From NCBI RefSeq assembly GCF_036346855.1, contig NZ_CP107841.1, positions 3,228,001-3,292,000 of the forward strand: a stretch of 64,000 nucleotides of DNA, given 5' to 3'. Shown in pieces: positions 1-64,000 of this stretch (position 1 is its first letter; the number at the start of each line of letters is the position of its first letter). The position numbers were made by a program, and so were the translations under genes. The notes beneath the pieces were generated by a model. The model saw nothing but the letters and a program-made list of their open reading frames with translations. It searched no databases and was not told the DNA's origin. The stretch comes from Streptomyces europaeiscabiei (lineage in GTDB: Bacteria; Actinomycetota; Actinomycetes; Streptomycetales; Streptomycetaceae).

Positions 1-578
1 ACCGACTGCCAGCTGACGTTCTCCACGAGGAAGCCGCCGAGGATCGGGCCGCCCGCGGTGGAGGCGCCGATGACCATGCCCCAGATACCGATCGCCATGT
101 TCAGCTTCTCGGCGGGGAAGGTGGCACGGAGCAGGCCGAGCGCGGCCGGCATCAGCAGCGCGCCGAACAGGCCCTGGAAGACCCGGAAGACCACCACGAA
201 GGCGACCGAGTCGGACAGGCCGATGGCTCCGGAGGCGGCGGCGAAGCCGACCACGCCGATGAGGAAGGTCTGGCGGTGGCCGAAGCGGTCGCCCAGCTTG
301 CCCGCGGTGATGAGCGTGACCGCCAGCGCGAGGAAGTACGCGTTGGTGATCCACTGGACCTCGGCGAAACTCGCCTTCAGGTCGTCCGCGATGACCGGGT
401 TGGCGATCGCCACGATGGTGCCGTCGAGGGCGACCATCATCACGCCGACGGCCACGGTGAGGAGGGTGAACCAGGGATGGCCGCGCAGGCCCCGGCCCTG
501 GTTCGTCGTCGGGTCCGACGGGACGACTGGCGCCTTGTCCCCCGGTCCCGTCTTGTCGACAGTGGTCTGACTAGTCAT
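1..578 (-). CDS. MFS drug efflux transporter, DHA2 family (N-terminal part)
   Basis: The reading frame starts at ATG 578 and runs leftward off the window edge, so only the first 192 residues are present. After a hydrophilic N-terminus of about 35 residues come membrane helices typical of the 14-helix EmrB/QacA (DHA2) proton-driven efflux group. The hallmark motifs are visible: the helix-1 stretch ending in DGTIVAIANP, then GKLGDRFGHR (motif A, between helices 2 and 3), and the helix-5 region GASTAGGPILGG. The likely role is export of a toxic small molecule across the cytoplasmic membrane. It is divergent from a TetR gene and shares a palindrome-bearing 100-bp gap with it, so it is probably that repressor's target. 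The substrate cannot be predicted. Confidence 0.9.
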   Translation of the reverse strand, partial: MTSQTTVDKTGPGDKAPVVPSDPTTNQGRGLRGHPWFTLLTVAVGVMMVALDGTIVAIANPVIADDLKASFAEVQWITNAYFLALAVTLITAGKLGDRFGHRQTFLIGVVGFAAASGAIGLSDSVAFVVVFRVFQGLFGALLMPAALGLLRATFPAEKLNMAIGIWGMVIGASTAGGPILGGFLVENVSWQS

Positions 579-592
579 ACGCGCGAGACTAA

Positions 593-646
593 TGACAGCC
601 ACTGACAGTTGACAAACCAGTTCACAAGTCGGTAACTGTCACGTCA
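593..646. promoter_or_regulatory. Divergent promoter and TetR-type operator
   Basis: The perfect inverted repeat TGACAGTT (603-610) and AACTGTCA (634-641) has a 23-bp spacer. A further TGACAG copy lies at 593-598. Rightward, TTGACA (609-614) and a weak -10 near 632-637 overlap the repeat. Leftward, TTGTCA and TAGTCT with an 18-bp gap place the start of the efflux-gene transcript close to its ATG. One repressor bound here could shut both genes, as is usual for TetR/efflux pairs. Confidence 0.55.
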
Positions 647-678
647 CTCGCCGCAGGGGCGGGTGGAGACGAGGGTTC

Positions 679-1335
679 ATGGAGACGGCTGCGACGACGG
701 CTCAGGAGCGGCCGGGACTGCGCGAGCGGAAGAAGCAGCGCACGCACGACGCGCTGCTGCGTGCCGCCCTGGAGCTGTTCACGACCCAGGGGTACGAGGC
801 GACGACGGTCGACGAGATCGCCGAGGCCGTCGACGTCTCGCAGCGCACCTTCTTCCGTTACTTCGCGGGCAAGGAGGAGGCCGCACTCGCGGTGGTGGGC
901 CTCACCCAGGAGCACTTCCTGGCGGCCGTGCGCGCCCGGCCGGCGCACGAGGCGCCGCTGGAGGCGATGCGCAACGCCGTCCTGGAGGGCTGGGACGCCA
1001 TCGGCGAGGCCGTCGACCAGGTCGTTCCCGTCGACCTCCATCTGCGTGCCTACGGCTTGATCGAGTCGACGCCCGCGTTGCTGGCCGCGCATCTGCGCCG
1101 CTCGGACGAGGTGGCGCGGGAGATCGAGCGGATCATCGCCGAGCGTGAGGGGCTCGACGTGGACACCGACCCCCGGCCGCGGGTGGCGGTGGCCCTCTTC
1201 GGCGGGGTGATGCGGGTGACCGAACGCATGTGGGCCCTGGGCGGCGACCTCAGCAAGGACGCGATGCGCGAGCTGACCGCCGCACATCTGGACGCCGTAC
1301 GGCCGACGTTGGCCGAAAAGTGGCGCACTGACTGA
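679..1335 (+). CDS. TetR family transcriptional regulator
   Basis: The protein has 218 residues, with a classic N-terminal TetR helix-turn-helix at about residues 15-65 (KKQRTHDALLRAALELFTTQGYE region, then VDEIAEAVDVSQRTFFRYF). The ligand-binding domain is helical and diverged. The TFFRYF and KEEA signature matches regulators that control adjacent MFS pumps. The start at ATG 679 follows a GAGG-type ribosome site; an upstream in-frame extension is not needed. It is divergent from the efflux gene and shares an inverted repeat with it, so repression of the pump and of itself is inferred. The inducer is unknown. Confidence 0.88.
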   Translation: METAATTAQERPGLRERKKQRTHDALLRAALELFTTQGYEATTVDEIAEAVDVSQRTFFRYFAGKEEAALAVVGLTQEHFLAAVRARPAHEAPLEAMRNAVLEGWDAIGEAVDQVVPVDLHLRAYGLIESTPALLAAHLRRSDEVAREIERIIAEREGLDVDTDPRPRVAVALFGGVMRVTERMWALGGDLSKDAMRELTAAHLDAVRPTLAEKWRTD

Positions 1336-1459
1336 AAAGCGTAGAGAAACGCATCATCGGGACCTTCTCGGCGCACCGCACGGAACGGACGTGATCGAAA
1401 CGTGATCCCTCTCACTTGGTTAACGCGAGACCCTTCCGTTCTCTTAGTGTGTCCTTTCA

Positions 1460-2668
1460 GTGACTTCCTTCGACTCCTCCCCGCAACTGAACGTCTGGCG
1501 CGCACTGCTGGCGCTGGCCGTGGTTTTCGTGATGCTGGCGACCACCGGCTGGACCGCGATCCGCAGCCATCGCGAGGAGTCGCCGCTGCAGGCGTCGCTC
1601 TCCTCGTGGCAGCGCGGACACCTCGACGGCCGCGAACTGCCGGACGCCGAATCGTCCCCGCACCGCCTGGCCGCCTTCTTCGCCTCGCTCACCGCGTACC
1701 AGCGCACCAGGCTCGCCCACCGGTATCCGCTCGCCGTCGGCAACATGAACGGCGCCCCCGTCGAGCTGCGGTACCGGGCCAACCGCATCGCGCTGAAGCA
1801 GCAGAGCGGTCTTGAACGAGAACGCATGCACGACCAGCGGCTCTCCGAGACCGGCCGGTACGAGGCCGGCCGCCGGATGCACCGCCTCGACATGCTCGCC
1901 GTGAAGAAGCGGCACATCCTCGCCTTCAGCCCCGAAGGCAACGGCCGGGTCGCCGAGGTCTTCGGCAGCCTCGACAAGGCGGAGCGCGTCTCGGTCGTCG
2001 TCCCCGGCGTCGACACCAACGTCATCAACTTCCAGCGCACCAACCGCCGGTACTCCGCGCCCGTCGGCATGGCCGAAGCGCTCTACGAGGCCGAGCGTTC
2101 GGCGGGCCCCGGGACGCGTACGGCCGTGATCGCCTGGGCCGACTACACCGCGCCCACCGGCCTCGGCCTCGACTCGGCCACCGCGCTCCGCGCCGAACAG
2201 GGCTCGGTCCGGCTGAACGCGCTGGTGCGGAGCCTGCCCGGCGGTTCCACCGTCGCGCTGGTGTGCCACAGCTACGGCTCCGTGGTGTGCGGGGTCGCCG
2301 CACCCTCGCTGCCGTCGCGGGTCACCGACATCGCGGTCGCGGGCAGCCCCGGCATGCGTGCCGAGACGGTCGGTCATCTGCGTACCGCGGCCCGGGTGTG
2401 GGCCATGCGGGACGCCGACGACTGGATCCAGGACGTGCCGTACCTGGAGGTCGGCGGGCTCGGCCACGGCGCCGACCCGGTCTCCTCGGAGTTCGGGGCG
2501 CGCATCCTGTCGGCGGCCGACGCCCAAGGGCACAGCGGCTATTTCGAGCCGGGTACCGAAAGCCTGTACAACTTCGCCGAAATCGGCATCGGCGCCTATG
2601 AGTCGGTGCACTGTGCGCGGGAGGACGACGCGTGCCTGGCGGGTCTGTCCGACAGCACTGCGGCCTGA
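1460..2668 (+). CDS. Membrane-anchored alpha/beta hydrolase, DUF1023 family
   Basis: The protein has 402 residues, with one membrane helix at about 13-30 and a large extracytoplasmic domain. The DUF1023 (alpha/beta hydrolase 8) core is seen in SVVVPGVDTN (about 178-187) and in the nucleophile elbow CHSYGS, with Ser271 as candidate nucleophile; the Gly before His is replaced by Cys. A late GLGHGADPVSSEFG segment probably supplies the catalytic His. The GTG at 1460 has no clear Shine-Dalgarno and sits close behind a possible promoter, so a leaderless message is plausible. Substrates of this actinobacterial family are poorly defined. Confidence 0.8.
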   Translation: MTSFDSSPQLNVWRALLALAVVFVMLATTGWTAIRSHREESPLQASLSSWQRGHLDGRELPDAESSPHRLAAFFASLTAYQRTRLAHRYPLAVGNMNGAPVELRYRANRIALKQQSGLERERMHDQRLSETGRYEAGRRMHRLDMLAVKKRHILAFSPEGNGRVAEVFGSLDKAERVSVVVPGVDTNVINFQRTNRRYSAPVGMAEALYEAERSAGPGTRTAVIAWADYTAPTGLGLDSATALRAEQGSVRLNALVRSLPGGSTVALVCHSYGSVVCGVAAPSLPSRVTDIAVAGSPGMRAETVGHLRTAARVWAMRDADDWIQDVPYLEVGGLGHGADPVSSEFGARILSAADAQGHSGYFEPGTESLYNFAEIGIGAYESVHCAREDDACLAGLSDSTAA

Positions 2669-2689
2669 CGCGCGTAGAGGAGGGTAAAA

Positions 2690-3595
2690 GTGCGGTTCGC
2701 CACGGTCGGGACTTCCCCGCGTCGCACGCATACGATGAGCCGCATGGGTGACGTACTGGCCGGATTTCATGCCGCCTGGGAGTTCGAGTCCGACTCCGTG
2801 CTCATCCGCTTCGAACGGGGGATTCGCACGCCGAAGCTCTTCCAGGCACTCGGTGAGCGACGCATCCCCCTGGAGGCGATCGCGGGGGTGACACTGACTC
2901 CCGGGAAGCGGGGCACCGTCGTACTGCGTGCCGTGCCGCGACCGGGCGCCGATCCGCTGATGGAGGCGGCGTCGGACCAGCTCAAGGAGGGCTCCGACCC
3001 CTACCGGCTGGTGCTGCCGGCCGAGCAGGAGACGCTCGCGGAGTACTACGCCGACGAGCTGCGGGCGCGGTTGACCGGGTCCGGGCCGGCCGATCGGTTT
3101 CTCGTGGCGGCGCCCGAGGTGCCGTTGCAGTTCAAGGCGTACGACGGGAAGGCCTCGTTCGACGGGCGGTCGGTGTCGTTCCGGTGGTTCTGGACGGGGG
3201 CGTCGTCGGCGAAGTGGAAGGCCGGGGACCAGAGTTTCCCGGTCGGTGCGCTCAGCGGGGTCGAGTGGCGGTCGCCGGAGCTCTTGGAGGGGTATCTGCG
3301 GTTGCTGCGACGCGATGCCTCCGGTGAGCAGCCGCCGCAGCCCGACCATGATCCCGCCGCCGTCGTGTTCGGGCTGGGGTACGGGCCGGTGCACGAGTCG
3401 TTGCCGTTCGCCGCGGCCGTGCTGGCGGCGGTGCGGTCGGCGGGGCCCGCGGGTGCGCCGGCCGATACCGGGCCCCGGCGGGATCCGGCCGACATCGCCG
3501 ACCGGATCCGGCATCTTGGGGAGTTGCACGAGGCGGGGCTGGTGACGGATGAGGAGTTCAGTGTGAAGAAGGCGGAACTGTTGGCCGAGTTGTAG
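2690..3595 (+). CDS. DUF4429 domain protein with C-terminal SHOCT domain
   Basis: Two tandem DUF4429 domains (about residues 19-135 and 150-245) are followed by a short C-terminal SHOCT helix-turn motif (about 268-301: IADRIRHLGELHEAGLVTDEEF). SHOCT motifs are oligomerisation modules; DUF4429 has no established function. GTG 2690 has a strong AGGAGG seven bases upstream, which supports this start. However, family members typically begin at the MGDVLAGFHAAWEF segment, which corresponds to ATG 2744, so the true start may be 54 bases later. No transmembrane segment or signal peptide is seen. It is convergent with the aldo-keto reductase gene. Confidence 0.75.
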   Translation: MRFATVGTSPRRTHTMSRMGDVLAGFHAAWEFESDSVLIRFERGIRTPKLFQALGERRIPLEAIAGVTLTPGKRGTVVLRAVPRPGADPLMEAASDQLKEGSDPYRLVLPAEQETLAEYYADELRARLTGSGPADRFLVAAPEVPLQFKAYDGKASFDGRSVSFRWFWTGASSAKWKAGDQSFPVGALSGVEWRSPELLEGYLRLLRRDASGEQPPQPDHDPAAVVFGLGYGPVHESLPFAAAVLAAVRSAGPAGAPADTGPRRDPADIADRIRHLGELHEAGLVTDEEFSVKKAELLAEL

Positions 3596-3640
3596 CCACT
3601 CGCCGTCCGGGGATCCGCGACGTTGCCGAGTGCGGGTGCG

Positions 3641-3670
3641 TCGTGGCTTGTCGCGCAGTTCCTCGCGCCC
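3641..3670 (+). repeat. Dispersed GGCTGGTCGCGC element, degenerate copy
   Basis: A diverged copy of an intergenic element found six times in this window (consensus beginning GTGGCTGGTCGCGCAGTTCC and ending in a G+C hairpin). Here the hairpin half has decayed. It lies between two convergent genes. Confidence 0.55.
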
Positions 3671-3700
3671 TCAAAAGCAAAAGCCCTCGCCGCCCCTGGC

Positions 3701-3746
3701 CGAACAGTTCGCGTCGCCCCGTCCGAACAGTTCGCCTCGCCCCGTC
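3701..3746. repeat. Two-copy 23-bp tandem repeat
   Basis: Two adjacent 23-bp units (3701-3723 and 3724-3746), each starting CGAACAGTTCGC, differ by one base. The inner CGAACAGTTCG is itself nearly palindromic. They lie just beyond the 3' end of the aldo-keto reductase gene; function unknown. Confidence 0.7.
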
Positions 3747-3759
3747 CGAAAGCTCTGGT

Positions 3760-4773
3760 CTACTCCCTGCCTGCCGACGTGAACCGCATGTCCGCGTAGC
3801 GGTCGCCCGCCACCTGGGTCGCTATCGGTTCCAGCAGGGTCATGTCGTCCTCGCCGAGGACGATCCGGGTGGCCGCCGTGTTCTCCTGCACCCTGCCGGG
3901 CTTGCGGGTGCCCGGGATGGGGACCACGGGCAGGCCGTGCATGGCGGCCTGTTGGTGGACCCAGGCCAGGGCGACCTGGCCGAGGGTGGCGTCGTGGCTC
4001 TCGGCGACCTTGCGGACGGGGTCGAGGAGAGTCGCGTTGGCGGTGGCGTTGTCGCCCGTGAAGCGGGGCTGTTGGCGGCGGAAGTCGTCGGCGGTGAGGT
4101 CCTCGGCCTTGGCGAAGGAGCCGGTGAGGAAGCCCCGACCGAGGGGGGAGTAGGCGACGAGGGTGATGCCGAGATCGCGGGCGGTGGGGACGACGTTCGC
4201 CTCGATGTCCCGGCTGAAGAGGGACCACTCGGACTGCAGGGCGGCGATGGGGTGCACGGCGTGGGCCGCGCGAAGTTCGGCGGCCGTGACCTCGCTGAGG
4301 CCCAGCTGCTTGGCCTTGCCCTCGCGGACCAGCTCGGCCATGACGCCGACGGTCTCCTCGATGGGGACGCTCACGTCACGGCGGTGCATGTAGTAGAGGT
4401 CGATCACGTCGACGTCGAGACGGCGCAGACTCCCCTCGACGGACTCGCGGATGTACGCCGCGTCGTTGCGGATGATCCGCTTGGTCGGGTCGTCGGGATC
4501 GATCGCCAGACCGAACTTGGTGGCGATGACGACGTCGTCGCGGTACGCCTTGAAGAAGGGGGAGAGGAACCTCTCGTTCTCCCCGGCGCCGTACGCGTGC
4601 GCCGTGTCGTAGAGCGTGACGCCCAGTTCCAGCGCGCGCTCCAGGGTGGCCCTGGACTCCGCCGCGTCCGAGGGGCCGTACGCGAAGCTCATGCCCATAC
4701 AGCCGAGGCCCTGTACGCCGACCTCCGGCCCGTCGGTGCCAAGCCGTGCCTTCGCGATCCTGCCGTCCGTCAT
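3760..4773 (-). CDS. Aldo/keto reductase
   Basis: A 337-residue (alpha/beta)8 NADPH-dependent oxidoreductase of the usual family length. The catalytic tetrad is visible: Asp56 and Tyr61 in LYDTAHAYG, Lys86 in VIATKFG, His130 in LYYMHRRD. The coenzyme-binding PIPGTRKPGRVQEN segment sits near the C-terminus. It is close to the YajO/PdxI-like subgroup that reduces aldehydes and ketones. The ATG at 4773 overlaps the stop of the upstream MerR gene (ATGA), so the two are translationally coupled in one operon. Induction by a reactive small molecule sensed by MerR is likely but inferred. Confidence 0.9.
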   Translation of the reverse strand: MTDGRIAKARLGTDGPEVGVQGLGCMGMSFAYGPSDAAESRATLERALELGVTLYDTAHAYGAGENERFLSPFFKAYRDDVVIATKFGLAIDPDDPTKRIIRNDAAYIRESVEGSLRRLDVDVIDLYYMHRRDVSVPIEETVGVMAELVREGKAKQLGLSEVTAAELRAAHAVHPIAALQSEWSLFSRDIEANVVPTARDLGITLVAYSPLGRGFLTGSFAKAEDLTADDFRRQQPRFTGDNATANATLLDPVRKVAESHDATLGQVALAWVHQQAAMHGLPVVPIPGTRKPGRVQENTAATRIVLGEDDMTLLEPIATQVAGDRYADMRFTSAGRE

Positions 4774-5264
4774 GAGGCCCTCTCCGACGCCAGGGCCTGC
4801 CCGGCGTCAGCATAGAAGTTGATCTTGCGGTCGAGCACGTTCAGGGTGCCCTGGAGCTCGGCGATCCGGGACAGGACGTCCTGCCTGGTCGCCTTGAGCA
4901 GTTCGAAGCGCTCGGAGTAGGTGTCGTCGCCCTCGCGCACCAGTTCCGCGTACCGGACCATGTCGGCGACCGGCATGCCGGTCAGCCGGAGCTTGCCGAC
5001 CAGGTCGAGCCAGTCCAGGTCGCGGTTGCGGTAGCGGCGCTGGCCGGTGTGGGAACGGTCGATGTGCGGCATCAGTCCGATCCGCTCGTACCAGCGCAGC
5101 GTGTGCGCCGTCAGACCGGTGAGGTCGACGACCTCGCTGATCGTGTACCTGTCCTGCCCGTCCGGCCGGCGCGGCTTCGGCGGTGGACCGGCGCAACTGT
5201 CGGTACCGGCGGCACTCGTGGCACTCGTGGCACTCGCCGTACTCGTGGTCTCCATCACCGTCAT
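4770..5264 (-). CDS. MerR family transcriptional regulator
   Basis: The MerR winged helix-turn-helix is at about residues 39-110 (YTISEVVDLTGLTAHTLRWYE, then the RRYRNRDLDWL wing). It is followed by a dimerisation coiled coil with no metal-binding cysteines, pointing to an organic effector rather than a metal. A frame opens at GTG 5273, but the predicted transcript starts at about 5265, so ATG 5264 (leaderless) or the next ATG at 5255 is preferred. The N-terminal 35 residues are low-complexity Ser/Thr/Ala. The gene overlaps the downstream aldo-keto reductase by four bases and is probably autoregulated through the dyad at 5282-5299. Confidence 0.88.
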   Translation of the reverse strand: MTVMETTSTASATSATSAAGTDSCAGPPPKPRRPDGQDRYTISEVVDLTGLTAHTLRWYERIGLMPHIDRSHTGQRRYRNRDLDWLDLVGKLRLTGMPVADMVRYAELVREGDDTYSERFELLKATRQDVLSRIAELQGTLNVLDRKINFYADAGQALASERAS

Positions 5265-5271
5265 GCCCCCC

Positions 5272-5302
5272 ACGCTAAAACCTTGGAGTGCGCTCCAAGC
5301 AA
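5272..5302 (-). promoter_or_regulatory. MerR-type promoter with 19-bp spacer and operator dyad
   Basis: Read on the minus strand, TTGCTT (5302-5297) and TAGCGT (5277-5272) are separated by exactly 19 bp. The perfect dyad CTTGGAG-N4-CTCCAAG (5282-5299) fills the spacer. Long-spacer promoters with a central dyad are the hallmark of MerR activation by DNA untwisting. The predicted start point coincides with the ATG of the regulator. Confidence 0.85.
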
Positions 5303-5360
5303 GCGATTACGGTGAGAAAACACGAGGACGTGACGTGATCCCGCTGGTTAGCGTGCGGGC

Positions 5361-5837
5361 ATGGGTCTTGTACGACGTGCCACGGCCGAGGACGCGGTGG
5401 AAGTGCTCCGGCTGCGCCAGGTGATGATCGACTCGATGTCGCCCCCGGGGTCGGGTGGTCCGACCGACTGGCACGCCGAGTCCCTGCCCACGCTGCGCCG
5501 CCGACTCGCCGGTTCCGACGGGGAGTTCGCGGCGTTCGTCGTCGACCGTCCGGAGCGGCCGGGCACGCTCGCCGCGCTGGTGGTGGGGACGATCGACTAC
5601 CGGATCGGGAAGCCCGGCAACCCGCGCGGCGCGGTCGGGCACGTCTTCAGCGTGGCCACCGACCCGGACTGCCGGCGCCGGGGCTACGCCCGTGCCTGCA
5701 TGGAAGCCCTTGTCGACTGGTTCCGCGAGGTCGGCGCCGGATACGTCCATCTGACCGCCTCCACCGACGCCGAGCCGCTGTACGAGTCGATGGGCTTCCG
5801 GCGCAGGCCCGACCCCTTGATGCAACTGGACCTCTGA
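5361..5837 (+). CDS. GNAT family N-acetyltransferase
   Basis: A 158-residue GCN5-like acetyltransferase. It begins with a beta strand containing VRRATAEDAVEVLRLR, and the acetyl-CoA pyrophosphate loop is clear in CRRRGYARACMEAL (about 108-121). The C-terminal ASTDAEPLYESMGFRRRPDPLM strand-helix is characteristic of the family. It acetylates an unknown amine in the cytoplasm. It is divergent from the MerR promoter region, so its own promoter lies within or next to that dyad. The downstream gene begins 14 bases after the stop, suggesting a two-gene operon. Confidence 0.87.
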   Translation: MGLVRRATAEDAVEVLRLRQVMIDSMSPPGSGGPTDWHAESLPTLRRRLAGSDGEFAAFVVDRPERPGTLAALVVGTIDYRIGKPGNPRGAVGHVFSVATDPDCRRRGYARACMEALVDWFREVGAGYVHLTASTDAEPLYESMGFRRRPDPLMQLDL

Positions 5838-5856
5838 GCCGCTTAGGCTCGTGAAC

Positions 5857-6678
5857 ATGTCTCTGCAGAGCTTCGCGTTGATCGAGAACTGGCCGGTTCC
5901 CACGGCCGCCGCGGCCGTCGTACGGGCGGACGGAACCGTCCTCGGGACCCACGGTCCGCTCGGGCACCGCTTCCCGCTGGCCTCGGTCACCAAGCCGCTC
6001 GCCGCGTACGCCGCGCTGGTCGCGTACGAGGAGGGGGCGATCGAGCTGGACGAGGCGGCGGGGCCGGCGGGGTCGACCGTGCGGCATCTGCTGGCGCACA
6101 CCTCGGGGCTGGCCTTCGACGAGCACCGGGTGACGGCGGCGCCGGGGGTGCGGCGGCTGTACTCCAACGCCGGGTTCGAGGCGCTCGGGGACCATGTGGC
6201 CAAGGCGGCGGACATCCCGTTCGCGGAGTACGCGCGGCAGGCGGTGCTGGAACCGCTGGGGATGACGTCCACCTCCCTCGACGGTTCCCCCGCGAAGGAC
6301 GGCGTCTCGACCGTCGACGACCTGGTGCGGTTCGCCGCCGAGGTGCAGGCGCCCCGGCTGCTGGACCCGCGGACGGTCGCGGAGGCGATGACCGTGCAGT
6401 ACCCGGGCACGAAGGGCGTCCTGCCGGGCTACGGGCACCAGAACCCCAACGACTGGGGGCTCGGCTTCGAGATCCGGGACTCCAAGGCACCGCACTGGAC
6501 GGGGACTTCGTCATCACCGGGGACGTTCGGGCACTTCGGGCAGTCGGGGACGTTCCTGTGGATCGACCCGGCGGCAGGGGTGGCGTGTGTCGCGCTGACG
6601 GACCGGGCGTTCGGGCCGTGGGCGGTCGAGGCATGGACGCCGTTCACGGACGCCGTGCTCGCAGAGTTGCGGGGCTGA
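5857..6678 (+). CDS. Serine hydrolase, beta-lactamase/penicillin-binding-protein fold
   Basis: The protein has 273 residues. Class C beta-lactamase-like signatures are in order: S43-V-T-K46 (SxxK), Y103-S-N (YxN) and HFGQSG (H/KxG) near the C-terminus. No signal peptide or membrane segment is visible, so it is probably a cytoplasmic esterase or peptidase rather than a resistance enzyme. An alternative GTG start lies six bases upstream at 5851; neither start has a clear ribosome site. It follows the acetyltransferase closely and is likely co-transcribed. Confidence 0.85.
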   Translation: MSLQSFALIENWPVPTAAAAVVRADGTVLGTHGPLGHRFPLASVTKPLAAYAALVAYEEGAIELDEAAGPAGSTVRHLLAHTSGLAFDEHRVTAAPGVRRLYSNAGFEALGDHVAKAADIPFAEYARQAVLEPLGMTSTSLDGSPAKDGVSTVDDLVRFAAEVQAPRLLDPRTVAEAMTVQYPGTKGVLPGYGHQNPNDWGLGFEIRDSKAPHWTGTSSSPGTFGHFGQSGTFLWIDPAAGVACVALTDRAFGPWAVEAWTPFTDAVLAELRG

Positions 6679-6702
6679 GGTACTTCTGATCACCGGGCGG
6701 CC

Positions 6703-6845
6703 TCACCCTCCGCCCGGCGTCTTGGGCAGGCACTCGAACCACACCCTCTTGCCCCTCCTGCCGGGGTGCGGCTCCACCCCCCACCGGTCGGTGACCGCCT
6801 CGACGAGCAGCAGGCCACGCCCGCCTTCGGCGAGTGCGTCTGCGG
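6703..6845 (-). pseudogene. C-terminal stump of an RsbW-like ATP-binding protein
   Basis: On the minus strand the last 45 or so codons before the stop at 6703 read EGGRGLLLVEAVTDRWGV then KRVWFECLP. That is the standard C-terminal end (G2 box and last strand) of Streptomyces HATPase_c_2 anti-sigma-like proteins. The upstream part of the open frame shows no homology: the N-box and G1 box are missing. It is therefore a truncated remnant, not a gene. Confidence 0.65.
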
Positions 6846-6919
6846 TTGCCGGGACGGGCAGTCGCGAGCAACTGCCGACGGATGCCCGGTGGCGCGCAAT
6901 CCGTCGACGCGGCCGACCG

Positions 6920-7069
6920 GGCTCACGGCGCTCGGGCTGCCCTGGCTGCTGGGCGGGTACGGGTACGGATACGCCGGGAAGATCGACCAGATCCTGCACG
7001 GCTGGATCGGCGACGTCCGGATCGCCGAACGGGCCCTGGCCCTGGCCGAGTTCATGGACGCGGGCTGAG
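6920..7069 (+). pseudogene. C-terminal stump of a LamG-like (concanavalin fold) protein
   Basis: A plus-strand frame ending at 7069 reads LGLPWLLGGYGYGYAG, then KIDQILHGWIGDVRIAERAL and a short tail. This resembles the last strands of LamG_3 domains found at the end of secreted metallophosphoesterases and other Streptomyces enzymes. No catalytic region precedes it. Back-to-back with the ATP-binding stump, it suggests a deletion or rearrangement scar. Confidence 0.55.
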
Positions 7070-7135
7070 CGCGCCCCGTCCGGTCGTCCGGCCGTCCGGT
7101 CGTCCGGCCGTCCGCCGCGAACCCCGATGGCGGTG

Positions 7136-7840
7136 TCAGAGGAGTTCACCGGAGCCTCGCCGCGGAGGGGCCGGCTGGTAACGCTTCGGCGTGACCAGAC
7201 CGGTTTCGTAGGCGTGGACGACGGCTTGGGCACGGCTGGACAGGTCGAGCTTGGTCATCGTCCGGTTGATGTGGGTCTTCACGGTCGCCGTGCTGAGGAC
7301 GAGCCGTTCGGCGATCTCGGTGTTGGACAGGCCGGTGCCCACCATGCGCAGAACCTCGAGCTCGCGAGGGGTGAGCGATCCCGTCCGAGGTGGGATTTCA
7401 GCCGTCGGCTCCGGGGAGAGCACGTAAGCCTCGATCAGGCGGCGGGTGACGCTGGGGGAGAAGAGCATGTCGCCGGACGCGACGGTCTCGATCGCCGCGA
7501 ACAGCCGGTCGGGCGGGGTGCCCTTGAGGAGGAACCCGCAGGCACCGACCCGTAAAGCCTCGTAGACGTACCTGTCGAGGTCGAAGGTGGTCAGGACGAT
7601 CACCCGGGGTGGCGGGTCGGCCGCCGCGCCAACGATCTGTCCGGTGGCGGTGATCCCGTCGCCGTGCGGCATACGGATGTCCATCAGGATCACGTCGGGC
7701 TTGCAGGCCGCCGCCAGGCGCACGGCTTCCTCACCGCCCGAGGCCTCACCCGCGACCAGGATGCCCGGTGCCCTGTCCAGCAGGGTGACCAGACCGGTGC
7801 GGAAGACGAGGTCGTCGTCGACGACGAGCACGGTGGGCAT
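7136..7840 (-). CDS. NarL/LuxR-type two-component response regulator
   Basis: A 234-residue protein with an N-terminal receiver domain: acidic pocket VVDDD at 6-10, phospho-acceptor Asp54 in LMDIRMP, Thr/Lys in VLTTFD and LLKGTPP. The C-terminal LuxR helix-turn-helix has LTPRELEVLRMVGTGLSNTEIAERL and TVKTHINR. It lies 27 bases downstream of the histidine kinase on the same strand and is certainly its partner. The targets are not evident, but a divergent secreted-protein gene shares the upstream region. Confidence 0.95.
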   Translation of the reverse strand: MPTVLVVDDDLVFRTGLVTLLDRAPGILVAGEASGGEEAVRLAAACKPDVILMDIRMPHGDGITATGQIVGAAADPPPRVIVLTTFDLDRYVYEALRVGACGFLLKGTPPDRLFAAIETVASGDMLFSPSVTRRLIEAYVLSPEPTAEIPPRTGSLTPRELEVLRMVGTGLSNTEIAERLVLSTATVKTHINRTMTKLDLSSRAQAVVHAYETGLVTPKRYQPAPPRRGSGELL

Positions 7841-7867
7841 CCCCGCTGTCCTCCCTCTTCCGGTCGG

Positions 7868-9082
7868 CTAATCGGGCCGGCTCAGCCGGGAGTCCGTACT
7901 CCCCGCCGGGATGGGCAGGTTGAGTTCCACCTCGAACCCGCCCTGCGGCCGGGGACCGGTGGTGAGCACCCCGCCGAAGATCCTGGCCCGCTCCCGCATG
8001 CCGATCAAGCCGTAACCGGTCGATCCTGTGCTGTTGGCCGGAACTGGCTGCTGCCCGTTGTCACAGACCTGGATCAAGAGTGAGTCGCCGCCGTACCGCA
8101 CCAGTACGGTGGCTCGGCAGGGGCGGGCATGCTTGGCCGCGTTGGTCAGCGCCTCCTGGACGATCCGGTAGGCGCTCTGCCCCATCCCGGTCGGCAGTCG
8201 CCGCGCGGCTCCTTCGATCCGCAGCCGGACCGGCATGTCGGCGGTGGTGATCCCCTGGACCAGTTCGCCGAGCCGGTCCAGGCCGGGCGCCGGCGTGTAC
8301 GAGTCGTCGTCGGCGCCTTCCGGGCCGACCCTCAGGAGGTCCAGCATGCTCCGCATCTCCGCCAGCCCCTCCCGGCCGCTGGCCCCGATGGTCTCGAGCG
8401 CCTGGCGTGCCGTCAGCGGTTCCGTGCTGAACACATAGTTGGCCAGGTCGGCGTGCTGGGCGATCACCGCCATGTGGTGGGCGACCACATCGTGGAGTTC
8501 CCGGGCGATGCGCATCCGCTCCTCGGTGACCGCCTGGCGGGCCCGCTCCTCCTGCTCCCTGCGCAGTTGTTCGGTCACGGCGGCCAGCTGCCGGTTGCGC
8601 TCGGCCAGTCGGCGGGTGCCGTTGCCGACCAGCCAGACGACAACCGGAACCGCCAGGGCCTGTACGACGGGGAGCAGGATGCCGAGTTCCGGCACGGTCA
8701 GACCGCTGTAGAGGATGACGGCGGCGGTCAGCGCCGCGGCGGCCGCCGCCGTCCTCGGAGACCGGTGGGCGGCAACGCTGTACAGCGCGATCACGGGGGT
8801 CCAGAAGTTCAGCGACGGCTGATAGCCAGCCATCAGGTACGCGGCGAATGCCAGGCAGGAGACCACCAGCACCGGCACGGGGGCCCGTCGGCGCAGCGCG
8901 AGCGGAAGGTTGATCAGGACGCTCAGCGCGTACGCGAGAGCATCGAACCGTTCCCACCCCGCGGGGTGGTACTGCTCGCCGGCGATCAGTGAGGCAGCGG
9001 TCACACCCACGGCCAGCAGGGCATCGGCAATCCGCGGATCCATATCGCCGAGTCGGGCGACCGGCAATGCCCTCGTGCGCAT
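7868..9082 (-). CDS. Two-component sensor histidine kinase, HisKA_3 type
   Basis: The protein has 404 residues. The N-terminal half carries five or six predicted membrane helices with almost no extracytoplasmic domain, so it is an intramembrane-sensing type. A coiled linker (about 158-187) leads to the dimerisation/phospho-acceptor box with His197 in RELHDVVAHH. The ATPase domain has the N-box EALTNAAKHA and a G-box of GYGLIGMRERA. It belongs to the NarL-partner kinases of actinobacteria and is operonic with the response regulator. ATG 9082 is used; ATG 9043 (MDPRIADALL) is an alternative. Confidence 0.93.
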   Translation of the reverse strand: MRTRALPVARLGDMDPRIADALLAVGVTAASLIAGEQYHPAGWERFDALAYALSVLINLPLALRRRAPVPVLVVSCLAFAAYLMAGYQPSLNFWTPVIALYSVAAHRSPRTAAAAAALTAAVILYSGLTVPELGILLPVVQALAVPVVVWLVGNGTRRLAERNRQLAAVTEQLRREQEERARQAVTEERMRIARELHDVVAHHMAVIAQHADLANYVFSTEPLTARQALETIGASGREGLAEMRSMLDLLRVGPEGADDDSYTPAPGLDRLGELVQGITTADMPVRLRIEGAARRLPTGMGQSAYRIVQEALTNAAKHARPCRATVLVRYGGDSLLIQVCDNGQQPVPANSTGSTGYGLIGMRERARIFGGVLTTGPRPQGGFEVELNLPIPAGSTDSRLSRPD

Positions 9083-9302
9083 CGGAACAGGCTACGGGCC
9101 CGGTGGGCACGCGGCCATCAACCCGGCGACGGACCTGCCTACCGCACAGGTTGACACCCGACGGACTTGGTACCGCGCAGGTTTACCCCGTTCCTCAACT
9201 CCCGGGCTGACGCCCCCGGAGCATGGATGCGGGACCGTACACGGGCTGCACGCCGCACCGTCATCGCGTGCACCAGTGATGGATACGACAAAGGAGATGC
9301 AC

Positions 9303-9692
9303 GTGTTTCACGCACTGTCACAGCACCACCGGGTACGGGTACTCATCATGGCCGTGGCCACCCTCCTGATGGCGTTCGCCAGCACCGTGGCGATGTCACC
9401 GTCGGCCCATGCCGCCGCGCAGGCGGACAACTGTGCCTACCTCCTTCCTTCCACCAACGGTGGCGGAGCAGGCACCCTCAAGATAAGCACCAACCTCAAG
9501 AACTGGCCCCAGGCCAACTGCGACAACGTCGGCTACGTCAACTCCGGCAAGGTGTTCTACTACTGGTGCAAGGTCATCAACGTGCACGGCAACGAGTGGA
9601 TGTACGGCCGCATCGCGGGGACCTCGACCGAAGGCTGGACATCGATGGCCAACCTTTCCACCTATGACTCGTCGGGCATCGCCTCGTGCTAG
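9303..9692 (+). CDS. Small secreted protein with SH3-like fold
   Basis: The protein has 129 residues starting at GTG 9303, six bases after AAAGGAG; the longer upstream frame is not supported. A Sec signal peptide (about 1-37) ends at a likely AHA cleavage site. The mature 90-residue domain has four cysteines and a beta-rich pattern (KVFYYWCKVI, WMYGRIAGTSTEGWTSMANL) like bacterial SH3 domains that bind peptidoglycan or act as inhibitors. It is divergent from the two-component system, which may control it. Its stop codon abuts the end of an IS remnant, so the C-terminus could have been altered by insertion. Confidence 0.8.
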   Translation: MFHALSQHHRVRVLIMAVATLLMAFASTVAMSPSAHAAAQADNCAYLLPSTNGGGAGTLKISTNLKNWPQANCDNVGYVNSGKVFYYWCKVINVHGNEWMYGRIAGTSTEGWTSMANLSTYDSSGIASC

Positions 9693-9848
9693 GGCCTGTG
9701 TGATGTCGTGATCAACCGGCTGCTCGCAAGAGATCTTCGAGCCAGATCGTCGAGGCACGGAGTTGGAGGCCGGCGAGGTGGCTCTCGGGCGTCATGTCGA
9801 AGCCTGTGGCGATGCCGCGCCAGTCCTTCAGCCGGTTGATCAGGCCCC
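9691..9848 (-). mobile_element. Remnant of an IS5-type insertion sequence (transposase C-terminus and end)
   Basis: Minus-strand translation from about 9846 to the stop at 9712 reads LINRLKDWRGIATGFDMTPESH, then LAGLQLRASTIWLEDLLRAAG (shown in parts). This is the typical C-terminus of Streptomyces IS5-family DDE transposases. The bases GGGCCTGTGTGATGTC that follow toward 9692 look like the terminal inverted repeat. The rest of the element is missing and homology stops near 9848 at a CCGTCG-CG-CGACGG palindrome. Confidence 0.75.
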
Positions 9849-9915
9849 GTCGCGCGACGGAAACCGGTCGACCGACCGGATGGCCGACCGGATGGCCGGC
9901 TTGTCTCCAGTCAAC

Positions 9916-10080
9916 TTGACCCGGCCCTGAAGGACCGGGCTTGGAGGTAGTGCCCAGCTGGCTGCTGGGGTGGACTCCTCCGTCCAGACACCCCTATGGG
10001 GTGGCAGGGACGCGTGACTCACGCCCCGCATTCCACACGCTCTCGCCACGGGTGGCGATGTTGTGGGATGCGTTCCGGTC
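9916..10080 (-). ncRNA. Predicted TnpB guide (omega/reRNA) region
   Basis: In this family the guide RNA derives from the 3' end of tnpB plus the right end and reads out into flanking DNA. Here that corresponds to the minus-strand stretch from inside tnpB to the TCAA at 9916, including the 9920-9939 hairpin. The guide would be copied from the flank beginning GTTGACTGGAGACAAG. This is inferred from element structure only. Confidence 0.45.
9920..9939. repeat. Subterminal hairpin of the IS200/IS605 element (tnpB side)
   Basis: Stem CCCGG / CCGGG with a C/A mismatch, a further CC/GG pair and a TGAA loop. It has the same loop as the opposite-end hairpin, lies downstream of tnpB and is flanked by TTGA (TCAA on the minus strand). 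Confidence 0.75.
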
Positions 10081-11151
10081 GGCGTGGGCAACGACCCCGC
10101 ACCTCCGGCAGATGAAGAGCCCCTGGTCGACACGGTTTCGCTTGTCGACGTGGCCGCACTCGGCGCACGTCTGCGACGTGTACGCGGGATCGACGAAGAC
10201 CAGGGGTACCCCGGCCCGCTTGGCCTTGTAGACGATGAAGTCTGCGAGCTGGGCGAAGGCCCAGGAGTGGAGTGCGACCCGTTGGGGCTTGCGGAGCCGT
10301 ACCCGGTTGCGGATGCCCTTGAGTTCTTCGAGGGACAGGCCGCGTCCGGTGCGTTCAGCCTCGGTCACGATCGTCTTGGAGATGATGTGGTTCTGGTTGG
10401 CGGCGTGCCGCGCCTCTTTGCGGGCACGGGCCTTGAGCCGCCGCTTGGCGGACTTGGTGCGCTTCTTCTGGAGCTTGGCGCGCAGGGCAAGCTGTCGCTT
10501 GCGGTACCGGTTGAGTCCCCGCCCCGCGGCGAGGTAGCCGGTGGAGGCGGTGGCGATGTTCTCGATGCCGAGGTCCACGCCGATGAAGCCGTCCGGCTCG
10601 TAACTCTCGGCCTCGGGCACGTCACAGGTGGCGACGAGGTAGAACACGCCGTCGCGCTGGATCAGGTCGGATTCGCCCTGCCGGTGCGCCTGGAGCGTCT
10701 TGAGCGCGTCGGCGGAGCAGGCGAAGCGGATGTTCCTGGCTCGGCCGTCCACGGTCCAGACGGACACGGTCCGCTGGTCGTGCTGCCAGCTCAGACACCG
10801 GTCGTCATACGGCTGTGCGGCTTCGGGGCGAAAGGTGACCGGCTTGGACTCAGCCCTGCGGCGGCGCTTCGAGCCCTCCTTGCCGAGGTTCCCGGCACGG
10901 ATGTTGGCCTTGAGCGTGGTGTACGAGTCGCGCACCTTCTTGATGACGTGTTGCGCGGCCTGCGCTCCCAGCCCACGGGTCTTGAGTTCGGCGTAGGTGT
11001 GCTTGCGCAGCTCGTACTCACGCGGCACACCGCGCTCGAACGCCACCTGTGACACCCAGTTCGCGGCATCGTTGACCGTGCGCAGGGTGCGCTCAAGCGC
11101 GGATGCCTGCACGGCGTCCGGCATGAGTTTGACCTGCGTCACGATCTTCAC
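9994..11151 (-). CDS. tnpB: IS200/IS605 accessory RNA-guided nuclease TnpB
   Basis: A 385-residue protein of normal TnpB length. The RuvC-like active site is complete: Asp193 in GVDLGIENIA, Glu275 in GLSLEELKGI, Asp358 in AHADRNASHN. The zinc-finger cysteines 329, 332, 348 and 351 (CAECG...CRRCG) are intact. TnpB is an RNA-guided DNA nuclease that cuts the empty donor site and helps the element persist; it is not needed for transposition. It is divergent from tnpA. The 3' end of the gene overlaps the predicted guide RNA. Confidence 0.95.
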   Translation of the reverse strand: MKIVTQVKLMPDAVQASALERTLRTVNDAANWVSQVAFERGVPREYELRKHTYAELKTRGLGAQAAQHVIKKVRDSYTTLKANIRAGNLGKEGSKRRRRAESKPVTFRPEAAQPYDDRCLSWQHDQRTVSVWTVDGRARNIRFACSADALKTLQAHRQGESDLIQRDGVFYLVATCDVPEAESYEPDGFIGVDLGIENIATASTGYLAAGRGLNRYRKRQLALRAKLQKKRTKSAKRRLKARARKEARHAANQNHIISKTIVTEAERTGRGLSLEELKGIRNRVRLRKPQRVALHSWAFAQLADFIVYKAKRAGVPLVFVDPAYTSQTCAECGHVDKRNRVDQGLFICRRCGVVAHADRNASHNIATRGESVWNAGRESRVPATP

Positions 11152-11174
11152 GAGAGTGATCGTAGCATTGATCT

Positions 11175-11603
11175 ATGTCACCACGCTGGGAGCCAAACCC
11201 CGATATCCGCAGGGGCCGTAGCGTCGTCTGCACCCTGCATGCGCACTTGGTCTTCACCCCCAAGTACCGGCGCGGACCGTTCACCGACGAGATCCTTCGG
11301 CGCTGCGAAGAGGTCATGCGCGACGTGTGCACCGACTTCGGCGCGGAGCTGCGGGAGTTCAACGGCGAACGCGATCACGTCCACCTGCTCGTGCATTACC
11401 CGCCCAAGGTCGCCATCTCCCGGCTCGTCGGCTCCCTCAAGGGCGTCTCCGCCCGGCGCCTGCGGCAGGAGTTCCCCGGCCACATCCGCAAGTACCTGTG
11501 GGGTGAGCACTTCTGGTCGCCGTCCTACTTCGCCGCCTCATGCGGGGGCGCCCCGCTCGCCGTCATCAAGGAGTACATCGAGAACCAGAAACGTCCCGAC
11601 TGA
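11175..11603 (+). CDS. tnpA: IS200/IS605 Y1 HUH transposase TnpA
   Basis: A 142-residue single-strand transposase with the HUH motif H68-V-H70 (ERDHVHLLV) and the catalytic tyrosine Y134 in VIKEYIENQK. Both are intact and the length is typical, so the element may still move. Y1 transposases excise and insert single-stranded DNA at hairpin ends, usually 3' of a specific tetra- or pentanucleotide. Its start is 24 bp from that of tnpB. Confidence 0.95.
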   Translation: MSPRWEPNPDIRRGRSVVCTLHAHLVFTPKYRRGPFTDEILRRCEEVMRDVCTDFGAELREFNGERDHVHLLVHYPPKVAISRLVGSLKGVSARRLRQEFPGHIRKYLWGEHFWSPSYFAASCGGAPLAVIKEYIENQKRPD

Positions 11604-11663
11604 GGCCAACAGTGCAGACCCTGCACCCGTGCACGTCAGAGCAGTGTTAAGAAGCGTTTCCTC

Positions 11664-11683
11664 CCGGGCGTGAACGCCCGGGG
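11664..11683. repeat. Subterminal hairpin of the IS200/IS605 element (tnpA side)
   Basis: Perfect 8-bp stem CCCGGGCG / CGCCCGGG around a TGAA loop, downstream of tnpA. TnpA dimers recognise such hairpins at each end. Confidence 0.8.
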
Positions 11684-11696
11684 TTCCGCGCTAGAT

Positions 11697-11795
11697 CATG
11701 CTGAAGTCGATCTCCACGATGTCGCGGCCGTTGGTGGCGTACGCGAAGGACAGGCCCAGCTTGCGCGCGAACGGCGCGACGTCGTCGCCTCGTCC
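11697..11795 (-). pseudogene. Stump of a type I restriction endonuclease subunit HsdR
   Basis: On the minus strand this stretch reads DDVAPFARKLGLSFAYATN, then GRDIVEIDF and a stop. It matches the nuclease-to-helicase region of HsdR proteins, where AKKLGLxFAYATNGxEIIE is a conserved segment. Nothing of the helicase motifs or of hsdM/hsdS is present. The homology ends at the IS200/IS605 boundary on one side and at a (GGGAACTAC)3 repeat on the other. Confidence 0.6.
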
Positions 11796-11799
11796 CTTC

Positions 11800-11826
11800 G
11801 GGAACTACGGGAACTACGGGAACTAC
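11800..11826. repeat. Three-copy 9-bp tandem repeat GGGAACTAC
   Basis: Three perfect copies lie between the hsdR stump and the pirin gene. They may be slippage at a deletion joint. Confidence 0.85.
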
Positions 11827-11861
11827 GGGTTGAGCCCACCGAGAGCTGCGCTCACCCCCGC

Positions 11862-12521
11862 TCAGTCCCCCAACTCCCAGACCAGCACCTCGGCCGGGGC
11901 GGAGACGGCGACCAGTTCCAGCCCCTTCTCCCCCTCGGCCCGCACCGCGTCCCCGGGCCCCAGCTCGTGCGGCCCGAGCCGCACGGCACCCCGTACGACG
12001 TGCACGTACGCCCGCGCCGCGTCCGGCACCGCGGTCCGCTCCCCCGCCGTGCCCAGCCGCCGGACGTGCAGCACGGCACCCGCCTCGGGAACGGCGTACG
12101 GGGTGGAGTCGGCGATGCCGTGGACGACCTCGTACGCGGGGTCGCCGCCCGGGTCCAGCGGGGCCAGCCACATCTGCACGAAGGTGAGCGGCACGGAGCC
12201 GTCGTTGCGCTCGACATGCCGCACCCCGCCCGCCGAGCTGAGCCGCTGGACGTCACCGGGGCGGACGACCGTCTCGCGGCCGATGGTGTCGCGGTGGGTC
12301 AGTTCGCCCTCGACGACCCAGGTGACGATCTCGGTGTGGCTGTGCGGATGCTCGTCGAACCCGGCACCGGAAGCGAGCCGCTCCTCGTTGCAGGCGATCA
12401 CCGCCCCGAACCGGAGATTGTCGGGGTCGTAGTGCGAGCCGAACGAGAAGGCGTGCAAGGAGACGATCCCGGACTCCGGATCACCACCGGGGTAGCGCGC
12501 ACCGGCGCGCCGCAGCTCCAT
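11862..12521 (-). CDS. Pirin family bicupin protein
   Basis: The protein has 219 residues. The N-terminal cupin carries the metal-ligand motif FDEHPHSHTEIVTWV (about 54-68) and the following GELTHRD and RPGDVQRLSSAGGVRH segments. The second cupin is weaker. Pirins bind Fe or Zn; bacterial members include quercetinases and redox regulators, so the activity is uncertain. The ATG at 12521 is preferred over the adjoining GTG 12524. The longer frame upstream is G+C-rich noncoding DNA with a (GTCCAGCCC)n repeat. It is divergent from fasR. Confidence 0.85.
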   Translation of the reverse strand: MELRRAGARYPGGDPESGIVSLHAFSFGSHYDPDNLRFGAVIACNEERLASGAGFDEHPHSHTEIVTWVVEGELTHRDTIGRETVVRPGDVQRLSSAGGVRHVERNDGSVPLTFVQMWLAPLDPGGDPAYEVVHGIADSTPYAVPEAGAVLHVRRLGTAGERTAVPDAARAYVHVVRGAVRLGPHELGPGDAVRAEGEKGLELVAVSAPAEVLVWELGD

Positions 12522-12570
12522 CACGCACCCACGGTATCCCCGGCCCGAGCGCTGGGCACCGGCCGGCACC

Positions 12571-12606
12571 GTCCAGCCCGTCCAGCCCGTCCAGCCCGTC
12601 CGGCGC
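12571..12606. repeat. 9-bp tandem repeat GTCCAGCCC (three perfect copies and one degenerate)
   Basis: It lies in the divergent pirin/fasR gap. Any role in the promoters is unknown. Confidence 0.8.
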
Positions 12607-12748
12607 TTCAGGGCGAGGCCGTCCGGGCCGAAAGCGGGGGCCCGGGGGCGGCAGCCCCTGCCGGAGACGCACCCCCGGGCAGACGAACGCACCCCCGGCC
12701 CACACACCCACGGCGCAAGCGAGCGCAGCGATAAGGCAGTCTTGTCCC

Positions 12749-13951
12749 GTGCCCGAACCCGAAACCAGCAGGCCCGCATCCGCACCGCCCGTCCACCCGC
12801 ACATCGCGACACTGAAGCGGCTGGAGAAGTCGTCCGGGAGCCTCGCCGCGCAGGCCATCGCGCGGATGGACGAGACGCTGCCCTGGTACCGGGCGATGCC
12901 GCCCGAGAACCGGTCGTGGATCGGGCTGGTCGCCCAGGCCGGTATCGCCGCGTTCACGGAGTGGTTCCGGCATCCCGACGCCCCGCAGGCCATCTCGACG
13001 GATGTGTTCGGGACCGCGCCGCGTGAACTGACCCGGGCGATCACGCTCCGGCAGACCGTGGAGATGGTGCGCACGACCATCGAGGTCATGGAGTCCGCCA
13101 TCGACGAGGTGGCCGCGCCCGGCGACGAGAGCGTGCTCCGCGAGGCCCTGCTCGTCTACGCGCGGGAGATCGCCTTCGCCACCGCGCAGGTGTACGCGCA
13201 GGCCGCCGAGGCACGCGGCGCCTGGGACGCCCGCCTGGAGTCCCTGGTCGTGAACGCGGTGCTCAGCGGTGAGGCCGACGAGGGGGCGGTGAGCAGGGCC
13301 GCCGCGCTCGGCTGGAACTCGCCCGACCATGTCTGTGTGGTCCTCGGCACCGCCCCGGACGGCGACAGCGAGCTGACCGTGGAGGCCATCCGGCGCGCGG
13401 CGCGGCACGCCAAGCTGCAGGTGCTCACCGGTGTGCTCGGCGACCGGCTGGTGGTGATCGCCGGCGGCGACAACGACCCGTTGCAGGTCGCGAAGTCGCT
13501 GATCGGGCCGTATGCGGCCGGTCCGGTGGTGGCCGGGCCGATCGTCCCCGACCTGCTGGCCGCGACCCGGTCGGCGCAGGCGGCTGCCGCGGGGCTCAAG
13601 GCCTGCACGGCGTGGCAGGACGCGCCCCGACCCGTTGTGGCGGACGATCTGCTTCCGGAGCGCGCGATCGCGGGCGACCCCAGTGCGCGCGAGCAACTGG
13701 TGGAGGAGATCTACAGACCGCTGGAGGAGGCCGGCTCCGCTCTCCTGGAGACGCTCAGCGTCTACCTCGAACAGGCCTCAAGTCTTGAGGGCGCGGCGCG
13801 GATGCTGTTCGTCCATCCCAACACCGTGCGCTACCGGCTCCGACGTGTGACTGACGTCACCGGCTGGTCGCCCTCCGATGTACGCTCGGCCTTCACCTTG
13901 CGGATCGCGCTGATCCTGGGGCGTCTGGTCGATGGGGATCCCCAGCTCTAG
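12749..13951 (+). CDS. fasR: PucR/CdaR-type activator of fatty-acid synthesis FasR
   Basis: The protein has 400 residues, with a long N-terminal regulatory domain and a C-terminal PucR helix-turn-helix (about 335-395: LLETLSVYLEQASSLEGAARML, then VHPNTVRYRLRRV). In Streptomyces coelicolor the equivalent gene, placed just before fabD, encodes FasR, which binds and activates the fabDHPF promoter. Position and domain structure match exactly. The GTG at 12749 follows a weak ribosome site. Its stop codon is directly followed by an inverted repeat that is the likely operator/promoter region of fabD. Confidence 0.92.
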   Translation: MPEPETSRPASAPPVHPHIATLKRLEKSSGSLAAQAIARMDETLPWYRAMPPENRSWIGLVAQAGIAAFTEWFRHPDAPQAISTDVFGTAPRELTRAITLRQTVEMVRTTIEVMESAIDEVAAPGDESVLREALLVYAREIAFATAQVYAQAAEARGAWDARLESLVVNAVLSGEADEGAVSRAAALGWNSPDHVCVVLGTAPDGDSELTVEAIRRAARHAKLQVLTGVLGDRLVVIAGGDNDPLQVAKSLIGPYAAGPVVAGPIVPDLLAATRSAQAAAAGLKACTAWQDAPRPVVADDLLPERAIAGDPSAREQLVEEIYRPLEEAGSALLETLSVYLEQASSLEGAARMLFVHPNTVRYRLRRVTDVTGWSPSDVRSAFTLRIALILGRLVDGDPQL

Positions 13952-13977
13952 GGTTTTGTCGAAGGGCTACAAAACCC
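13951..13977. promoter_or_regulatory. Inverted repeat in the fabD promoter region, candidate FasR site
   Basis: Perfect 9-bp arms GGGTTTTGT (13951-13959) and ACAAAACCC (13969-13977) with a 9-bp gap begin at the last base of the fasR stop codon, about 65 bp before fabD. FasR is known to bind upstream of fabD in S. coelicolor; that this dyad is the site is inferred. It could also act as a weak fasR terminator. Confidence 0.6.
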
Positions 13978-14040
13978 CTACGTGTTCTTCGTCCCTGTCC
14001 CCACGGGCGGCTGGAGCCGTCCTCAAGAGAGAGTGTGAGA

Positions 14041-14955
14041 GTGCTCGTACTCGTCGCTCCCGGCCAGGGCGCCCAGACGCCCGGCTTCCTGACTCCTTGG
14101 CTCGACCTCCCCGGTGCCGCCGACCGTCTCGGCGCGTGGTCGGACGCCATCGGACTGGACCTCGCCCACTACGGCACCGAGGCCGACGCCGACGCGATCC
14201 GCGACACCGCCGTGGCCCAGCCGCTGCTCGTGGCGGCCGGGCTGCTGTCCGCCGCCGCCCTGGGCGACGTAGTGCCCGGCGCGGTCGCCGGCCACAGCGT
14301 CGGCGAGATCACCGCCGCCGCGATCACCGGTGTCCTCGACGACACGGCCGCACTGACCCTCGTGCGCAAGCGGGGTCTGGCCATGGCCGAGGCCGCCGCG
14401 ATCACCGCGACCGGCATGGCCGCGCTCCTCGGCGGCGACCCCGAGGTGACGATCCCGCACCTGGAGAAGCTGGGACTGACCCCGGCCAACGTGAACGGCG
14501 CGGGCCAGATCGTCGCCGCCGGCACCCTGGAGCAGCTGGCCGCCCTGGAGGCCGACATGCCCGAGGGCGTACGGCGCGTGGTCGCCCTCAAGGTCGCCGG
14601 CGCCTTCCACACGCACCACATGGCTCCCGCCGTGGACACCCTCGCCAAGGCCGCCGAGGAACTGTCGCCCGGGGACCCCACGGTCACCTATGTCTCGAAC
14701 AAGGACGGGCAGGCCGTCGCCACCGGCGCCGAGGTGCTCTCCCGTCTCGTCGGTCAGGTCGCCAACCCGGTCCGCTGGGACCTGTGCATGGAGACCTTCA
14801 AGGAGCTGGGCGTGACCGCGCTCGTGGAGATGTGCCCCGGCGGCACGCTCACCGGTCTCGCCAAGCGTGCCCTGCCGGGCGTGGCCACGGTCGCGCTCAA
14901 GACACCCGACGACCTCGACGCCGCTCGCGCGCTCATCGCCGAGCACCAGAATTAG
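14041..14955 (+). CDS. fabD: Malonyl-CoA:ACP transacylase FabD
   Basis: The protein has 304 residues. The nucleophile elbow GHSVGE places the active Ser at 86; the Q-loop GQGAQ is at 8-12, and the catalytic His is in GAFHTHHM (about 190-196). It loads malonyl groups onto AcpP for type II fatty-acid synthesis, and in streptomycetes also serves polyketide ACPs. GTG 14041 gives the conserved MLVLVAPGQG start; GTG 14035 is in frame two codons earlier. It is the first gene of the fab operon. Confidence 0.95.
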   Translation: MLVLVAPGQGAQTPGFLTPWLDLPGAADRLGAWSDAIGLDLAHYGTEADADAIRDTAVAQPLLVAAGLLSAAALGDVVPGAVAGHSVGEITAAAITGVLDDTAALTLVRKRGLAMAEAAAITATGMAALLGGDPEVTIPHLEKLGLTPANVNGAGQIVAAGTLEQLAALEADMPEGVRRVVALKVAGAFHTHHMAPAVDTLAKAAEELSPGDPTVTYVSNKDGQAVATGAEVLSRLVGQVANPVRWDLCMETFKELGVTALVEMCPGGTLTGLAKRALPGVATVALKTPDDLDAARALIAEHQN

Positions 14956-14968
14956 GAGCCCTGGAGCC

Positions 14969-16000
14969 ATGTCGAAGATCAGGCCGAGCAAGGGCGCCCC
15001 GTACGCACGCATCCTCGGCGTGGGCGGTTACCGCCCGGTCCGGGTGGTGCCCAACGACGTGATCCTGGAGAAGATCGACTCGTCCGACGAGTGGATCCGT
15101 TCCCGCTCCGGCATCGAGACCCGGCACTGGGCGAACGACGAGGAGACCGTCGCCGCCATGTCCGTCGAGGCGTCCGGCAAGGCGATCGCCGACGCCGGGA
15201 TCTCCGCCGAGCAGATCGGCGCGGTCGTCGTCTCGACCGTCTCGCACTTCAGCCAGACCCCGGCCGTCGCCACCGAGATCGCCGACAAGCTCGGTACGGC
15301 CAAGGCCGCCGCCTTCGACATCTCGGCCGGCTGCGCGGGCTTCGGCTACGGTCTGACGCTCGCCAAGGGCATGGTCGTCGAGGGCTCGGCGGAGTACGTC
15401 CTCGTCATCGGCGTCGAGCGGCTGTCCGACCTGACCGACCTGGAGGACCGGGCCACGGCCTTCCTCTTCGGTGACGGCGCCGGCGCGGTCGTCGTCGGCC
15501 CCTCCCAGGAGCCGCACATCGGCCCGACGGTGTGGGGCTCCGAGGGCGACAAGTCCGGCACGATCAAGCAGACGGTCCCGTGGGACGAGTACCGGATCGG
15601 TGACCTCGAAAAGCTCCCGCTCGACAGCGAGGGCAATGTCAAGTTCCCCGCGATCACGCAGGAGGGCCAGGCGGTCTTCCGCTGGGCCGTGTTCGAGATG
15701 GCGAAGGTCGCGCAGCAGGCGCTGGACGCGGCCGGGATCAGCTCGGACGACCTGGACGTCTTCATTCCCCACCAGGCCAACGAGCGGATCATCGACTCGA
15801 TGGTGAAGACACTCAAGCTGCCGGAGCACGTCACGGTCGCGCGTGACGTGCGTACCACCGGCAACACCTCGGCAGCCTCGATCCCGCTCGCGATGGAGCG
15901 GCTCCTGGCGACCGGTGAGGCGAAGAGCGGCGACACCGCGCTCGTCATCGGCTTCGGGGCGGGTCTCGTGTACGCCGCGACGGTCGTTACCCTCCCCTAG
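14969..16000 (+). CDS. fabH: Beta-ketoacyl-ACP synthase III FabH
   Basis: A 343-residue thiolase-fold initiation condensing enzyme with the Cys-His-Asn triad: Cys122 in SAGCAGFGYG, His268 in PHQANERI, Asn299 in TTGNTSAAS. It condenses malonyl-ACP with acetyl- or branched acyl-CoA starters; streptomycete FabH favours branched starters. It begins 13 bases after the fabD stop with a GGAG site. The downstream gap to acpP contains a perfect hairpin. Confidence 0.97.
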   Translation: MSKIRPSKGAPYARILGVGGYRPVRVVPNDVILEKIDSSDEWIRSRSGIETRHWANDEETVAAMSVEASGKAIADAGISAEQIGAVVVSTVSHFSQTPAVATEIADKLGTAKAAAFDISAGCAGFGYGLTLAKGMVVEGSAEYVLVIGVERLSDLTDLEDRATAFLFGDGAGAVVVGPSQEPHIGPTVWGSEGDKSGTIKQTVPWDEYRIGDLEKLPLDSEGNVKFPAITQEGQAVFRWAVFEMAKVAQQALDAAGISSDDLDVFIPHQANERIIDSMVKTLKLPEHVTVARDVRTTGNTSAASIPLAMERLLATGEAKSGDTALVIGFGAGLVYAATVVTLP

Positions 16001-16009
16001 GCACCCGCT

Positions 16010-16029
16010 GCCGGACCCTGTGGTCCGGC
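16010..16029. other. Intercistronic hairpin between fabH and acpP
   Basis: Perfect 8-bp stem GCCGGACC / GGTCCGGC with a CTGT loop, 10 bases after the fabH stop. With no U-run it may attenuate or mark an RNA-processing point, so that acpP mRNA can be more abundant than fabDH. Confidence 0.65.
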
Positions 16030-16112
16030 GCGGGACATGCACAACCTGCCGCTGACGCGGTGGGCCGCCCCACCCTCTGAAAACCTCTGAGAACTACGAA
16101 GGAGCGCCTCAC

Positions 16113-16361
16113 ATGGCCGCCACCCAGGAAGAGATCGTCGCCGGTCTCGCCGACATCGTGAACGAGATCGCCGGCATCCCGGTCGAGGACGTCCAGCTGG
16201 ACAAGTCCTTCACCGACGACCTGGACGTCGACTCCCTGTCCATGGTCGAGGTCGTCGTCGCCGCCGAAGAGCGCTTCGACGTCAAGATCCCGGACGACGA
16301 CGTCAAGAACCTCAAGACGGTCGGCGACGCGACCGACTACATCCTGAAGAACCAGGCCTGA
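16113..16361 (+). CDS. acpP: Acyl carrier protein of fatty-acid synthesis
   Basis: An 82-residue acidic four-helix ACP. The phosphopantetheine attachment serine is Ser41 in LDVDSLSMVE. A strong GAAGGAG ribosome site lies 8 bases upstream. It carries growing acyl chains between FabD, FabH, FabF and the reductases. It is flanked on both sides by hairpins, consistent with separately tuned mRNA levels. Confidence 0.97.
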   Translation: MAATQEEIVAGLADIVNEIAGIPVEDVQLDKSFTDDLDVDSLSMVEVVVAAEERFDVKIPDDDVKNLKTVGDATDYILKNQA

Positions 16362-16405
16362 TCCGCGGATCGGGTTCGGACCGGTCCTGACCGGCCCGTT
16401 TGCCC

Positions 16406-16423
16406 CGCCACCCGGCGGTGGCG
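16406..16423. other. Intercistronic hairpin between acpP and fabF
   Basis: Perfect 7-bp stem CGCCACC / GGTGGCG with a CGGC loop, following a GATCCGCGGATC palindrome at the acpP stop (about 16360-16371). Probably an RNA-stability or partial-termination element downstream of acpP. Confidence 0.6.
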
Positions 16424-16457
16424 CCGCTGATCCTCGTAACCGTTGGAGAAAATTCCC

Positions 16458-17729
16458 GTGAGCTCGACCAATCGCACCGTGGTCGTCACCGGTATCGGCG
16501 CAACCACACCGCTGGGTGGCGACGCGACTTCCACCTGGGAGGGGCTGATCGCCGGCAAGTCCGGTGTCCGTCCCCTGGAGCAGGAGTGGGCCGCCGACCA
16601 GGCGGTCCGTATCGCCGCGCAGATCGCCGTGGAGCCGTCCGAGGTCATTCCCAGGCCGCAGGCCCGCCGTCTGGACCGCTCGGCGCAGTTCGCGCTGATC
16701 GCGGCCAAGGAGGCGTGGGCCGACGCCGGTTACACGGAGACCTCGGCCGACGAGGGCACCGTCGACGCGGACCGCGTCGGCGCGGTCATCGCCTCCGGTA
16801 TCGGCGGTGTGACGACGCTGCTCGACCAGTACGACGTGTTGAAGGAGAAGGGCGTACGCCGCGTCTCCCCGCACACCGTGCCCATGCTGATGCCCAACGG
16901 CCCGTCCGCCAACGTCGGTCTGTACGTCGGCGCGCGTGCCGGTGTGCACACCCCGGTCTCCGCCTGCGCGTCGGGCGCCGAGGCCATCGGCTACGCCATC
17001 GAGATGATCCGCACCGGCCGCGCCGATGTCGTGATCGCCGGTGGCACCGAGGCCGCCATCCACCCGCTGCCGATCGCCGCGTTCGGCAACATGATGGCGA
17101 TGTCCAAGAACAACGAGGACCCGCAGGGCGCCTCCCGTCCGTACGACACCGGCCGTGACGGCTTCGTCCTCGGCGAGGGTGCCGGTGTCGTCGTCCTGGA
17201 GTCGGCGGAGCACGCGGCGGCGCGGGGTGCCCGGGTCTACGCCGAGGCCGTGGGCCAGGGCATCTCCGCCGACGGCCACGACATCGTTCAGCCGGAGCCG
17301 GAGGGGCGGGGTATCGCCCAGGCCCTGAAGCACCTGCTGGAGAACACCGACCTGGACCCGGCGGAGATCGTGCACGTCAACGCGCACGGGACGTCGACGC
17401 CGGCCGGTGACATCGCCGAGCTGAAGGCGCTGCGGAAGGTGTTCGGTGACGACACCGACCACTTCGCGGTGTCCGCGACGAAGTCCATGACCGGGCATCT
17501 GCTCGGCGGTGCCGGTGGGGTGGAGACGGTGGCGACGGTGCTCGCGCTGTACCACCGGGTGGCTCCGCCGACGATCAATGTGAACGACCTCGACCCGGAG
17601 GCCGAGGCCAACGCGGACATCGTCCGCGGGGAGGCCCGCAAGCTGCCGGTCGAGGGGCGTATCGCTGCCCTCAACGACTCTTTCGGGTTCGGTGGGCACA
17701 ACGTGGTGCTTGCGTTCAGGAGCGTCTGA
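16458..17729 (+). CDS. fabF: Beta-ketoacyl-ACP synthase II FabF
   Basis: A 423-residue elongating ketosynthase with the Cys-His-His triad: Cys170 in VSACASGAEA, His310 in NAHGTSTPAGD, His347 in SMTGHLLGGAG. GTG 16458 with GGAG nine bases upstream is preferred to the TTG at 16443. It extends acyl-ACP by two carbons. It is the last gene of the operon and is followed by a strong terminator. Confidence 0.96.
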   Translation: MSSTNRTVVVTGIGATTPLGGDATSTWEGLIAGKSGVRPLEQEWAADQAVRIAAQIAVEPSEVIPRPQARRLDRSAQFALIAAKEAWADAGYTETSADEGTVDADRVGAVIASGIGGVTTLLDQYDVLKEKGVRRVSPHTVPMLMPNGPSANVGLYVGARAGVHTPVSACASGAEAIGYAIEMIRTGRADVVIAGGTEAAIHPLPIAAFGNMMAMSKNNEDPQGASRPYDTGRDGFVLGEGAGVVVLESAEHAAARGARVYAEAVGQGISADGHDIVQPEPEGRGIAQALKHLLENTDLDPAEIVHVNAHGTSTPAGDIAELKALRKVFGDDTDHFAVSATKSMTGHLLGGAGGVETVATVLALYHRVAPPTINVNDLDPEAEANADIVRGEARKLPVEGRIAALNDSFGFGGHNVVLAFRSV

Positions 17730-17759
17730 GTTCTGCCCTGGCTGTACTGAACGGCGTGT

Positions 17760-17789
17760 GGCCCGGATCCCTCTTCAGGGGTTCGGGCC
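17760..17789 (+). terminator. fab operon terminator hairpin
   Basis: A 13-bp stem (17760-17772 with 17777-17789, two G-U pairs) around a CTTC loop, 30 bases after the fabF stop. It has no long U-run, as is common in Streptomyces. Confidence 0.7.
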
Positions 17790-17821
17790 GCAGCTGTTTG
17801 TGCGTCGGGTGCGGGTGGGAC

Positions 17822-17863
17822 GGGGCTGGTCGCGCAGTTTCCCGCGCCCCTTTCGGGGCGCTC
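17822..17863 (+). repeat. Dispersed GGCTGGTCGCGC element, full copy
   Basis: The best-preserved copy: GGCTGGTCGCGCAGTTTCCC followed by the hairpin GCGCCCC-TTTC-GGGGCG. It lies in the fabF/DUF3145 convergent gap, where the hairpin may terminate both transcripts. Confidence 0.75.
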
Positions 17864-17864
17864 C

Positions 17865-18359
17865 TCAGACCACCTGGTGCAGCCAGCGGACCGGGGCGCC
17901 CTCTCCCGCGTATCTGAACGGCTCCAACTCGTCGTCCCAGGGCTTGCCGAGGAGTTTGGCGATCTCGGCCTCCAGGTCGGTCTCGCCGCGCTGGGAGCGG
18001 GTCAGAGAGGCCCGCAGGCGGTCCTCGGGGATGAGGATGTCGCCGTGGATGCCGGTGACGGCGTGGAAGATGCCGAGCTCGGGGGTGCAGCTGTAGCGCT
18101 CGCCCTCGGCCGTGGCGCAGGGCTCGGCGGTGACCTCGAAGCGGAGGAGGTGCCAGCCGCGCAGTGCGGACGCGAGCTTGGAGGCGGTACCGACCTGGCC
18201 CTGCCAGGAGAACTCTGAGCGCCAGGTGCCCGGGGCGGCCGGCTGCCGGATCCAGTCGAGGTTCACGCGCGTCCCGAGAACACCGGCGACGGCCCACTCG
18301 ACGTGCGGGCACAGCGCACGCGGCGCGGAGTGCACGTACAGGACTCCACGTGTCGTCAC
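17865..18359 (-). CDS. DUF3145 family protein
   Basis: A 164-residue protein starting at GTG 18359, giving the conserved TTRGVLYVHSAPRALCPHVEWA opening (in parts). Two alpha-beta repeats are seen, ending with LGKPWDDELEPFRYAGEG and WLHQVV. The family is restricted to actinobacteria and is a constant neighbour of the fab operon; no function is established. It is convergent with fabF. The much longer open frame upstream is not coding. Confidence 0.85.
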   Translation of the reverse strand: MTTRGVLYVHSAPRALCPHVEWAVAGVLGTRVNLDWIRQPAAPGTWRSEFSWQGQVGTASKLASALRGWHLLRFEVTAEPCATAEGERYSCTPELGIFHAVTGIHGDILIPEDRLRASLTRSQRGETDLEAEIAKLLGKPWDDELEPFRYAGEGAPVRWLHQVV

Positions 18360-18713
18360 CGGGGCCTCCACAGAGCAGGACAGTTTGCGATTCGACGGAT
18401 CGGCGGTGGCGGAGCGGCCACGTGGCGAGGCTACCGTGCGGCAGGGCAAGGAGTGTGACGTACCGTCGGAGCCAACGCCGGGAAGCAGCGGTGTTTCACC
18501 CGGCGGGACGCGTGCCGGACCCCCGGCCGGGGGTCCGGGGCCGTCCCCCGGGAAGACACAGCCACCCGAGGGGACGCCTGTGCGGTACGGAACAGTTGCA
18601 CCTTGCGCCGCACCGTTCTCGCCACCGTTCCCACCGGCCTGCTGTGTCGGGAACTCTCGCGCGTTGTCATGGGTGGGAACTTGCACGTGCGGGACCGACG
18701 AGGGGACCAGGGG
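18360..18713. other. Noncoding gap (354 bp) with a 24-bp perfect palindrome
   Basis: The divergent gap between DUF3145 and the SGNH lipoprotein contains a perfect palindrome at 18515-18538 with arms CCGGACCCCCGG / CCGGGGGTCCGG and no loop. No other gene-like frame is supported. The palindrome could be an operator or an extruding cruciform; a promoter for the lipoprotein should lie to its right. Confidence 0.6.
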
Positions 18714-19619
18714 ATGCGGAAGCGACGCCACCGTTCGAGGGCGGTGTTCGGCGCGGCCTTGGCGGCGGTCCTGCTGGCCGTGGCCGGCTGTGACGCCACC
18801 GGTGGTGACTCCCCCGGCCCCGAGGGAACGGGAGCGAGGGCCAAGCCCTCCCCGTCGCCCACCCCCACCCCCGCCTGGGACAGCACCCCCGAGTCGCTGG
18901 CCGCCGTCGGTGACTCCATCACCCGTGGCTTCGACGCGTGCCAGGTGCTCTCCGACTGCCCCGAGGTGTCCTGGGCGACCGGCAGCGACGCCTCGGTCGA
19001 CAGTCTCGCCGTACGGCTGCTGGGCGCGGCCGGCGCGGCACAGCGGAGCTGGAACTACGCGGTGACCGGGGCCCGGATGGCTGACCTGCCGAGCCAGGTG
19101 GCGCGGGCGGTGCCCCGTAAGCCGGAGCTGGTCACGGTGATGATCGGCGCGAACGACGCGTGCCGGGCGACCGCCGCCGACATGACCCCGCTCGCCGACT
19201 TCCGCGCCGACTTCGAGGACGCGATGGCGACCCTGCGGGACAGCCTGCCCAAGACCCAGGTGTTCGTGGCGAGCGTGCCGGACCTGAAGCGGCTGTGGTC
19301 CCAGGGCCGTACGAACCCGGTCGGCAAGCAGGTCTGGAAGCTGGGCATCTGCCCGTCCATGCTGGCCGACCCCGACCTCCTCACCACGGCGGCCGGCCGG
19401 CGGCGCGACGCCGTCCAGGACCGGGTGGAGGCGTACAACGACGTCCTGCGCGAGGTGTGCGCCGAGGACCGCTACTGCCGGTACGACGGGGACGCCGTCT
19501 TCGACTACCGCTTCGGACAGACCCAGCTCAGCCAGTGGGACTGGTTCCATCCGAGCGTGGACGGGCAGGCCCGGCTGGCGGAGATCGCGTACCGGATCAT
19601 CAGCAGGAAGGATGCGTGA
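18714..19619 (+). CDS. Secreted SGNH/GDSL hydrolase lipoprotein
   Basis: The protein has 301 residues from ATG 18714, which follows a GAGGGGACCAGGGG ribosome region. A type II signal peptide ends in the lipobox LAVAGC, then a Pro/Ser/Thr-rich linker. The SGNH blocks are AVGDSITRG (nucleophile Ser), the block III GANDAC, and WFHPS with the catalytic Asp/His pair replaced by DWFHP. An esterase on the outer face of the membrane is likely; the substrate (lipid or carbohydrate ester) is unknown. It is convergent with the GH3 gene. Confidence 0.85.
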   Translation: MRKRRHRSRAVFGAALAAVLLAVAGCDATGGDSPGPEGTGARAKPSPSPTPTPAWDSTPESLAAVGDSITRGFDACQVLSDCPEVSWATGSDASVDSLAVRLLGAAGAAQRSWNYAVTGARMADLPSQVARAVPRKPELVTVMIGANDACRATAADMTPLADFRADFEDAMATLRDSLPKTQVFVASVPDLKRLWSQGRTNPVGKQVWKLGICPSMLADPDLLTTAAGRRRDAVQDRVEAYNDVLREVCAEDRYCRYDGDAVFDYRFGQTQLSQWDWFHPSVDGQARLAEIAYRIISRKDA

Positions 19620-19771
19620 CCTGGGTTTCCGCCGTGGCCAAGGGTTGCGTTCATGAGTGAGCTCCTGACGCGCCCAACCGGCCGCAGTTTCCCAGTACGG
19701 AGCTGCGGCCGGGGGCCGTGTATCGGTCGGAGACCGTCTAGTGGGTTCGGGGCGCGTCAGTAGTCAGGTTC

Positions 19772-19867
19772 GTTCGTGGTCGGGCGCGTTCGTGGTCGGG
19801 CGCGTTCGTGGTCGGGCGCGTTCGTGGTCAGGCGCGTTCGTGGTCGGGCGCGTTCGTGGTCGGGCGC
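19772..19867. repeat. Six-copy 16-bp tandem repeat
   Basis: Six uninterrupted copies of GTTCGTGGTCGGGCGC (19772-19867), with one G to A change in copy four. They lie in the convergent gap between the SGNH lipoprotein and GH3 genes. Period 16 is not a multiple of three and is not coding. A likely hypervariable locus. Confidence 0.95.
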
Positions 19868-19875
19868 GGGGTGGG

Positions 19876-19907
19876 GGCTGGTCGCGCGGTTCCCCGAGCC
19901 CCTGGCG
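19876..19907 (+). repeat. Dispersed GGCTGGTCGCGC element copy
   Basis: GGCTGGTCGCGCGGTTCCCC followed by a weakened hairpin half, directly after the 16-bp tandem array and at the 3' end of the GH3 gene. Confidence 0.7.
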
Positions 19908-19916
19908 GAGTCGCGG

Positions 19917-22385
19917 CTACTCCTGGACCTCGATCGTTGCCGTCACGCGGCGATCGGCGATCGAGCGACCTGCCTCCACCTCGTACGAACCCCTCACACG
20001 GGTCCACGAGTCGGCCGCCTCGTCCCAGATTTCGAAGGCTCGGCGCGGAAGTCGGACGACCGCCTCCTTCGTCTCCCCCGGGGCCGCCTCCACCGTCGTG
20101 AAGCCCGCCAGCCAGCGGGTCGGGCGGTTCTCGTCCGGGGTCGTGGGGGCCAGGTAGAGCTGGATGGTCTCGCGGCCCTTCCTGGTGCCAGTGTTGCGGA
20201 CCCGTACCGTCGCCGTCGTGCCCGTGACGTCGAGGGACTCGTACGTCCAGTCGGTGTAGCCGAGGCCGTGGCCGAACGGGTACGCGGGGGTCGCGGTCTG
20301 CCTGTCCCAGGCTCGGTAGCCGATGAAGACGTCCTCGTCGTAGGAGAGCTCGCCGGCGGTCGGGGCGACCTGGGTGACGGGCGCGTCCGGGAGGGAGCCC
20401 CAGGTGGTGGGGAGGCGGCCGCCGGGCTCGTGGGTGCCGGTGAGGACGTCGGCGAGAGCGGCGCCGCCCTCCTGGCCGGGGAACCAGGTGAGGAGCGCGG
20501 CGGCGACGTCGTCGCGCCACGGGAGTTCCACCGGGGAGCCGGAGTTGATGACCACGACGGTGTCGGGGTTGGCGGCGGCCACGGCGCGGACCAGGTCGTC
20601 CTGGCGGCCGGGGAGGCTCAGGTTCTTGCGGTCGAAGCCCTCGGACTCGACGCGGTCGGTGGTGGCCACCACCACGACGGCCGTGTCGGCGGCGCGGGCG
20701 GCCTCGACGGCCTCGGCGATCAGGTCGTCCGGGTCGCGCTGCGGCTCCTGGTGGCAGAGCGAGAAGGCGATGACCTTGAAGAGGGCATCGGCGGGGAGTG
20801 CCGTGACGTGGGTGAGGGAGATCTCGGTGGGCGTGCCTGCCGTCAGTTCGACCTGAGCCCGGGGGACGGGGGCGCCGAAGAACGTCACGAAGGGGTCGTC
20901 CGTGTCGGTGGTCTGGACGTCGTCGAACAGGGTCGTGCCGTCGACGGTGAGGGTGAAGGCGCCGAGGCCCTTGATGCCGAAGGTGTGCGTGCCGGTCTCG
21001 CGCGGGGTGAAGGTGCCGGTCAGCTCGACGGTGTGCAGGGCGTCGTGGGTGACACCGTCGGGAAGGTCCGAACCCATCCACTGGAGCTGGCCGTTGGGGG
21101 CGGAGCCGATGCCGAGGACCGTGCCGGTGGTGTCGCGGCAGACGGCTCGCAGGACGAAGCCCTTGTCGGCGACGGCGAGTTCCACGTTGGGGTCCGCGCC
21201 GACGGCGTACGTCAGCGTGCCTTCGGGGAGGGCGGTGGTGAGGCCGTCGAGGGGGGAGACGATGCGGGACGGGAAGACCGTGGCGGAGCCGCCGCCGAGG
21301 ACGCGGGCGTCGCGGGCCGCGGCGCCGATGAGTGCGACCTTCGCGCCCGGCCTCAGGGGCAGGGCCGCCCGACCGTCCCGTACCTCGTTGCGGACCAGGA
21401 CGAAGGCGCGGCGGGCGATCTCGCGGGCCAGGGCCTCGCCGTCGACCGGGGCGGGGAGTTCGGTGACCACCGGGTCGGCGCCCTCCAGGATGCCGACGCG
21501 GGCGGCCAGCCGCAGGACCCGGCGGACCGCCTCGTCGACCTCGGCCTCCGCGACCTCACCGGCACGGACGGCGGTCGCCAGGGGCTCGCCGTAGACCGTG
21601 GCCGGGCCGGGCATGGCGACGTCGAGGCCGCCGGTGAGGGCGCCGGCCGTGGAGCGGGCGGCCATCCAGTCGGAGACGTTGAAGCCGTCGAAGCCCCACT
21701 CGCCGCGCAGGACCTCGTTCACGAGGTAGCGGTGCTCGGTCATCGTGGTGCCGTTGACCGTGTTGTAGGCGGTCATGATGCCCCAGGGGTGGGCGTTCGC
21801 CACGATCGCCTCGAAGGGGGCCAGGTACAGCTCGCGCAGGGCGCGTTCACCGACCAGGTTGTTCACCGTGAAGCGGTCGGTCTCGGCGTCGTTGGCCACG
21901 AAGTGCTTGACCGTGGTGCCGACCCCGCCGGACTGCACGCCGGTCACATAGCCCGAACCGATCTCGCCCGTGAGGTACGGGTCCTCGCTGTACGCCTCGA
22001 AGTGGCGGCCGCCCAGCGGGGAGCGGTGCAGGTTGACCGTGGGGGCGAGGAGGACGTGGACGCCCTTGCGGCGGGCCTCCTGGGCCAGCAACACACCTGC
22101 CCGGCGGGCGAGTTCGGGGTCCCAGGTGGCGGCGAGGGCGGTCGGGGAGGGCAGCGCGACGGACGGGTCGTCCACGGTCCAGCGCACCCCTCGTACGCCG
22201 ATGGGGCCGTCGGACATCACCAGGGAGTCCAGGCCGATCTCGGGGAGCGCGGGCAGGGTCCACATGTCCTGGCCGGAGAGGAGCCTCGCCTTGGCGTCGA
22301 GGTCCAGCTCGGCCAGGGCCTTCTCCACGGCCGCTTCGCGCGTCTCGTCGGCCGGGGTCGGGTGTGTACCCGGGGTTGCCGCCAT
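19917..22385 (-). CDS. GH3 family beta-glucosidase/beta-glycosidase with PA14 insert
   Basis: An 822-residue protein from ATG 22385, which has GAGGAGG seven bases upstream; the longer frame is rejected. Domains in order: GH3 N-terminal barrel with KHFVANDAE (160-168) and the nucleophile Asp239 in GFNVSDWMA; first part of the GH3 C-terminal sandwich; a PA14-like insertion (about 380-530); the rest of GH3-C; and a C-terminal fibronectin III-like domain. No signal peptide is visible, so it likely hydrolyses imported oligosaccharides in the cytoplasm. It is divergent from a TetR gene that may repress it. Confidence 0.92.
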   Translation of the reverse strand: MAATPGTHPTPADETREAAVEKALAELDLDAKARLLSGQDMWTLPALPEIGLDSLVMSDGPIGVRGVRWTVDDPSVALPSPTALAATWDPELARRAGVLLAQEARRKGVHVLLAPTVNLHRSPLGGRHFEAYSEDPYLTGEIGSGYVTGVQSGGVGTTVKHFVANDAETDRFTVNNLVGERALRELYLAPFEAIVANAHPWGIMTAYNTVNGTTMTEHRYLVNEVLRGEWGFDGFNVSDWMAARSTAGALTGGLDVAMPGPATVYGEPLATAVRAGEVAEAEVDEAVRRVLRLAARVGILEGADPVVTELPAPVDGEALAREIARRAFVLVRNEVRDGRAALPLRPGAKVALIGAAARDARVLGGGSATVFPSRIVSPLDGLTTALPEGTLTYAVGADPNVELAVADKGFVLRAVCRDTTGTVLGIGSAPNGQLQWMGSDLPDGVTHDALHTVELTGTFTPRETGTHTFGIKGLGAFTLTVDGTTLFDDVQTTDTDDPFVTFFGAPVPRAQVELTAGTPTEISLTHVTALPADALFKVIAFSLCHQEPQRDPDDLIAEAVEAARAADTAVVVVATTDRVESEGFDRKNLSLPGRQDDLVRAVAAANPDTVVVINSGSPVELPWRDDVAAALLTWFPGQEGGAALADVLTGTHEPGGRLPTTWGSLPDAPVTQVAPTAGELSYDEDVFIGYRAWDRQTATPAYPFGHGLGYTDWTYESLDVTGTTATVRVRNTGTRKGRETIQLYLAPTTPDENRPTRWLAGFTTVEAAPGETKEAVVRLPRRAFEIWDEAADSWTRVRGSYEVEAGRSIADRRVTATIEVQE

Positions 22386-22435
22386 CGCGGTGCCTCCTCG
22401 TCGAGTCCGATCTGTCTCCCCATCGTGCATCCATT

Positions 22436-22475
22436 ACCTGTAGAGCGGTAGGTTTCGTTATCTTGGCGTTATATT
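22436..22475. promoter_or_regulatory. GH3/TetR divergent control region
   Basis: An imperfect dyad ACCTGTAGA-GCGGTAGGT (22436-22453) sits in the 130-bp gap. TATATT at 22470-22475 is a good -10 for the TetR gene. It is a candidate operator for the adjacent regulator. Confidence 0.4.
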
Positions 22476-22515
22476 TCTGCCCGTTCGGCGGGGTCCGATG
22501 ACGTACGGTGACGGC

Positions 22516-23115
22516 ATGAGCGGCACCAGCAGGACCAGGGGCGTCAGGGGTGAGGAACGGCGCGCGGAGATCGTGCTGGCCACCCTGGAGGTGATCGCCG
22601 AGCGCGGCTACCGGGGCGCGAGCATGGCCTCGATCGCCGAGCGCGTCGGGCTCACCCAGCAGGGACTGCTGCACTATTTCCCCACCAAGGACGCGCTGCT
22701 CGTCGCCGTCCTGGAGGAACGGGACCGATGGGACGCCGTGCCCGACAGCGCGCTGCGGCTCGACCTGCTCGGCTCCCTCGTCGAGTACAACGCCATGCGG
22801 CCCGGCATCGTCCAGACCTTCTCCGCGCTGCTCGGCGAGAGCGTCACCGAGGGGCATCCCGCGCGGGAGTTCTTCACGGAGCGGTACGGGCGGGTGCGAG
22901 GGGCCCTGGCGGAGGTGCTGCGCGCCGAGTACGGCGACCGGCTGCCGAGCGGGCTGACGCCGGAGCGGGCGGCGCCGCTGCTGGTGGCCGTGATGGACGG
23001 TCTGCAGTACCAGTGGCTGCTGGATCCGGGGGCCGTGGACATGCCGGGGGCGTTCCGGGACTTCCTGGCGTTGCTGGGCGAGGACGGCGAGGGGCGCGGG
23101 GCGGGGGGCGGTTGA
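22516..23115 (+). CDS. TetR family transcriptional regulator
   Basis: The protein has 199 residues. The TetR helix-turn-helix is at about 12-60 (ERRAEIVLATLEVIAERGYRG; SMASIAERVGLTQQGLLHYF). The C-terminal domain resembles the TetR_C_6 type found next to glycoside hydrolases. ATG 22516 or ATG 22498 may be used; neither has a strong ribosome site. It is divergent from the GH3 gene, so sugar-responsive repression of that enzyme is inferred. Confidence 0.87.
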   Translation: MSGTSRTRGVRGEERRAEIVLATLEVIAERGYRGASMASIAERVGLTQQGLLHYFPTKDALLVAVLEERDRWDAVPDSALRLDLLGSLVEYNAMRPGIVQTFSALLGESVTEGHPAREFFTERYGRVRGALAEVLRAEYGDRLPSGLTPERAAPLLVAVMDGLQYQWLLDPGAVDMPGAFRDFLALLGEDGEGRGAGGG

Positions 23116-23421
23116 CGGGGCCCGGGGTGGGGCCTGGTTGACGGGGCCCGGTCGACGGGGCCCGGGGTAGGGCTCGATCGACGGGACCCGGGGTGGGGCC
23201 GAGCGGAGGTCGAGGGGCGATCGTCGGTGCCGACCGGGTGCCGTTGCGCCCACCCGCACCGCCGCCCCACCGGCACGACGCCCCGCAGCCAGGGCGAGGG
23301 AACGACGGCAACCGCCTCCACCACGGGGCGGCATGGCGCGCGCCCCTTCCGTCACGCAATACTGCCGCCGTCCGGAGCGACACCCCCACGGCACGACAGC
23401 TACGGAAGGACCCGAACTCCC
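23116..23421. other. Noncoding gap (306 bp) with degenerate GACGGGGCCCGG repeats
   Basis: Four direct repeats of GACGGGGCCCGG (one with G to A) begin near 23115, 23140, 23153 and 23179, with GGGTGGGGC tails. They lie between the TetR stop and the next gene. No additional gene is supported. The open frame through this stretch gives Pro/Arg/Thr-rich low complexity only. Confidence 0.6.
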
Positions 23422-24753
23422 TTGATATCCAAGACTCTTCCGACTTCTCCGACCTCCTCGACCTCCCCACACCCGGTCTCCCCGCGCGCTCGGCTCGGCA
23501 GGCACGGGATCCGTGGGGCGGCCGTCGGGCTGGCTGCCCTGCTGGCGGGGCTCTGCACCCCGGCCACGGCCACGGCCTCGCCCGCCTCCGTCGCCGCACC
23601 CACCGTCGAGGAACAGCGCCTCGACCGGGCCGTGCCTCAGGAGATCCTGCGGCGGTCCGGATTCGGCACCGTGGCACCGGAGTTCGGGCGGGCGCTGGAC
23701 GGGGCACGGTCGTTCGCGCAGGCCGAGCGGATCGTCGTACGGCAGGGTGCGCGGTTGTGGACGCGGGCCGTGGACCGGGCGCAGGGGCGGGGGCCGGCGG
23801 GCGGTGATCTGAGCCGGGACGACGACCGGCCTTTGTACTGGGCGCGGTTGGGGATGACGCGCGAAGTGCGGGGATGGGAACCGGACTTCGAGCTGTCCGA
23901 CCGTCAGAGAGCGCTGCTGCTGGGCAAGTTGGAGCGGGCGTCGCGCGGGCAGGACTCCCTTCGGTATCCGCGGGGCGGCAAGGGCGTGAAGCGGATTCTC
24001 GTCACCGGGTTCGATCCGTTCACGCTGGACCGGGACGTGCGGATCTCCAACCCGTCCGGGGCCACGGCCCTCGCCCTCGACGGAACGGTGATCCGGACCG
24101 CCGACGGGCCCGCACGCATCGAGACGGCCGTCTTCCCCGTCCGCTGGCAGGACTTCGCCGACGGCACGGTCGAGCGCACCCTCCGTCGGCAGTTGCCGCG
24201 CGTGGACCTCTTCGCGACCGTCAGCCAGGGCCGGGTGGGCCGTTTCGACGTCGAGCGGACCAACGGGGCCTGGCGGGGCGGCTTCGCCGACAACGACAAC
24301 ATCGGCCGCACCGGGACCGTCCCGGTGACCGACCCCGCCACCCAGCCCCAGTGGACGACCACGACGCTGCCGTACGCGGACATCGTCGCCGCGAACACCG
24401 GCCGCTTCCCGGTCTACGACAACACGAGCGTGACCGAGATCCCGGCGGGCGGCACGGCGGCGGTCGTACGGCCGGACGGACCGACCCCGGGATCGACCGC
24501 GCGGGCCGGAGGCGGCGGCGACTACCTCTCCAACGAGATCGCCTACCGGGCGACGCTCCTGCGCGACCGGCTGGGGTTGGGCGCCTCCCTGCCGGGCGGG
24601 CATGTGCACACGCCCGTCCTGCAGTTCGGCGCCGGCAACACGAACCCGGCGACCGGGACGGTGACCGATCCCGAGTTCGTACGGAACCGGCTGGACATCA
24701 TCGCGCAGGTGCGGGCGATCGTGACCGTGGCGGTCAACGGCCCGACCGCGTGA
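23422..24753 (+). CDS. Secreted pyroglutamyl-peptidase I-like protein (C15 family)
   Basis: The preferred start is TTG 23422 with GGAAGGA 11 bases upstream, giving 443 residues. A long positively charged n-region precedes the hydrophobic core GAAVGLAALLAGLC and a TATASPA cleavage zone. The C15-type core begins at ILVTGFDPFTLDRDVRISNPSG, and a late GGHVHTPVLQF resembles the catalytic His region. In classical Pcp the triad is Glu-Cys-His; here the expected Cys segment (FATVSQGRVGRFDVERT) has Ser instead of Cys, so activity is uncertain. The first 150 mature residues form a separate uncharacterised domain. Confidence 0.75.
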   Translation: MISKTLPTSPTSSTSPHPVSPRARLGRHGIRGAAVGLAALLAGLCTPATATASPASVAAPTVEEQRLDRAVPQEILRRSGFGTVAPEFGRALDGARSFAQAERIVVRQGARLWTRAVDRAQGRGPAGGDLSRDDDRPLYWARLGMTREVRGWEPDFELSDRQRALLLGKLERASRGQDSLRYPRGGKGVKRILVTGFDPFTLDRDVRISNPSGATALALDGTVIRTADGPARIETAVFPVRWQDFADGTVERTLRRQLPRVDLFATVSQGRVGRFDVERTNGAWRGGFADNDNIGRTGTVPVTDPATQPQWTTTTLPYADIVAANTGRFPVYDNTSVTEIPAGGTAAVVRPDGPTPGSTARAGGGGDYLSNEIAYRATLLRDRLGLGASLPGGHVHTPVLQFGAGNTNPATGTVTDPEFVRNRLDIIAQVRAIVTVAVNGPTA

Positions 24754-24826
24754 CGGATCGGGCCGCGGGCGGCATCCGTGTCGCCGCCGAGGACGCGAGA
24801 GCGGACGACCTGCGGGTAGCGCCACG

Positions 24827-24872
24827 CCCCTGAGGCAGGGGGACCGCCACCGCCACGCCCCTGAAGCAGGGG
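24827..24872. terminator. Twin hairpin terminator between convergent genes
   Basis: Two copies of CCCCTG-AxG-CAGGGG (24827-24841 and 24858-24872), 31 bp apart, each inside a repeated GCCACGCCCCTGA block. They would serve as a bidirectional terminator for the C15-like and EI24 genes. Confidence 0.75.
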
Positions 24873-24912
24873 GGCCGCCCCGGACCGTTCCAGGCGTGCC
24901 GGTGCCCGGGGT

Positions 24913-25737
24913 TCACGCGCCGACCTCGGGCTTGCGGAACATCTGGTTCGGGTGGCCGAGGGGGGCCCGGTTCCGCTCGTCCTCGTCGGTCGTCTCCTCG
25001 CCGAGCAGGTCGCGGGCCATGAGGGTGGCGCCCGCGACCGCGCCCGGCATCAGGAAGACGGCGACGAACGGCACCAGGAAGGAGAGGGCCAGCGGGGTGC
25101 CGAAGCCCCAGATCAGCATCTTGCGGGAGCGCAGGAGGGCGAGGCGGTCGCGGAGTTCGACACGGCGGCGCTGGAGGGCGACGGCGGTCAGTTCCTCGGC
25201 GAGGAAGAAGCCGGTCACGAAGAAGCCGATCACGGGGACGACCGTCTGGCCGATGAACGGGACGAAGCCGAGGCCGAAGAGCAGTACGGCCCACAGGAGC
25301 GCCCGCACGACGATACGGAGGCTGTCCCGGCCCGAGAGCCACAACTCCTGCCACAGCGGCAGGCCGGACTCCGGTGCGGAGCCGTCCGGTGAGACGTCCC
25401 GGTCGACCTTCTCCGAGAGGTTCTCGTAGAAGGGCTGGCCGATGAGGAGGGTCACGGCGGTGAAGGTGATGACCGCCAGGGCCAGGGCGAGGGCGAACAG
25501 CACGACGGTGAGGAGGCCGCGGAAGAGGCCGAGCCAAGGGCTGGACCAGTCGTCCGCGAAGGGGGTGGCCCAGGTGACGAAGTCCGGGCCCCAGACGCCG
25601 AGTGCCACCAGGGCGCCGAGGTAGAGGACGAGTGTGATCAGGCCTGGGATCAGGCCGAAGCCGTACTGCTTCCCGTGCCGGGCCACCCAGCGTTGGCCCT
25701 GGACGAGGTACTGGAAACCCACCCCTAGATCGCGCAT
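24913..25737 (-). CDS. EI24/CysZ family membrane protein
   Basis: A 274-residue protein from ATG 25737 (MRDLGVGFQYLVQGQRWV). Hydrophobic segments at about 28-50, 80-105, 155-180 and 220-250 match the EI24 domain (CysZ in E. coli, a sulfate uptake channel). A central LIGQPFYENLSEKVDR motif is conserved in the family. The C-terminus is hydrophilic. Sulfate transport is plausible but not shown, because actinobacterial EI24 proteins form a separate branch. The longer upstream frame is not used. Confidence 0.82.
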   Translation of the reverse strand: MRDLGVGFQYLVQGQRWVARHGKQYGFGLIPGLITLVLYLGALVALGVWGPDFVTWATPFADDWSSPWLGLFRGLLTVVLFALALALAVITFTAVTLLIGQPFYENLSEKVDRDVSPDGSAPESGLPLWQELWLSGRDSLRIVVRALLWAVLLFGLGFVPFIGQTVVPVIGFFVTGFFLAEELTAVALQRRRVELRDRLALLRSRKMLIWGFGTPLALSFLVPFVAVFLMPGAVAGATLMARDLLGEETTDEDERNRAPLGHPNQMFRKPEVGA

Positions 25738-25881
25738 GGGGCGCACTTTACCGAGGGGGGATGAAGAGGGTCTTCGGTGGGAGCGTATGAGCGGTATGTG
25801 CGGATTGCGAGTTGCTGGTCGCGCGCACGCGGCGGGGCCGCACATCGATGCGGCCCCGCGCCCCCTTTGGTCCCGCGGCCC

Positions 25882-27147
25882 TCAGAGAGCGAAGGCTCCC
25901 TGCGGCTCGAAGGCCAGCTCCGCGAAGCGTTCGCCTATGAGGCGGTGGGTCTCGGCGTCCGGGTGCAGGTCGTCCGGGAGCGGGAGCCGGTCGGCCTCGG
26001 GCTCGCCGTAGAGGGCGAGGCCGTCGAGGTAGTGGAGGTTGGGGTCGTCGGGAGAGCGCCGGGCCACGATGGCCGCGAGTTCGTCGCGGATGACTCGGAG
26101 GGTCAGTTTTCCGGGGGTGGGGTCCTTCGGGTCGCCCATGGCCCGGAAGCGGAGGAGGCCCTCGTCGAGGCCGGTGAGGTCGGGGGCGCTGGGGCCGGGG
26201 GTGTCCTCGTGGATGGGGCAGAGGATCGGGGAGACCACGAGGAGGGGCGCGGTGGGATGGCCGTCCCGGATCGTGTCGAGGAAGCCGTGGACGGCGGAGG
26301 TGAAGGCGCGCAGCCGCATCACGTCGTGGTTCACGAGATTGATGCCGATCTTGACGCTGATCAGGTCCGCGGGGGTGTCCCGCATGGCGCGGGCGGTGAA
26401 GGGGTCGGCGAGGGCGCTGCCGCCGAGGCCCAGGTTGATGAGTTCGACGCCGGCGACGGAGGCCGCGTGGGCGGGCCAGATCCCGGTGGGGCCGACGGCG
26501 TCGGAGCCGTGGCTGATCGAGCTGCCGTGGTGCAGCCAGACCCTGCGGCCCGGAGCCGGGGCGGGCTCGACGGGGGCGTCGGTGCGCAGGGCGACGAGTT
26601 CGGTGGTCTCGTTGTGCGGGAGCCAGATCTCGATCGTCTTGAGGCCGGCGGGGAGGTCCGTGAAGGTCACGGTGCCGGGTGGGCCGGGTCGGTGCTCCGA
26701 CGTTCCGGTGGTCATGTCGACGGTGACGGTGTTGCCGTCCGGCACGCTCGCGCGGGCGGTCAGGCGGCCGTCGACGAGCAGGTCGTACAGGCCGTCCGGG
26801 CGGGGCGGGGCGCCCACATAGGTCCGCTTGGTGCGCAGGGCGTCCAGTTCGACGGCGGTGGCCCGGGTGCGGAGGACCAGGCGTACGCCGGAGGGCTGGG
26901 ACTCGACCATGGCCAGCTGGGGATCGGTGCACTGGGCGCGGGCCCGGGCCGGCAGCCGGTGCGGCAGCACACCGTGCTCGGTGCGCTCCAACTCCAGGGC
27001 GCCGCGCAGGAGGTCGGCGGTGATGGGGGTGGTGATCCAGTGGGGGGTCGTGGGGTCTGTGGGGTTCGTGGAGTCTGTGCGATTCGTGGGATCTGCGGAG
27101 TTCATGGGGTCTGAGGGGGTCGTGGGGTCTGAGGGGGTCGTGGGCAT
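25882..27147 (-). CDS. SGNH/GDSL esterase with N-terminal accessory domain
   Basis: A 421-residue protein. The N-terminus has a Thr/Pro/Ser/Asp-rich tract (DPTTPSDP-type repeats, matching a GGGGTC-rich DNA stretch). A beta-rich domain (about 40-190) precedes the SGNH core: HHGSSISHG (nucleophile Ser), LGLGGSA (Gly block), VKIGINLVN (Asn block) and LPDDLHPDAE (Asp/His). This matches the Lipase_GDSL_3 architecture linked to carbohydrate esterases. No signal peptide is seen. It is 62 bases downstream of a TetR gene on the same strand, so probably co-regulated. Confidence 0.85.
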   Translation of the reverse strand: MPTTPSDPTTPSDPMNSADPTNRTDSTNPTDPTTPHWITTPITADLLRGALELERTEHGVLPHRLPARARAQCTDPQLAMVESQPSGVRLVLRTRATAVELDALRTKRTYVGAPPRPDGLYDLLVDGRLTARASVPDGNTVTVDMTTGTSEHRPGPPGTVTFTDLPAGLKTIEIWLPHNETTELVALRTDAPVEPAPAPGRRVWLHHGSSISHGSDAVGPTGIWPAHAASVAGVELINLGLGGSALADPFTARAMRDTPADLISVKIGINLVNHDVMRLRAFTSAVHGFLDTIRDGHPTAPLLVVSPILCPIHEDTPGPSAPDLTGLDEGLLRFRAMGDPKDPTPGKLTLRVIRDELAAIVARRSPDDPNLHYLDGLALYGEPEADRLPLPDDLHPDAETHRLIGERFAELAFEPQGAFAL

Positions 27148-27209
27148 GGCTCAACCTGACGATCGGTGGGGTGGATTGTCCGGCGGTGAGTGGCGTGGCC
27201 GCCCGGTGG

Positions 27210-27788
27210 TCAACTGGGCGGCGGGGCCGGCCAGTTGCGCAGCAGGGCGTCGAGGGCGTCCAGGATGCGGTCCCAGCTCTCCTGCGCGTCTGGGGCGCTG
27301 TGGCTGAAGCCGCCGGCCGACTCCAGGCTGACGTAGCCGTGGAAGACGCTGCCAAGGAGCCGGACGGCGTGGGTCTGGTCCGGCTCGGTCAGGTCGTAGC
27401 CGCGCAGGATCGCCCTGGTCATCTGCGAGTGTCTGCCGCCCGCACTGGCCGCGGCCGTCCGGGGGTCCAGTCTCAGCTGGGCCGCCGCGTAGCGGCCGGG
27501 GTGTGCGCGGGCGTAGTCGCGGTACACGTTCCCCAGCGCCGCCAGAGCGTCCTTCCCGGCCCGTCCGGCGAGCGCGGCGGTGCCCCGGTCGGCCAGCTCT
27601 TCCAGTGCGAGCAGGGCGATCCGGGTCTTGAGGTCCTGGGAGTTCCGCACATGCGAGTACAGGCTCGCGACCTTGACGTCGAATCGCCGTGCCAGCTCGG
27701 AGACGGTGATCTCGTCGAAGCCGATCTCGTCGGCCAGCTCCGCGCCCGCCCGGGCGAGGCGTTCCGGGGTGAGTCCTGCGCGCGCCAT
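27210..27788 (-). CDS. TetR family regulator with WHG-type C-terminal domain
   Basis: The protein has 192 residues. The helix-turn-helix at 8-55 includes FDEITVSELARRFDVKVASLYSHV (in parts). The C-terminal domain has HGYVSLESAGGF, typical of the TetR_C_33 (WHG) subgroup. A good GAAAGGA ribosome site precedes ATG 27788. Its promoter is overlain by a perfect 21-bp palindrome, indicating autoregulation. It is co-directional with the downstream SGNH gene. Confidence 0.92.
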   Translation of the reverse strand: MARAGLTPERLARAGAELADEIGFDEITVSELARRFDVKVASLYSHVRNSQDLKTRIALLALEELADRGTAALAGRAGKDALAALGNVYRDYARAHPGRYAAAQLRLDPRTAAASAGGRHSQMTRAILRGYDLTEPDQTHAVRLLGSVFHGYVSLESAGGFSHSAPDAQESWDRILDALDALLRNWPAPPPS

Positions 27789-27813
27789 GGCCGTCCTTTC
27801 ACTCGACGAATCG

Positions 27814-27864
27814 ATTATGCGATTGCCTAAAGGTTTTAGGCAAGAGGCATTAGCTCTTAGGCAA
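27814..27864 (-). promoter_or_regulatory. Autoregulatory promoter/operator of the TetR gene
   Basis: The -35 TTGCCT (27843-27838) and -10 CATAAT (27819-27814) have an 18-bp spacer on the minus strand. The perfect palindrome TTGCCTAAA-GGT-TTTAGGCAA (27823-27843) covers the -35 and spacer. A third TTAGGCAA half-site lies at 27857-27864, inside the end of the upstream kinase gene. Confidence 0.85.
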
Positions 27865-28911
27865 CGCGGCCAGGCACCGGCGAAGCTCCTCCATCGGGTA
27901 CGGGGTCTGCCTGCTCTCGTCCCCCAGGCGGCGGAAGAAGGTCGCCATCACCGTGGCGAGCGGGGCGTACCGGGTGATCGTCGCTGCGGCCGTGTCCGGG
28001 ATACCGGTGGGGCGCTCGCCCTGGGCGTACACGCGCATCCGGGCCTCGCGCTCGTCCCGGTCGTAGTCGTACAGGTCCTTGAGCAGCCAGTTCACCAGAT
28101 GGCTGAGGGCGTAGCAGCGGTCGTAGCCGCGGTGGCGGTCGAAGAAGGCGGTCTCCCGCGGGGCGAGGTCGAAGCGGGAGGACAGGGCGAGGCCGTAGTC
28201 CGTGAAGTAGAGGCGGTGGCCGTCGGTCAGGATGTTCTGGAAGTGGGCGTCGAAGTGGAGAAGGCCCCGGCCGTTCATGAACGAGATACCGGCTGCCAGT
28301 TCACGCTCCACCAGGGCGCAGGCCCGGTCGGCGGGCCCGGCGCCGGCGGTCGTCTGTTCGCCGAGCCACTCGTGGAGGTTCTGCGGGATGTACTCCAGGA
28401 ACAGCGCGACGCTCGCGGAGGAGTCGCGGCGGCCCTCGATACGCCTGTGTATGCCGGGGCCGCCGCCCCAGTAGGTGACGGCCCGTTCGACGTCGGCCAG
28501 TTCCTCGGGGAGGGGCGTGGAGTCCGGCACCACCCGCCAGTGGTACATGAGCGGGAAGCCGTCGTACTCCCCCGCGAGCGCCCAGTTCGTCGTCATCGTG
28601 TGGACGGCGAGTTCCCGCCAGGCGCCGAAGCCGGGGCTGCCGACGGAGCCGATGCCGTACTGGCAGAAGGGTGGTAGCCCGAAGAGGTTCGCCGTGGAGT
28701 GGACGTTCTCCGGTCGCCGCTCAAGGTCGGTGAGGGGCACCCGCTTCACGAAGACCGGGGTTCCGTCGACGTCCAGCAGCGCCGACTTCCCGCCGATACC
28801 GGAGCCGAGCGGGGTGGCCGTGTCGAGGAGTCGGTGCAGGGAGTGGTCGCTGTGCAGGGCCAGGGCGGTGGAGGCCGCGCCGTGGGCGGTCAGGCGCGCT
28901 TCGCGTGACAT
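27850..28911 (-). CDS. Protein-kinase-like / aminoglycoside-kinase-fold protein
   Basis: The protein has 353 residues. Kinase features: the ATP-anchoring lysine in TPVFVKRVPL (about 52-61), the catalytic loop LLHFDAHFQNIL (H-x-D-x4-N type) and FTDYGLALS in place of DFG. The start at ATG 28911 lacks a ribosome site; a GTG 15 bases upstream next to AGGAG is an alternative. The substrate is unknown; it could phosphorylate a small molecule or a protein. Confidence 0.78.
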   Translation of the reverse strand: MSREARLTAHGAASTALALHSDHSLHRLLDTATPLGSGIGGKSALLDVDGTPVFVKRVPLTDLERRPENVHSTANLFGLPPFCQYGIGSVGSPGFGAWRELAVHTMTTNWALAGEYDGFPLMYHWRVVPDSTPLPEELADVERAVTYWGGGPGIHRRIEGRRDSSASVALFLEYIPQNLHEWLGEQTTAGAGPADRACALVERELAAGISFMNGRGLLHFDAHFQNILTDGHRLYFTDYGLALSSRFDLAPRETAFFDRHRGYDRCYALSHLVNWLLKDLYDYDRDEREARMRVYAQGERPTGIPDTAAATITRYAPLATVMATFFRRLGDESRQTPYPMEELRRCLAALPKS

Positions 28912-29156
28912 GTCGGGAGGGTTCACTCCTGATGCGTAACACCCCGGCGGGTTCCGGCGCCGGACAAGGGTGATCGAGGGGGACGAAGTGGGCGCGGCGC
29001 AGGGGCGATTGGGGGGGGCGATCGAGGCGGTCGTGGTTCCTGCGCCCCCTTGTTGCCCGGGAGTCGAACAGGTAGACAACCTGTGGTCGACCACCCGCCG
29101 CAGACACCAGCGGTCAACACCAACAGTCATCACCTGCGGTCATCAAACGCGGTGAA

Positions 29157-29451
29157 TTCGGGCGGCGCGGTGACCGGCGGCGCGCCGGACCACAGCTTCG
29201 TCTACGCGCCCGTATGGTTCACCGATCTCGGCGGCGGTGTCACCGTGGAGCAGTCGTACGGCACCGGGAACCCGCTGGTCTCCGGGCACTGGCGGCCGTT
29301 GGACGACGGCACCGGCGGCCCGGCAGCGGCGGCGGGCCGGGCGTCCGTGGTCAGTGGCCCGAACGCGGTCCTCTTCGGCACGGAACCTCTCTTCCTCGAC
29401 CATCCGAAGGGGGAATTCCCGCAGGTCGTACGGGCGTTGCTGACGGTGTAG
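29157..29451 (+). pseudogene. C-terminal stump of a secreted hydrolase, possibly M14 carboxypeptidase
   Basis: The frame ending at 29451 contains DHSFVYAPVWFTDLGGGVTV, a Gly-rich linker, and GPNAVLFGTEPLFLDHPKGE. The latter resembles the tail of streptomycete M14-type metallopeptidases. No signal peptide, zinc ligands or start with a ribosome site is found. It lies just before the esterase gene, in a gap that also holds an eight-G run. Confidence 0.45.
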
Positions 29452-29482
29452 AAGCAGCTGAGGTCGAGAAACGGGAGCGTGC

Positions 29483-30667
29483 ATGACCGAGGGGACCCGG
29501 ACGGCCACCGTCCACGGCACGGTCGCCGACGGCTTCGAGGCGGTGCGCGAGGAGTTCGCCGTGTTCGTGGCCGGTGAACGGGGCGACTACGAGGGGCAGT
29601 TGACCGCGTATGTGCACGGGCGGCGGGTCGTCGACCTGTGGGCGGGGCCCGAGGAGGAGGCGGAGACGGAGACGGGCGCCGACACGCTGCACGGCGTGTT
29701 CTCCTCCACCAAGGGTGCCGCCCATCTCGTCGTCGCGCTCCTCGTCCAGGACGGCGTACTGGACCTGGACCGTGAAGTCGCCTACTACTGGCCGGAGTTC
29801 GCGGCTGAGGGCAAGGGCGCGCTGACGCTGCGGGAGCTGCTCGCGCACCGGGCGGGGCTCGTCGGCACCGACGCCGGGTTCACGCTGGAGGAGCTGGCGG
29901 ACGACCGCGTCGTCGCCGAACGCCTCGCCGTCCAGCGCCCGTTCTGGCGTCCGGGCGCCGCCTTCGGCTATCACGCGCTCGTCATCGGGGCGCTCACCGG
30001 AGAGGTCGTACGGCGGGCGACGGGCCGCACGCTCCAGGAGGTGTACGAGGAGCGGGTCCGCGCCCCGTACGGGCTCGACTTCTTCCTGGGGCTGCCGGCC
30101 GAGCAGGAGCCCCGCTTCCGGACCGTCCTGCCGATGACGCCGACGCCCGCGCAGCAGGCCGAGCTGGACGCCGTGCCGCACGGCCCGCACACGCTGGCGT
30201 CGATCGCGTTCAACTCGCAGGTGCCGGACCCGGGAGAGCTGACGGACTTCCCCAACGCCCGTGTCGTGCGGGCGAAGGGGCAGTCGTCGGCGGGCGGTGT
30301 CGGCTCCGCGCGCGGGCTCGCCGGGATGTACGCGGCGGCCATCAGCACGGTGGACGGCCGGCCGCCGCTGCTGAAGCCCGACACCATCGGTGAGTTCGGC
30401 CAGATCCACTCCGCCGGTCACGACCTGGTGGCCCGCGCGTTCAGGGCGTACGGCCTCGGCTTCCAGGCGACCGCCGAGAACCTGTACCCCTTCCTCGGCG
30501 CCGGCACCTTCGGCCACAGCGGCGCCGGCGGCTCCCAGGCCTTCGCCGACCCCCGCAGCGGCCTCGCCTACGGCTACACCCGGCGGCGCATGGCCTTCCC
30601 GGGCGGGGCGGCACCGGAGAACACGGGGCTGGTGCGGGCGGTGCACACGGCGGCGCTGGCGCTCTGA
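29483..30667 (+). CDS. Beta-lactamase-fold esterase (EstB-like)
   Basis: The protein has 394 residues. Catalytic SxxK is S74-S-T-K77 (GVFSSTKGAA), the second motif is Tyr in AFGYHALVIG (Y-H-A in place of YxN), and the third is FGHSGAGG. The YHA and HSGAGG variants match class C family VIII esterases rather than beta-lactamases. It is cytoplasmic, with no signal peptide. AACGGGAGC gives a ribosome site before ATG 29483. Confidence 0.87.
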   Translation: MTEGTRTATVHGTVADGFEAVREEFAVFVAGERGDYEGQLTAYVHGRRVVDLWAGPEEEAETETGADTLHGVFSSTKGAAHLVVALLVQDGVLDLDREVAYYWPEFAAEGKGALTLRELLAHRAGLVGTDAGFTLEELADDRVVAERLAVQRPFWRPGAAFGYHALVIGALTGEVVRRATGRTLQEVYEERVRAPYGLDFFLGLPAEQEPRFRTVLPMTPTPAQQAELDAVPHGPHTLASIAFNSQVPDPGELTDFPNARVVRAKGQSSAGGVGSARGLAGMYAAAISTVDGRPPLLKPDTIGEFGQIHSAGHDLVARAFRAYGLGFQATAENLYPFLGAGTFGHSGAGGSQAFADPRSGLAYGYTRRRMAFPGGAAPENTGLVRAVHTAALAL

Positions 30668-30753
30668 GGGCCGCACGGCCACTCCCGTGCGCGTACTCCC
30701 GTGCACACGGTCCCGCACGGCTTGTCCCGAACGGCCGGCCCCGCACACACGAA

Positions 30754-30790
30754 CGGAGTCCGCACCCCACGTCCAGGGATGCGGACTCCG
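30754..30790. terminator. Convergent bidirectional terminator
   Basis: Perfect 11-bp stem CGGAGTCCGCA / TGCGGACTCCG with a 15-nt loop, between the esterase (plus) and the oxidoreductase (minus). Confidence 0.8.
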
Positions 30791-30834
30791 CCATGTGCAA
30801 CGAACGTGAGCGGGCGTTCGTCACGGGGGTGGGG

Positions 30835-31857
30835 TCAGAGCTTGACGATCATCTTGCCGGTGTTGTCGCCGCGCAGGACGCCGAGGAAGGCCTCCAGGTT
30901 GTTCTCGATGCCCTCGACGACGGTCTCGCGGTACTGGAGTTCGCCCGAGGCGACCCAGGGGCCGACCTCCTGGACGAACTGGGGCTGGAAGTCGTAGTGG
31001 TCGCCGACGAGGACGCCCTCGACGCGGAGCCGGTTCTGCAGGATCTTGACCATGTTGCGCGGGCCCGGGGTCGGCTCGGTCGAGTTGTACTGGGAGATCA
31101 TGCCGCAGATCACGGCCCGGCCCCGCAGGTTGAGCGCGCCGATCGCGGCCTCCAGGTGCTCGCCGCCGACGTTGTCGAAGTAGACGTCGATGCCGTCGGG
31201 GGCGGCGGCCTTGAGCTGCTCCCGGACCGGGCCGTTCTTGTAGTTGAAGGCGGCGTCGAAGCCGTACTCCTCGACGAGGAGCTTGACCTTGTCGTCGGAG
31301 CCGGCGGAGCCGATGACGCGTGAGGCGCCCTTGAGCTTGGCGATCTGGCCGACCTGGCTGCCGACGGCACCGGCGGCGCCGGAGACGAACACGGCGTCGC
31401 CCTCCTTGAAGGCGCCGACCCGCAGCAGGCCCGCGTAGGCGGTGAGGCCGGTCATGCCGAGGACGCCGAGGTAGGTGGAGAGCGGCGCGGCGTCCGGGTC
31501 GACCTTCACGGCCTGCTTGGCGTCGAACGTGGCGTACTCGCGCCAGCCGCCGAAGTGCAGCACGTGGTCGCCGACGGCGATGCCGTCCGCCGCCGAGGCG
31601 ACGACCTCGCCCACGGCACCGCCCTGCATGACCTTGCCCAGCTCGAACGGGGCGACGTACGACTTCGCGTCGCTCATGCGGCCACGCATGTACGGGTCCA
31701 CGGAGAGGTACTTGTTCCGTACGAGGACCTCACCCGCGCCGGGCTGCCGGATCTCCGCCTCGACCAGGGCGAAGTCCTCGTCCTTGGGCCAGCCGACGGG
31801 GCGGCTCAGCAGGTGCCATTCACGGCTGGTGGCGGGGAGGGCGGGGGTCTCGGACAT
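30835..31857 (-). CDS. NADP-dependent MDR-family oxidoreductase (CurA/leukotriene dehydrogenase-like)
   Basis: A 340-residue zinc-free medium-chain reductase. The N-terminal GroES-like fold contains NKYLSVDPYMRGRM. The nucleotide-binding motif is VSGAAGAVGSQVGQIAK (about 150-166). A conserved ICGMISQYN follows. Such enzymes reduce the C=C bond of alpha,beta-unsaturated ketones, a detoxification role. It is divergent from a MarR gene and likely its target; the gap holds A+T-rich dyads. Confidence 0.93.
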   Translation of the reverse strand: MSETPALPATSREWHLLSRPVGWPKDEDFALVEAEIRQPGAGEVLVRNKYLSVDPYMRGRMSDAKSYVAPFELGKVMQGGAVGEVVASAADGIAVGDHVLHFGGWREYATFDAKQAVKVDPDAAPLSTYLGVLGMTGLTAYAGLLRVGAFKEGDAVFVSGAAGAVGSQVGQIAKLKGASRVIGSAGSDDKVKLLVEEYGFDAAFNYKNGPVREQLKAAAPDGIDVYFDNVGGEHLEAAIGALNLRGRAVICGMISQYNSTEPTPGPRNMVKILQNRLRVEGVLVGDHYDFQPQFVQEVGPWVASGELQYRETVVEGIENNLEAFLGVLRGDNTGKMIVKL

Positions 31858-31983
31858 GGGGGTGGGCCTTCCTGCGGGTGCGTGGTGCATGCGGTGGTGC
31901 ATACCGTGCGGTTACTTCACTACCTGAAACAACCATGCTCTTTGATATTTCATGTTGTCAAGTAAAGAGGTAGCCTCGAATCC
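31858..31983. promoter_or_regulatory. Divergent oxidoreductase/MarR control region
   Basis: The A+T-rich stretch at 31925-31965 has a consensus leftward TTGACA (31961-31956 on the minus strand), a rightward TTGATA (31942-31947) and overlapping imperfect inverted repeats (AACAACCATG with CATGTTGT; TTGA with TCAA). Typical of a MarR operator blocking both promoters. Confidence 0.5.
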
Positions 31984-32421
31984 ATGCCCACGCAGAGGAC
32001 GACCCCCCGCATCGACCCGCTGACCATGGAGGTCGTCGAACTCATCGGCACGGTGGTGGCCCGCTACCACGAGGAGTACGAGGACGCCGCCGCGGAACAC
32101 GCGCTCACCGGCGCCCAGGCCCGCCTCCTCGGCCTCCTTTCCCTGGAACCACTCCCCATGCGCCGTCTCGCCCAGAAACTCCGCTGCGAACCGTCGAACG
32201 TGACGGGGATCGTGGACCGGCTGGAGGCTCGAGGGCTGGTCGAGCGGCGCCCCGACCCGAACGACCGCCGGGTGAAGCTGGCGGCCGCCACGGCGGAGGG
32301 ACGGCGGGTGGCCGGCAGCCTCCGGAACTCCCTGGACTTCGCCCGGGAGCCGCTGGCGGGGCTGAGCACCGCCGAGCGGGAGGCGTTGCGGGATCTGTTG
32401 CGGCGGATGGTGGGGGCGTAG
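31984..32421 (+). CDS. MarR family transcriptional regulator
   Basis: A 145-residue winged-helix protein. Recognition region: PLPMRRLAQKLRCEPSNVTGIVDRLEARGLVERR, with the wing at DPNDRRVKLAAAT (listed in parts; about residues 57-105). The usual N- and C-terminal dimer helices are present. Likely a repressor of the divergent NADP-dependent reductase, released by a small electrophile or phenolic. Confidence 0.93.
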   Translation: MPTQRTTPRIDPLTMEVVELIGTVVARYHEEYEDAAAEHALTGAQARLLGLLSLEPLPMRRLAQKLRCEPSNVTGIVDRLEARGLVERRPDPNDRRVKLAAATAEGRRVAGSLRNSLDFAREPLAGLSTAEREALRDLLRRMVGA

Positions 32422-32480
32422 GGCCGCAAAGGCACGCCCAGGCCCGCCGAGGGCGAGCCCGGCCCGATATCGTGTAATAC

Positions 32481-32942
32481 ATGTCTACCCAGAATGACCC
32501 TTACGAGCTGAGTGCGGGTGTGCCCTCGGTCGAGGTCTTCCGTCGTCTGCGCACCGATGCCGGTCTGTCTGACAAGGCCCCCGAGGCGGCCGCGGTCGCC
32601 CTGCCCAACACATGGCACGGGGTGATACTCCGGCACGAGGGGCAGCCCATCGGCATGGGGCGGGTCATCGGTGACGGCGGTACGGCGTTCCAGATCGTCG
32701 ACATCTGCGTCCACCCGGCTCACCAGGGCCGCGGCCTCGGCAAGCGCATCATGGCCGCGCTCACCGAGGAACTGGAGCGCAGGGCGCCCGCCACCGCGTA
32801 CGTCTCGCTGATCGCGGACGGCCCCGCCCGCTTCCTCTACGAGAAGTTCGGCTTCGCCGACACCGCAACGCACGACTCGATCGGCATGTACCGGTTGATG
32901 GACGGGAGTTCCGGACGCAGTGGGGCACGGGCGGAGCCGTAG
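32481..32942 (+). CDS. GNAT family N-acetyltransferase
   Basis: A 153-residue acetyltransferase of the PA4866/YjcF-like short class. Acetyl-CoA loop: VHPAHQGRGLGKRIM (about 76-90). C-terminal FLYEKFGFADT. A PNTWHGVILRHEGQPIGMGRVI block precedes it. The substrate is unknown. It lies 59 bases downstream of the MarR stop. Confidence 0.9.
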   Translation: MSTQNDPYELSAGVPSVEVFRRLRTDAGLSDKAPEAAAVALPNTWHGVILRHEGQPIGMGRVIGDGGTAFQIVDICVHPAHQGRGLGKRIMAALTEELERRAPATAYVSLIADGPARFLYEKFGFADTATHDSIGMYRLMDGSSGRSGARAEP

Positions 32943-33009
32943 CGAGGGCGGGGCGGCGCAAGGCGAATCGCGGTTGCTCTGACGCTCGGGGGCTGTGAGG
33001 GTCTGCCCC

Positions 33010-33861
33010 ATGCCCACCTTTCGCGCACCCGACGGCACCCTCCTCGCCCACCACACGTTCGGGGACGGTCCACCCCTGGTCTGTCTGCCCGGCGGGCCCA
33101 TGCGGGCCTCCGCCTATCTCGGGGAACTCGGGGGGCTGTCCGCGCACCGGCGGCTGGTGATGCTGGATCTTCGGGGGACCGGGGAGTCGGCGGTGCCCGA
33201 GGACAGCGGCTCGTACCGCTGTGACCGGCTCGTCGGGGATGTGGAGGCGCTTCGGGAGGAGTTGGGGGTGGAGCGGGTCGATCTGCTCGCGCACTGCGCC
33301 GGGGCGAATGTCGCGGCGGCCTATGTGCGGGCGTATCCGGAGCGGGTCGGCAGGCTCGCGCTCGTCACGCCCAGTCCGATCGGCGTCGGGATCGAGGTCG
33401 GGATCGAGGACCGGCTCGCCGTCGCCAGGCTGCGTGAGGGCGAGCCATGGTTCGGGGAGGCCTTCGCGGCGTTGCAGGAGGTCGCGGCGGGGCGGGGCAC
33501 GGAACGGCACTGGGCGGCCGTCGCCCCGTTCCTGCACGGGCGCCTGGACGAGGCCGCCCGGGCCCTCGACGCCGCCGACTCCGAGCAGCGCAATCCCGAG
33601 GCCACGGCCGTCTTCGGGAGTGAGGGGGCCTTCGACCCGGAGGGTACGCGCGCCGCGTTCCGGCGGTTCGTTGCGCCCGTGCTCGTGCTCGCCGGGGAGG
33701 TCGATCTCAACTCGCCGCCGAGCGCGATGGGCGAGTACGCCGCGCTGTTCCCGGGCGGTGCCGAGTTCGTCGTACAGCCGGGAGCCGGGCATCATCCGTG
33801 GCTGGACGACGGCGACCGGTTCGTGGAGACCGTCGCGAAGTTCCTGGACCGGGAGAACTGA
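33010..33861 (+). CDS. Alpha/beta hydrolase with Cys at the nucleophile position
   Basis: A 283-residue protein from ATG 33010 (MPTFRAPDGTLL); GTG 32995 is an in-frame alternative. The oxyanion-hole region LPGGPMR and the LDLRGTGES strand match the proline-iminopeptidase-like group. The nucleophile elbow reads LLAHCAGAN, so Cys96 replaces the usual Ser of GHSxG and Ala replaces the first Gly. The acid is likely in LAGEVDLNSP and the His in GAGHHPW. This could be a dienelactone-hydrolase-style Cys enzyme or an altered paralogue. Confidence 0.82.
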   Translation: MPTFRAPDGTLLAHHTFGDGPPLVCLPGGPMRASAYLGELGGLSAHRRLVMLDLRGTGESAVPEDSGSYRCDRLVGDVEALREELGVERVDLLAHCAGANVAAAYVRAYPERVGRLALVTPSPIGVGIEVGIEDRLAVARLREGEPWFGEAFAALQEVAAGRGTERHWAAVAPFLHGRLDEAARALDAADSEQRNPEATAVFGSEGAFDPEGTRAAFRRFVAPVLVLAGEVDLNSPPSAMGEYAALFPGGAEFVVQPGAGHHPWLDDGDRFVETVAKFLDREN

Positions 33862-33863
33862 GA

Positions 33864-33900
33864 GAGGGGACGCTCGCCCCGCAAGGGCGAGCGTCCCCTC
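33864..33900. terminator. Very strong convergent terminator
   Basis: Perfect 16-bp stem GAGGGGACGCTCGCCC / GGGCGAGCGTCCCCTC with a 5-nt loop, separating the hydrolase from the furanose-transport operon. Confidence 0.88.
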
Positions 33901-33915
33901 CCACTCAGATCCCGC

Positions 33916-34950
33916 TCAGGTCTTCTTCCGTGCCGTCATCGCCCGCTGGATCAGGATGAACGCGCACAGCAGCACACCCGTGGCGATCTTCGTCCACCAG
34001 GAGCTGAGGGTGCCCTCGAACTGGATGATGCTCTTGATGAGGCCCAGGACGAGGACGCCGAACAGGGTGCCCAGGACGTAGCCGGAGCCGCCCGTCAGCA
34101 GCGTGCCGCCGATGACGACGGCGGCGATCGCGTCCAGTTCCATGCCGGTGGCGTGGAGCGGGTCGCCGGACTGGATGTAGAGGGTGAAGAGCAGGCCCGC
34201 CAGGGCCGAGCAGAAGCCGGACACCGTGTAGACGGCGATCTTGGTGCCGCCCTGCGGGAGACCCATCAGCATCGCCGACTGCTCGTTGCCGCCGATGGCG
34301 TACACACGGCGGCCGAAGCGGCTGTAGTGGAGGATGTAGAAGGCCGCGGCGAGGACCACGAGGGCGACTATCGCGCCGACGGACAGGAAGCCGATCCCCA
34401 ACTGTGCCTGCGCCTGCGCCAGGCTGCTCACCGTCGAGTCGCCGATGGCGATCGACTCCTTGCTGATGACCAGGCACAGGCCCCGGAAGAGGAAGAGGCC
34501 GGCCAAGGTCACGATGAAGGGCTGGATCTCGAAGTTCTGGATCACATAGCCCATCAGGAAGCCGCCGAAGGCTCCCACGGCCAGGGCCATGGGGATGACC
34601 AGCAGGATCGGCAGGCCCTGGCGTTCCACCAGCCAGGCCGTGAACATCGTGGTGAAGCCGATGACCGAGCCGACGGAGAGGTCGATGCCGCCGGAGAGGA
34701 TCACGAAGGTCGCGCCGACGGCGGCCACCAGCAGGTAGCCGTTGTCGATGAAGAGGTTGAGGAAGACCTGCGGTTCGCCGAACCCGTAGTTCTGGTAGCG
34801 GCTCAGGCCCGTGATGTACATCGCGAGGAAGAGCGCGGCGGTCACCAGGACGGGCAGGCGCCGGTCGGCGAGAAGCGCCGAGACCTTGGACGCGGACGTC
34901 GGTGCCGTACCGCTGTCCTGGGCCGGTGGGGTCTTGGTGGTCGCGGTCAT
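33916..34950 (-). CDS. yjfF: Sugar ABC transporter permease, YjfF type
   Basis: A 344-residue permease of the RbsC/BPD_transp_2 family with 9-10 membrane helices. The hallmark GGIDLSVGSVIG loop (about 104-115) and the EAA-like AIGGNEQSAMLMG segment are present. Gene order (binding protein, ATPase, two permeases) matches YtfQ-YtfR-YtfT-YjfF of E. coli, a galactofuranose importer. Its ATG overlaps the stop of the preceding permease by one base (TGATG), so translation is coupled. It is the last gene of the operon. Confidence 0.92.
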   Translation of the reverse strand: MTATTKTPPAQDSGTAPTSASKVSALLADRRLPVLVTAALFLAMYITGLSRYQNYGFGEPQVFLNLFIDNGYLLVAAVGATFVILSGGIDLSVGSVIGFTTMFTAWLVERQGLPILLVIPMALAVGAFGGFLMGYVIQNFEIQPFIVTLAGLFLFRGLCLVISKESIAIGDSTVSSLAQAQAQLGIGFLSVGAIVALVVLAAAFYILHYSRFGRRVYAIGGNEQSAMLMGLPQGGTKIAVYTVSGFCSALAGLLFTLYIQSGDPLHATGMELDAIAAVVIGGTLLTGGSGYVLGTLFGVLVLGLIKSIIQFEGTLSSWWTKIATGVLLCAFILIQRAMTARKKT

Positions 34951-36086
34951 CACGACACCTCCATCTTCGGGGCAGCCTCGGCGGGCGTCGTGGTGGTCTT
35001 CGCCGGGGCCGCGGGCGACGTGCCGCCGCCGGTCGCGCCGGGCTTGGAGCCGAACCGGGCGCCGAAGACCTTCGCGCGGAACTTCGGGGACTGGAGCAGG
35101 CAGACGACGATGACGACGGCGGCCTTGAAGACCAGGTTGGTCTGGGTGGGCACGCCGATCGTGTAGATCGTCGTCGTGAGGGTCTGGATGACCAGGGCGC
35201 CGACGACCGTGCCGCCGATGGAGAACCGGCCGCCCAGCAGCGAGGTGCCGCCGATCACCACGGCGAGGATCGCGTCCAGCTCGATCCACAGGCCGGCGTT
35301 GTTGCCGTCGGCGGCCGAGGTGTTGGAGCTGATCATCAGGCCCGCGATACCCGCGCACAGGGCGCAGAAGACGTACACCATGATCTTGATGCGGAGGGAC
35401 CGGATGCCGACCAGGCGGCTGGCCTCCGCGTTGCCGCCGACCGACTCGACGAGGAGGCCGAGGGCGGTCTTGCGGGTCAGGGCGACGGTGACGGCGACGA
35501 CGGCCGCGACGACGAAGATGGAGAAGGGCAGCGTCAGCCAGTAGCCGCCGCCGATCAGCTTGTACGGCTCGCTGTTGATGGTGATGATCTGGCCGTCGGT
35601 GATCAGCTGGGCCACACCTCGGCCGGCGACCATGATGATGAGGGTCGCGATGATGGGCTGGATGCCCATCCTGGCCACCAGGAAGCCGTTCCACAGGCCG
35701 CAGACCACCGCCGCCACCAGGCCGATGCCCATGGCCAGGAACACCCCGGCCAGCGCGTTCTGGTCGGCCTGGTCGCTGATGTACGAGCAGGTCAGGGCGC
35801 CGGTGATGGCGACGACCGCGCCGACGGAGAGGTCGATGCCGCCGGTGGCGATGACCAGGGTCATGCCGACCGCCACCAGGATCAGGGGCGAGCCGAACAG
35901 CACGATCGAGACGAGGCTGCCGTAGAGGTGGCCGTCCGTCATCCTGATCGAGAAGAAGTCGGGGGTGAAGGGGACGTTGACGAGCAGCAGGGCTACCAGG
36001 ACCGCGACGGGCCAGAACAGGTGGTGGTGCGTCAGCGCTCGCCAGCGGGACGTCGTGGCTGTCGTGGCCGCGGGTGGGGTGCTCAC
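34950..36086 (-). CDS. Sugar ABC transporter permease, YtfT type
   Basis: A 378-residue permease with 9-10 helices and GGIDLSVGAVVAI, plus a GGNAEASRLVGI cytoplasmic loop. A C-terminal Thr/Ala/Pro-rich tail of about 45 residues is longer than in enterobacterial YtfT. GTG 36086 overlaps the ATPase stop (GTGA). It pairs with the YjfF-like protein to form a heterodimeric channel. Confidence 0.92.
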   Translation of the reverse strand: MSTPPAATTATTSRWRALTHHHLFWPVAVLVALLLVNVPFTPDFFSIRMTDGHLYGSLVSIVLFGSPLILVAVGMTLVIATGGIDLSVGAVVAITGALTCSYISDQADQNALAGVFLAMGIGLVAAVVCGLWNGFLVARMGIQPIIATLIIMVAGRGVAQLITDGQIITINSEPYKLIGGGYWLTLPFSIFVVAAVVAVTVALTRKTALGLLVESVGGNAEASRLVGIRSLRIKIMVYVFCALCAGIAGLMISSNTSAADGNNAGLWIELDAILAVVIGGTSLLGGRFSIGGTVVGALVIQTLTTTIYTIGVPTQTNLVFKAAVVIVVCLLQSPKFRAKVFGARFGSKPGATGGGTSPAAPAKTTTTPAEAAPKMEVS

Positions 36087-37615
36087 TGGTGTTCTCCGCT
36101 CGCGATGGTCTCCAGGATCTTGCTGGTGGTGATCTCCGGCCCGTTGGTGAGCTTCGCGACCAGCTTGCGGTCGCGCAGCACGCCGATGGTGTGGCTGAGG
36201 CGGAGGACCTCCTCCAGCTCGGCCGCGATGTAGAGCACGGACATGCCGTCCTCGGAGAGGGACACCACGAGCTTCTGGATCTCGGCCTTGGCGCCGACGT
36301 CGATGCCCCGGGTGGGCTCGTCGAGGATCAGCAGCTTCGGCTGGGTGATCAGCCAGCGGGCGAGCAGCACCTTCTGCTGGTTGCCGCCGCTGAGCTGGCC
36401 GACACGGGCCTCGGGGTTGGCGGGCCGGATGTCGAGGGCCTTGATGTACTTGGCGACGAGTTCGTCGCGCTGGGCGGCCGGGATGGGCCGGGTCCAGCCG
36501 CGGGACGCCTGGAGGGCCAGGATGATGTTCTCCCGGACCGTCAGATCGGGGACCAGGCCCTCGGTCTTGCGGTTCTCCGAGCAGAACGCGACCCCGGCGC
36601 CGATGGCGTCGTTCGGGGCGTTCATCGGGATCTGCTTGCCGCCCACGGTGACCTTGCCGCTGTCGGGCTGGTCGGCGCCGAAGAGCAGCCGGGCGAGTTC
36701 GGTGCGACCCGAGCCGAGCAGACCGGCGAGGCCCACGACCTCGCCCTTCTTGATGTCCAGGTCGAAGGGGGCGATGCCGCCCGTGCGCCCGAGGCCGTCC
36801 GCGTGCAGCAGGGTCTCGCCGACGTCGGCGTGCAGCTGCTGCTCGTGGAGCTCCTCGAGCTGGTCCAGGTCCTTGCCGATCATCAGCTGGATCAGGCCGA
36901 CCTGGTCGAGTTCGCTGACCATGTGCTCGCCGACGAGGGTGCCGTTGCGCAGGACGGTCATGCGGTCGCAGATCTCGTAGATCTGGTCGAGGAAGTGGGA
37001 GACGAAGAGGATCGCGACACCCTCGTCCTTCAACCGCCGCATCAGACGGAAGAGTTCGAGGACCTCGTCGCGGTCGAGGCTGGACGTCGGCTCGTCGAGG
37101 ACGAGGACCTTGGTGCCCTTCCCCTCCTCACCGCCGGTGCCCACCGACCGTACGATCGCGACCAGTTGCTGCACGGCCAGCGGGTACGAGGACAGCGGTG
37201 CCGTCACGTCGATGTCGAGGCCGAGCCGGTCGACCAGCTCCGCGGCCTCCTTGCGCAGCTGCTTCCACTGGATGCGGCCGAAGCGGGTCGGTTCGCGGCC
37301 GATGAAGATGTTCTCCGCCACCGACAGGTTGGGGCAGAGGTTGACCTCCTGGTAGACCGTGTTGATCCCGGCCTGCTGCGCCTGCAGCGGGCTGGCGAAC
37401 CGCACGGACTCGCCGTCGAGGGTGATCGTGCCGCCGTCCAGGGAGTAGACCCCGGTCAGCACCTTGATCAGGGTGGACTTGCCGGCGCCGTTCTCGCCCA
37501 TCAGAGCGTGTATCTCGCCGGGGAAGAGCCGGAAGTCGACGCCCGACAGAGCCCTTACGCCCGGGAACTCTTTGACTATGCCCGTCATCTCCAGGACGGG
37601 CCGCGGCTCTGCCAT
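36083..37615 (-). CDS. Sugar ABC transporter ATP-binding protein, YtfR type
   Basis: A 510-residue double-domain ATPase. The first half has Walker [10 protein letters not shown], a degenerate signature (SSYPLAVQQLVAI) and Walker B VLVLDEPTSSLD. The second half has an atypical Walker A (GLLGSGRTE), signature [12 protein letters not shown] and Walker [15 protein letters not shown], as in the RbsA/MglA family. ATG 37615 has AGGAGA nine bases upstream, next to a hairpin at 37633-37652. It is separated from the binding-protein gene by a structured 245-base gap. Confidence 0.94.
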   Translation of the reverse strand: MAEPRPVLEMTGIVKEFPGVRALSGVDFRLFPGEIHALMGENGAGKSTLIKVLTGVYSLDGGTITLDGESVRFASPLQAQQAGINTVYQEVNLCPNLSVAENIFIGREPTRFGRIQWKQLRKEAAELVDRLGLDIDVTAPLSSYPLAVQQLVAIVRSVGTGGEEGKGTKVLVLDEPTSSLDRDEVLELFRLMRRLKDEGVAILFVSHFLDQIYEICDRMTVLRNGTLVGEHMVSELDQVGLIQLMIGKDLDQLEELHEQQLHADVGETLLHADGLGRTGGIAPFDLDIKKGEVVGLAGLLGSGRTELARLLFGADQPDSGKVTVGGKQIPMNAPNDAIGAGVAFCSENRKTEGLVPDLTVRENIILALQASRGWTRPIPAAQRDELVAKYIKALDIRPANPEARVGQLSGGNQQKVLLARWLITQPKLLILDEPTRGIDVGAKAEIQKLVVSLSEDGMSVLYIAAELEEVLRLSHTIGVLRDRKLVAKLTNGPEITTSKILETIASGEHQ

Positions 37616-37860
37616 AAGTCTCCTAGCGAGGACCACCGGCTTTGCCCGGTGGGGGAATTCACTTATCTGGGCTGTGTTACGTACATCCCGCCCCAAAAGG
37701 GGTCGGTTCGGGCTGGACCGCAACCTTCGGGTTGGAAGCCCGCACATGGGGCGGAGTCACGGCAGCGCCCTCGTGCAAGGGAATCGCCGCAGGCCCGCAG
37801 GGGCCCGGCCGACCGAGGTCTCGGCCGGCCGGAGGCTCCCTGACCGGTGGGCGTGGTGGG
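37616..37860 (-). other. Structured intercistronic region of the furanose-importer operon
   Basis: In the minus-strand transcript several hairpins follow the binding-protein stop: a near-perfect GGCCGACCGAG/CTCGGCCGGCC stem (about 37807-37830), a UUCG-type hairpin CAACC-TTCG-GGTTG near 37724, CCCC-AAAA-GGGG near 37692, and CCACCGG/CCGGTGG (37633-37652) just upstream of the ATPase ribosome site. No coding frame is seen. It probably lowers downstream expression relative to the binding protein. Confidence 0.65.
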
Positions 37861-38874
37861 TCAGTACTTGCGGGTGGGGAGGGCGTCCTTGGCCTGGTCC
37901 TGCATGAAGTCGCTCTCCTTGGTCTTGATCCAGCGATCGACCGTCTCGCCGTCCTTGACCTTCTGCACGACCTCCATCAGCTGGGGGCCGAGCAGCGGGT
38001 TGCACTCGACGATGGCGTTGATCTTGCCCTCGGACATGGCGATGAAGCCGTCCTTCACGCCGTCGACCGTGACGATCAGGATGTCCTTGCCGGGCTTCTT
38101 GCCGGCCGCCTCGATGGCCTGGATGGCACCGATACCCATGTCGTCGTTGTGCGCGAACAGCACGTCGATGTCCGGGTTGGACTGCAGGAAGGCCGCCATG
38201 ACCTGCTTGCCGCCGGCGCGGGTGAACTCACCGGTCTGGCTGACGACGATCTCCCAGTCGTCCTTGTGCTCCGCGTCCATGACCTCCTTGAAGCCCTTGG
38301 CGCGCTCGATCGCGGGGGCGGCACCGGTGGTGCCCTCCAGCTGTGCGATCTTCACCTTGCCCTTGTGGCCGGCCTTCTCCAGGACCTTCTCCAGGATCTT
38401 GGCGGCGCGGCGGCCCTCGTCCGTGAAGTCGGAGCCGACCAGGGTGACGAACAGGGACTCGTCGGAGGTCTCGACGGAGCGGTCGGTCAGGACGACCGGG
38501 ATCTTCTTGGCCTTGGCCTCCTTCAGCACCGCGTCCCAGCCGGTGACGACCACCGGCGAGAAGGCGATGACGTCCACGCCCTGGGTGATGTAGCTGCGGA
38601 TCGCGGAGATCTGGTTCTCCTGCTTCTGCTGCGCGTCGGAGAACTTGAGGTTGTAACCCGCCTCCTTGGCCGCCGACTTCACCGAGTCGGTGTTGGCGCT
38701 GCGCCAGCCGCTCTCGGAGCCGACCTGGGAGAAGCCGAGGGTGATCTTCTTGCTGCCGCCGTCGCCGCCGGAGCCGGAGGTACCGGTGGAGGTGTCCTCC
38801 TTGGCGCAGGCCGCCAGACCCGTCGCGGCCGCCACGCCGACTGCCGCGGTGAGGAAGTTACGTCTGTTGAGCAT
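37861..38874 (-). CDS. Sugar-binding lipoprotein, YtfQ type, with Tat-like signal
   Basis: The protein has 337 residues. The signal MLNRRNFLTAAVG has a twin-arginine pattern (RRNFL) and ends in the lipobox LAAC, suggesting Tat export and lipid anchoring. The periplasmic-binding-protein family 4 fold follows: GFSQVGSESGWR, ITQGVDVIAFSPVVVTGWD and DVLFAHNDDMGIGAI, all similar to galactofuranose-binding YtfQ. ATG 38874 has AAAGGAGAAG upstream. It is the first gene of the import operon, probably under the adjacent LacI regulator and/or the shared CGAAATTTCG-like site. Confidence 0.92.
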   Translation of the reverse strand: MLNRRNFLTAAVGVAAATGLAACAKEDTSTGTSGSGGDGGSKKITLGFSQVGSESGWRSANTDSVKSAAKEAGYNLKFSDAQQKQENQISAIRSYITQGVDVIAFSPVVVTGWDAVLKEAKAKKIPVVLTDRSVETSDESLFVTLVGSDFTDEGRRAAKILEKVLEKAGHKGKVKIAQLEGTTGAAPAIERAKGFKEVMDAEHKDDWEIVVSQTGEFTRAGGKQVMAAFLQSNPDIDVLFAHNDDMGIGAIQAIEAAGKKPGKDILIVTVDGVKDGFIAMSEGKINAIVECNPLLGPQLMEVVQKVKDGETVDRWIKTKESDFMQDQAKDALPTRKY

Positions 38875-38960
38875 GTCTTCTCCTTTGAAGAGCCGGTCCG
38901 AGGGCGGACCGTTGTTACTCGTGGTGGACCGGCCGCACTGCGTCCAACCTGTCGATCATT

Positions 38961-38974
38961 GTTCGAAATGTCGG
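38961..38974 (-). promoter_or_regulatory. Shared operator-like motif, site A (upstream of sugar-binding protein)
   Basis: GTTCGAAATGTCGG (plus strand), about 87 bp before the ytfQ-like start. It aligns with sites at 41528-41556 and 43851-43866 around a CGAAAT/ATTTCG core. Confidence 0.6.
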
Positions 38975-39016
38975 CCATACTGAGAGAGGAAAAGCGTTCG
39001 GTTATTCGAGGCCGCG

Positions 39017-40063
39017 TCAGCCCGGCGGGGCCCCCGGTGGGGGCAGATACGGGAAGGTGCTGGCGCGGACGACGAGTTGGGGCTCTATGGCGATCCGGGA
39101 CGGCCCGGCAGGGGTCCGGCCCTCGATCAGGTCGAGCAGCAGGGCGATGCTCCGCTGGCCCACCGTGGCGAAGTCCTGCCGGACGGTGGTGAGCGGTGGG
39201 GCGAAGAACTCCGACTCCGGGATGTCGTCGAAGCCGGCCACCGCGACGTCCTGGGGCGTGCGTACGCCCGCCTCCCGCAGCGCGCGCAACACCCCCAGCG
39301 CCATCTGGTCGTTGGCGACGAACACGGCGGTCAGACCGCGGCCCACCCAGCCGGCCAGTTCCTGGCCCGCCCGGTAGCCCGACAGCGGGCTCCAGTCCCC
39401 GCGCAGCGGCTGCGGCGGCTCGATGCCGGCCTCTTCGAGGGTGGCCCGCCAGCCGACGGTCCGGTCCGCCGCCTCCTGCCAGTCCTCGGGACCGGCGAGG
39501 TGCCAGACCCTACGGTGCCCCGCGGCGAGCAGATGGCCGGTGGCCAGCCGCGCGCCCAGTTCCTGGTCCACGTTGACGCTGGGTATCTCCGAACCGGAGC
39601 CCGTGCCAACGGCCACCACCGGGAAGGGGTGGCGCAGTTCGGCGAGGGCCGCGACCGCCGACCGCTGTGGGGCGAGGGCGATCACCCCCTCCACACCGCC
39701 GTCGCTGAGGCGGTCGACCGCCTCGGAGAGCGTCTCCACGGTCAGTTCGCGCAGACTGACCGTCGAGACGAGGTACCCCTCGGCGCGGGCCGCCTCCTCC
39801 AGCGCGAACAGCGTGCTGGCCGGCCCGTAGAGCGTGGTGTTGGAGGCGACCACGCCCAGCGTCTGGGTGCGCCGGGTCACCAGGGCCCGTGCGGAGGAGT
39901 TGCGACGGTAGCCCATCTCCTCGATCGCGCGCTGCACCCTGGCCCGGGTCTCGTTCCTCACGTTGGGGTGGTCCCCCAGGACGCGGGAGACGGTCTGGTG
40001 GGAGACACCGGCCTGGCGGGCCACGTCGGCCATGGTGGGCGGCCGGAGCTGCGAGTGGGTCAC
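39017..40063 (-). CDS. LacI family transcriptional regulator
   Basis: A 348-residue protein from GTG 40063, with GAGGAGG seven bases upstream; the longer frame is rejected. The N-terminal LacI helix-turn-helix (MADVARQAGVSHQTVSRVL; hinge YRRNSSARALVTRRT) is followed by a periplasmic-binding-like ligand domain with VFVANDQMALGVLRAL and VAGFDDIPES. It sits directly upstream of the YtfQ-type operon on the same strand, so a sugar-released repressor of that importer is likely. A LacI-type operator lies in its own promoter. Confidence 0.93.
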   Translation of the reverse strand: MTHSQLRPPTMADVARQAGVSHQTVSRVLGDHPNVRNETRARVQRAIEEMGYRRNSSARALVTRRTQTLGVVASNTTLYGPASTLFALEEAARAEGYLVSTVSLRELTVETLSEAVDRLSDGGVEGVIALAPQRSAVAALAELRHPFPVVAVGTGSGSEIPSVNVDQELGARLATGHLLAAGHRRVWHLAGPEDWQEAADRTVGWRATLEEAGIEPPQPLRGDWSPLSGYRAGQELAGWVGRGLTAVFVANDQMALGVLRALREAGVRTPQDVAVAGFDDIPESEFFAPPLTTVRQDFATVGQRSIALLLDLIEGRTPAGPSRIAIEPQLVVRASTFPYLPPPGAPPG

Positions 40064-40307
40064 GGCCGCACCTCCTCGGCGGTCGACGGTGGACAGGTTC
40101 GTGCTGCGGGTAAGTCCTGTGGTGGCGATGGATCCCTCGCCACGGACGGGCCTTGTGCGGCGGGCGGATGGTTCCGCGCCGTCGGCTTCACGCCGCGATT
40201 CCGGAAAGCCCCAGGTCAGCCACTGGTAAGGCGAGTTGGAGCGCTGTTGGCACGACGCTCGTACCTCCTCGGATGCCCTGGGGCGTCGACTGATGAATGC
40301 GGAGGTC

Positions 40308-40338
40308 ATTGTGAGCGCTAACAATTCATGGCGGTCAA
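40308..40338 (-). promoter_or_regulatory. LacI-type operator and promoter of the regulator gene
   Basis: The dyad TTGTGAGC-GCTAACAA (40309-40324, one mismatch) has the central CG typical of LacI operators. On the minus strand -35 TTGACC (40338-40333) and -10 CACAAT (40313-40308) flank it with a 19-bp gap. This supports autoregulation of the LacI gene. Confidence 0.7.
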
Positions 40339-40469
40339 GAGGGATGCGTCAGGGAAGGCGTCACGGTTGAATAACGCGGCAGTCGGCGCGAGTGAGGAAC
40401 GGCCGTCCGGGACACCACGAAGCCCCCGGGCGCGGACCCCGGCCCGGGGGCTTCGACCTGCGGTTATCG

Positions 40470-41321
40470 CTACGAGCACCACCACAGGAACTGCTTGCAC
40501 GTCTCCGTCGGACTGGGCTCCGGAGTGGGGTCGTCCGCGGTCGGTTCGGTGGCCGGGGTGTCGGAGTCGCCGGGGTCGGAGGTCGGGTCCTGAGCCGAAG
40601 GGGCGGGGCTCGCCGTGGCGTCGGTGGCCGAGCGGTCCCTGGGCTTGTCCGCGTCCTCGGCGTCGTCCTCGCCCTCGGATTTCTCGGACTCCGAGGCCGA
40701 CGGGGACGCCGACTTGTCCGGCTTCTTCCCGTTCTTGTCGACGTCGGCGGGGTCGTTGGAGCCGTCGCCGGCATCCTCGACATCGTCCGCCGCAGCCGTC
40801 GGGGAGGCGTCGGAGACGTCGTCCACGGAGACCGCGCGCGGCTCCGCCGGCGGTGCCTCCATGCCGAGTTCGGCGAGGCTCAGTCCGCCTGCGGCGAGCA
40901 GCAGGCCGGCCCCGATCATCAGCACCCGCCGCCGCCGGCGCCGGTGCGCGGCGGCCTTGCGGTCGCGGCGTCCGACCCGCGCACCGCGGCCACGACCCCG
41001 GGACCGGGCACGGCGCCCGCCGGCCGCCGGGGCGTCGCCGTCGGCCGCGTCCTCGAACGCGTCGTCGCGTTCACCCGCGGGCATGTCGTCCTGCCCGGCC
41101 CGCCCGCCGCGACCACGGCCCTGGGACCGCGCACGGTGTCCACCACTCGGGCGCTCGCGGGTGGCTTCCTCCCCGGACACGTCCTCGCGCTCGTCCACGG
41201 CCGTGTGGTCCCGGACGGACAGCGCGTCCGGATGGGACCGGCACTCTTCGGCCGACGCGCCGCACCCCGAGCAGGAGAGGGCGCCATTGAGGTGCCGTTG
41301 GCACGGGTGGCAGTAATCCAT
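40470..41321 (-). CDS. SCO2400-family zinc-ribbon membrane protein
   Basis: A 283-residue protein. The N-terminal zinc ribbon has two CxxC pairs (C4, C7, C17, C20: DYCHPCQRHL, LSCSGCG). A basic Arg/Gly-rich region leads to one membrane helix (about 133-152). The extracytoplasmic part is Asp/Ser/Pro/Thr-rich and ends in TCKQFLWWCS with two cysteines. The topology puts the zinc ribbon inside. The family is conserved in Streptomyces near the fab locus; its function is unknown. It is divergent from the dehydratase operon. Confidence 0.8.
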   Translation of the reverse strand: MDYCHPCQRHLNGALSCSGCGASAEECRSHPDALSVRDHTAVDEREDVSGEEATRERPSGGHRARSQGRGRGGRAGQDDMPAGERDDAFEDAADGDAPAAGGRRARSRGRGRGARVGRRDRKAAAHRRRRRRVLMIGAGLLLAAGGLSLAELGMEAPPAEPRAVSVDDVSDASPTAAADDVEDAGDGSNDPADVDKNGKKPDKSASPSASESEKSEGEDDAEDADKPRDRSATDATASPAPSAQDPTSDPGDSDTPATEPTADDPTPEPSPTETCKQFLWWCS

Positions 41322-41488
41322 GACGCCGGAAGATTATGTTCCGCAGTGGTGACGTTCCCGGGTGGGCCCGTGAAAGTTGTGTAGGAACCTCGTGGACCGG
41401 GGCGTCGGGGCGGGGACGGTCCGGATCATTTGCCCGCCATCCCGGCCATCGACGACCATCGACCCGAAACCGTTGTGCGTTCGACCCA

Positions 41489-41556
41489 TTGACACTCCGA
41501 CCGGGTCGTCCTTACTGTCGCGACCAGCATTTCGAACGAGTGACGAAATTTCGAAC
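41489..41556 (+). promoter_or_regulatory. Dehydratase operon promoter with two operator-like sites (B and C)
   Basis: Consensus TTGACA (41489-41494) and TACTGT (41513-41518) with an 18-bp gap. Immediately downstream are CATTTCGAAC (site B, 41528-41537) and GACGAAATTTCGAAC (site C, 41542-41556, containing the perfect palindrome CGAAATTTCG). Their position just after the start point fits a repressor roadblock. Confidence 0.75.
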
Positions 41557-41580
41557 AGACCACAAAGGACAGGGAGTACC

Positions 41581-42738
41581 GTGCGCATCACGGGAATCAG
41601 CACGCACGTGGTCGGGACGCCGTGGCGGAACCTGACCTACGTCCTGGTGCACACCGACGAGGGGCTCACCGGCGTCGGCGAGACCCGCATGCTCGGCCAC
41701 ACCGACGCACTGCTCGGCTATCTGCACGAGGCACAGGCCAACCACATTCTCGGCTCCGACCCGTTCGCTGTCGAGGATCTGGTCAAGCGGATGAAGTACG
41801 GCGACTACGGGCGGGCCGGCGAGATCGTGATGTCCGGCATCGCGGTCATCGAGATGGCCTGCTGGGACATCAAGGGCAAGGCCCTCGGCGTCCCCGTCTG
41901 GCAGCTGCTGGGCGGCAAGGTCACCGACAAGGTCAAGGCGTACGCCAACGGCTGGTACACCACCGAGCGCACGCCCGAGGCGTACCACAAGGCGGCGCAG
42001 GGGGTCATGGAGCGCGGTTACAAGGCGCTCAAGATCGACCCCTTCGGCACCGGCCACTTCGAGCTGGACCACGAGCAGAGCATGTACGCGGTCTCCCTGA
42101 TCGAGGCCGTGCGCGACGCCATCGGGCCGGACTCCGAGCTGATGCTGGAGATGCACGGCCGGTTCTCGCCCTCCACCGCCGTCCGCCTCGCCAAGGACCT
42201 GGCGCCCTTCAAGCCCGCGTGGCTGGAGGAGCCGTGCCCGCCGGAGAACCTGAAGGCGCTGGAGAAGGTCGCCGCCAAGGTCGACATCCCGGTGGCCACG
42301 GGTGAGCGGATCCACGACCGGATCGAGTTCCGGGAGCTCTTCGAGAGCCAGGCCGTGGACATCATCCAGCCCGACGTCGGCCACATCGGCGGCATCTGGG
42401 AGACCCGCAAGCTGGCGGCGACCGCAGAGACCCACTACACGCTGGTCGCGCCGCACAACGTGGGCGGGCCGGTGCTGACCGCGGCCTCCCTCCAGGTCGG
42501 CTTCACCTCCCCGAACTTCAAGATCCTGGAGCACTTCAACGACTTCGCGGACGCGGAGATCAAGAAGGTCGTCTCGGGGGCCCCGGAGGTCGTGGACGGC
42601 TACTTCCACCTGTCCGACAAGCCCGGCCTCGGTGTCGAGCTGGACGTGGACGCGGCGGCGGAGTTCCCGCAGCAGCAGGCCCGGTTCGACCTGTGGGCCG
42701 AGGGCTGGGAGCAGCGCAAGCCCAAGGGCAGCCAGTGA
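41581..42738 (+). CDS. Enolase-superfamily sugar-acid dehydratase (mandelate racemase/galactonate dehydratase type)
   Basis: A 385-residue protein from GTG 41581 with an AGGGAG site. The N-terminal capping domain is followed by the barrel: LKIDPFG on strand 2, metal ligands in MLEMHGR, LEEPCPP and TGERIH, and a late APHNVGGP His. The Glu/Glu/Glu ligand pattern and length match D-galactonate/arabinonate dehydratases, which turn an aldonate into a 2-keto-3-deoxy acid. It is the first gene of an operon with an alcohol dehydrogenase (GTGA overlap), fitting oxidative sugar breakdown. Confidence 0.88.
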   Translation: MRITGISTHVVGTPWRNLTYVLVHTDEGLTGVGETRMLGHTDALLGYLHEAQANHILGSDPFAVEDLVKRMKYGDYGRAGEIVMSGIAVIEMACWDIKGKALGVPVWQLLGGKVTDKVKAYANGWYTTERTPEAYHKAAQGVMERGYKALKIDPFGTGHFELDHEQSMYAVSLIEAVRDAIGPDSELMLEMHGRFSPSTAVRLAKDLAPFKPAWLEEPCPPENLKALEKVAAKVDIPVATGERIHDRIEFRELFESQAVDIIQPDVGHIGGIWETRKLAATAETHYTLVAPHNVGGPVLTAASLQVGFTSPNFKILEHFNDFADAEIKKVVSGAPEVVDGYFHLSDKPGLGVELDVDAAAEFPQQQARFDLWAEGWEQRKPKGSQ

Positions 42739-43757
42739 CCGCCACGCCCGACACGGCCACCGCCGTCGTCATCGAGGCGCCGGGCGAGCACCGGCTGGTG
42801 CCGCACGAGCCCCGGCAGCCGGAGGCCGGCGAGGCCCTGGTCCGGGTGCACGCCTCCGGGATCTGCGGCAGCGACCGCGAGGTCTTCCAGGGCAACAGGC
42901 CGGAGGGGTACGTCCGTTACCCCCTCACACCGGGCCACGAGTGGTCCGGAACGGTCACGGCCGTGGGTGACGGTGTCCCTTCAAGTCTTGTAGGCCGCAA
43001 GGTCGTGGGCGAGGGCTTCCGGAACTGCCAGGTGTGCGACCGCTGCCACGCGGGCGAGACCACACTGTGTTCGGCGGGGTACGAGGAGACCGGGTTCACC
43101 CAGCCCGGCGCGATGGCCACGACCCTCACCCTGCCCGCCCGTCTGCTGCACGTCCTCCCGGACGACGCGGATCTGACGGCGGCGGCGCTGCTGGAGCCGG
43201 CCGCGTGCATCGCGGCCGCCGCGCTCAAGGCGAACGCGGTCCCCGGCGAGCGGGTCGCCGTGGTGGGCACGGGAACGCTCGGCATGTTCGCCGTTCAGTT
43301 CCTGAAGGCGGGCTCACCGGCCGAGCTGCTCGTCGTGGGTACCCGTTCGGACCGGGCGGAGCTGTCGAAGCGGTTCGGTGCCACGGACTTCCGCACGAAG
43401 GACCAGGAGCTGCCGGGCGACTTCGACGTCGTCATCGAGACCGCCGGGTCCGCGGACGCGGCGCGCACGGCCGCCGCCCTGCTGCGGCGCGGCGGGCGGC
43501 TGGTCCTGACGGGCATCCCGGCACCGGGCGCGGACGGGCTCGACCCGACGGATCTCGTCGTGCGGCAGCTGGAGGTGCACACCGTGTTCGGCGCGGCGCC
43601 GGACGCCTGGGCGCACACCGTGCGGGTCTTCGGGGCCGGGCTGCTGGACCCGCTGCCGCTCGTCACGCACGAGCTGCCGCTGGAGGAGTTCTCGCAGGCC
43701 ATCGAGCTGGTCGGGTCGGGCGACCCGACGGTCGGAAAGGTCCTGCTGCGGCCATGA
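42735..43757 (+). CDS. Zinc-dependent alcohol/sugar dehydrogenase
   Basis: A 340-residue medium-chain dehydrogenase. Catalytic zinc ligands are Cys in SGICGSD and His-Glu in PGHEWSG; the structural-zinc loop NCQVCDRCHAGETTLC carries four cysteines. The Rossmann motif is VVGTGTLGMFAV. It probably oxidises a sugar or sugar alcohol with NAD(P) in the same pathway as the coupled dehydratase. GTG 42735 overlaps the upstream stop by four bases. A strong terminator follows. Confidence 0.92.
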   Translation: MTATPDTATAVVIEAPGEHRLVPHEPRQPEAGEALVRVHASGICGSDREVFQGNRPEGYVRYPLTPGHEWSGTVTAVGDGVPSSLVGRKVVGEGFRNCQVCDRCHAGETTLCSAGYEETGFTQPGAMATTLTLPARLLHVLPDDADLTAAALLEPAACIAAAALKANAVPGERVAVVGTGTLGMFAVQFLKAGSPAELLVVGTRSDRAELSKRFGATDFRTKDQELPGDFDVVIETAGSADAARTAAALLRRGGRLVLTGIPAPGADGLDPTDLVVRQLEVHTVFGAAPDAWAHTVRVFGAGLLDPLPLVTHELPLEEFSQAIELVGSGDPTVGKVLLRP

Positions 43758-43771
43758 CACACCCCTGAGCC

Positions 43772-43814
43772 GTACGCCGGTACGGGGCTCCCTGACGACT
43801 TCGTACCGGCGTAC
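43772..43814. terminator. Terminator of the dehydratase/dehydrogenase operon
   Basis: Perfect 13-bp stem GTACGCCGGTACG / CGTACCGGCGTAC with a 17-nt loop, 15 bases after the dehydrogenase stop. Confidence 0.85.
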
Positions 43815-43850
43815 ACCCAAGAGCTCTGTGCACCAAGAGCCGCGAACCTT

Positions 43851-43866
43851 GTCCGAAATATCGAAC
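43851..43866 (+). promoter_or_regulatory. Shared operator-like motif, site D
   Basis: GTCCGAAATATCGAAC, 17 bp before the TIM-barrel gene start. A near-palindrome (GTyCGA half-sites) aligned with sites A, B and C. Confidence 0.65.
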
Positions 43867-43882
43867 CTGTGAAGGACAGCTT

Positions 43883-44851
43883 GTGACCGACACCACCGCT
43901 CCGGCGCCGCGCCGACCCGGCGAGCAGGCGCTTGCCGCGCTCGGCCTGGGCGCGCCCGCCCTCGACCCTTCCGACGCCTCCCCGCACTCCTTCCCAGGCG
44001 GCGGCAGCTGGCGCACCGAGGTCCCCTCCGTCGAGGGGCCCGAGGCGCTCGCCGTGGTCCTCAAGGAGGCCTCGCGGCTCGATGTGCCGATCCACCGGAT
44101 CAGCCAGGGCAGCGGCGTGTGGATGCTCACCGACGCCGAGATCACCGAGATGGTGGAGGCGACGGCCGAGCGTGACATCGAGCTCTGCCTGTTCACCGGC
44201 CCGCGCGGCACCTGGGACATCGGCGCCTCCACCCGTACCGACTCCAAGGGCGCCGGCCTCAGGGCCCGCGGTCACGACGCGGTCGCCGGATGTGTCGAGG
44301 ACGCCGTGCGCGCGACCGAGCTGGGTGTGAAGTGCCTGCTCGTCGCCGACGAGGGTGTGCTGTGGACGCTGCACCGGGCACGCGTCGCGGGCATCATCCC
44401 GGCCGACACGACCTTCAAGGTGTCGGCGCTGATCGGGCCGGTCAACCCGACCGCGTACGCCGTGTACGAGAACCTCGGCGGCGACTCGATCAACGTGCCG
44501 AGCGATCTGACGCTCGACCACCTCACGGAGATCCGGCGGGTGTCCGGCGCTCCCATGGACATGTACATCGAAGCCCCCGACGACCTCGGCGGCTATGTGC
44601 GGATGTACGAGGTCGCCGAACTGATCCGGCGCGGCGCACCGATCTATCTGAAGTTCGGCCTGTCGAAGTCCCCCGGGATCTACCCCTACGGGCACCACAT
44701 GCGGGACCTCACCCTGTCCACGGCCAAGGAACGCGTACGGCGCGGCAGGCTGGCCCTGGACCTCCTCGCACGGCACGGGGCGGACGGCGACATGGCGCCG
44801 CTCGGCTCGCGGCTGCCGGGCGCGCTGAAGCGATTCGGAACTCCCGCATAA
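43883..44851 (+). CDS. TIM-barrel protein of unknown reaction (distantly peptidase U32-like)
   Basis: A 322-residue protein from GTG 43883 with GAAGGAC upstream. Strands and helices alternate as in a (beta/alpha)8 barrel: VPIHRISQGSGVWML, IELCLFTGPRGTWD, GVKCLLVADEGVLW, DSINVPSDLTLDH, PMDMYIEAPDDLGG, APIYLKFGLSKSPG. The acidic and His residues at strand ends suggest metal or Schiff-base chemistry, but no known catalytic set is recognised. Placed between sugar-oxidation enzymes and a sugar importer and preceded by site D, it is a candidate lyase, isomerase or hydrolase in this pathway. Confidence 0.6.
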   Translation: MTDTTAPAPRRPGEQALAALGLGAPALDPSDASPHSFPGGGSWRTEVPSVEGPEALAVVLKEASRLDVPIHRISQGSGVWMLTDAEITEMVEATAERDIELCLFTGPRGTWDIGASTRTDSKGAGLRARGHDAVAGCVEDAVRATELGVKCLLVADEGVLWTLHRARVAGIIPADTTFKVSALIGPVNPTAYAVYENLGGDSINVPSDLTLDHLTEIRRVSGAPMDMYIEAPDDLGGYVRMYEVAELIRRGAPIYLKFGLSKSPGIYPYGHHMRDLTLSTAKERVRRGRLALDLLARHGADGDMAPLGSRLPGALKRFGTPA

Positions 44852-44965
44852 CGTTCCGGAAACCTCCCTTCACAGAACCCGACGCGGTCGCACAGACTCC
44901 GACACAAATTCTTACCCAATCGGGTCCCGGCCTCACCACCATCAAGACCATCAAGGAAGATGATC

Positions 44966-46078
44966 ATGCGTACTCGCCGAGCCGCTCTCGCCTCCATAGC
45001 CACCGCCGCCTCCCTGGCCCTGACCCTCTCGGCCTGCGGTCAGAGCTCCGAGGGCGGCAGCGAGGAGAAGTCCTCGGGTGACACCAAGGGCGCCACCATC
45101 GGCATCGCGATGCCGACCAAGTCCTCCGAGCGCTGGATCTCCGACGGCGACAACGTCGTCAAGGACCTGGAGGCCAAGGGCTACAAGACCCAGCTGGTCT
45201 ACGGCGAGGACAAGCCCGAGCAGCAGGTCTCCCAGATCGAGAACCTGATCGCCCAGGGCGTCAAGGCGCTGATCGTCGCCGCGATCGACAACAAGTCGCT
45301 CGACAACGTGCTGCAGCAGGCCAAGGACGCGAACATCCCGGTCATCTCCTACGACCGCCTGATCCTCAACAGCCCGAACGTCGACTACTACGCCTCCTTC
45401 GACAACAGCAAGGTCGGCGAGCTCCAGGCCAACTACATCGTCGAGAAGCTCGGTCTGACGGCGGGCAAGAAGGGCCCCTTCAACATCGAGCTGTTCGCCG
45501 GCTCCAACGACGACAACAACACCAAGTACTTCTTCAACGGCGCGATGAGCGTGCTCCAGCCGTACATCGACAAGAAGCAGCTCGTCGTCCAGTCCGGCCA
45601 GACCAAGATCACGCAGGTCACCACCCTGCGCTGGGACGGCGCCACCGCCCAGCGCCGCATGGACGACATCCTCACCAAGTCGTACAAGAGCGAGAAGGTC
45701 GACGCGGTCCTCTCCCCGTACGACGGCATCTCCATCGGCATCCTGTCGGCGCTGAAGTCGGACAGCTACGGCTCCAAGAGCAAGCCGCTGCCTGTCCTCA
45801 CCGGCCAGGACGCCGAGCTTGCCTCGGTGAAGTCGATCATCGCGGGCGAGCAGACGCAGACGGTCTACAAGGACCTGCGTGAGCTGGCCAAGGTCGCCTC
45901 GAACATGGTCGACGCGGTGCTGAACGACAAGAAGGTCGAGACGAACGACACGAAGACCTACGACAACGGGTCCAAGGTCGTCCCGGCGTACCTCCTGGAG
46001 CCGGTCAGCGTCGACAAGACCAACTACTCGGAGATCCTCGTCGACGGCGGTTACTACACGGCGGACCAGCTCAAGTAA
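44966..46078 (+). CDS. chvE: Multiple-monosaccharide-binding lipoprotein, ChvE type
   Basis: A 370-residue protein from ATG 44966, with AAGGAAG seven bases upstream (ATG 44960 is too close). Lipobox LSAC. The family 4 binding-protein fold: [13 protein letters not shown], the ribose/xylose-binding-like [16 protein letters not shown], and [17 protein letters not shown], all typical of ChvE/XylF proteins that bind galactose, arabinose, xylose and glucose. It is the first gene of a chvE-mmsA-mmsB importer. Confidence 0.93.
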
Positions 46079-46110
46079 GCGTCGGATCTCAAGGATTGGA
46101 AGGCAAGACC

Positions 46111-47657
<1,547 letters not shown>

Positions 47658-47661
<4 letters not shown>

Positions 47662-48902
47662 GCACGGATGTGACCGCCAAGAGCCCGGCCCCCGCGCCGC
47701 CCGGCAAGAGCGGGGGCGCGGTGGGCGGAGGTCTGCTCCAGCTGTTGCTGGACGGCATGCGCCGCAACATGCGGCAGTACGGCATGCTGATCGCCCTCGG
47801 CGTGATCGTGGCGCTGTTCGCGGTGTGGACCGACGGTGACCTGCTGCTGCCGCGCAACGTCTCCAACCTGGTGCTGCAGAACAGCTACATCCTGATCCTC
47901 GCGATCGGCATGATGCTGGTCATCATCGCCGGCCACATCGATCTCTCGGTCGGCTCACTGACCGCGTTCGTCGGTGCCTTCGCGGCCGTACTGACCGTGC
48001 AGCACGACATCTCCTGGCCCGTCGCCGTGGTCCTCTGCCTGATGGTGGGCGCCCTGGCCGGTGCGATCCAGGGCTACTTCATCGCGTATCTCGGGATACC
48101 GTCGTTCATCGTCACCCTCTCCGGCATGCTCACCTTCCGCGGTGTCACGGAGATCCTGCTGCAGGGCCAGACCCTCGGTCCCTTCCCCGAGGGCCTGCAG
48201 AAGATCGGCAACGGCTTCCTGCCGGCGACCGGCCCGCAGACCAACTACCACAACCTCACCCTGCTCCTCGGCCTCGTCCTGATCACCTTCGTGGTGCTCC
48301 AGGAGGTCCGGGACCGCAGGCGTCAGCGGGAGTTCTCGCTGGACGTGGCGCCGCTCAACATCTTCATGCTCAAGCTCGTCTCGATCGTCGCCGCGCTGCT
48401 CACCGTCACCCTGCTGCTCGCCAGCTACAAGGGTGCGCCGATCATCCTGATCATCCTCGGTCTGCTGGTGGTCGGTTACGGCTACGTCATGCGGAACACG
48501 GTCTTCGGCCGTCACATCTACGCGATCGGCGGCAACCTGCCGGCCGCGAAGCTGTCCGGCGTGAAGGACAAGAAGGTCACCTTCTACGTCTTCTTGAACA
48601 TGGGCGCCCTGGCGGCCCTGGCAGGTCTGGCGATCGCCGCCCGCCTCAACGCGGCCGGCCCGAAGGCGGGTCTCAACTACGAACTGGAGGCCATCGCCTC
48701 GGCGTTCATCGGCGGCGCGTCCATGAGCGGCGGTGTCGGCACCGTCCTCGGCGCGATCATCGGCGGTGTCGTCCTCGGTGTCCTCAACAACGGCATGAAC
48801 CTCCTCAACGTCGGCTCCGACTGGCAGCAGGTCATCAAGGGCCTGGCCCTGCTGGCGGCCGTCGGGTTCGACGTGTGGAACAAGCGCAAGTCCGGTTCGT
48901 AG
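47658..48902 (+). CDS. mmsB: Multiple-monosaccharide ABC transporter permease
   Basis: A 414-residue permease (GguB/MmsB) with about ten helices, [13 protein letters not shown] and the cytoplasmic [14 protein letters not shown] segment. It is larger than RbsC, which is characteristic of the MmsB group. It forms the channel with MmsA. Confidence 0.95.
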
Positions 48903-48904
48903 CC

Positions 48905-48940
48905 AGGTTTTCGCAGTCACGTTTTCGCAGTCAGGTTTTC
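48905..48940. repeat. 14-bp direct repeats GTTTTCGCAGTCA
   Basis: Three phased copies of (A/C)GTTTTCGCAGTC, the last truncated to AGGTTTTCG, directly after the mmsB stop. They may come from slippage; no known role. Confidence 0.75.
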
Positions 48941-48952
48941 GAGCTGGTCGAC

Positions 48953-48983
48953 GGGTCCCGCGTGCCACGAGCCCGCGGGACCC
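48953..48983 (+). terminator. Hairpin between mmsB and galM
   Basis: Perfect 10-bp stem GGGTCCCGCG / CGCGGGACCC with an 11-nt loop, followed by CTCGGCTTTTCC. It would terminate or attenuate read-through into galM. Confidence 0.75.
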
Positions 48984-49013
48984 CTCGGCTTTTCCACGAG
49001 AGGCAGGAAGCCG

Positions 49014-50057
49014 GTGAAGGAGCTCTTCGGCAAGCTGGCCGACGGCACCGAGATCCACCGCTGGTCGCTGGAGAACGGCGGCACCCGTCTGAAGGTCCTG
49101 TCGTACGGCGGGATCGTGCAGTGCCTGGAGACCCCGGACCGGGACGGCCGGTACGCGAACGTCTCCCTGGGCTTCGACACCGTCGAGGACTACGTCGCCG
49201 GGTCGCCCTACTTCGGCGCGCTGATCGGCCGGTACGGCAACCGGATCGGCGCGGGCCGCTTCACGCTGGACGGCGAGACGTACGAACTCTCCGTCAACGA
49301 CGGCACGAACAGCCTGCACGGCGGGGCGGACGGCTTCGACAGGGCCGTGTGGGACGTCGAGCCGTTCACGGACGGCTCGGACGTGGGTCTGCGGCTGTCG
49401 TACACCAGCGCCGACGGGGAGATGGGCTACCCCGGCGCGCTGGCCGTGGAGGTCACCTACACCCTCACCGAGCGGGGCGAGTGGCGCATCGACTACGGGG
49501 CGACAACCGACCGGACCACCGTCGTCAACCTCACCAACCACGTGTACTGGAACCTCGCGGGAGAAGGCAGCGGCTCGGTCCTGGACCACGAGCTGACGAT
49601 CGCCGCCGCCCGCTACACCCCGGTCGGCTCCGGCCTGATCCCCACCGGCGAGCCGGCCGACGTCGCGGGCACACCCTTCGACTTCCGAACGGGCAAGGCG
49701 GTGGGCAAGGACGTCCGCGCGGCCGATCCGCAGCTGCTCCAGGCCAAGGGGTTCGACCACAACTGGGTTCTGGACAAGAGCGGTACGGCCGGACCGGAAT
49801 GGGCCGCCACGCTCACCGACCCGGCGTCCGGCCGCACACTGAAGATCTCCACGACCGAGCCTGGACTGCAGTTCTATTCCGGGAACTTCCTGGACGGCAC
49901 GCTCGTCGGACCGTCCGGGAAGACCTACCGGCAAGGGGACGCGCTGTGCCTGGAGACCCAGCACTTCCCGGACTCGCCGAACAAGCCGTCGTACCCGTCG
50001 ACGGTGCTGCGACCTGGGGAGACGTACCGATCGACGACGGTCCACGCCTTCGGATGA
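49014..50057 (+). CDS. galM: Aldose 1-epimerase (mutarotase)
   Basis: A 347-residue galactose-mutarotase-fold protein. Conserved regions: GRYGNRIGAGRFTLDG, SLHGGADGFDRAVWD (catalytic-base region), VVNLTNHVYWNLAGEG (catalytic His) and GLQFYSGNFLDG with the terminal Glu region. It interconverts alpha and beta anomers of imported aldoses. It is placed just after the monosaccharide importer, consistent with sugar utilisation. Confidence 0.95.
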   Translation: MKELFGKLADGTEIHRWSLENGGTRLKVLSYGGIVQCLETPDRDGRYANVSLGFDTVEDYVAGSPYFGALIGRYGNRIGAGRFTLDGETYELSVNDGTNSLHGGADGFDRAVWDVEPFTDGSDVGLRLSYTSADGEMGYPGALAVEVTYTLTERGEWRIDYGATTDRTTVVNLTNHVYWNLAGEGSGSVLDHELTIAAARYTPVGSGLIPTGEPADVAGTPFDFRTGKAVGKDVRAADPQLLQAKGFDHNWVLDKSGTAGPEWAATLTDPASGRTLKISTTEPGLQFYSGNFLDGTLVGPSGKTYRQGDALCLETQHFPDSPNKPSYPSTVLRPGETYRSTTVHAFG

Positions 50058-50242
50058 CAGCCACCCGGCAGTGATCCACGGCGACTCTTCACAGGTGATT
50101 CACAAGTTCCCACCGAATTCTCAGCGGTTGAACAGAGCCGCCTCAGCCTCCGTATGTATGAGCGGTCCGTGCTCCCCCGCACGGGCCGCCCTAGTCGTCG
50201 GGCCCGCTCGTCCCCAACGGGCCCGCCCCCTACGGAGGTTCC

Positions 50243-51970
50243 ATGGCCGACAACGTCACCTCGTTGTTCCGCAGCACTGCGGCGCACAGCCCTTCGATGG
50301 CTGCGCTGACGCGTGAGGGCGGCGACGGGGTGGGTCCGGTGGACTTCTGTATCCCGTGCAACCCGTACTTCCCCACGCCCGCCATGTTCGACGACATGGC
50401 GAGCAGACTGCGCGACATCATCACGTACTACCCCAGCAGCGCCGACACCATCACGGCCGAGCTGTGCAACCTGCTCCAACTGCCCCCGCAGTGCGTGGCG
50501 ATGGGCAACGGCTCGACCGAGCTCATCACCTGGATCGACCATCTGCTGGTCCGGGAGTCGCTCGCCGTCCCCGTCCCCACCTTCGGCCGCTGGACCGACC
50601 AGCCGATGGAGACCGGCAAGCGCGTCGACATGTTCCCGCTCCAGGAGTCCAGCGGCTTCGCCCTGGACCTCGCGCAGTACGCCGAGTTCATTCGCGCCCG
50701 CGGCACCCGGGTCGCCGTCATCTGCAACCCGAACAACCCCGACGGCGGCTTCCTGCACCGGCACGCGCTGGTGCAGTTCATGGACGCGATGGCCGACCTG
50801 GACCTGATCGTCATCGACGAGTCGTTCCTGGAGTTCGCCGACGCCGAGTCCGAGCCGAGCACGGTCCAGGACGCGGTCATGCGGCCCAACGTGGTCGTAC
50901 TGCGCAGCCTCGGCAAGAACTTCGGCCTGCACGGCATCCGCTTCGGCTACATGGTCGCCAACCCCGCCCTCGCCGGCAAGATCCGCTCGATGCTGCCGAA
51001 GTGGAACCTCAACTCCTTTGCCGAGTACGTGGTGTTCATGCTCAAGAACCATGGCGCCGAGTACATGGAGAGCCTGCACCAGGTCCGCCGGGACCGCCTG
51101 GACATGGCCCGCCAGCTCTCCGCCCTCCCCGGGCTGACGGTCTACCCGTCGCAGGGGAACTTCCTCTTCGTGCGCCTGCCCGTGGGCGCCGAGGGCACCG
51201 TGGTCCGCGACCGGCTCCTCACCGAGCACCGGATCCTGGTCCGCGAGTGCGGCAACAAGGTCGGCTCGTCCAGTCGCTTCCTGCGACTCGTGGTCCGGCC
51301 CCAGGTGGACGTGCGTCGTCTGGTGTCCGGCCTGGAGTCGGTTCTCTACGGGTCCAGGAGGGGAGCCGCCGTACCGGAGCTGAGCACCGGGACCAGCTAC
51401 AGCTCGGGTACGGCGGCCGTGGACCGGCTGATGGGCGAGACCAGCGGCACCGGGATGCACAACCTCGCCGCGCAGGCCATGAGCATGCCGGCCCCGGCTG
51501 CCGCGTCCTCCATGCAGTTCGCGTCCCCGGCGCAGGCGCCCGCAGCGTCCATGCAGTTCGCGTCCCCGGCACCCGCTCCCGCCGCGTCCATGCAGTTCGC
51601 GTCCCCGCCGCAGGCGCCCGCCGCCTCCATGCAGTTCGCGTCCCCCGCACCCGCTCCCGCCGCGTCCATGCAGTTCGCGTCCCCGGCACCCGCTCCCGCG
51701 CCGACCCCCATGCCGACCCCCATGCCGATGCCGATCCCCGCGCCGGCCCCGATGCCCGCCGCACCGGCCGCCTCCATGCCGGCGCCCGGCCTCCAGCCCG
51801 TCGCCCAGACCGGCATGCCCGGCCTCGCGAGCGCCGCCCAGGGCCGCCGCACCATGGGCGCCGCCCAGGGCCTCACCGCCGCCCAGGTGCGCGGCCGCAC
51901 CCAGCCGGAGCCCCTGGAGGAGCCGCAGGGGTGGCCTGCGGCGGGGGCGGTGTACAACCAGGTGGGATGA
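50243..51970 (+). CDS. Class I/II PLP aminotransferase with repeated low-complexity tail
   Basis: A 575-residue protein. The first 375 residues form a complete fold type I aminotransferase similar to HisC/CobC: MGNGSTELITW, the ICNPNNPDGG loop, IVIDESFLEF, and Schiff-base Lys225 in RSLGKNFGLHGIRFGY. The extra 190-residue tail is Ala/Pro/Met/Gln-rich and includes five 13-residue repeats of SMQFASPAPAPAA. ATG 50243 has ACGGAGG five bases upstream. The substrate is unknown. The tail is not needed for the fold and looks disordered. Confidence 0.88.
   Translation: MADNVTSLFRSTAAHSPSMAALTREGGDGVGPVDFCIPCNPYFPTPAMFDDMASRLRDIITYYPSSADTITAELCNLLQLPPQCVAMGNGSTELITWIDHLLVRESLAVPVPTFGRWTDQPMETGKRVDMFPLQESSGFALDLAQYAEFIRARGTRVAVICNPNNPDGGFLHRHALVQFMDAMADLDLIVIDESFLEFADAESEPSTVQDAVMRPNVVVLRSLGKNFGLHGIRFGYMVANPALAGKIRSMLPKWNLNSFAEYVVFMLKNHGAEYMESLHQVRRDRLDMARQLSALPGLTVYPSQGNFLFVRLPVGAEGTVVRDRLLTEHRILVRECGNKVGSSSRFLRLVVRPQVDVRRLVSGLESVLYGSRRGAAVPELSTGTSYSSGTAAVDRLMGETSGTGMHNLAAQAMSMPAPAAASSMQFASPAQAPAASMQFASPAPAPAASMQFASPPQAPAASMQFASPAPAPAASMQFASPAPAPAPTPMPTPMPMPIPAPAPMPAAPAASMPAPGLQPVAQTGMPGLASAAQGRRTMGAAQGLTAAQVRGRTQPEPLEEPQGWPAAGAVYNQVG
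51509..51703 (+). repeat. Five-copy 39-bp coding tandem repeat
   Basis: Units at 51509, 51548, 51587, 51626 and 51665 encode SMQFASPA(Q/P)APAA with few changes. It is an in-frame array, so copy-number changes alter the length but not the frame of the aminotransferase tail. Confidence 0.95.
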
Positions 51971-52145
51971 GCCCGGACTCTGCCAGACGGACCCCATGAG
52001 GCGACGCCTCCGACAAGCCCCGCACGGGCCGCTGTCGGGGGCGTCGCCTTGTCGGCGGGGCGGCGTCCGTTGCAGGCACCTGCGCCGAAGTGAACGTCAG
52101 GCGCGCCCATTCCGTACTTCCTTTCATGGGTCGGGCATCTCGGCC

Positions 52146-52198
52146 ACACCCGTCGTACCCGTCACGCCCGTCGTACCCGTCACGCCCGTCACGCCGTC
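52146..52198. repeat. CGTACCCGTCACGCC direct repeats
   Basis: Two and a half copies of an 18-bp unit CGTCGTACCCGTCACGCC lie upstream of the binding-protein gene, in a stretch with no supported coding. Confidence 0.7.
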
Positions 52199-52319
52199 GG
52201 AATCAAAACGCAACACCTGCGGCCCCGTACGCGCCGGTGCGCGCCATACGATCAAGCCCAATCTCTACTCCTGTACTTACGCATCTCAGGTTCGGCTGGA
52301 AGCTGGAAGTGGGTGGACC

Positions 52320-53576
52320 GTGCGCCACAACGCCCGGACGATCGTGGCGGCCGCGGCCGCGCTGGGACTCGCCGCCGGGCTGTCCGGCTGCGGCAGCGCG
52401 GACGCCGAGTCGGGAACGGTCTCCCTGACGGTCGTCGCGACCAACTACGGCGACAGCGTTCACAAGAACTCCGAGGGCTACTGGGACCGGGTCACCCTGG
52501 CGTTCGGCGCAGAGCACCCGGGCATCAACGTGGACGTGCAGGTCTACGACCCGGACGAGGTCGACGAGAAGGTCGCCGCCCTGGTCGAGCGGGGCGAGGC
52601 ACCCGACATCGTGCAGACGGACAGCTACTCCGAGTACGCCGCACAGGACCTGCTCTACAGCGCGGACGAGGTGCTGTCGGTCCCGGTCCAGGCCTCGTTC
52701 GTCCAGAGTCTCGCCAATGCCGGGGAGATGGACCGGGCGCAGTACGGCCTGCCGTTCACCGCGAGCACCCGGCTGCTCTACTACAACAAGGACCTGTTCG
52801 AACGGGCGGGCCTGGAGCCGCCGAAGACCTGGGACGAACTCCTCGCTGCGGCACGGGCGTTGAAGGCGCAGGGGGTGGAGTACCCGATCGCCGTGCCGCT
52901 CGGCCCGGAGGAGGCGGAGGCCGAGACTCTGATGTGGCTGCTGGCCGGCGACGGCGGCTACACCGACTCCACGAACCGCTACGACATCGCCTCCTCCACC
53001 AACGTGGCGACACTGACCTGGCTGAAGAAGAACCTGGTCGGCGAGGGTCTCACCGGCCCCGTCGCACCCGGCGAGCTGGACCGGGGCGAGGCCGTCGACG
53101 CCTTCCTCACCGGTGACGCGGCCATGGTCAACGGCCCGCTGTCGCTGGTCCGTCAGATCGAGGACTCCTCCGACTCCGTGCCCTACGGCGCCGTGCCGCT
53201 GCCGAGCCGCGACGGCAAGCAGACGCCCACCATGGGCACCGCGGACTGGGTCATCGCCTTCAAGAACGACGACCGTCGCACCGCCATCGGGCAGTTCCTC
53301 GACTTCCTCTACACCGACAAGTACGTGACCGAGCAGGCCGCCCAGTACGAACTGCTCCCCGTCACCACCTCCGCCGCCGACGCGATGCGCGCCGACAAGG
53401 CCCACCGGTCGCTGTGGAGCGGCCTCGACACGCTCCAGAACCTTCGCCTCTACCCCGTCGCCGAGACCAACTGGTCCGAGGTCGCCGCGGCGATCCGCAA
53501 GCAGATCGGCAGGGCGGTGACTCCGGAGGGGAACCCGCGTGAGGTCCTGGAATCGATCGCCAGGGCGGCGAAGTAG
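52320..53576 (+). CDS. Orphan ABC solute-binding lipoprotein, family 1
   Basis: A 418-residue protein from GTG 52320. Signal peptide with lipobox LSGC. Family 1 (MalE-like) features: APDIVQTDSYSEYA, YGLPFTASTRLLYYNKDLFERAGLEPPKTWDEL (listed in parts) and GDAAMVNGPLSLVRQI. It should bind a sugar or oligosaccharide, but no permease or ATPase gene follows; it may use a transporter encoded elsewhere. The long open frame upstream of 52320 is noncoding. Confidence 0.88.
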   Translation: MRHNARTIVAAAAALGLAAGLSGCGSADAESGTVSLTVVATNYGDSVHKNSEGYWDRVTLAFGAEHPGINVDVQVYDPDEVDEKVAALVERGEAPDIVQTDSYSEYAAQDLLYSADEVLSVPVQASFVQSLANAGEMDRAQYGLPFTASTRLLYYNKDLFERAGLEPPKTWDELLAAARALKAQGVEYPIAVPLGPEEAEAETLMWLLAGDGGYTDSTNRYDIASSTNVATLTWLKKNLVGEGLTGPVAPGELDRGEAVDAFLTGDAAMVNGPLSLVRQIEDSSDSVPYGAVPLPSRDGKQTPTMGTADWVIAFKNDDRRTAIGQFLDFLYTDKYVTEQAAQYELLPVTTSAADAMRADKAHRSLWSGLDTLQNLRLYPVAETNWSEVAAAIRKQIGRAVTPEGNPREVLESIARAAK

Positions 53577-53695
53577 TCCCCCACGATCGTGCGGAGCATC
53601 ACCCCAACTCACCTGTCTCACAAGGACCTTGACGATTGTTCACTTTGCCGAACTGACAGCTGGTCGACAGACTCCGCTCCTAGGGTGCCGTGTCC

Positions 53696-54526
53696 ATGAC
53701 AGACACTTCAGTGCCCTCAGAGGCAGCAAAGGCGACACAGGCGGCCACGGCGGCGGACGCGCCGGGGGCGACGCCGATCGGGCGCCGCACCGTACTGATC
53801 GCCACCGGCGCCACGGCCGCCACCCTGGCCGTGGGCGCCGCCGCCACACCTGAAGCCCCCACAACCGGGACGGCCGACACGGGGGACACCGCTCCCGTGG
53901 CCGCCGCGGCCGTCTGCACCCTCACCAAGGAGATGACCGAAGGCCCCTACTACCTCGACGGACAGCTCGTCCGCGCCGACATCCGCGAGGACAAGACCGG
54001 CTTCCCGCTGGTGCTCACCCTCACCGTCGTGGACGACGACACCTGCGCGCCGCTCGCGGGCGCGCTGGTGGAGATCTGGCACTGCGACGCGCTCGGTGAG
54101 TACTCCGGGTTCGTCGGCAACAACGGCCACAACGAACCCGACAACGGCACGTTCCTGCGCGGCGCCGTGCTCTCGAACTCCAGCGGCGTCGCGAAGATCA
54201 CGACCGTCTACCCCGGCTGGTACCGGGGCCGGTGCATCCACATCCACCTCAAGGTGCACACGAACGTCACGCTCACCTCCGACGGCTCGTTCACGGGCGG
54301 TCAGGAACTCCACACCGGCCAGCTCTTCTTCGACGAGACCGTCACCACGCGTGTCGGCGCGCTCTCCCCCTACTCGGCAAACACGGTCCCCCGCACCACG
54401 CTCGCCCAGGACTCCATCTACGACGAGGGAGGCGCCGCCTCCGGCCTCCTCACCCTGACGGCCCTGGGCAGCTCGCCGACGGCCGGGTACGCGGGGTCGC
54501 TGACGGTGGGGGTGGAATCCAGCTGA
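53696..54526 (+). CDS. Tat-exported intradiol ring-cleavage dioxygenase
   Basis: A 276-residue protein from ATG 53696 (GTG 53690 alternative). An N-terminal Tat-type signal (GRRTVLIATGATAATLAVG, about 31-49) precedes the catechol/protocatechuate dioxygenase fold: TEGPYYLDGQLVRADI, LVEIWHCDALGEYSGF, FLRGAVLSN and the Fe-ligand region YPGWYRGRCIHIHLKVH with Tyr and two His. Secreted intradiol enzymes in Streptomyces cleave lignin-derived catechols. A close paralogue lies at 56348. Confidence 0.92.
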   Translation: MTDTSVPSEAAKATQAATAADAPGATPIGRRTVLIATGATAATLAVGAAATPEAPTTGTADTGDTAPVAAAAVCTLTKEMTEGPYYLDGQLVRADIREDKTGFPLVLTLTVVDDDTCAPLAGALVEIWHCDALGEYSGFVGNNGHNEPDNGTFLRGAVLSNSSGVAKITTVYPGWYRGRCIHIHLKVHTNVTLTSDGSFTGGQELHTGQLFFDETVTTRVGALSPYSANTVPRTTLAQDSIYDEGGAASGLLTLTALGSSPTAGYAGSLTVGVESS

Positions 54527-54553
54527 GGTAACCCGTCCGGTACTCCGCGTACG

Positions 54554-54598
54554 ACGGCACCGGCTCCTCCCAGACCGTACGGGAGGGGCCGGTGCCGT
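54554..54598 (+). terminator. Strong terminator after the first dioxygenase
   Basis: An 18-bp stem (54554-54571 with 54581-54598, one G-U pair) around a 9-nt loop and followed by TT. Arms begin ACGGCACCGGCTCC. Confidence 0.85.
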
Positions 54599-54841
54599 TT
54601 CGCGGACCGGGGCAGCCGGGCCTGACTGATCGGTGAACGCAAACCGATCAGCCCGGGTCGAGCGAAATCGATCACGACTCGGTCGAATTCACACGGTTCC
54701 GACCAGGCGTGATGTCCTCTCGATCTCCTGGGTACTCATCCGGCGAGCGCGGCTAGCGTGGGCAAGGTGCGGCAGTTCACCTTTGACGCCCAGCACCTCG
54801 TGCTCGTACCCATCGACACCCATCGAGAGGAGGCGGCCGTG

Positions 54842-55306
54842 ATGCCGGGCGGGGAGACGGACGGCGGAGCAGGAACGATCGGCGGCCCGGGCGGCGACGC
54901 CCCCGGCCTCACCGCCGAAACGCTCTTGCTGACACGCCACTTCACGGGCGAGAACCTCCCCCAGGTACGCGCCCAGGTGGAGGACACGGCCGCGGCGGCG
55001 GGGCTCGGTGGCGTCCGGCTCGGCGAGTTCACCCTCGCGGTCAGTGAGATCGCCGCCAACGCCGTGGAACACGCCGGCGGCCGAGGCCGCCTCGAACTCC
55101 GCCGCCTCCCCCACGAACTGGAGTGCCGCATCACCGACGACGGCCCCGGCTTCACCCCCGCCATCCCCGAACTCCTCCCCGGCCTCACCGACACCTGCCC
55201 CGGCCGCGGCCTCTGGCTCGCCCACCTGGTCACGGACCGCCTCACGGTCACGACGGACCTGACGGGGGCGGGGGCGGAGGTGACACTGGCTGTGCGGCTG
55301 GGGTGA
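54842..55306 (+). CDS. RsbW-like ATP-binding regulatory protein
   Basis: A 154-residue HATPase_c_2 (GHKL) protein. N-box ISEIAANAVEHAG, G1 DDGPGF and G2 GRGLWLAHLV are all present. A strong GAGGAGG lies upstream of ATG 54842 (GTG 54839 is possible). The longer frame from 54758 contains this ribosome site and is less likely. Such orphan proteins act as anti-sigma factors or kinases of anti-sigma antagonists in streptomycetes; no partner is next door. Confidence 0.85.
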   Translation: MPGGETDGGAGTIGGPGGDAPGLTAETLLLTRHFTGENLPQVRAQVEDTAAAAGLGGVRLGEFTLAVSEIAANAVEHAGGRGRLELRRLPHELECRITDDGPGFTPAIPELLPGLTDTCPGRGLWLAHLVTDRLTVTTDLTGAGAEVTLAVRLG

Positions 55307-55380
55307 GCGGCGGGAGGCGTCCGCGGACGAGTGGGGAGGTCTTCGCAGTCCCCCGGGTCACGCGTGCATCCGCGCCTCCT

Positions 55381-55491
55381 CGGTTCGGCCTGTTGACTGG
55401 CAAGCTCGCCCTACGGGGCGTCCACACGTCCGTGAAGGCCCTGGAGGACGACGTCACCGCGTGGATCAGTACGGTCCTTGTCGGCCGCTGA
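55381..55491 (+). pseudogene. C-terminal stump of an IS630-family transposase
   Basis: The plus-strand frame ending at 55491 reads RFGLLTGKLALRGVHTSVKA, then LEDDVTAWI. It is the conserved end of IS630/Tc1-like transposases (WFGLITxRxIRRGxFxSVKDLxxxI). No DDE residues or inverted repeats remain. Confidence 0.7.
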
Positions 55492-55622
55492 AGCAAGTGA
55501 ACCGGCTCTGAACTGCGACGACTGATGGACTACATGTCCACGAAGGTCAGCCGGCGCTCTCCGGGGGATCACGAGCACCGGTGACGGCGGTAGCTGTCAG
55601 AGGTGTGCAGTACGGTCCTGGC

Positions 55623-55845
55623 ATGGCGGCCAAATCGATCTGACCCTCGATTGCGCGAACGCACAGCTTCTGGCCGACTTCTGGAAGACGGCACTGGGCT
55701 ATATCGACGAGCCTCCACCTGCCCCCTTCAAAACCCGCGAGGAGTGGCTCGCGCAGTTCGACCTGCCGGAGGACGACTCCGAGGACGACGGGGCATGGCT
55801 CTGCGATCCCGACGGCGATTTCGACGCAGCGGGTCGCCACGGAGC
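55623..55845 (+). pseudogene. Frameshifted VOC (glyoxalase-like) family gene
   Basis: ATG 55623 is followed by GCGGCCAAATCGATC; one missing A shifts the frame and gives a stop after six codons. In the next frame the protein continues IDLTLDCANAQLLADFWKTA, LGYIDEPPPAP and REEWLAQFDLPEDDSEDDGA, then WLCDPDG, the N-terminal half of a Glyoxalase_6-like VOC protein. Homology then fades near 55845. It is clearly decayed. Confidence 0.75.
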
Positions 55846-56347
55846 CGCAGAGAGCGGCGATCTGAACAAGGGCAAAACCGTGGGCCCCGGCCCGAGACCG
55901 CCCGGTCGTGGCGGCCTTCGCGACACGGAACAATCTGGTCACCGAATTCCAACTGGCCGGCCTGGCTGCGTGAGCGGTTCGTCGAGCCACCGAGCGACAC
56001 AGCGGCCGACCGCCAAAGCCCGTTCGTGCGGCGCCACGAGGTGAGAGCGTCATCGACCCTATCCAACCCTGGCGGACAAGGGCGATCCGGGACGGCAGCG
56101 GCGACACCGGATCGAGAGCCCTTCCGCGTGACCAGTTCTCGATCAGCCCCTCGGTCGCATCGACGGCGCACGTGGGGACACAACCCGACCGATGGCTGTC
56201 GGCTTCGGCCGGTGACCGGCGAACAGAAGGGGTTGGGCCAATGTGTCCCAACTAGACCTAAAACCAAGCGGGTTGAGACTTACATTCCCAGCGTATTCAC
56301 AGGCGCACATTAAGGATTCCTTCAGGTGCGCTTCTAGTTTCGTGGGC
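55846..56347. other. Gap without a supported gene
   Basis: About 500 bp between the VOC remnant and the second dioxygenase. G+C content falls near 56230-56347. A possible promoter is TTGAGA (56273-56278) with TATTCA (56294-56299), and an AAGGATTCCTT palindrome lies near 56311. No intact frame with a plausible start was found. Confidence 0.5.
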
Positions 56348-57202
56348 ATGACGGAGAACACGAACCCGCAGCACGCACACCAGGACCCGACGCGGGACGC
56401 GGGAGCAAAACACCGGCGGGACAAGGGTGTTCGGCGGCGGCGGGTGCTCATCGGTGGAGCCTCGGTCGCGGCGGCGGGTGGCCTCGCGGCGGCCGGGCTC
56501 GCGGCCGCGAACACCACCACGGAAAGCACCAGCACGGAGGCCGGCACCGCCGAGAGCGGCACCACCGGCTCCGCCTCCACCAGCAGTGTCTGTGTGTTGA
56601 ACGCCGAGGTCACCGAGGGTCCGTACTCCCTCGAAGGGGCCCTGGTCCGCGAGGACATCCGGGAGGAGACCGAGGGCTTCGAGGTCCGGTACACCTTCAC
56701 CGTCGTCGATGTGGCGAACGACTGCGCGCCTCTCGCCGACGCCCTGCTCGAGATCTGGCACTGCGACCACCTCGGGGAGTACTCCGGGTTCGTCGGCGGG
56801 AACGGGCACGACTACGAGGACAACGGCACCTTCCTGCGCGGCGGCCAGATGACCGACGAGAACGGGCAGTGCAACATCACGTCCATCTGGCCCGGTCACT
56901 ACATCTCCCGCGCGGTCCATGTGCATATGCGAGTGCATACGGACGTCACCCTCACCGACGACTCGTACACCGGCGGCGAGGTCATCCACACCGGTCAGCT
57001 CTTCTTCGACGAGGACATCAACGAGGAGGTCCAGGCGACCTCCCCGTACTCGGACAACACGACGCCGGAGACGACGCTGTCCGACGACAGCATCTATGAC
57101 GACGGGGGTGCGTCGAGCGGGCTGCTGACGCTGACCGCGTTGGGCAGCGGTGTCTCCGACGGATACAAGGCGACGATCACCGTGGGTGTGGACAGCGTCT
57201 AG
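56348..57202 (+). CDS. Tat-exported intradiol ring-cleavage dioxygenase (paralogue)
   Basis: A 284-residue protein. Tat-type signal RRRRVLIGGASVAAAGG (about 29-45), an acidic Ser/Thr-rich linker, then the dioxygenase domain: TEGPYSLEGALVREDI, LLEIWHCDHLGEYSGF, FLRGGQMTD and WPGHYISRAVHVHMRVHTD with the Tyr/His iron ligands. It is clearly homologous to the 53696 product over its whole length, from an old duplication. Secreted ring cleavage of plant-derived catechols is the likely role. Confidence 0.92.
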   Translation: MTENTNPQHAHQDPTRDAGAKHRRDKGVRRRRVLIGGASVAAAGGLAAAGLAAANTTTESTSTEAGTAESGTTGSASTSSVCVLNAEVTEGPYSLEGALVREDIREETEGFEVRYTFTVVDVANDCAPLADALLEIWHCDHLGEYSGFVGGNGHDYEDNGTFLRGGQMTDENGQCNITSIWPGHYISRAVHVHMRVHTDVTLTDDSYTGGEVIHTGQLFFDEDINEEVQATSPYSDNTTPETTLSDDSIYDDGGASSGLLTLTALGSGVSDGYKATITVGVDSV

Positions 57203-57319
57203 CCTTCCAGCACTTTCCCGGCCGATCAGATGACCAGTCCGTGTCCGGGCAGGTGCACGGGTAGGTGCTGTGGGCACAGGTCGAGGGGATGAGATCTCCT
57301 CTCAAGCCGGCCGTGTTCG

Positions 57320-57360
57320 TCCGCTGCTCCGTGTCGGGATGCCGCACACGGAGCAGCGGA
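57320..57360. terminator. Convergent terminator
   Basis: Perfect 15-bp stem TCCGCTGCTCCGTGT / ACACGGAGCAGCGGA with an 11-nt loop, between the second dioxygenase and the phosphotransferase gene. Confidence 0.85.
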
Positions 57361-57390
57361 TCGGGAACCGGCAGCCTCTGCGTCTCCAGT

Positions 57391-58233
57391 TCAGCCAAGT
57401 TCGCCGCGATCGAGTGCGGCACGGACCTGGTTGAGTCCCTCCACTCTCCAGTGGCCCCGGTCGGGCATCTGGTCGTTCCGGCGCCAGCGCCAGGCCGAGA
57501 ACATGGCCCAGTTCAGGGCGCGGCACCGGTGAATCAGGCCGTGGTCGGCCCCCGCGTAGTGCTTTCCCACTTCTTCGGGCGCGTGGGCGAGGTCGAACTC
57601 GATCGGGCCACGGCAGCACGTGGCGAGGTCCACGAAAAGCGGCCCTCTCCTCGTGTTCAGGAGGTTTCCCGGATGAGGCTCGCCGTGCAACAGCTGCTCG
57701 CCCGTTCTGTCGATGCTGATCGCGGCGCTCAGTCCACCGAGTGTGTCGCCGAGGAGTTCCCGGTCAGAAGCGGGCAGTTCGGGGGACTGCTCCCGGTCGT
57801 TCACCGCTCTCAGTGCCACGGCGACTCGATCGGTGAAATGCGGTGCGCCCAGATCGATCCGGCGCAGGGCGGCATGGTGCCGCAGGAACACGTCCGCGTA
57901 GTCGACCGGCGCGATCTCTGACCGCACAGGCTCGTAGTAGGTCCAGAGCGAGATGGCGAAGGCGTCACGCACGTGGACTCGGGGCTCGACCCGAGGGTCG
58001 AGCTCAGCCACCGGAGCGTCGACGTCGGCGAGACGGCGAGCGACCTCTACTTCGAACTCTGAATCAGCCAGATGCCCCGAAGGCGCGACCCGAGCCAGAA
58101 CATCGCAGGGGACCAGGCGCAGCGCGAGGCGGTCCGAGTTGTGGAGGACGATCGCATCGTCGACCTGAAGGCGCAACTCCGCAGCGGTCGCCCGTCCTGC
58201 CTCAACTGCGCGGCGGAGTTCGGATGGCTCCAT
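57391..58233 (-). CDS. Aminoglycoside-phosphotransferase (APH) family protein
   Basis: A 280-residue protein from ATG 58233 (GGGAG six bases upstream; ATG 58248 is in frame). APH fold: catalytic loop LLHGEPHPGNLLNT (Asp of the usual HGDxHxxN is Glu here) and VDLATCCRGPIEFDLAH for the metal-binding DxD-like region, with Ala-Thr in place of the usual E/WExA. The altered HGE motif makes resistance activity doubtful. The substrate is unknown. Confidence 0.8.
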   Translation of the reverse strand: MEPSELRRAVEAGRATAAELRLQVDDAIVLHNSDRLALRLVPCDVLARVAPSGHLADSEFEVEVARRLADVDAPVAELDPRVEPRVHVRDAFAISLWTYYEPVRSEIAPVDYADVFLRHHAALRRIDLGAPHFTDRVAVALRAVNDREQSPELPASDRELLGDTLGGLSAAISIDRTGEQLLHGEPHPGNLLNTRRGPLFVDLATCCRGPIEFDLAHAPEEVGKHYAGADHGLIHRCRALNWAMFSAWRWRRNDQMPDRGHWRVEGLNQVRAALDRGELG

Positions 58234-58485
58234 GCCGTTCTCCCTCATGGCTGAGTACACATACACGTCTGGGGACAACGGCGACGCCCCCGATGTCCTC
58301 GTGAACGTCAACATCTATTCGGCAGCCAGCCCCGGACCCGGCGACAAGCATCGCAAAGCGGGACCTGCGCAGGCCCCGGGATTTATCCGGCCGGTCATGT
58401 GACCAAGGGCAGTCCCGAAACTACTGGCGTGCGCGGCCTCAGGCAGCCCAGAACGGAGGCTCGGGCGCCAGGGCTTGCACGGTGG

Positions 58486-58971
58486 TCAGCCTCGCCCGAG
58501 CCGCTGTGCCGGCCCTGGACTCCAGAGCCATGTGCGTGTGCGGGTTCGGCCTGCAATGTCAGCGCTGTGCGCGGCTGCCATCACCGTCATTACCGGCCAC
58601 GCCAACAGAGTCGTCCCAAGCTGCAGATAAGCCCCATCTGTGCCTATCGCGACAACCACGAACTCGGCCGGGAAGACCAGCACTCCCAGCAGTGCTCCCA
58701 CGAGGGCAAGTTGCCATGCGCGGGTGAGGGCGCGAGACGCAAGAGCCAGTCCTCCACCGAGAATCAAGCCCATCAGCACACCAGCCAGCAAACTTCCTCC
58801 GAAGAGCAGCCCTCCATAGCGCACGTTACGAGCGGCAAGCTGCGTGTCCCCTCCCCTAAGAAACTCCACCGCGGCCACCCCCAGAGCGAGAGCAGCCCAT
58901 GGGATGCCCGGAACGCAAGCCATCAGCAGGCCGACTCTCACGCCGCGCCCCAGCATGCCCTGCCTGTTCAT
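58486..58971 (-). CDS. Hypothetical membrane protein
   Basis: About 161 residues from ATG 58971 (MNRQGMLGRGVRVGLLMACV) with GAGGG upstream. Three to four hydrophobic segments (GLLMACVPGIPWAALALGVA; GGLLFGGSLLAGVLMGLILG; ALVGALLGVLVFPAEFVVVA; LGTTLLAWPVMTVMAA). No family recognised. The frame extends upstream but that part is Arg/Pro/Gly-rich. Confidence 0.5.
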   Translation of the reverse strand: MNRQGMLGRGVRVGLLMACVPGIPWAALALGVAAVEFLRGGDTQLAARNVRYGGLLFGGSLLAGVLMGLILGGGLALASRALTRAWQLALVGALLGVLVFPAEFVVVAIGTDGAYLQLGTTLLAWPVMTVMAAAHSADIAGRTRTRTWLWSPGPAQRLGRG

Positions 58972-59293
58972 ACGCCCTCTCAGCCATCGCACGTGCTGTA
59001 TGGAGGAGATCACGTGAGCGGCCCTGATTGCTATCCCTTGAAACGCGACGATCAGCGGGTGACTGGTGTGATCACGGCATCGGAGCGGTCTTGGACAGCC
59101 CCGTGCGCATCCGCCCGTGGACGGCCTGCCCGGCCCAAGCACCGAACCCTCCCGACCCGGCCCCGGACGACTTCCAGGCCGAAAGAACACCCGGCACGAG
59201 CGCGACCGCGACCGCGCGGCTCATCTCCAGTCCACTCATCAGGTTCCTCCGCCGCTACCACCCTGACGGGACGCGTGATCGCCCGAACGCGTC
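58972..59293. other. Gap (322 bp) without a confident gene
   Basis: A minus-strand frame from about 59242 (MSGLEMSRAVAVALVPGVL...) could encode some 55 residues, but there is no ribosome site or recognised similarity. Otherwise nothing was seen except the edge of the TauE gene. Confidence 0.4.
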
Positions 59294-60238
59294 CTAGCCA
59301 TTGTGGGTTGCCACCGGCTCGTCGTGGCTGGTCGCGCCGTTCCCCGCGCCTCTTCGGGACGCGGGGGTGGCGGCCTTCTCTTTCAGGTGTTCTCGGATCG
59401 AGTGCGTCAGGGCCGCCGCCCAGAGCGCGTACACGGCGACATACACCACGGTCCTCAGCGCGCCCGACGCCGCGATCCAGTCGCTGTTCAGAAGCGTGCG
59501 GACGTTCGTCGCGATGATGATCCCGCCCACCGCCGAGCCCAGCACCCTCGGCGGGACCAGGCGGACCAGCCACGCGGCGATGGGCGCGGCCACCATCCCG
59601 CCCAGCAGGAACGCGGCCACCCAGGCCCAGTCGAGGCCCTGGGAGCCGAGGGAGAAGAGGAAGCCCAGGCTCGCGGAGACCGCGACGAGGAACTCGCTCG
59701 TGTCGATCGAGCCGATGACCTTACGGGGCTCCATGCGGCCGCTCGCGAGCAGGGCGGGGGTGCCCACCGGGCCCCAGCCGCCTCCGCCGGTCGCGTCGAG
59801 GAAACCGGCGACCAGGCCGAGCGGGGACAGGAACCGCTTCCGCAACGGCCGGCCGAGGCGTTCCTCGGGCAGGCCGCGCAGGGTGAAGCGGGACAGGACA
59901 TAAAGGCCGAGGCCGAGCAGGATCAGCGACATCACCGGACCGGCGACCTCGGTGGAGAGCGACGAGAGGACGGTCGCACCCAGGAATGCGCCCACCGCGC
60001 CCGGTACGCCGATCCTGGCGACGACCTTCCAGTCCACGTTCCCGAACCGCCAGTGCGAGGCGCCCGACATCAGGGTCGTACCGATCTCGGCGAGGTGCAC
60101 CGTCGCCGAGGCGATGGCCGGGTTGGTGCCCATGGCGAGCAGCAGAGTCGTCGAGGTCACGCCGTAGGCCATGCCCAGGCTGCCGTCCACGAGCTGGGCG
60201 CCCAGGCCCGCCAGTGCGAGCAGTACCAGCGTCCGCAT
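59294..60238 (-). CDS. TauE/SafE family sulfite/sulfonate exporter
   Basis: A 314-residue protein from ATG 60238 with GAGGAAG upstream. Eight predicted helices in two repeats; family motifs GMAYGVTSTTLLLAMG, the GGGGWGPVGTPALLASG loop and GSIDTSEFLVAV. TauE/SafE proteins export sulfite, sulfoacetate or related anions. An Rrf2 regulator lies 183 bp upstream on the same strand. Confidence 0.9.
   Translation of the reverse strand: MRTLVLLALAGLGAQLVDGSLGMAYGVTSTTLLLAMGTNPAIASATVHLAEIGTTLMSGASHWRFGNVDWKVVARIGVPGAVGAFLGATVLSSLSTEVAGPVMSLILLGLGLYVLSRFTLRGLPEERLGRPLRKRFLSPLGLVAGFLDATGGGGWGPVGTPALLASGRMEPRKVIGSIDTSEFLVAVSASLGFLFSLGSQGLDWAWVAAFLLGGMVAAPIAAWLVRLVPPRVLGSAVGGIIIATNVRTLLNSDWIAASGALRTVVYVAVYALWAAALTHSIREHLKEKAATPASRRGAGNGATSHDEPVATHNG
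59322..59363 (+). repeat. Dispersed GGCTGGTCGCGC element copy
   Basis: TCGTGGCTGGTCGCGCCGTTCCCC followed by the hairpin half GCGCCTCTTCGGGACGCG; it overlaps the 3' end of the TauE frame (listed in parts). Confidence 0.65.
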
Positions 60239-60421
60239 CTCTTCCTCGTCCCGTCTTCCGTCGCCGCTCTTTCCGGCCTTTCCGGTCTTTCCCACCGGTT
60301 GAGTAGGGATTGACCGCGCGGCAACGCTACGAGAGCAAGCTGAGGACAGGCTGAGCGCGAGGTAACGATCCCGTGCAGCCGCCCGCCGGACCTACCCCGC
60401 ACCTACCCCGCACCTACGGGG

Positions 60422-60880
60422 TCACGGGTTCTCCCAGGCCGTCGGCTCCGCCGCCAGCCCCTTCACCGGCTCGGGCAGGGTGCCGGCCGCGAGGTCGGCC
60501 ACCGTGACGCCCTCCAGGATGCGGCGGACATTGGCCCGCAGCGCGATCCACAGCGGCAGCAGCGGCTCGGCGGATCCGGTGTAGGTCAGCCCGGTCGGCC
60601 GCTCACCCCGTACCGACACGATGGGCCCGTCGACGGCTCGGATCACGTCGGCGACGGTGATGGCGGAGGGTTCACGGGCCAGTTGGTACCCGCCGCTGCC
60701 ACCCCGCCTGCTGGTGACCAGGCCGCCGCGCCTGAGGTCCCCGAGGATGCCCTCGAGGAACTTGTGCGGGATCTCCTGCACGGTCGCGATGGCTTCGGCC
60801 TTCACCGGCCCGTTCTCCTGGCGTACGGCGACTTCCAGTACCGCGCGTACGGCGTAATCCGCCCGTGCCGAGATCCTCAT
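60422..60880 (-). CDS. Rrf2 family transcriptional regulator
   Basis: A 152-residue protein from ATG 60880. Rrf2 winged helix: MRISARADYAVRAVLEVA, then IPHKFLEGILGDLRRGGLV and SRRGGSGGYQLARE. It contains no cysteine at all, so it is not an Fe-S IscR/NsrR type; it resembles cysteine-metabolism regulators such as CymR. With the TauE exporter downstream, control of sulfur-anion traffic is inferred. Confidence 0.9.
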   Translation of the reverse strand: MRISARADYAVRAVLEVAVRQENGPVKAEAIATVQEIPHKFLEGILGDLRRGGLVTSRRGGSGGYQLAREPSAITVADVIRAVDGPIVSVRGERPTGLTYTGSAEPLLPLWIALRANVRRILEGVTVADLAAGTLPEPVKGLAAEPTAWENP

Positions 60881-60934
60881 GGCCAACATTGTCGACCACG
60901 CGGACGGGCGATCGCTCCACGTCGCAGGCGACCC

Positions 60935-60972
60935 GCGCCCCAAGGGGCGCGGGGAACCGCGCGAGCAACCAC
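60935..60972 (-). repeat. Dispersed GGCTGGTCGCGC element copy (inverted)
   Basis: Read on the minus strand: GTGGTTGCTCGCGCGGTTCC followed by the hairpin GCGCCCC-TT-GGGGCGC. It sits just beyond the GH51 3' end, next to the GCAGACG array. Confidence 0.7.
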
Positions 60973-60981
60973 CGGCAACCC

Positions 60982-61037
60982 GCAGACGGCAGACGGCAGA
61001 CGGCAGACGGCAGACGGCAGACGGCAGACGGCAGACG
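60982..61037. repeat. Eight-copy heptamer array (GCAGACG)8
   Basis: Eight perfect uninterrupted 7-bp units, 12 bp beyond the GH51 stop codon. Perfect identity suggests recent expansion by slippage. Confidence 0.95.
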
Positions 61038-61048
61038 ATCCCGGACTC

Positions 61049-62563
61049 TCAGCCGAGCCGGATCACATTCCACGACATCGGCTCCAGGACCGCGCTCAGC
61101 ACGCCGTCCTGCAAGGAAGCCCCCTCACCCGCGTGCGGAGCGACCCGCTCGGGTTCCGCCAGTGTGTTCCGCGCGTCCGGGTCCGCGTCGGCCAGCACGC
61201 TGTGCTCGACGATCCGTGTCAACTCCAGGCCGTTCAGGGAGACTTCCAGCGGCAGCGCGTCCGTACGCCCCCGGTTGACCGCGAACACGGTCACCGACCC
61301 GTCCTCGGCCCGCACCGCCGTCGCGTGCAGCAGATCAGCCTCGCCGTACTTCCTGGTCTCGTACGTCGGCGAGTCCACCCGTACGTCGAGCACCTCGCCC
61401 CGCCCGTACTTCGCGGCCTGGGCGAACGGGAAGAACGTCGTCTGCCGCCAGGCCGGGCCGCCCGGCTCGGTCATGATCGGGGCGATGACGTTGACGAGCT
61501 GGGCGAGGCAGGCGACGGTGACGCGGTCGGCGTGACGGAGGAGCGCGATGAGGAGGGAGCCGAAGACGACGGCGTCCATGACGCTGTAGTTGTCCTCCAG
61601 GAGGCGCGGAGCCTCCGCCCAGTCCCGCGCGCCGGAGTTCTCGATCGCGTGCCACTCCGAGATGTACCAGACGTTCCACTCGTCGAAGGAGAGGTTGATC
61701 TTCTTCTTGGACTTGAGCTTCGCGCCCACATGGTCGGCGGTGGCGACCACGTTCTCGATGAAGGACTCCATGTCGACGGCGGAGGCGAGGAAGGAGTCGA
61801 CGTCGCCGTCCTCGGGCTGGTAGTAGGCGTGCAGGGAGATGTAGTCGACGAGGTCGTACGTCTCCGCCAGGACCGTCGCCTCCCACTCGGCGAAGGTCGG
61901 CATGGACTGGCTGGAGGAGCCGCAGGCGACGAGTTCGACGTCCGGGTCGATCTGGCGCATCGCGCGGGCGGTCTCGGCGGCGACACGACCGTACTCCGTC
62001 GCCGTCTTGTGGCCGGTCTGCCAGGGGCCGTCCATCTCGTTGCCGAGACACCAGAGCTTGATGCCGAAGGGGTCCCTGTCGCCGTGGGTGGCGCGGAGGT
62101 CGGAGAGGGCGGTGCCGGCGGGGTGGTTGGCGTACTCCTGGAGTTCGAGGGCCTCGGCGACTCCGCGGGTGCCGAGGTTGAGGGCCATCATGGGCTCGGC
62201 CTGGGGGCCGACCTTCTTCAGGAAGGCGATGTACTCGGAGAGGCCGAAACGATTGGTCTCGGTGGAGCGCCAGGCGAGGTCGAGGCGGCGCGGGCGGTCC
62301 TCGGCGGGGCCGACGGAGTCCTCCCACTTGTAGCCGGAGACGAAGTTGCCGCCGGGGTAGCGGATCGTCGTGACGCCCAGCTCCCGGACCAGGTCCAGCA
62401 CATCGGTCCGCAGGCCCGCCTCGTCGGCCGCGGGGTGGTCCGGCTCGTAGATGCCTGTGTAGACGCAGCGGCCGAGGTGTTCGACGAAGGAGCCGAAGAG
62501 TCGGGGGTTGACCTCGCCGACCTTGAATGCGGGGTCGAGGGTGAAGCGGGCGGTGCGGGTCAT
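61049..62563 (-). CDS. GH51 alpha-L-arabinofuranosidase
   Basis: A 504-residue protein, the usual length for intracellular GH51. Acid/base Glu176 in LWCLGNEMDGPW and nucleophile Glu295 in LSFDEWNVWY; substrate-site TTIRYPGGNFVSGY (about 65-78) and a C-terminal beta-sandwich. No signal peptide, so it acts on imported arabino-oligosaccharides and releases L-arabinose. The ATG at 62563 has GAAGGGG nine bases upstream, partly paired in a GGGG/CCCC hairpin, and a heptamer array fills its leader. Confidence 0.95.
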   Translation of the reverse strand: MTRTARFTLDPAFKVGEVNPRLFGSFVEHLGRCVYTGIYEPDHPAADEAGLRTDVLDLVRELGVTTIRYPGGNFVSGYKWEDSVGPAEDRPRRLDLAWRSTETNRFGLSEYIAFLKKVGPQAEPMMALNLGTRGVAEALELQEYANHPAGTALSDLRATHGDRDPFGIKLWCLGNEMDGPWQTGHKTATEYGRVAAETARAMRQIDPDVELVACGSSSQSMPTFAEWEATVLAETYDLVDYISLHAYYQPEDGDVDSFLASAVDMESFIENVVATADHVGAKLKSKKKINLSFDEWNVWYISEWHAIENSGARDWAEAPRLLEDNYSVMDAVVFGSLLIALLRHADRVTVACLAQLVNVIAPIMTEPGGPAWRQTTFFPFAQAAKYGRGEVLDVRVDSPTYETRKYGEADLLHATAVRAEDGSVTVFAVNRGRTDALPLEVSLNGLELTRIVEHSVLADADPDARNTLAEPERVAPHAGEGASLQDGVLSAVLEPMSWNVIRLG

Positions 62564-62582
62564 CGGGGGCTACCCCTTCGGT

Positions 62583-62652
62583 GTTCGCTGTTCGCTGTTC
62601 GCTGTTCGCTGTTCGCCGTTCGCCGTTCGGCGTTGGGCGTTCGGCGTTCGGT
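62583..62652 (-). repeat. Ten-copy heptamer array in the GH51 leader (GTTCGCT-type)
   Basis: Ten contiguous 7-bp units: GTTCGCT four times, GTTCGCC twice, then GTTCGGC, GTTGGGC, GTTCGGC and GTTCGGT. They lie 20-90 bp upstream of the GH51 ATG, so the mRNA leader carries (GAACRGC)n. Confidence 0.92.
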
Positions 62653-62784
62653 ATTACGGATGGTGATCGTTGAGCCGAACGGGACGCTATGGTCGAAGTC
62701 GGGGCGAGTCAATGGGGTCGTGCGTCCAGGTGGCGTGCGCCTGTTCGTCCGCCAGGCGCACCGATCGGGCGGGGGTGGCCCCTC

Positions 62785-62826
62785 TGTGGCTTGTCGCGCG
62801 GTTCCCCGTACCCCTGAAGGGGCGCG
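62785..62826 (+). repeat. Dispersed GGCTGGTCGCGC element copy
   Basis: TGTGGCTTGTCGCGCGGTTC followed by the hairpin half CCCCTGAAGGGGCG. Unlike the other copies it lies in a divergent, promoter-bearing gap. Confidence 0.7.
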
Positions 62827-62835
62827 TGCACCACT

Positions 62836-62863
62836 ATCGTTCGTCAAAATTCAACGATCGTTG
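62836..62863. promoter_or_regulatory. Operator-like palindromes upstream of the HTH/ImmA pair
   Basis: Perfect 12-bp palindrome CAACGATCGTTG (62852-62863), with another ATCGTT at 62836-62841 that makes an overlapping inverted repeat with the AACGAT. It is 44 bp before the HTH start; a likely binding site for that protein. Confidence 0.55.
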
Positions 62864-62906
62864 GATTCTCGTGGTGTCGGTGCCGGAGGGCACGTAGGGT
62901 CGGCGC

Positions 62907-63542
62907 GTGCCTGCACTCCCCGACGCCCTTGCCGAGACCTTGACGCGACTCGACGCCCGTATCACGGAGACCGGTGCCGACCGGGGTCTGCTTCTTGACG
63001 TACAGACGCTGGCGGAACGAACGGCCCTCGACGGGGACGCGGTGCGGGCCCTGCTCGACGGGGGCGCACCGGTGGCCGACCGGGTCGACGACCGGGTGCG
63101 TGGGCGGGTGCGGGCGCTGCACGAGGCGTATGTCGCGCGGAGCGGGAAGCGGGCCGGTGAGGTCTGCAAGGAGGTCGCGGAGCGGCTCTCGATCAGTCCC
63201 GAGTGGGCCCGGCAGTTGCTGCTCGGCAAGAAGATGCCGAACGTACCCGACCTGACCGAACTCGCGGGGTTCTTCGGCATCGAGGAGGGCGTCCGGTTCT
63301 TCACCGACCCGGCCGCGACCGTCCTGAACCGGGAACTCGGCCGCCTGCTGGCAGGACTTGAGGGTGAGACGGACGACGACGGGCCGCTGGTCGAGTACGG
63401 GCCGCTGGTCGAGTTCGCCACCCGGCACGGGGTCGTCACACTCGCGCTGCGCGGCCATCGGCTGACGCGCCGCAAGCAGGAGGCTCTCGCCGTCATGCTC
63501 GAAGGGCTGCTCGGCGTGGACGACGAGGAGACCCGGCGATGA
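62907..63542 (+). CDS. Helix-turn-helix regulator (XRE-like)
   Basis: A 211-residue protein from GTG 62907. A central helix-turn-helix is seen in VCKEVAERLSISPEWARQLLLGKKMPNVPDLTELAGFF (in parts, about 90-128), preceded by a helical N-terminal domain. It is co-translated with the next gene (ATGA overlap). In Streptomyces such regulators commonly precede an ImmA/IrrE-type protease gene and a membrane protein. Confidence 0.82.
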   Translation: MPALPDALAETLTRLDARITETGADRGLLLDVQTLAERTALDGDAVRALLDGGAPVADRVDDRVRGRVRALHEAYVARSGKRAGEVCKEVAERLSISPEWARQLLLGKKMPNVPDLTELAGFFGIEEGVRFFTDPAATVLNRELGRLLAGLEGETDDDGPLVEYGPLVEFATRHGVVTLALRGHRLTRRKQEALAVMLEGLLGVDDEETRR

Positions 63543-64000
63543 GCCGCAGCGAGGGCACCGGGGGCGACCGCGCCGGGAGCGAGGGGCGCCCGTGGGCCGG
63601 GCGGGCCGCCCGGGGCATGGCGATCGCGGGGCTGCGCGGGGCCGTCGGCCGGGTCCGGGCCGCGCTGTTGCCCTCGCGGTCCGCCGCCGAGATGCGGAAA
63701 CTGACCGCCGGGCTCAGCAGGGCGGTACGAGGGAGGCTCGACGCGCCCGTCGACGTACGGGAGTTGGGCGCGGCGTTGTGTGCGGAGATGAGTGCGCGGC
63801 GGGGCGGGCGGCCGGTGAAGCTGCGGTTCGAGCGGTTTCCGGACGGGATCGGGGTGACCGGACTGTGGATGGAGTTCCCCGACTTCGACCTGGTGATCGT
63901 CGAGGAGCGGGCGGAGACCGTGCAGCAACTGGTCATCCTGGGGCATGAGTTGTGGCACATGCATGCCGGGCACTGTCATCGCCATCTGCCGGGCCCGGAC
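63539..64000 (+). CDS. ImmA/IrrE-like metallopeptidase domain protein (N-terminal part)
   Basis: ATG 63539 overlaps the upstream stop; the frame runs off the right edge after 154 residues. A zinc-metalloprotease motif HELWHMHAGH (HExxH) appears at about 139-148, preceded by FDLVIVEERAETVQQLVILG. ImmA/IrrE proteins cleave or inactivate partner XRE repressors, and these pairs are often labelled toxin-antitoxin. The role here is inferred from the pairing. Confidence 0.82.
   Translation, partial: MSRSEGTGGDRAGSEGRPWAGRAARGMAIAGLRGAVGRVRAALLPSRSAAEMRKLTAGLSRAVRGRLDAPVDVRELGAALCAEMSARRGGRPVKLRFERFPDGIGVTGLWMEFPDFDLVIVEERAETVQQLVILGHELWHMHAGHCHRHLPGPD

Follow-up and report, generated by a model that had tools for sequence, protein, structure and literature searches.

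A putative paired operator points to an IclR-family regulator of a predicted L-arabinose and arabinan regulon in Streptomyces

Introduction

IclR-family repressors, such as KdgR, IclR and AllR of E. coli, act at short near-palindromic operators at promoters. The regulator that we propose here has the same HTH_IclR and IclR_C domains. It differs from the E. coli proteins in that its predicted operator is a pair of elements with 19-bp spacing, its predicted regulon contains arabinofuranosidase-type genes, and it scores below the equivalog cut-offs for those proteins.

Regulons for arabinose have been described in other bacteria. As in the AraR/AraR2 regulons of Halomonas, arabinose transport and an oxidative pathway with a lactonase and a dehydrogenase seem to be regulated together (PMC5507952). 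There, the regulators belong to the LysR and GntR families, whereas our candidate is of the IclR family and its regulon also includes polysaccharide-degrading enzymes. The bifidobacterial regulons for arabinose and arabino-oligosaccharides (PMC5928203) resemble this one in being arabinose regulons from comparative genomics. We found no description of this IclR regulator or its motif in the open-licence PMC literature. An IclR regulon is a known kind of system; the novelty seems to lie in which regulator acts, in the pairing of its operator, and in there being an arabinose regulon of this kind in Streptomyces.

We studied a stretch of 64,000 nucleotides from Streptomyces europaeiscabiei (NZ_CP107841.1, positions 3,228,001 to 3,292,000), which we call the window. 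The original prediction was that one near-palindromic motif with a CGAAAT/ATTTCG core marks three sugar transcription units in the window, and that a GntR- or IclR-like protein encoded elsewhere may control them. We propose that an IclR-family repressor controls a regulon for L-arabinose and arabinan through paired operators just downstream of promoters. We give this reading a probability of roughly 0.86.

Results

The motif is a pair of elements

All four strings of the original prediction are present where it placed them. The full 16-mer, GTTCGAAATTTCGAAC, is well above chance: with up to 3 mismatches, it has 3 matches in the window (38961, 41541 and 43851), as compared to 0.07 expected, and none of 100 shuffles attained 3 matches. 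The loose CGAAAT/ATTTCG core, CGAAATNTCG, is another matter. With up to 1 mismatch it has 9 matches in the window, versus 8.5 expected, and because of this chance-level frequency, we dropped it as a search word.

The three predicted units do have the sites upstream. What had been overlooked is that the true unit is a pair of elements at 19-bp spacing: GACCAGCATTTCGAAC with TGACGAAATTTCGAAC, ACCAAGAGCCGCGAAC with GTCCGAAATATCGAAC, and, on the minus strand, GGCCGACATTTCGAAC with GATCGACAGGTTGGAC. When up to 3 mismatches are allowed, the pattern TCGAACN6CGAAATNTCGAAC, which describes the pair, is found 3 times in the window, versus 0.02 expected. The putative operator of the dehydratase operon (41522..41556, plus strand) comprises elements at 41522-41537 and 41541-41556, 19 bp apart, and has 0 mismatches to the pair pattern. 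The other two have a weak partner. Upstream of the gene for a CUT2 sugar-binding protein (SBP), the putative operator (38942..38976, minus strand) has a strong element at 38961-38976 and a weak partner at 38942-38957. Upstream of the operon for a TIM-barrel protein and a transporter, it lies at 43832..43866 on the plus strand (main element at 43851-43866, weak partner at 43832-43847).

Paired places adjoin arabinofuranosidase-type genes

Scanning the genome for single sites with up to 2 mismatches gave 287 and 72 places. The paired pattern was far cleaner: with up to 3 mismatches, it gave 13 places in the 10.95-Mb genome, as compared to 0 for the reversed pattern that served as a control. The genome-wide scan that had been suggested as a check thus did not refute the motif.

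Most of these places (11 of 13) have a fitting neighbor: a window unit, a gene of arabinofuranosidase type, a gene for a sugar-binding protein, or the IclR gene. In the window they are upstream of the dehydratase, TIM and SBP genes, and another is in the promoter of the IclR gene itself. The remaining ones are beside other genes. At L112 the gene encodes an AbfB-domain protein whose match to an arabinofuranosidase model falls short of the cut-off. At L113 it encodes a GH43 enzyme, and L113 also has two overlapping places between genes for an AbfB-domain protein and a rhamnosidase-type protein. The genes at L114, L115 and L116 are for a GH127 enzyme, a ChvE-like binding protein and a GH43-like AbfB protein, respectively. 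We judged the other 2 of the 13 places (L111 and L117) to be unrelated. Not counted here are single sites at an arabinofuranosidase-domain gene (L119, where the site is within the longest reading frame) and at GH43 genes (L120 and L121).

At L115, a stretch (L115:4058-4216; G000:C1 about 5600057-5600215) aligns over 164 bases, at 74% identity, with the operator and the gene start of the dehydratase in the window. Among the neighboring genes in the fetched stretch, we found no dehydratase gene after it. It looks like a relic of a duplicated dehydratase unit, upstream of the gene for the ChvE-like binding protein.

A second genome, G007, has 18 paired places. Four of these we took as core. They are at the dehydratase, at the IclR gene and, as judged by position only, at the TIM and SBP units. 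Of the 14 non-core places, 12 adjoin genes for GH43, GH62, GH127, AbfB, GH27-type or sugar-binding proteins. We did not count the other two: 4358658 is in an intergenic region that also holds a counted place, and at 6786442 there is no gene that fits. (At several G007 sites, the mechanically longest reading frame runs over the site, and we infer that the real start must be further in. At L205, with its GH43 gene, and at L206, with its AbfB gene, the site is overlapped by further reading frames as well.) One reading frame in this genome (L207:1786-3525) encodes a protein with sigma-70 region 2 and a C-terminal AbfB domain, and it is divergent from the gene for an AbfB-domain protein across an operator pair.

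The putative operator is conserved at orthologous promoters

We then turned to other loci that encode a relative of the dehydratase, in a scan with one genome per species. The best 80 of 562 such loci are all from Streptomyces (with one record labelled 'Actinobacteria'). As had been proposed as a check, we asked if the motif is kept at orthologous promoters, and upstream of the dehydratase it is kept in these best 80 of 562 loci. With the window added to the best 80 of 562 loci, 81 of 81 rows show an element within 150 bp upstream of the dehydratase, the threshold being 11 of 16 matches, and ATTTCGAAC lies exactly 19 bp further upstream. In alignments from the same best 80 of 562 loci, the TIM gene has the main element in 80 of 80 rows, with the exact CGAAC partner 19 bp upstream in only 66 of 80. 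For the SBP gene, both elements are present in 41 of 41 rows (for the partner, we required at least 14 of 16 matches to its own consensus).

For comparison, among these best 80 of 562 loci, the region upstream of the second binding-protein gene reaches 11 matches in 2 of 80 rows, and the region upstream of the LacI gene does so in 7 of 41. Six of those 7 resemble the dehydratase promoter read from the other side; L071 is separate. In the upstream alignments, the 16-bp block with the highest conservation is the operator in the case of the dehydratase (96%) and of the TIM gene (93%). In the SBP alignment, the ribosome-binding stretch (99%) is more conserved than the operator, which counts against a simple reading there.

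The putative operator follows the promoter

A TTGACA-TACTGT promoter was predicted directly before the dehydratase sites, and it is there (41489..41518, plus strand): the -35 box is at 41489-41494, the -10 box is at 41513-41518, 18 bp separate them, and the pair pattern starts 13 bp past the -10 box. (A generic promoter scan left this promoter out, since TACTGT agrees with TATAAT in no more than 3 of 6 positions.) Scanning for a -35 box of TTGACA, TTGACG or TTGCCC and a -10 box of TANNNT, 17-18 bp apart, gave a promoter upstream of 8 of the 13 paired places in the genome. The pair pattern begins 12-13 bp after the -10 box in 7 of these 8 promoters, and 21 bp after it at L115. No promoter of the scanned form was found at the other 5 of the 13 places (TIM, SBP, L111, L117 and one of two L113 places). 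An operator pair that starts just past the transcription start suits a repressor, and the suggestion of repression from directly downstream of the promoter fits the geometry at the scanned promoters.

The candidate regulator is of the IclR family

A search of the genome for IclR_C gave 29 matches. One of these genes (G000:C1:3296330-3297100, minus strand; L110:6328-7101) begins to the right of the window, 5.1 kb past its end. The protein has an N-terminal HTH_IclR domain (PF09339; 55.0 bits, cut-off 22) and a C-terminal IclR_C domain (PF01614; 160.8 bits, cut-off 24). It scores below the NCBIfam equivalog cut-offs of the named subgroups: 171.7 of 350 for BhcR, 166.9 of 275 for KdgR, 137 of 380 for IclR, and 113.5 of 406 for AllR. 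An operator pair lies in the gene's own promoter, about 50 bp before its ATG, and the gene is overlapped by 4 bp by an SMP-30/gluconolactonase-type gene, whose product would fit as the lactonase. (Short tandem repeats rich in GC are also visible by eye upstream of this IclR gene, at L110:7390-7520. Another reading frame, L118:1741-3429, has a tandem arrangement, with two stretches each of IclR HTH and IclR_C.)

In S. europaeiscabiei, the IclR gene and the dehydratase are 26 kb apart. In Streptomyces sp. NRRL B-3428 (L017), the dehydratase and a 79% identical IclR orthologue are divergent, and the lactonase-type gene comes after the orthologue. No IclR orthologue was found in the other 79 of the best 80 loci, within flanks of up to 10 kb. 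We also considered 14 genomes that were chosen because these two genes are close together. In 13 of them the genes are direct neighbors that diverge from a shared gap of 161 to 426 bp, and all 13 have motif-like elements (at least 11 of 16 matches) at both ends of this gap. In the fourteenth (G070) the genes are about 3 kb apart, and the scan covered the dehydratase side.

Finally, we profiled this one of the 29 IclR_C genes across 121 Streptomyces genomes from a single draw. The IclR gene is present in 82 of the 121 genomes and the dehydratase in 79, all within the 82. (G047, G058 and G116 have the IclR gene without the dehydratase.) The 82 genomes with the IclR gene have 621 paired places, versus 6 for the reversed control; the median is 7, with a range of 1 to 30, so some have only one. 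The 39 genomes without it have 36 (median 1), versus 8, which means that the pair pattern has some background above the reversed control. The 121 genomes share ancestry, so the co-occurrence does not amount to 121 independent events, and p-values calculated from these counts make it look stronger than it is.

We also let the gap between the two half elements vary from 0 to 30 in 61 genomes. Of the 119 matches listed, 112 are in genomes with the IclR gene, and 75 of these are at exactly the 19-bp period. None of the 7 listed matches in genomes without it has that period. The next commonest gap, 30 (8 listed matches), resembles one conserved sequence that is probably coding.

Overall, the IclR half of the original prediction is favored by the self-operator, the co-occurrence and the divergence. 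From a search that covered IclR_C, the regulator that reads the motif is most likely of the IclR family rather than GntR. The paired motif, its conservation and spacing, the adjoining genes, and the tie to the IclR gene are all computed; that the protein binds this DNA we infer, along with repression, the oligomer, the effector and the enzyme reactions.

The genes suggest an oxidative L-arabinose pathway

The minus-strand unit encodes a CUT2 importer that would be part of the regulon: a YtfQ-like furanose-binding protein (37861..38874, below the curated YtfQ cut-off), a YtfR-like ABC ATPase (36083..37747, start provisional, below its curated cut-off), and a YjfF-like permease (33916..35694, start provisional, above its cut-off). 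On the plus strand are an enolase-superfamily sugar-acid dehydratase (41581..42738) and a zinc-binding dehydrogenase (42735..43757), which we propose to be L-arabinonate dehydratase and L-arabinose 1-dehydrogenase. The dehydratase is galactonate-dehydratase-like, and scores 292.8 of 311 bits with the galactonate dehydratase model (NCBIfam PRK14017), below the curated cut-off. Next come the TIM-barrel protein (43883..44851), a proposed late enzyme of the pathway, and a second importer: a CUT2-type sugar-binding protein (44960..46078), an ABC ATPase (46096..47661) and a permease (47544..48902, start provisional). An aldose 1-epimerase (mutarotase; 49014..50057) is last in the run, also on the plus strand.

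The TIM-barrel protein has no match in Pfam or NCBIfam, and searching PDB sequences with it gave nothing. A fold search with its model gave only generic barrels, with TM to the query of at most 0.47 among the matches listed, so we do not claim a reaction for it.

Genes of dehydrogenase, lactonase and dehydratase type thus lie under one motif, with their activities predicted from family. It is plausible that the window units and the lactonase-type gene beside the IclR gene make up an oxidative L-arabinose pathway. No L-arabinose isomerase (PF02610) was found in the S. europaeiscabiei genome. Among the 121 genomes the isomerase is present in 17, namely 8 of the 82 with the IclR gene and 9 of the 39 without it. 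The original prediction named both arabinose and galactose; the sugar is most likely L-arabinose, not galactose.

In Streptomyces sp. SirexAA-E, proteins that were specifically abundant on xylose (1.53 to 2.74 fold) include SACTE_1895 (galactonate dehydratase), 1896 (dehydrogenase), 1899 and 1900 (transporter), and 1901 (arabinofuranosidase) (PMC12772271). The order of SACTE_1895-1901, as given there, resembles the window's; the likeness noted here is one of gene order. That paper has an IclR-like candidate of its own, SACTE_5479, which it calls a homologue of the allantoin repressor. The IclR protein of this regulon is therefore probably a different one.

Discussion

In the mechanism that we propose, the IclR protein, probably as a dimer of dimers, would bind the two elements, which are 19 bp (about two helical turns) apart and follow the -10 box. 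There it would block transcription until L-arabinose or a derivative accumulates and releases it. The regulon would comprise arabinofuranosidase-type enzymes, CUT2 importers, and an oxidative pathway with the dehydrogenase, the lactonase encoded with the IclR gene, the sugar-acid dehydratase and the TIM-barrel enzyme.

Another protein might read the motif. The window encodes a LacI-family regulator (39017..40063, minus strand) whose gene adjoins the importer, and its relatives (53-71% identical) lie within 10 kb of the arabinose isomerase gene, araA, in 13 of the 17 genomes having one (G003, G004, G012, G015, G046, G054, G076, G078, G083, G113, G115, G116 and G119). This suggests an AraR-like role for the relatives, and the window protein may well sense arabinose. 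But close orthologues (at least 83% identity) are present in only 14 of the 121 genomes, all of them with the IclR gene, while paired places are frequent across the 82 such genomes. Since the motif occurs without a close LacI orthologue, the window LacI cannot be its general reader. It also has a conserved operator of its own, TTGTGAGCGCTAACAATT (40309..40326), which is distinct from the motif; as originally noted, the CGAAAT/ATTTCG core lacks the central CG that this inverted repeat has. That LacI reads the motif is very unlikely, and it is probably a second, arabinose-type controller of the importer, working through 40309-40326. We give hardly more credence to a reading by a GntR-type protein or a different IclR paralogue, with our IclR gene as a mere target. 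The 29 IclR_C matches leave room for a paralogue, but the divergent adjacency, the self-operator, the co-occurrence in 79 of 79 genomes, and the small number of paired places in genomes without the IclR gene all argue against it.

The regulon could also be for D-galactose or galactonate instead of L-arabinose. The dehydratase is closest to the galactonate dehydratase model, the importer matches galactofuranose models (with the YjfF-like permease above the cut-off), and a GH27-type gene is among the G007 targets. But the dehydratase, the binding protein and the ATPase all fall under the curated cut-offs, and the targets mostly belong to arabinofuranosidase-type families. We consider a galactose regulon unlikely. 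As for the CGAAAT-like words being a chance run, conserved only because the promoters are related, the loose core is indeed at chance level in the window. A chance run is very hard to square with 13 places versus 0 in the genome, 621 versus 6 across the genomes with the IclR gene, the exact 19-bp period, and the excess of the 16-mer and the pair in the window, so we give it almost no weight.

Going further, we lean slightly toward a broader picture. About two thirds of Streptomyces species would have the IclR protein as the master switch for their use of arabinan, with an obligatory operator pair two helical turns apart; the oxidative L-arabinose pathway would replace the isomerase pathway; and one of its steps would be carried out by the TIM-barrel enzyme, which would belong to no described family.

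These proposals supply a regulator, an operator and a sugar for plant-polymer genes that are widely shared in Streptomyces, and they make its arabinose route directly testable. The 25-bp paired pattern also offers a means to find more arabinan-degrading enzymes. The TIM-barrel protein, which has no Pfam family at all, is placed in a likely pathway. Among the candidates scored, this protein (43883-44851) has 1091 relatives, a few of which are named peptidase U32.
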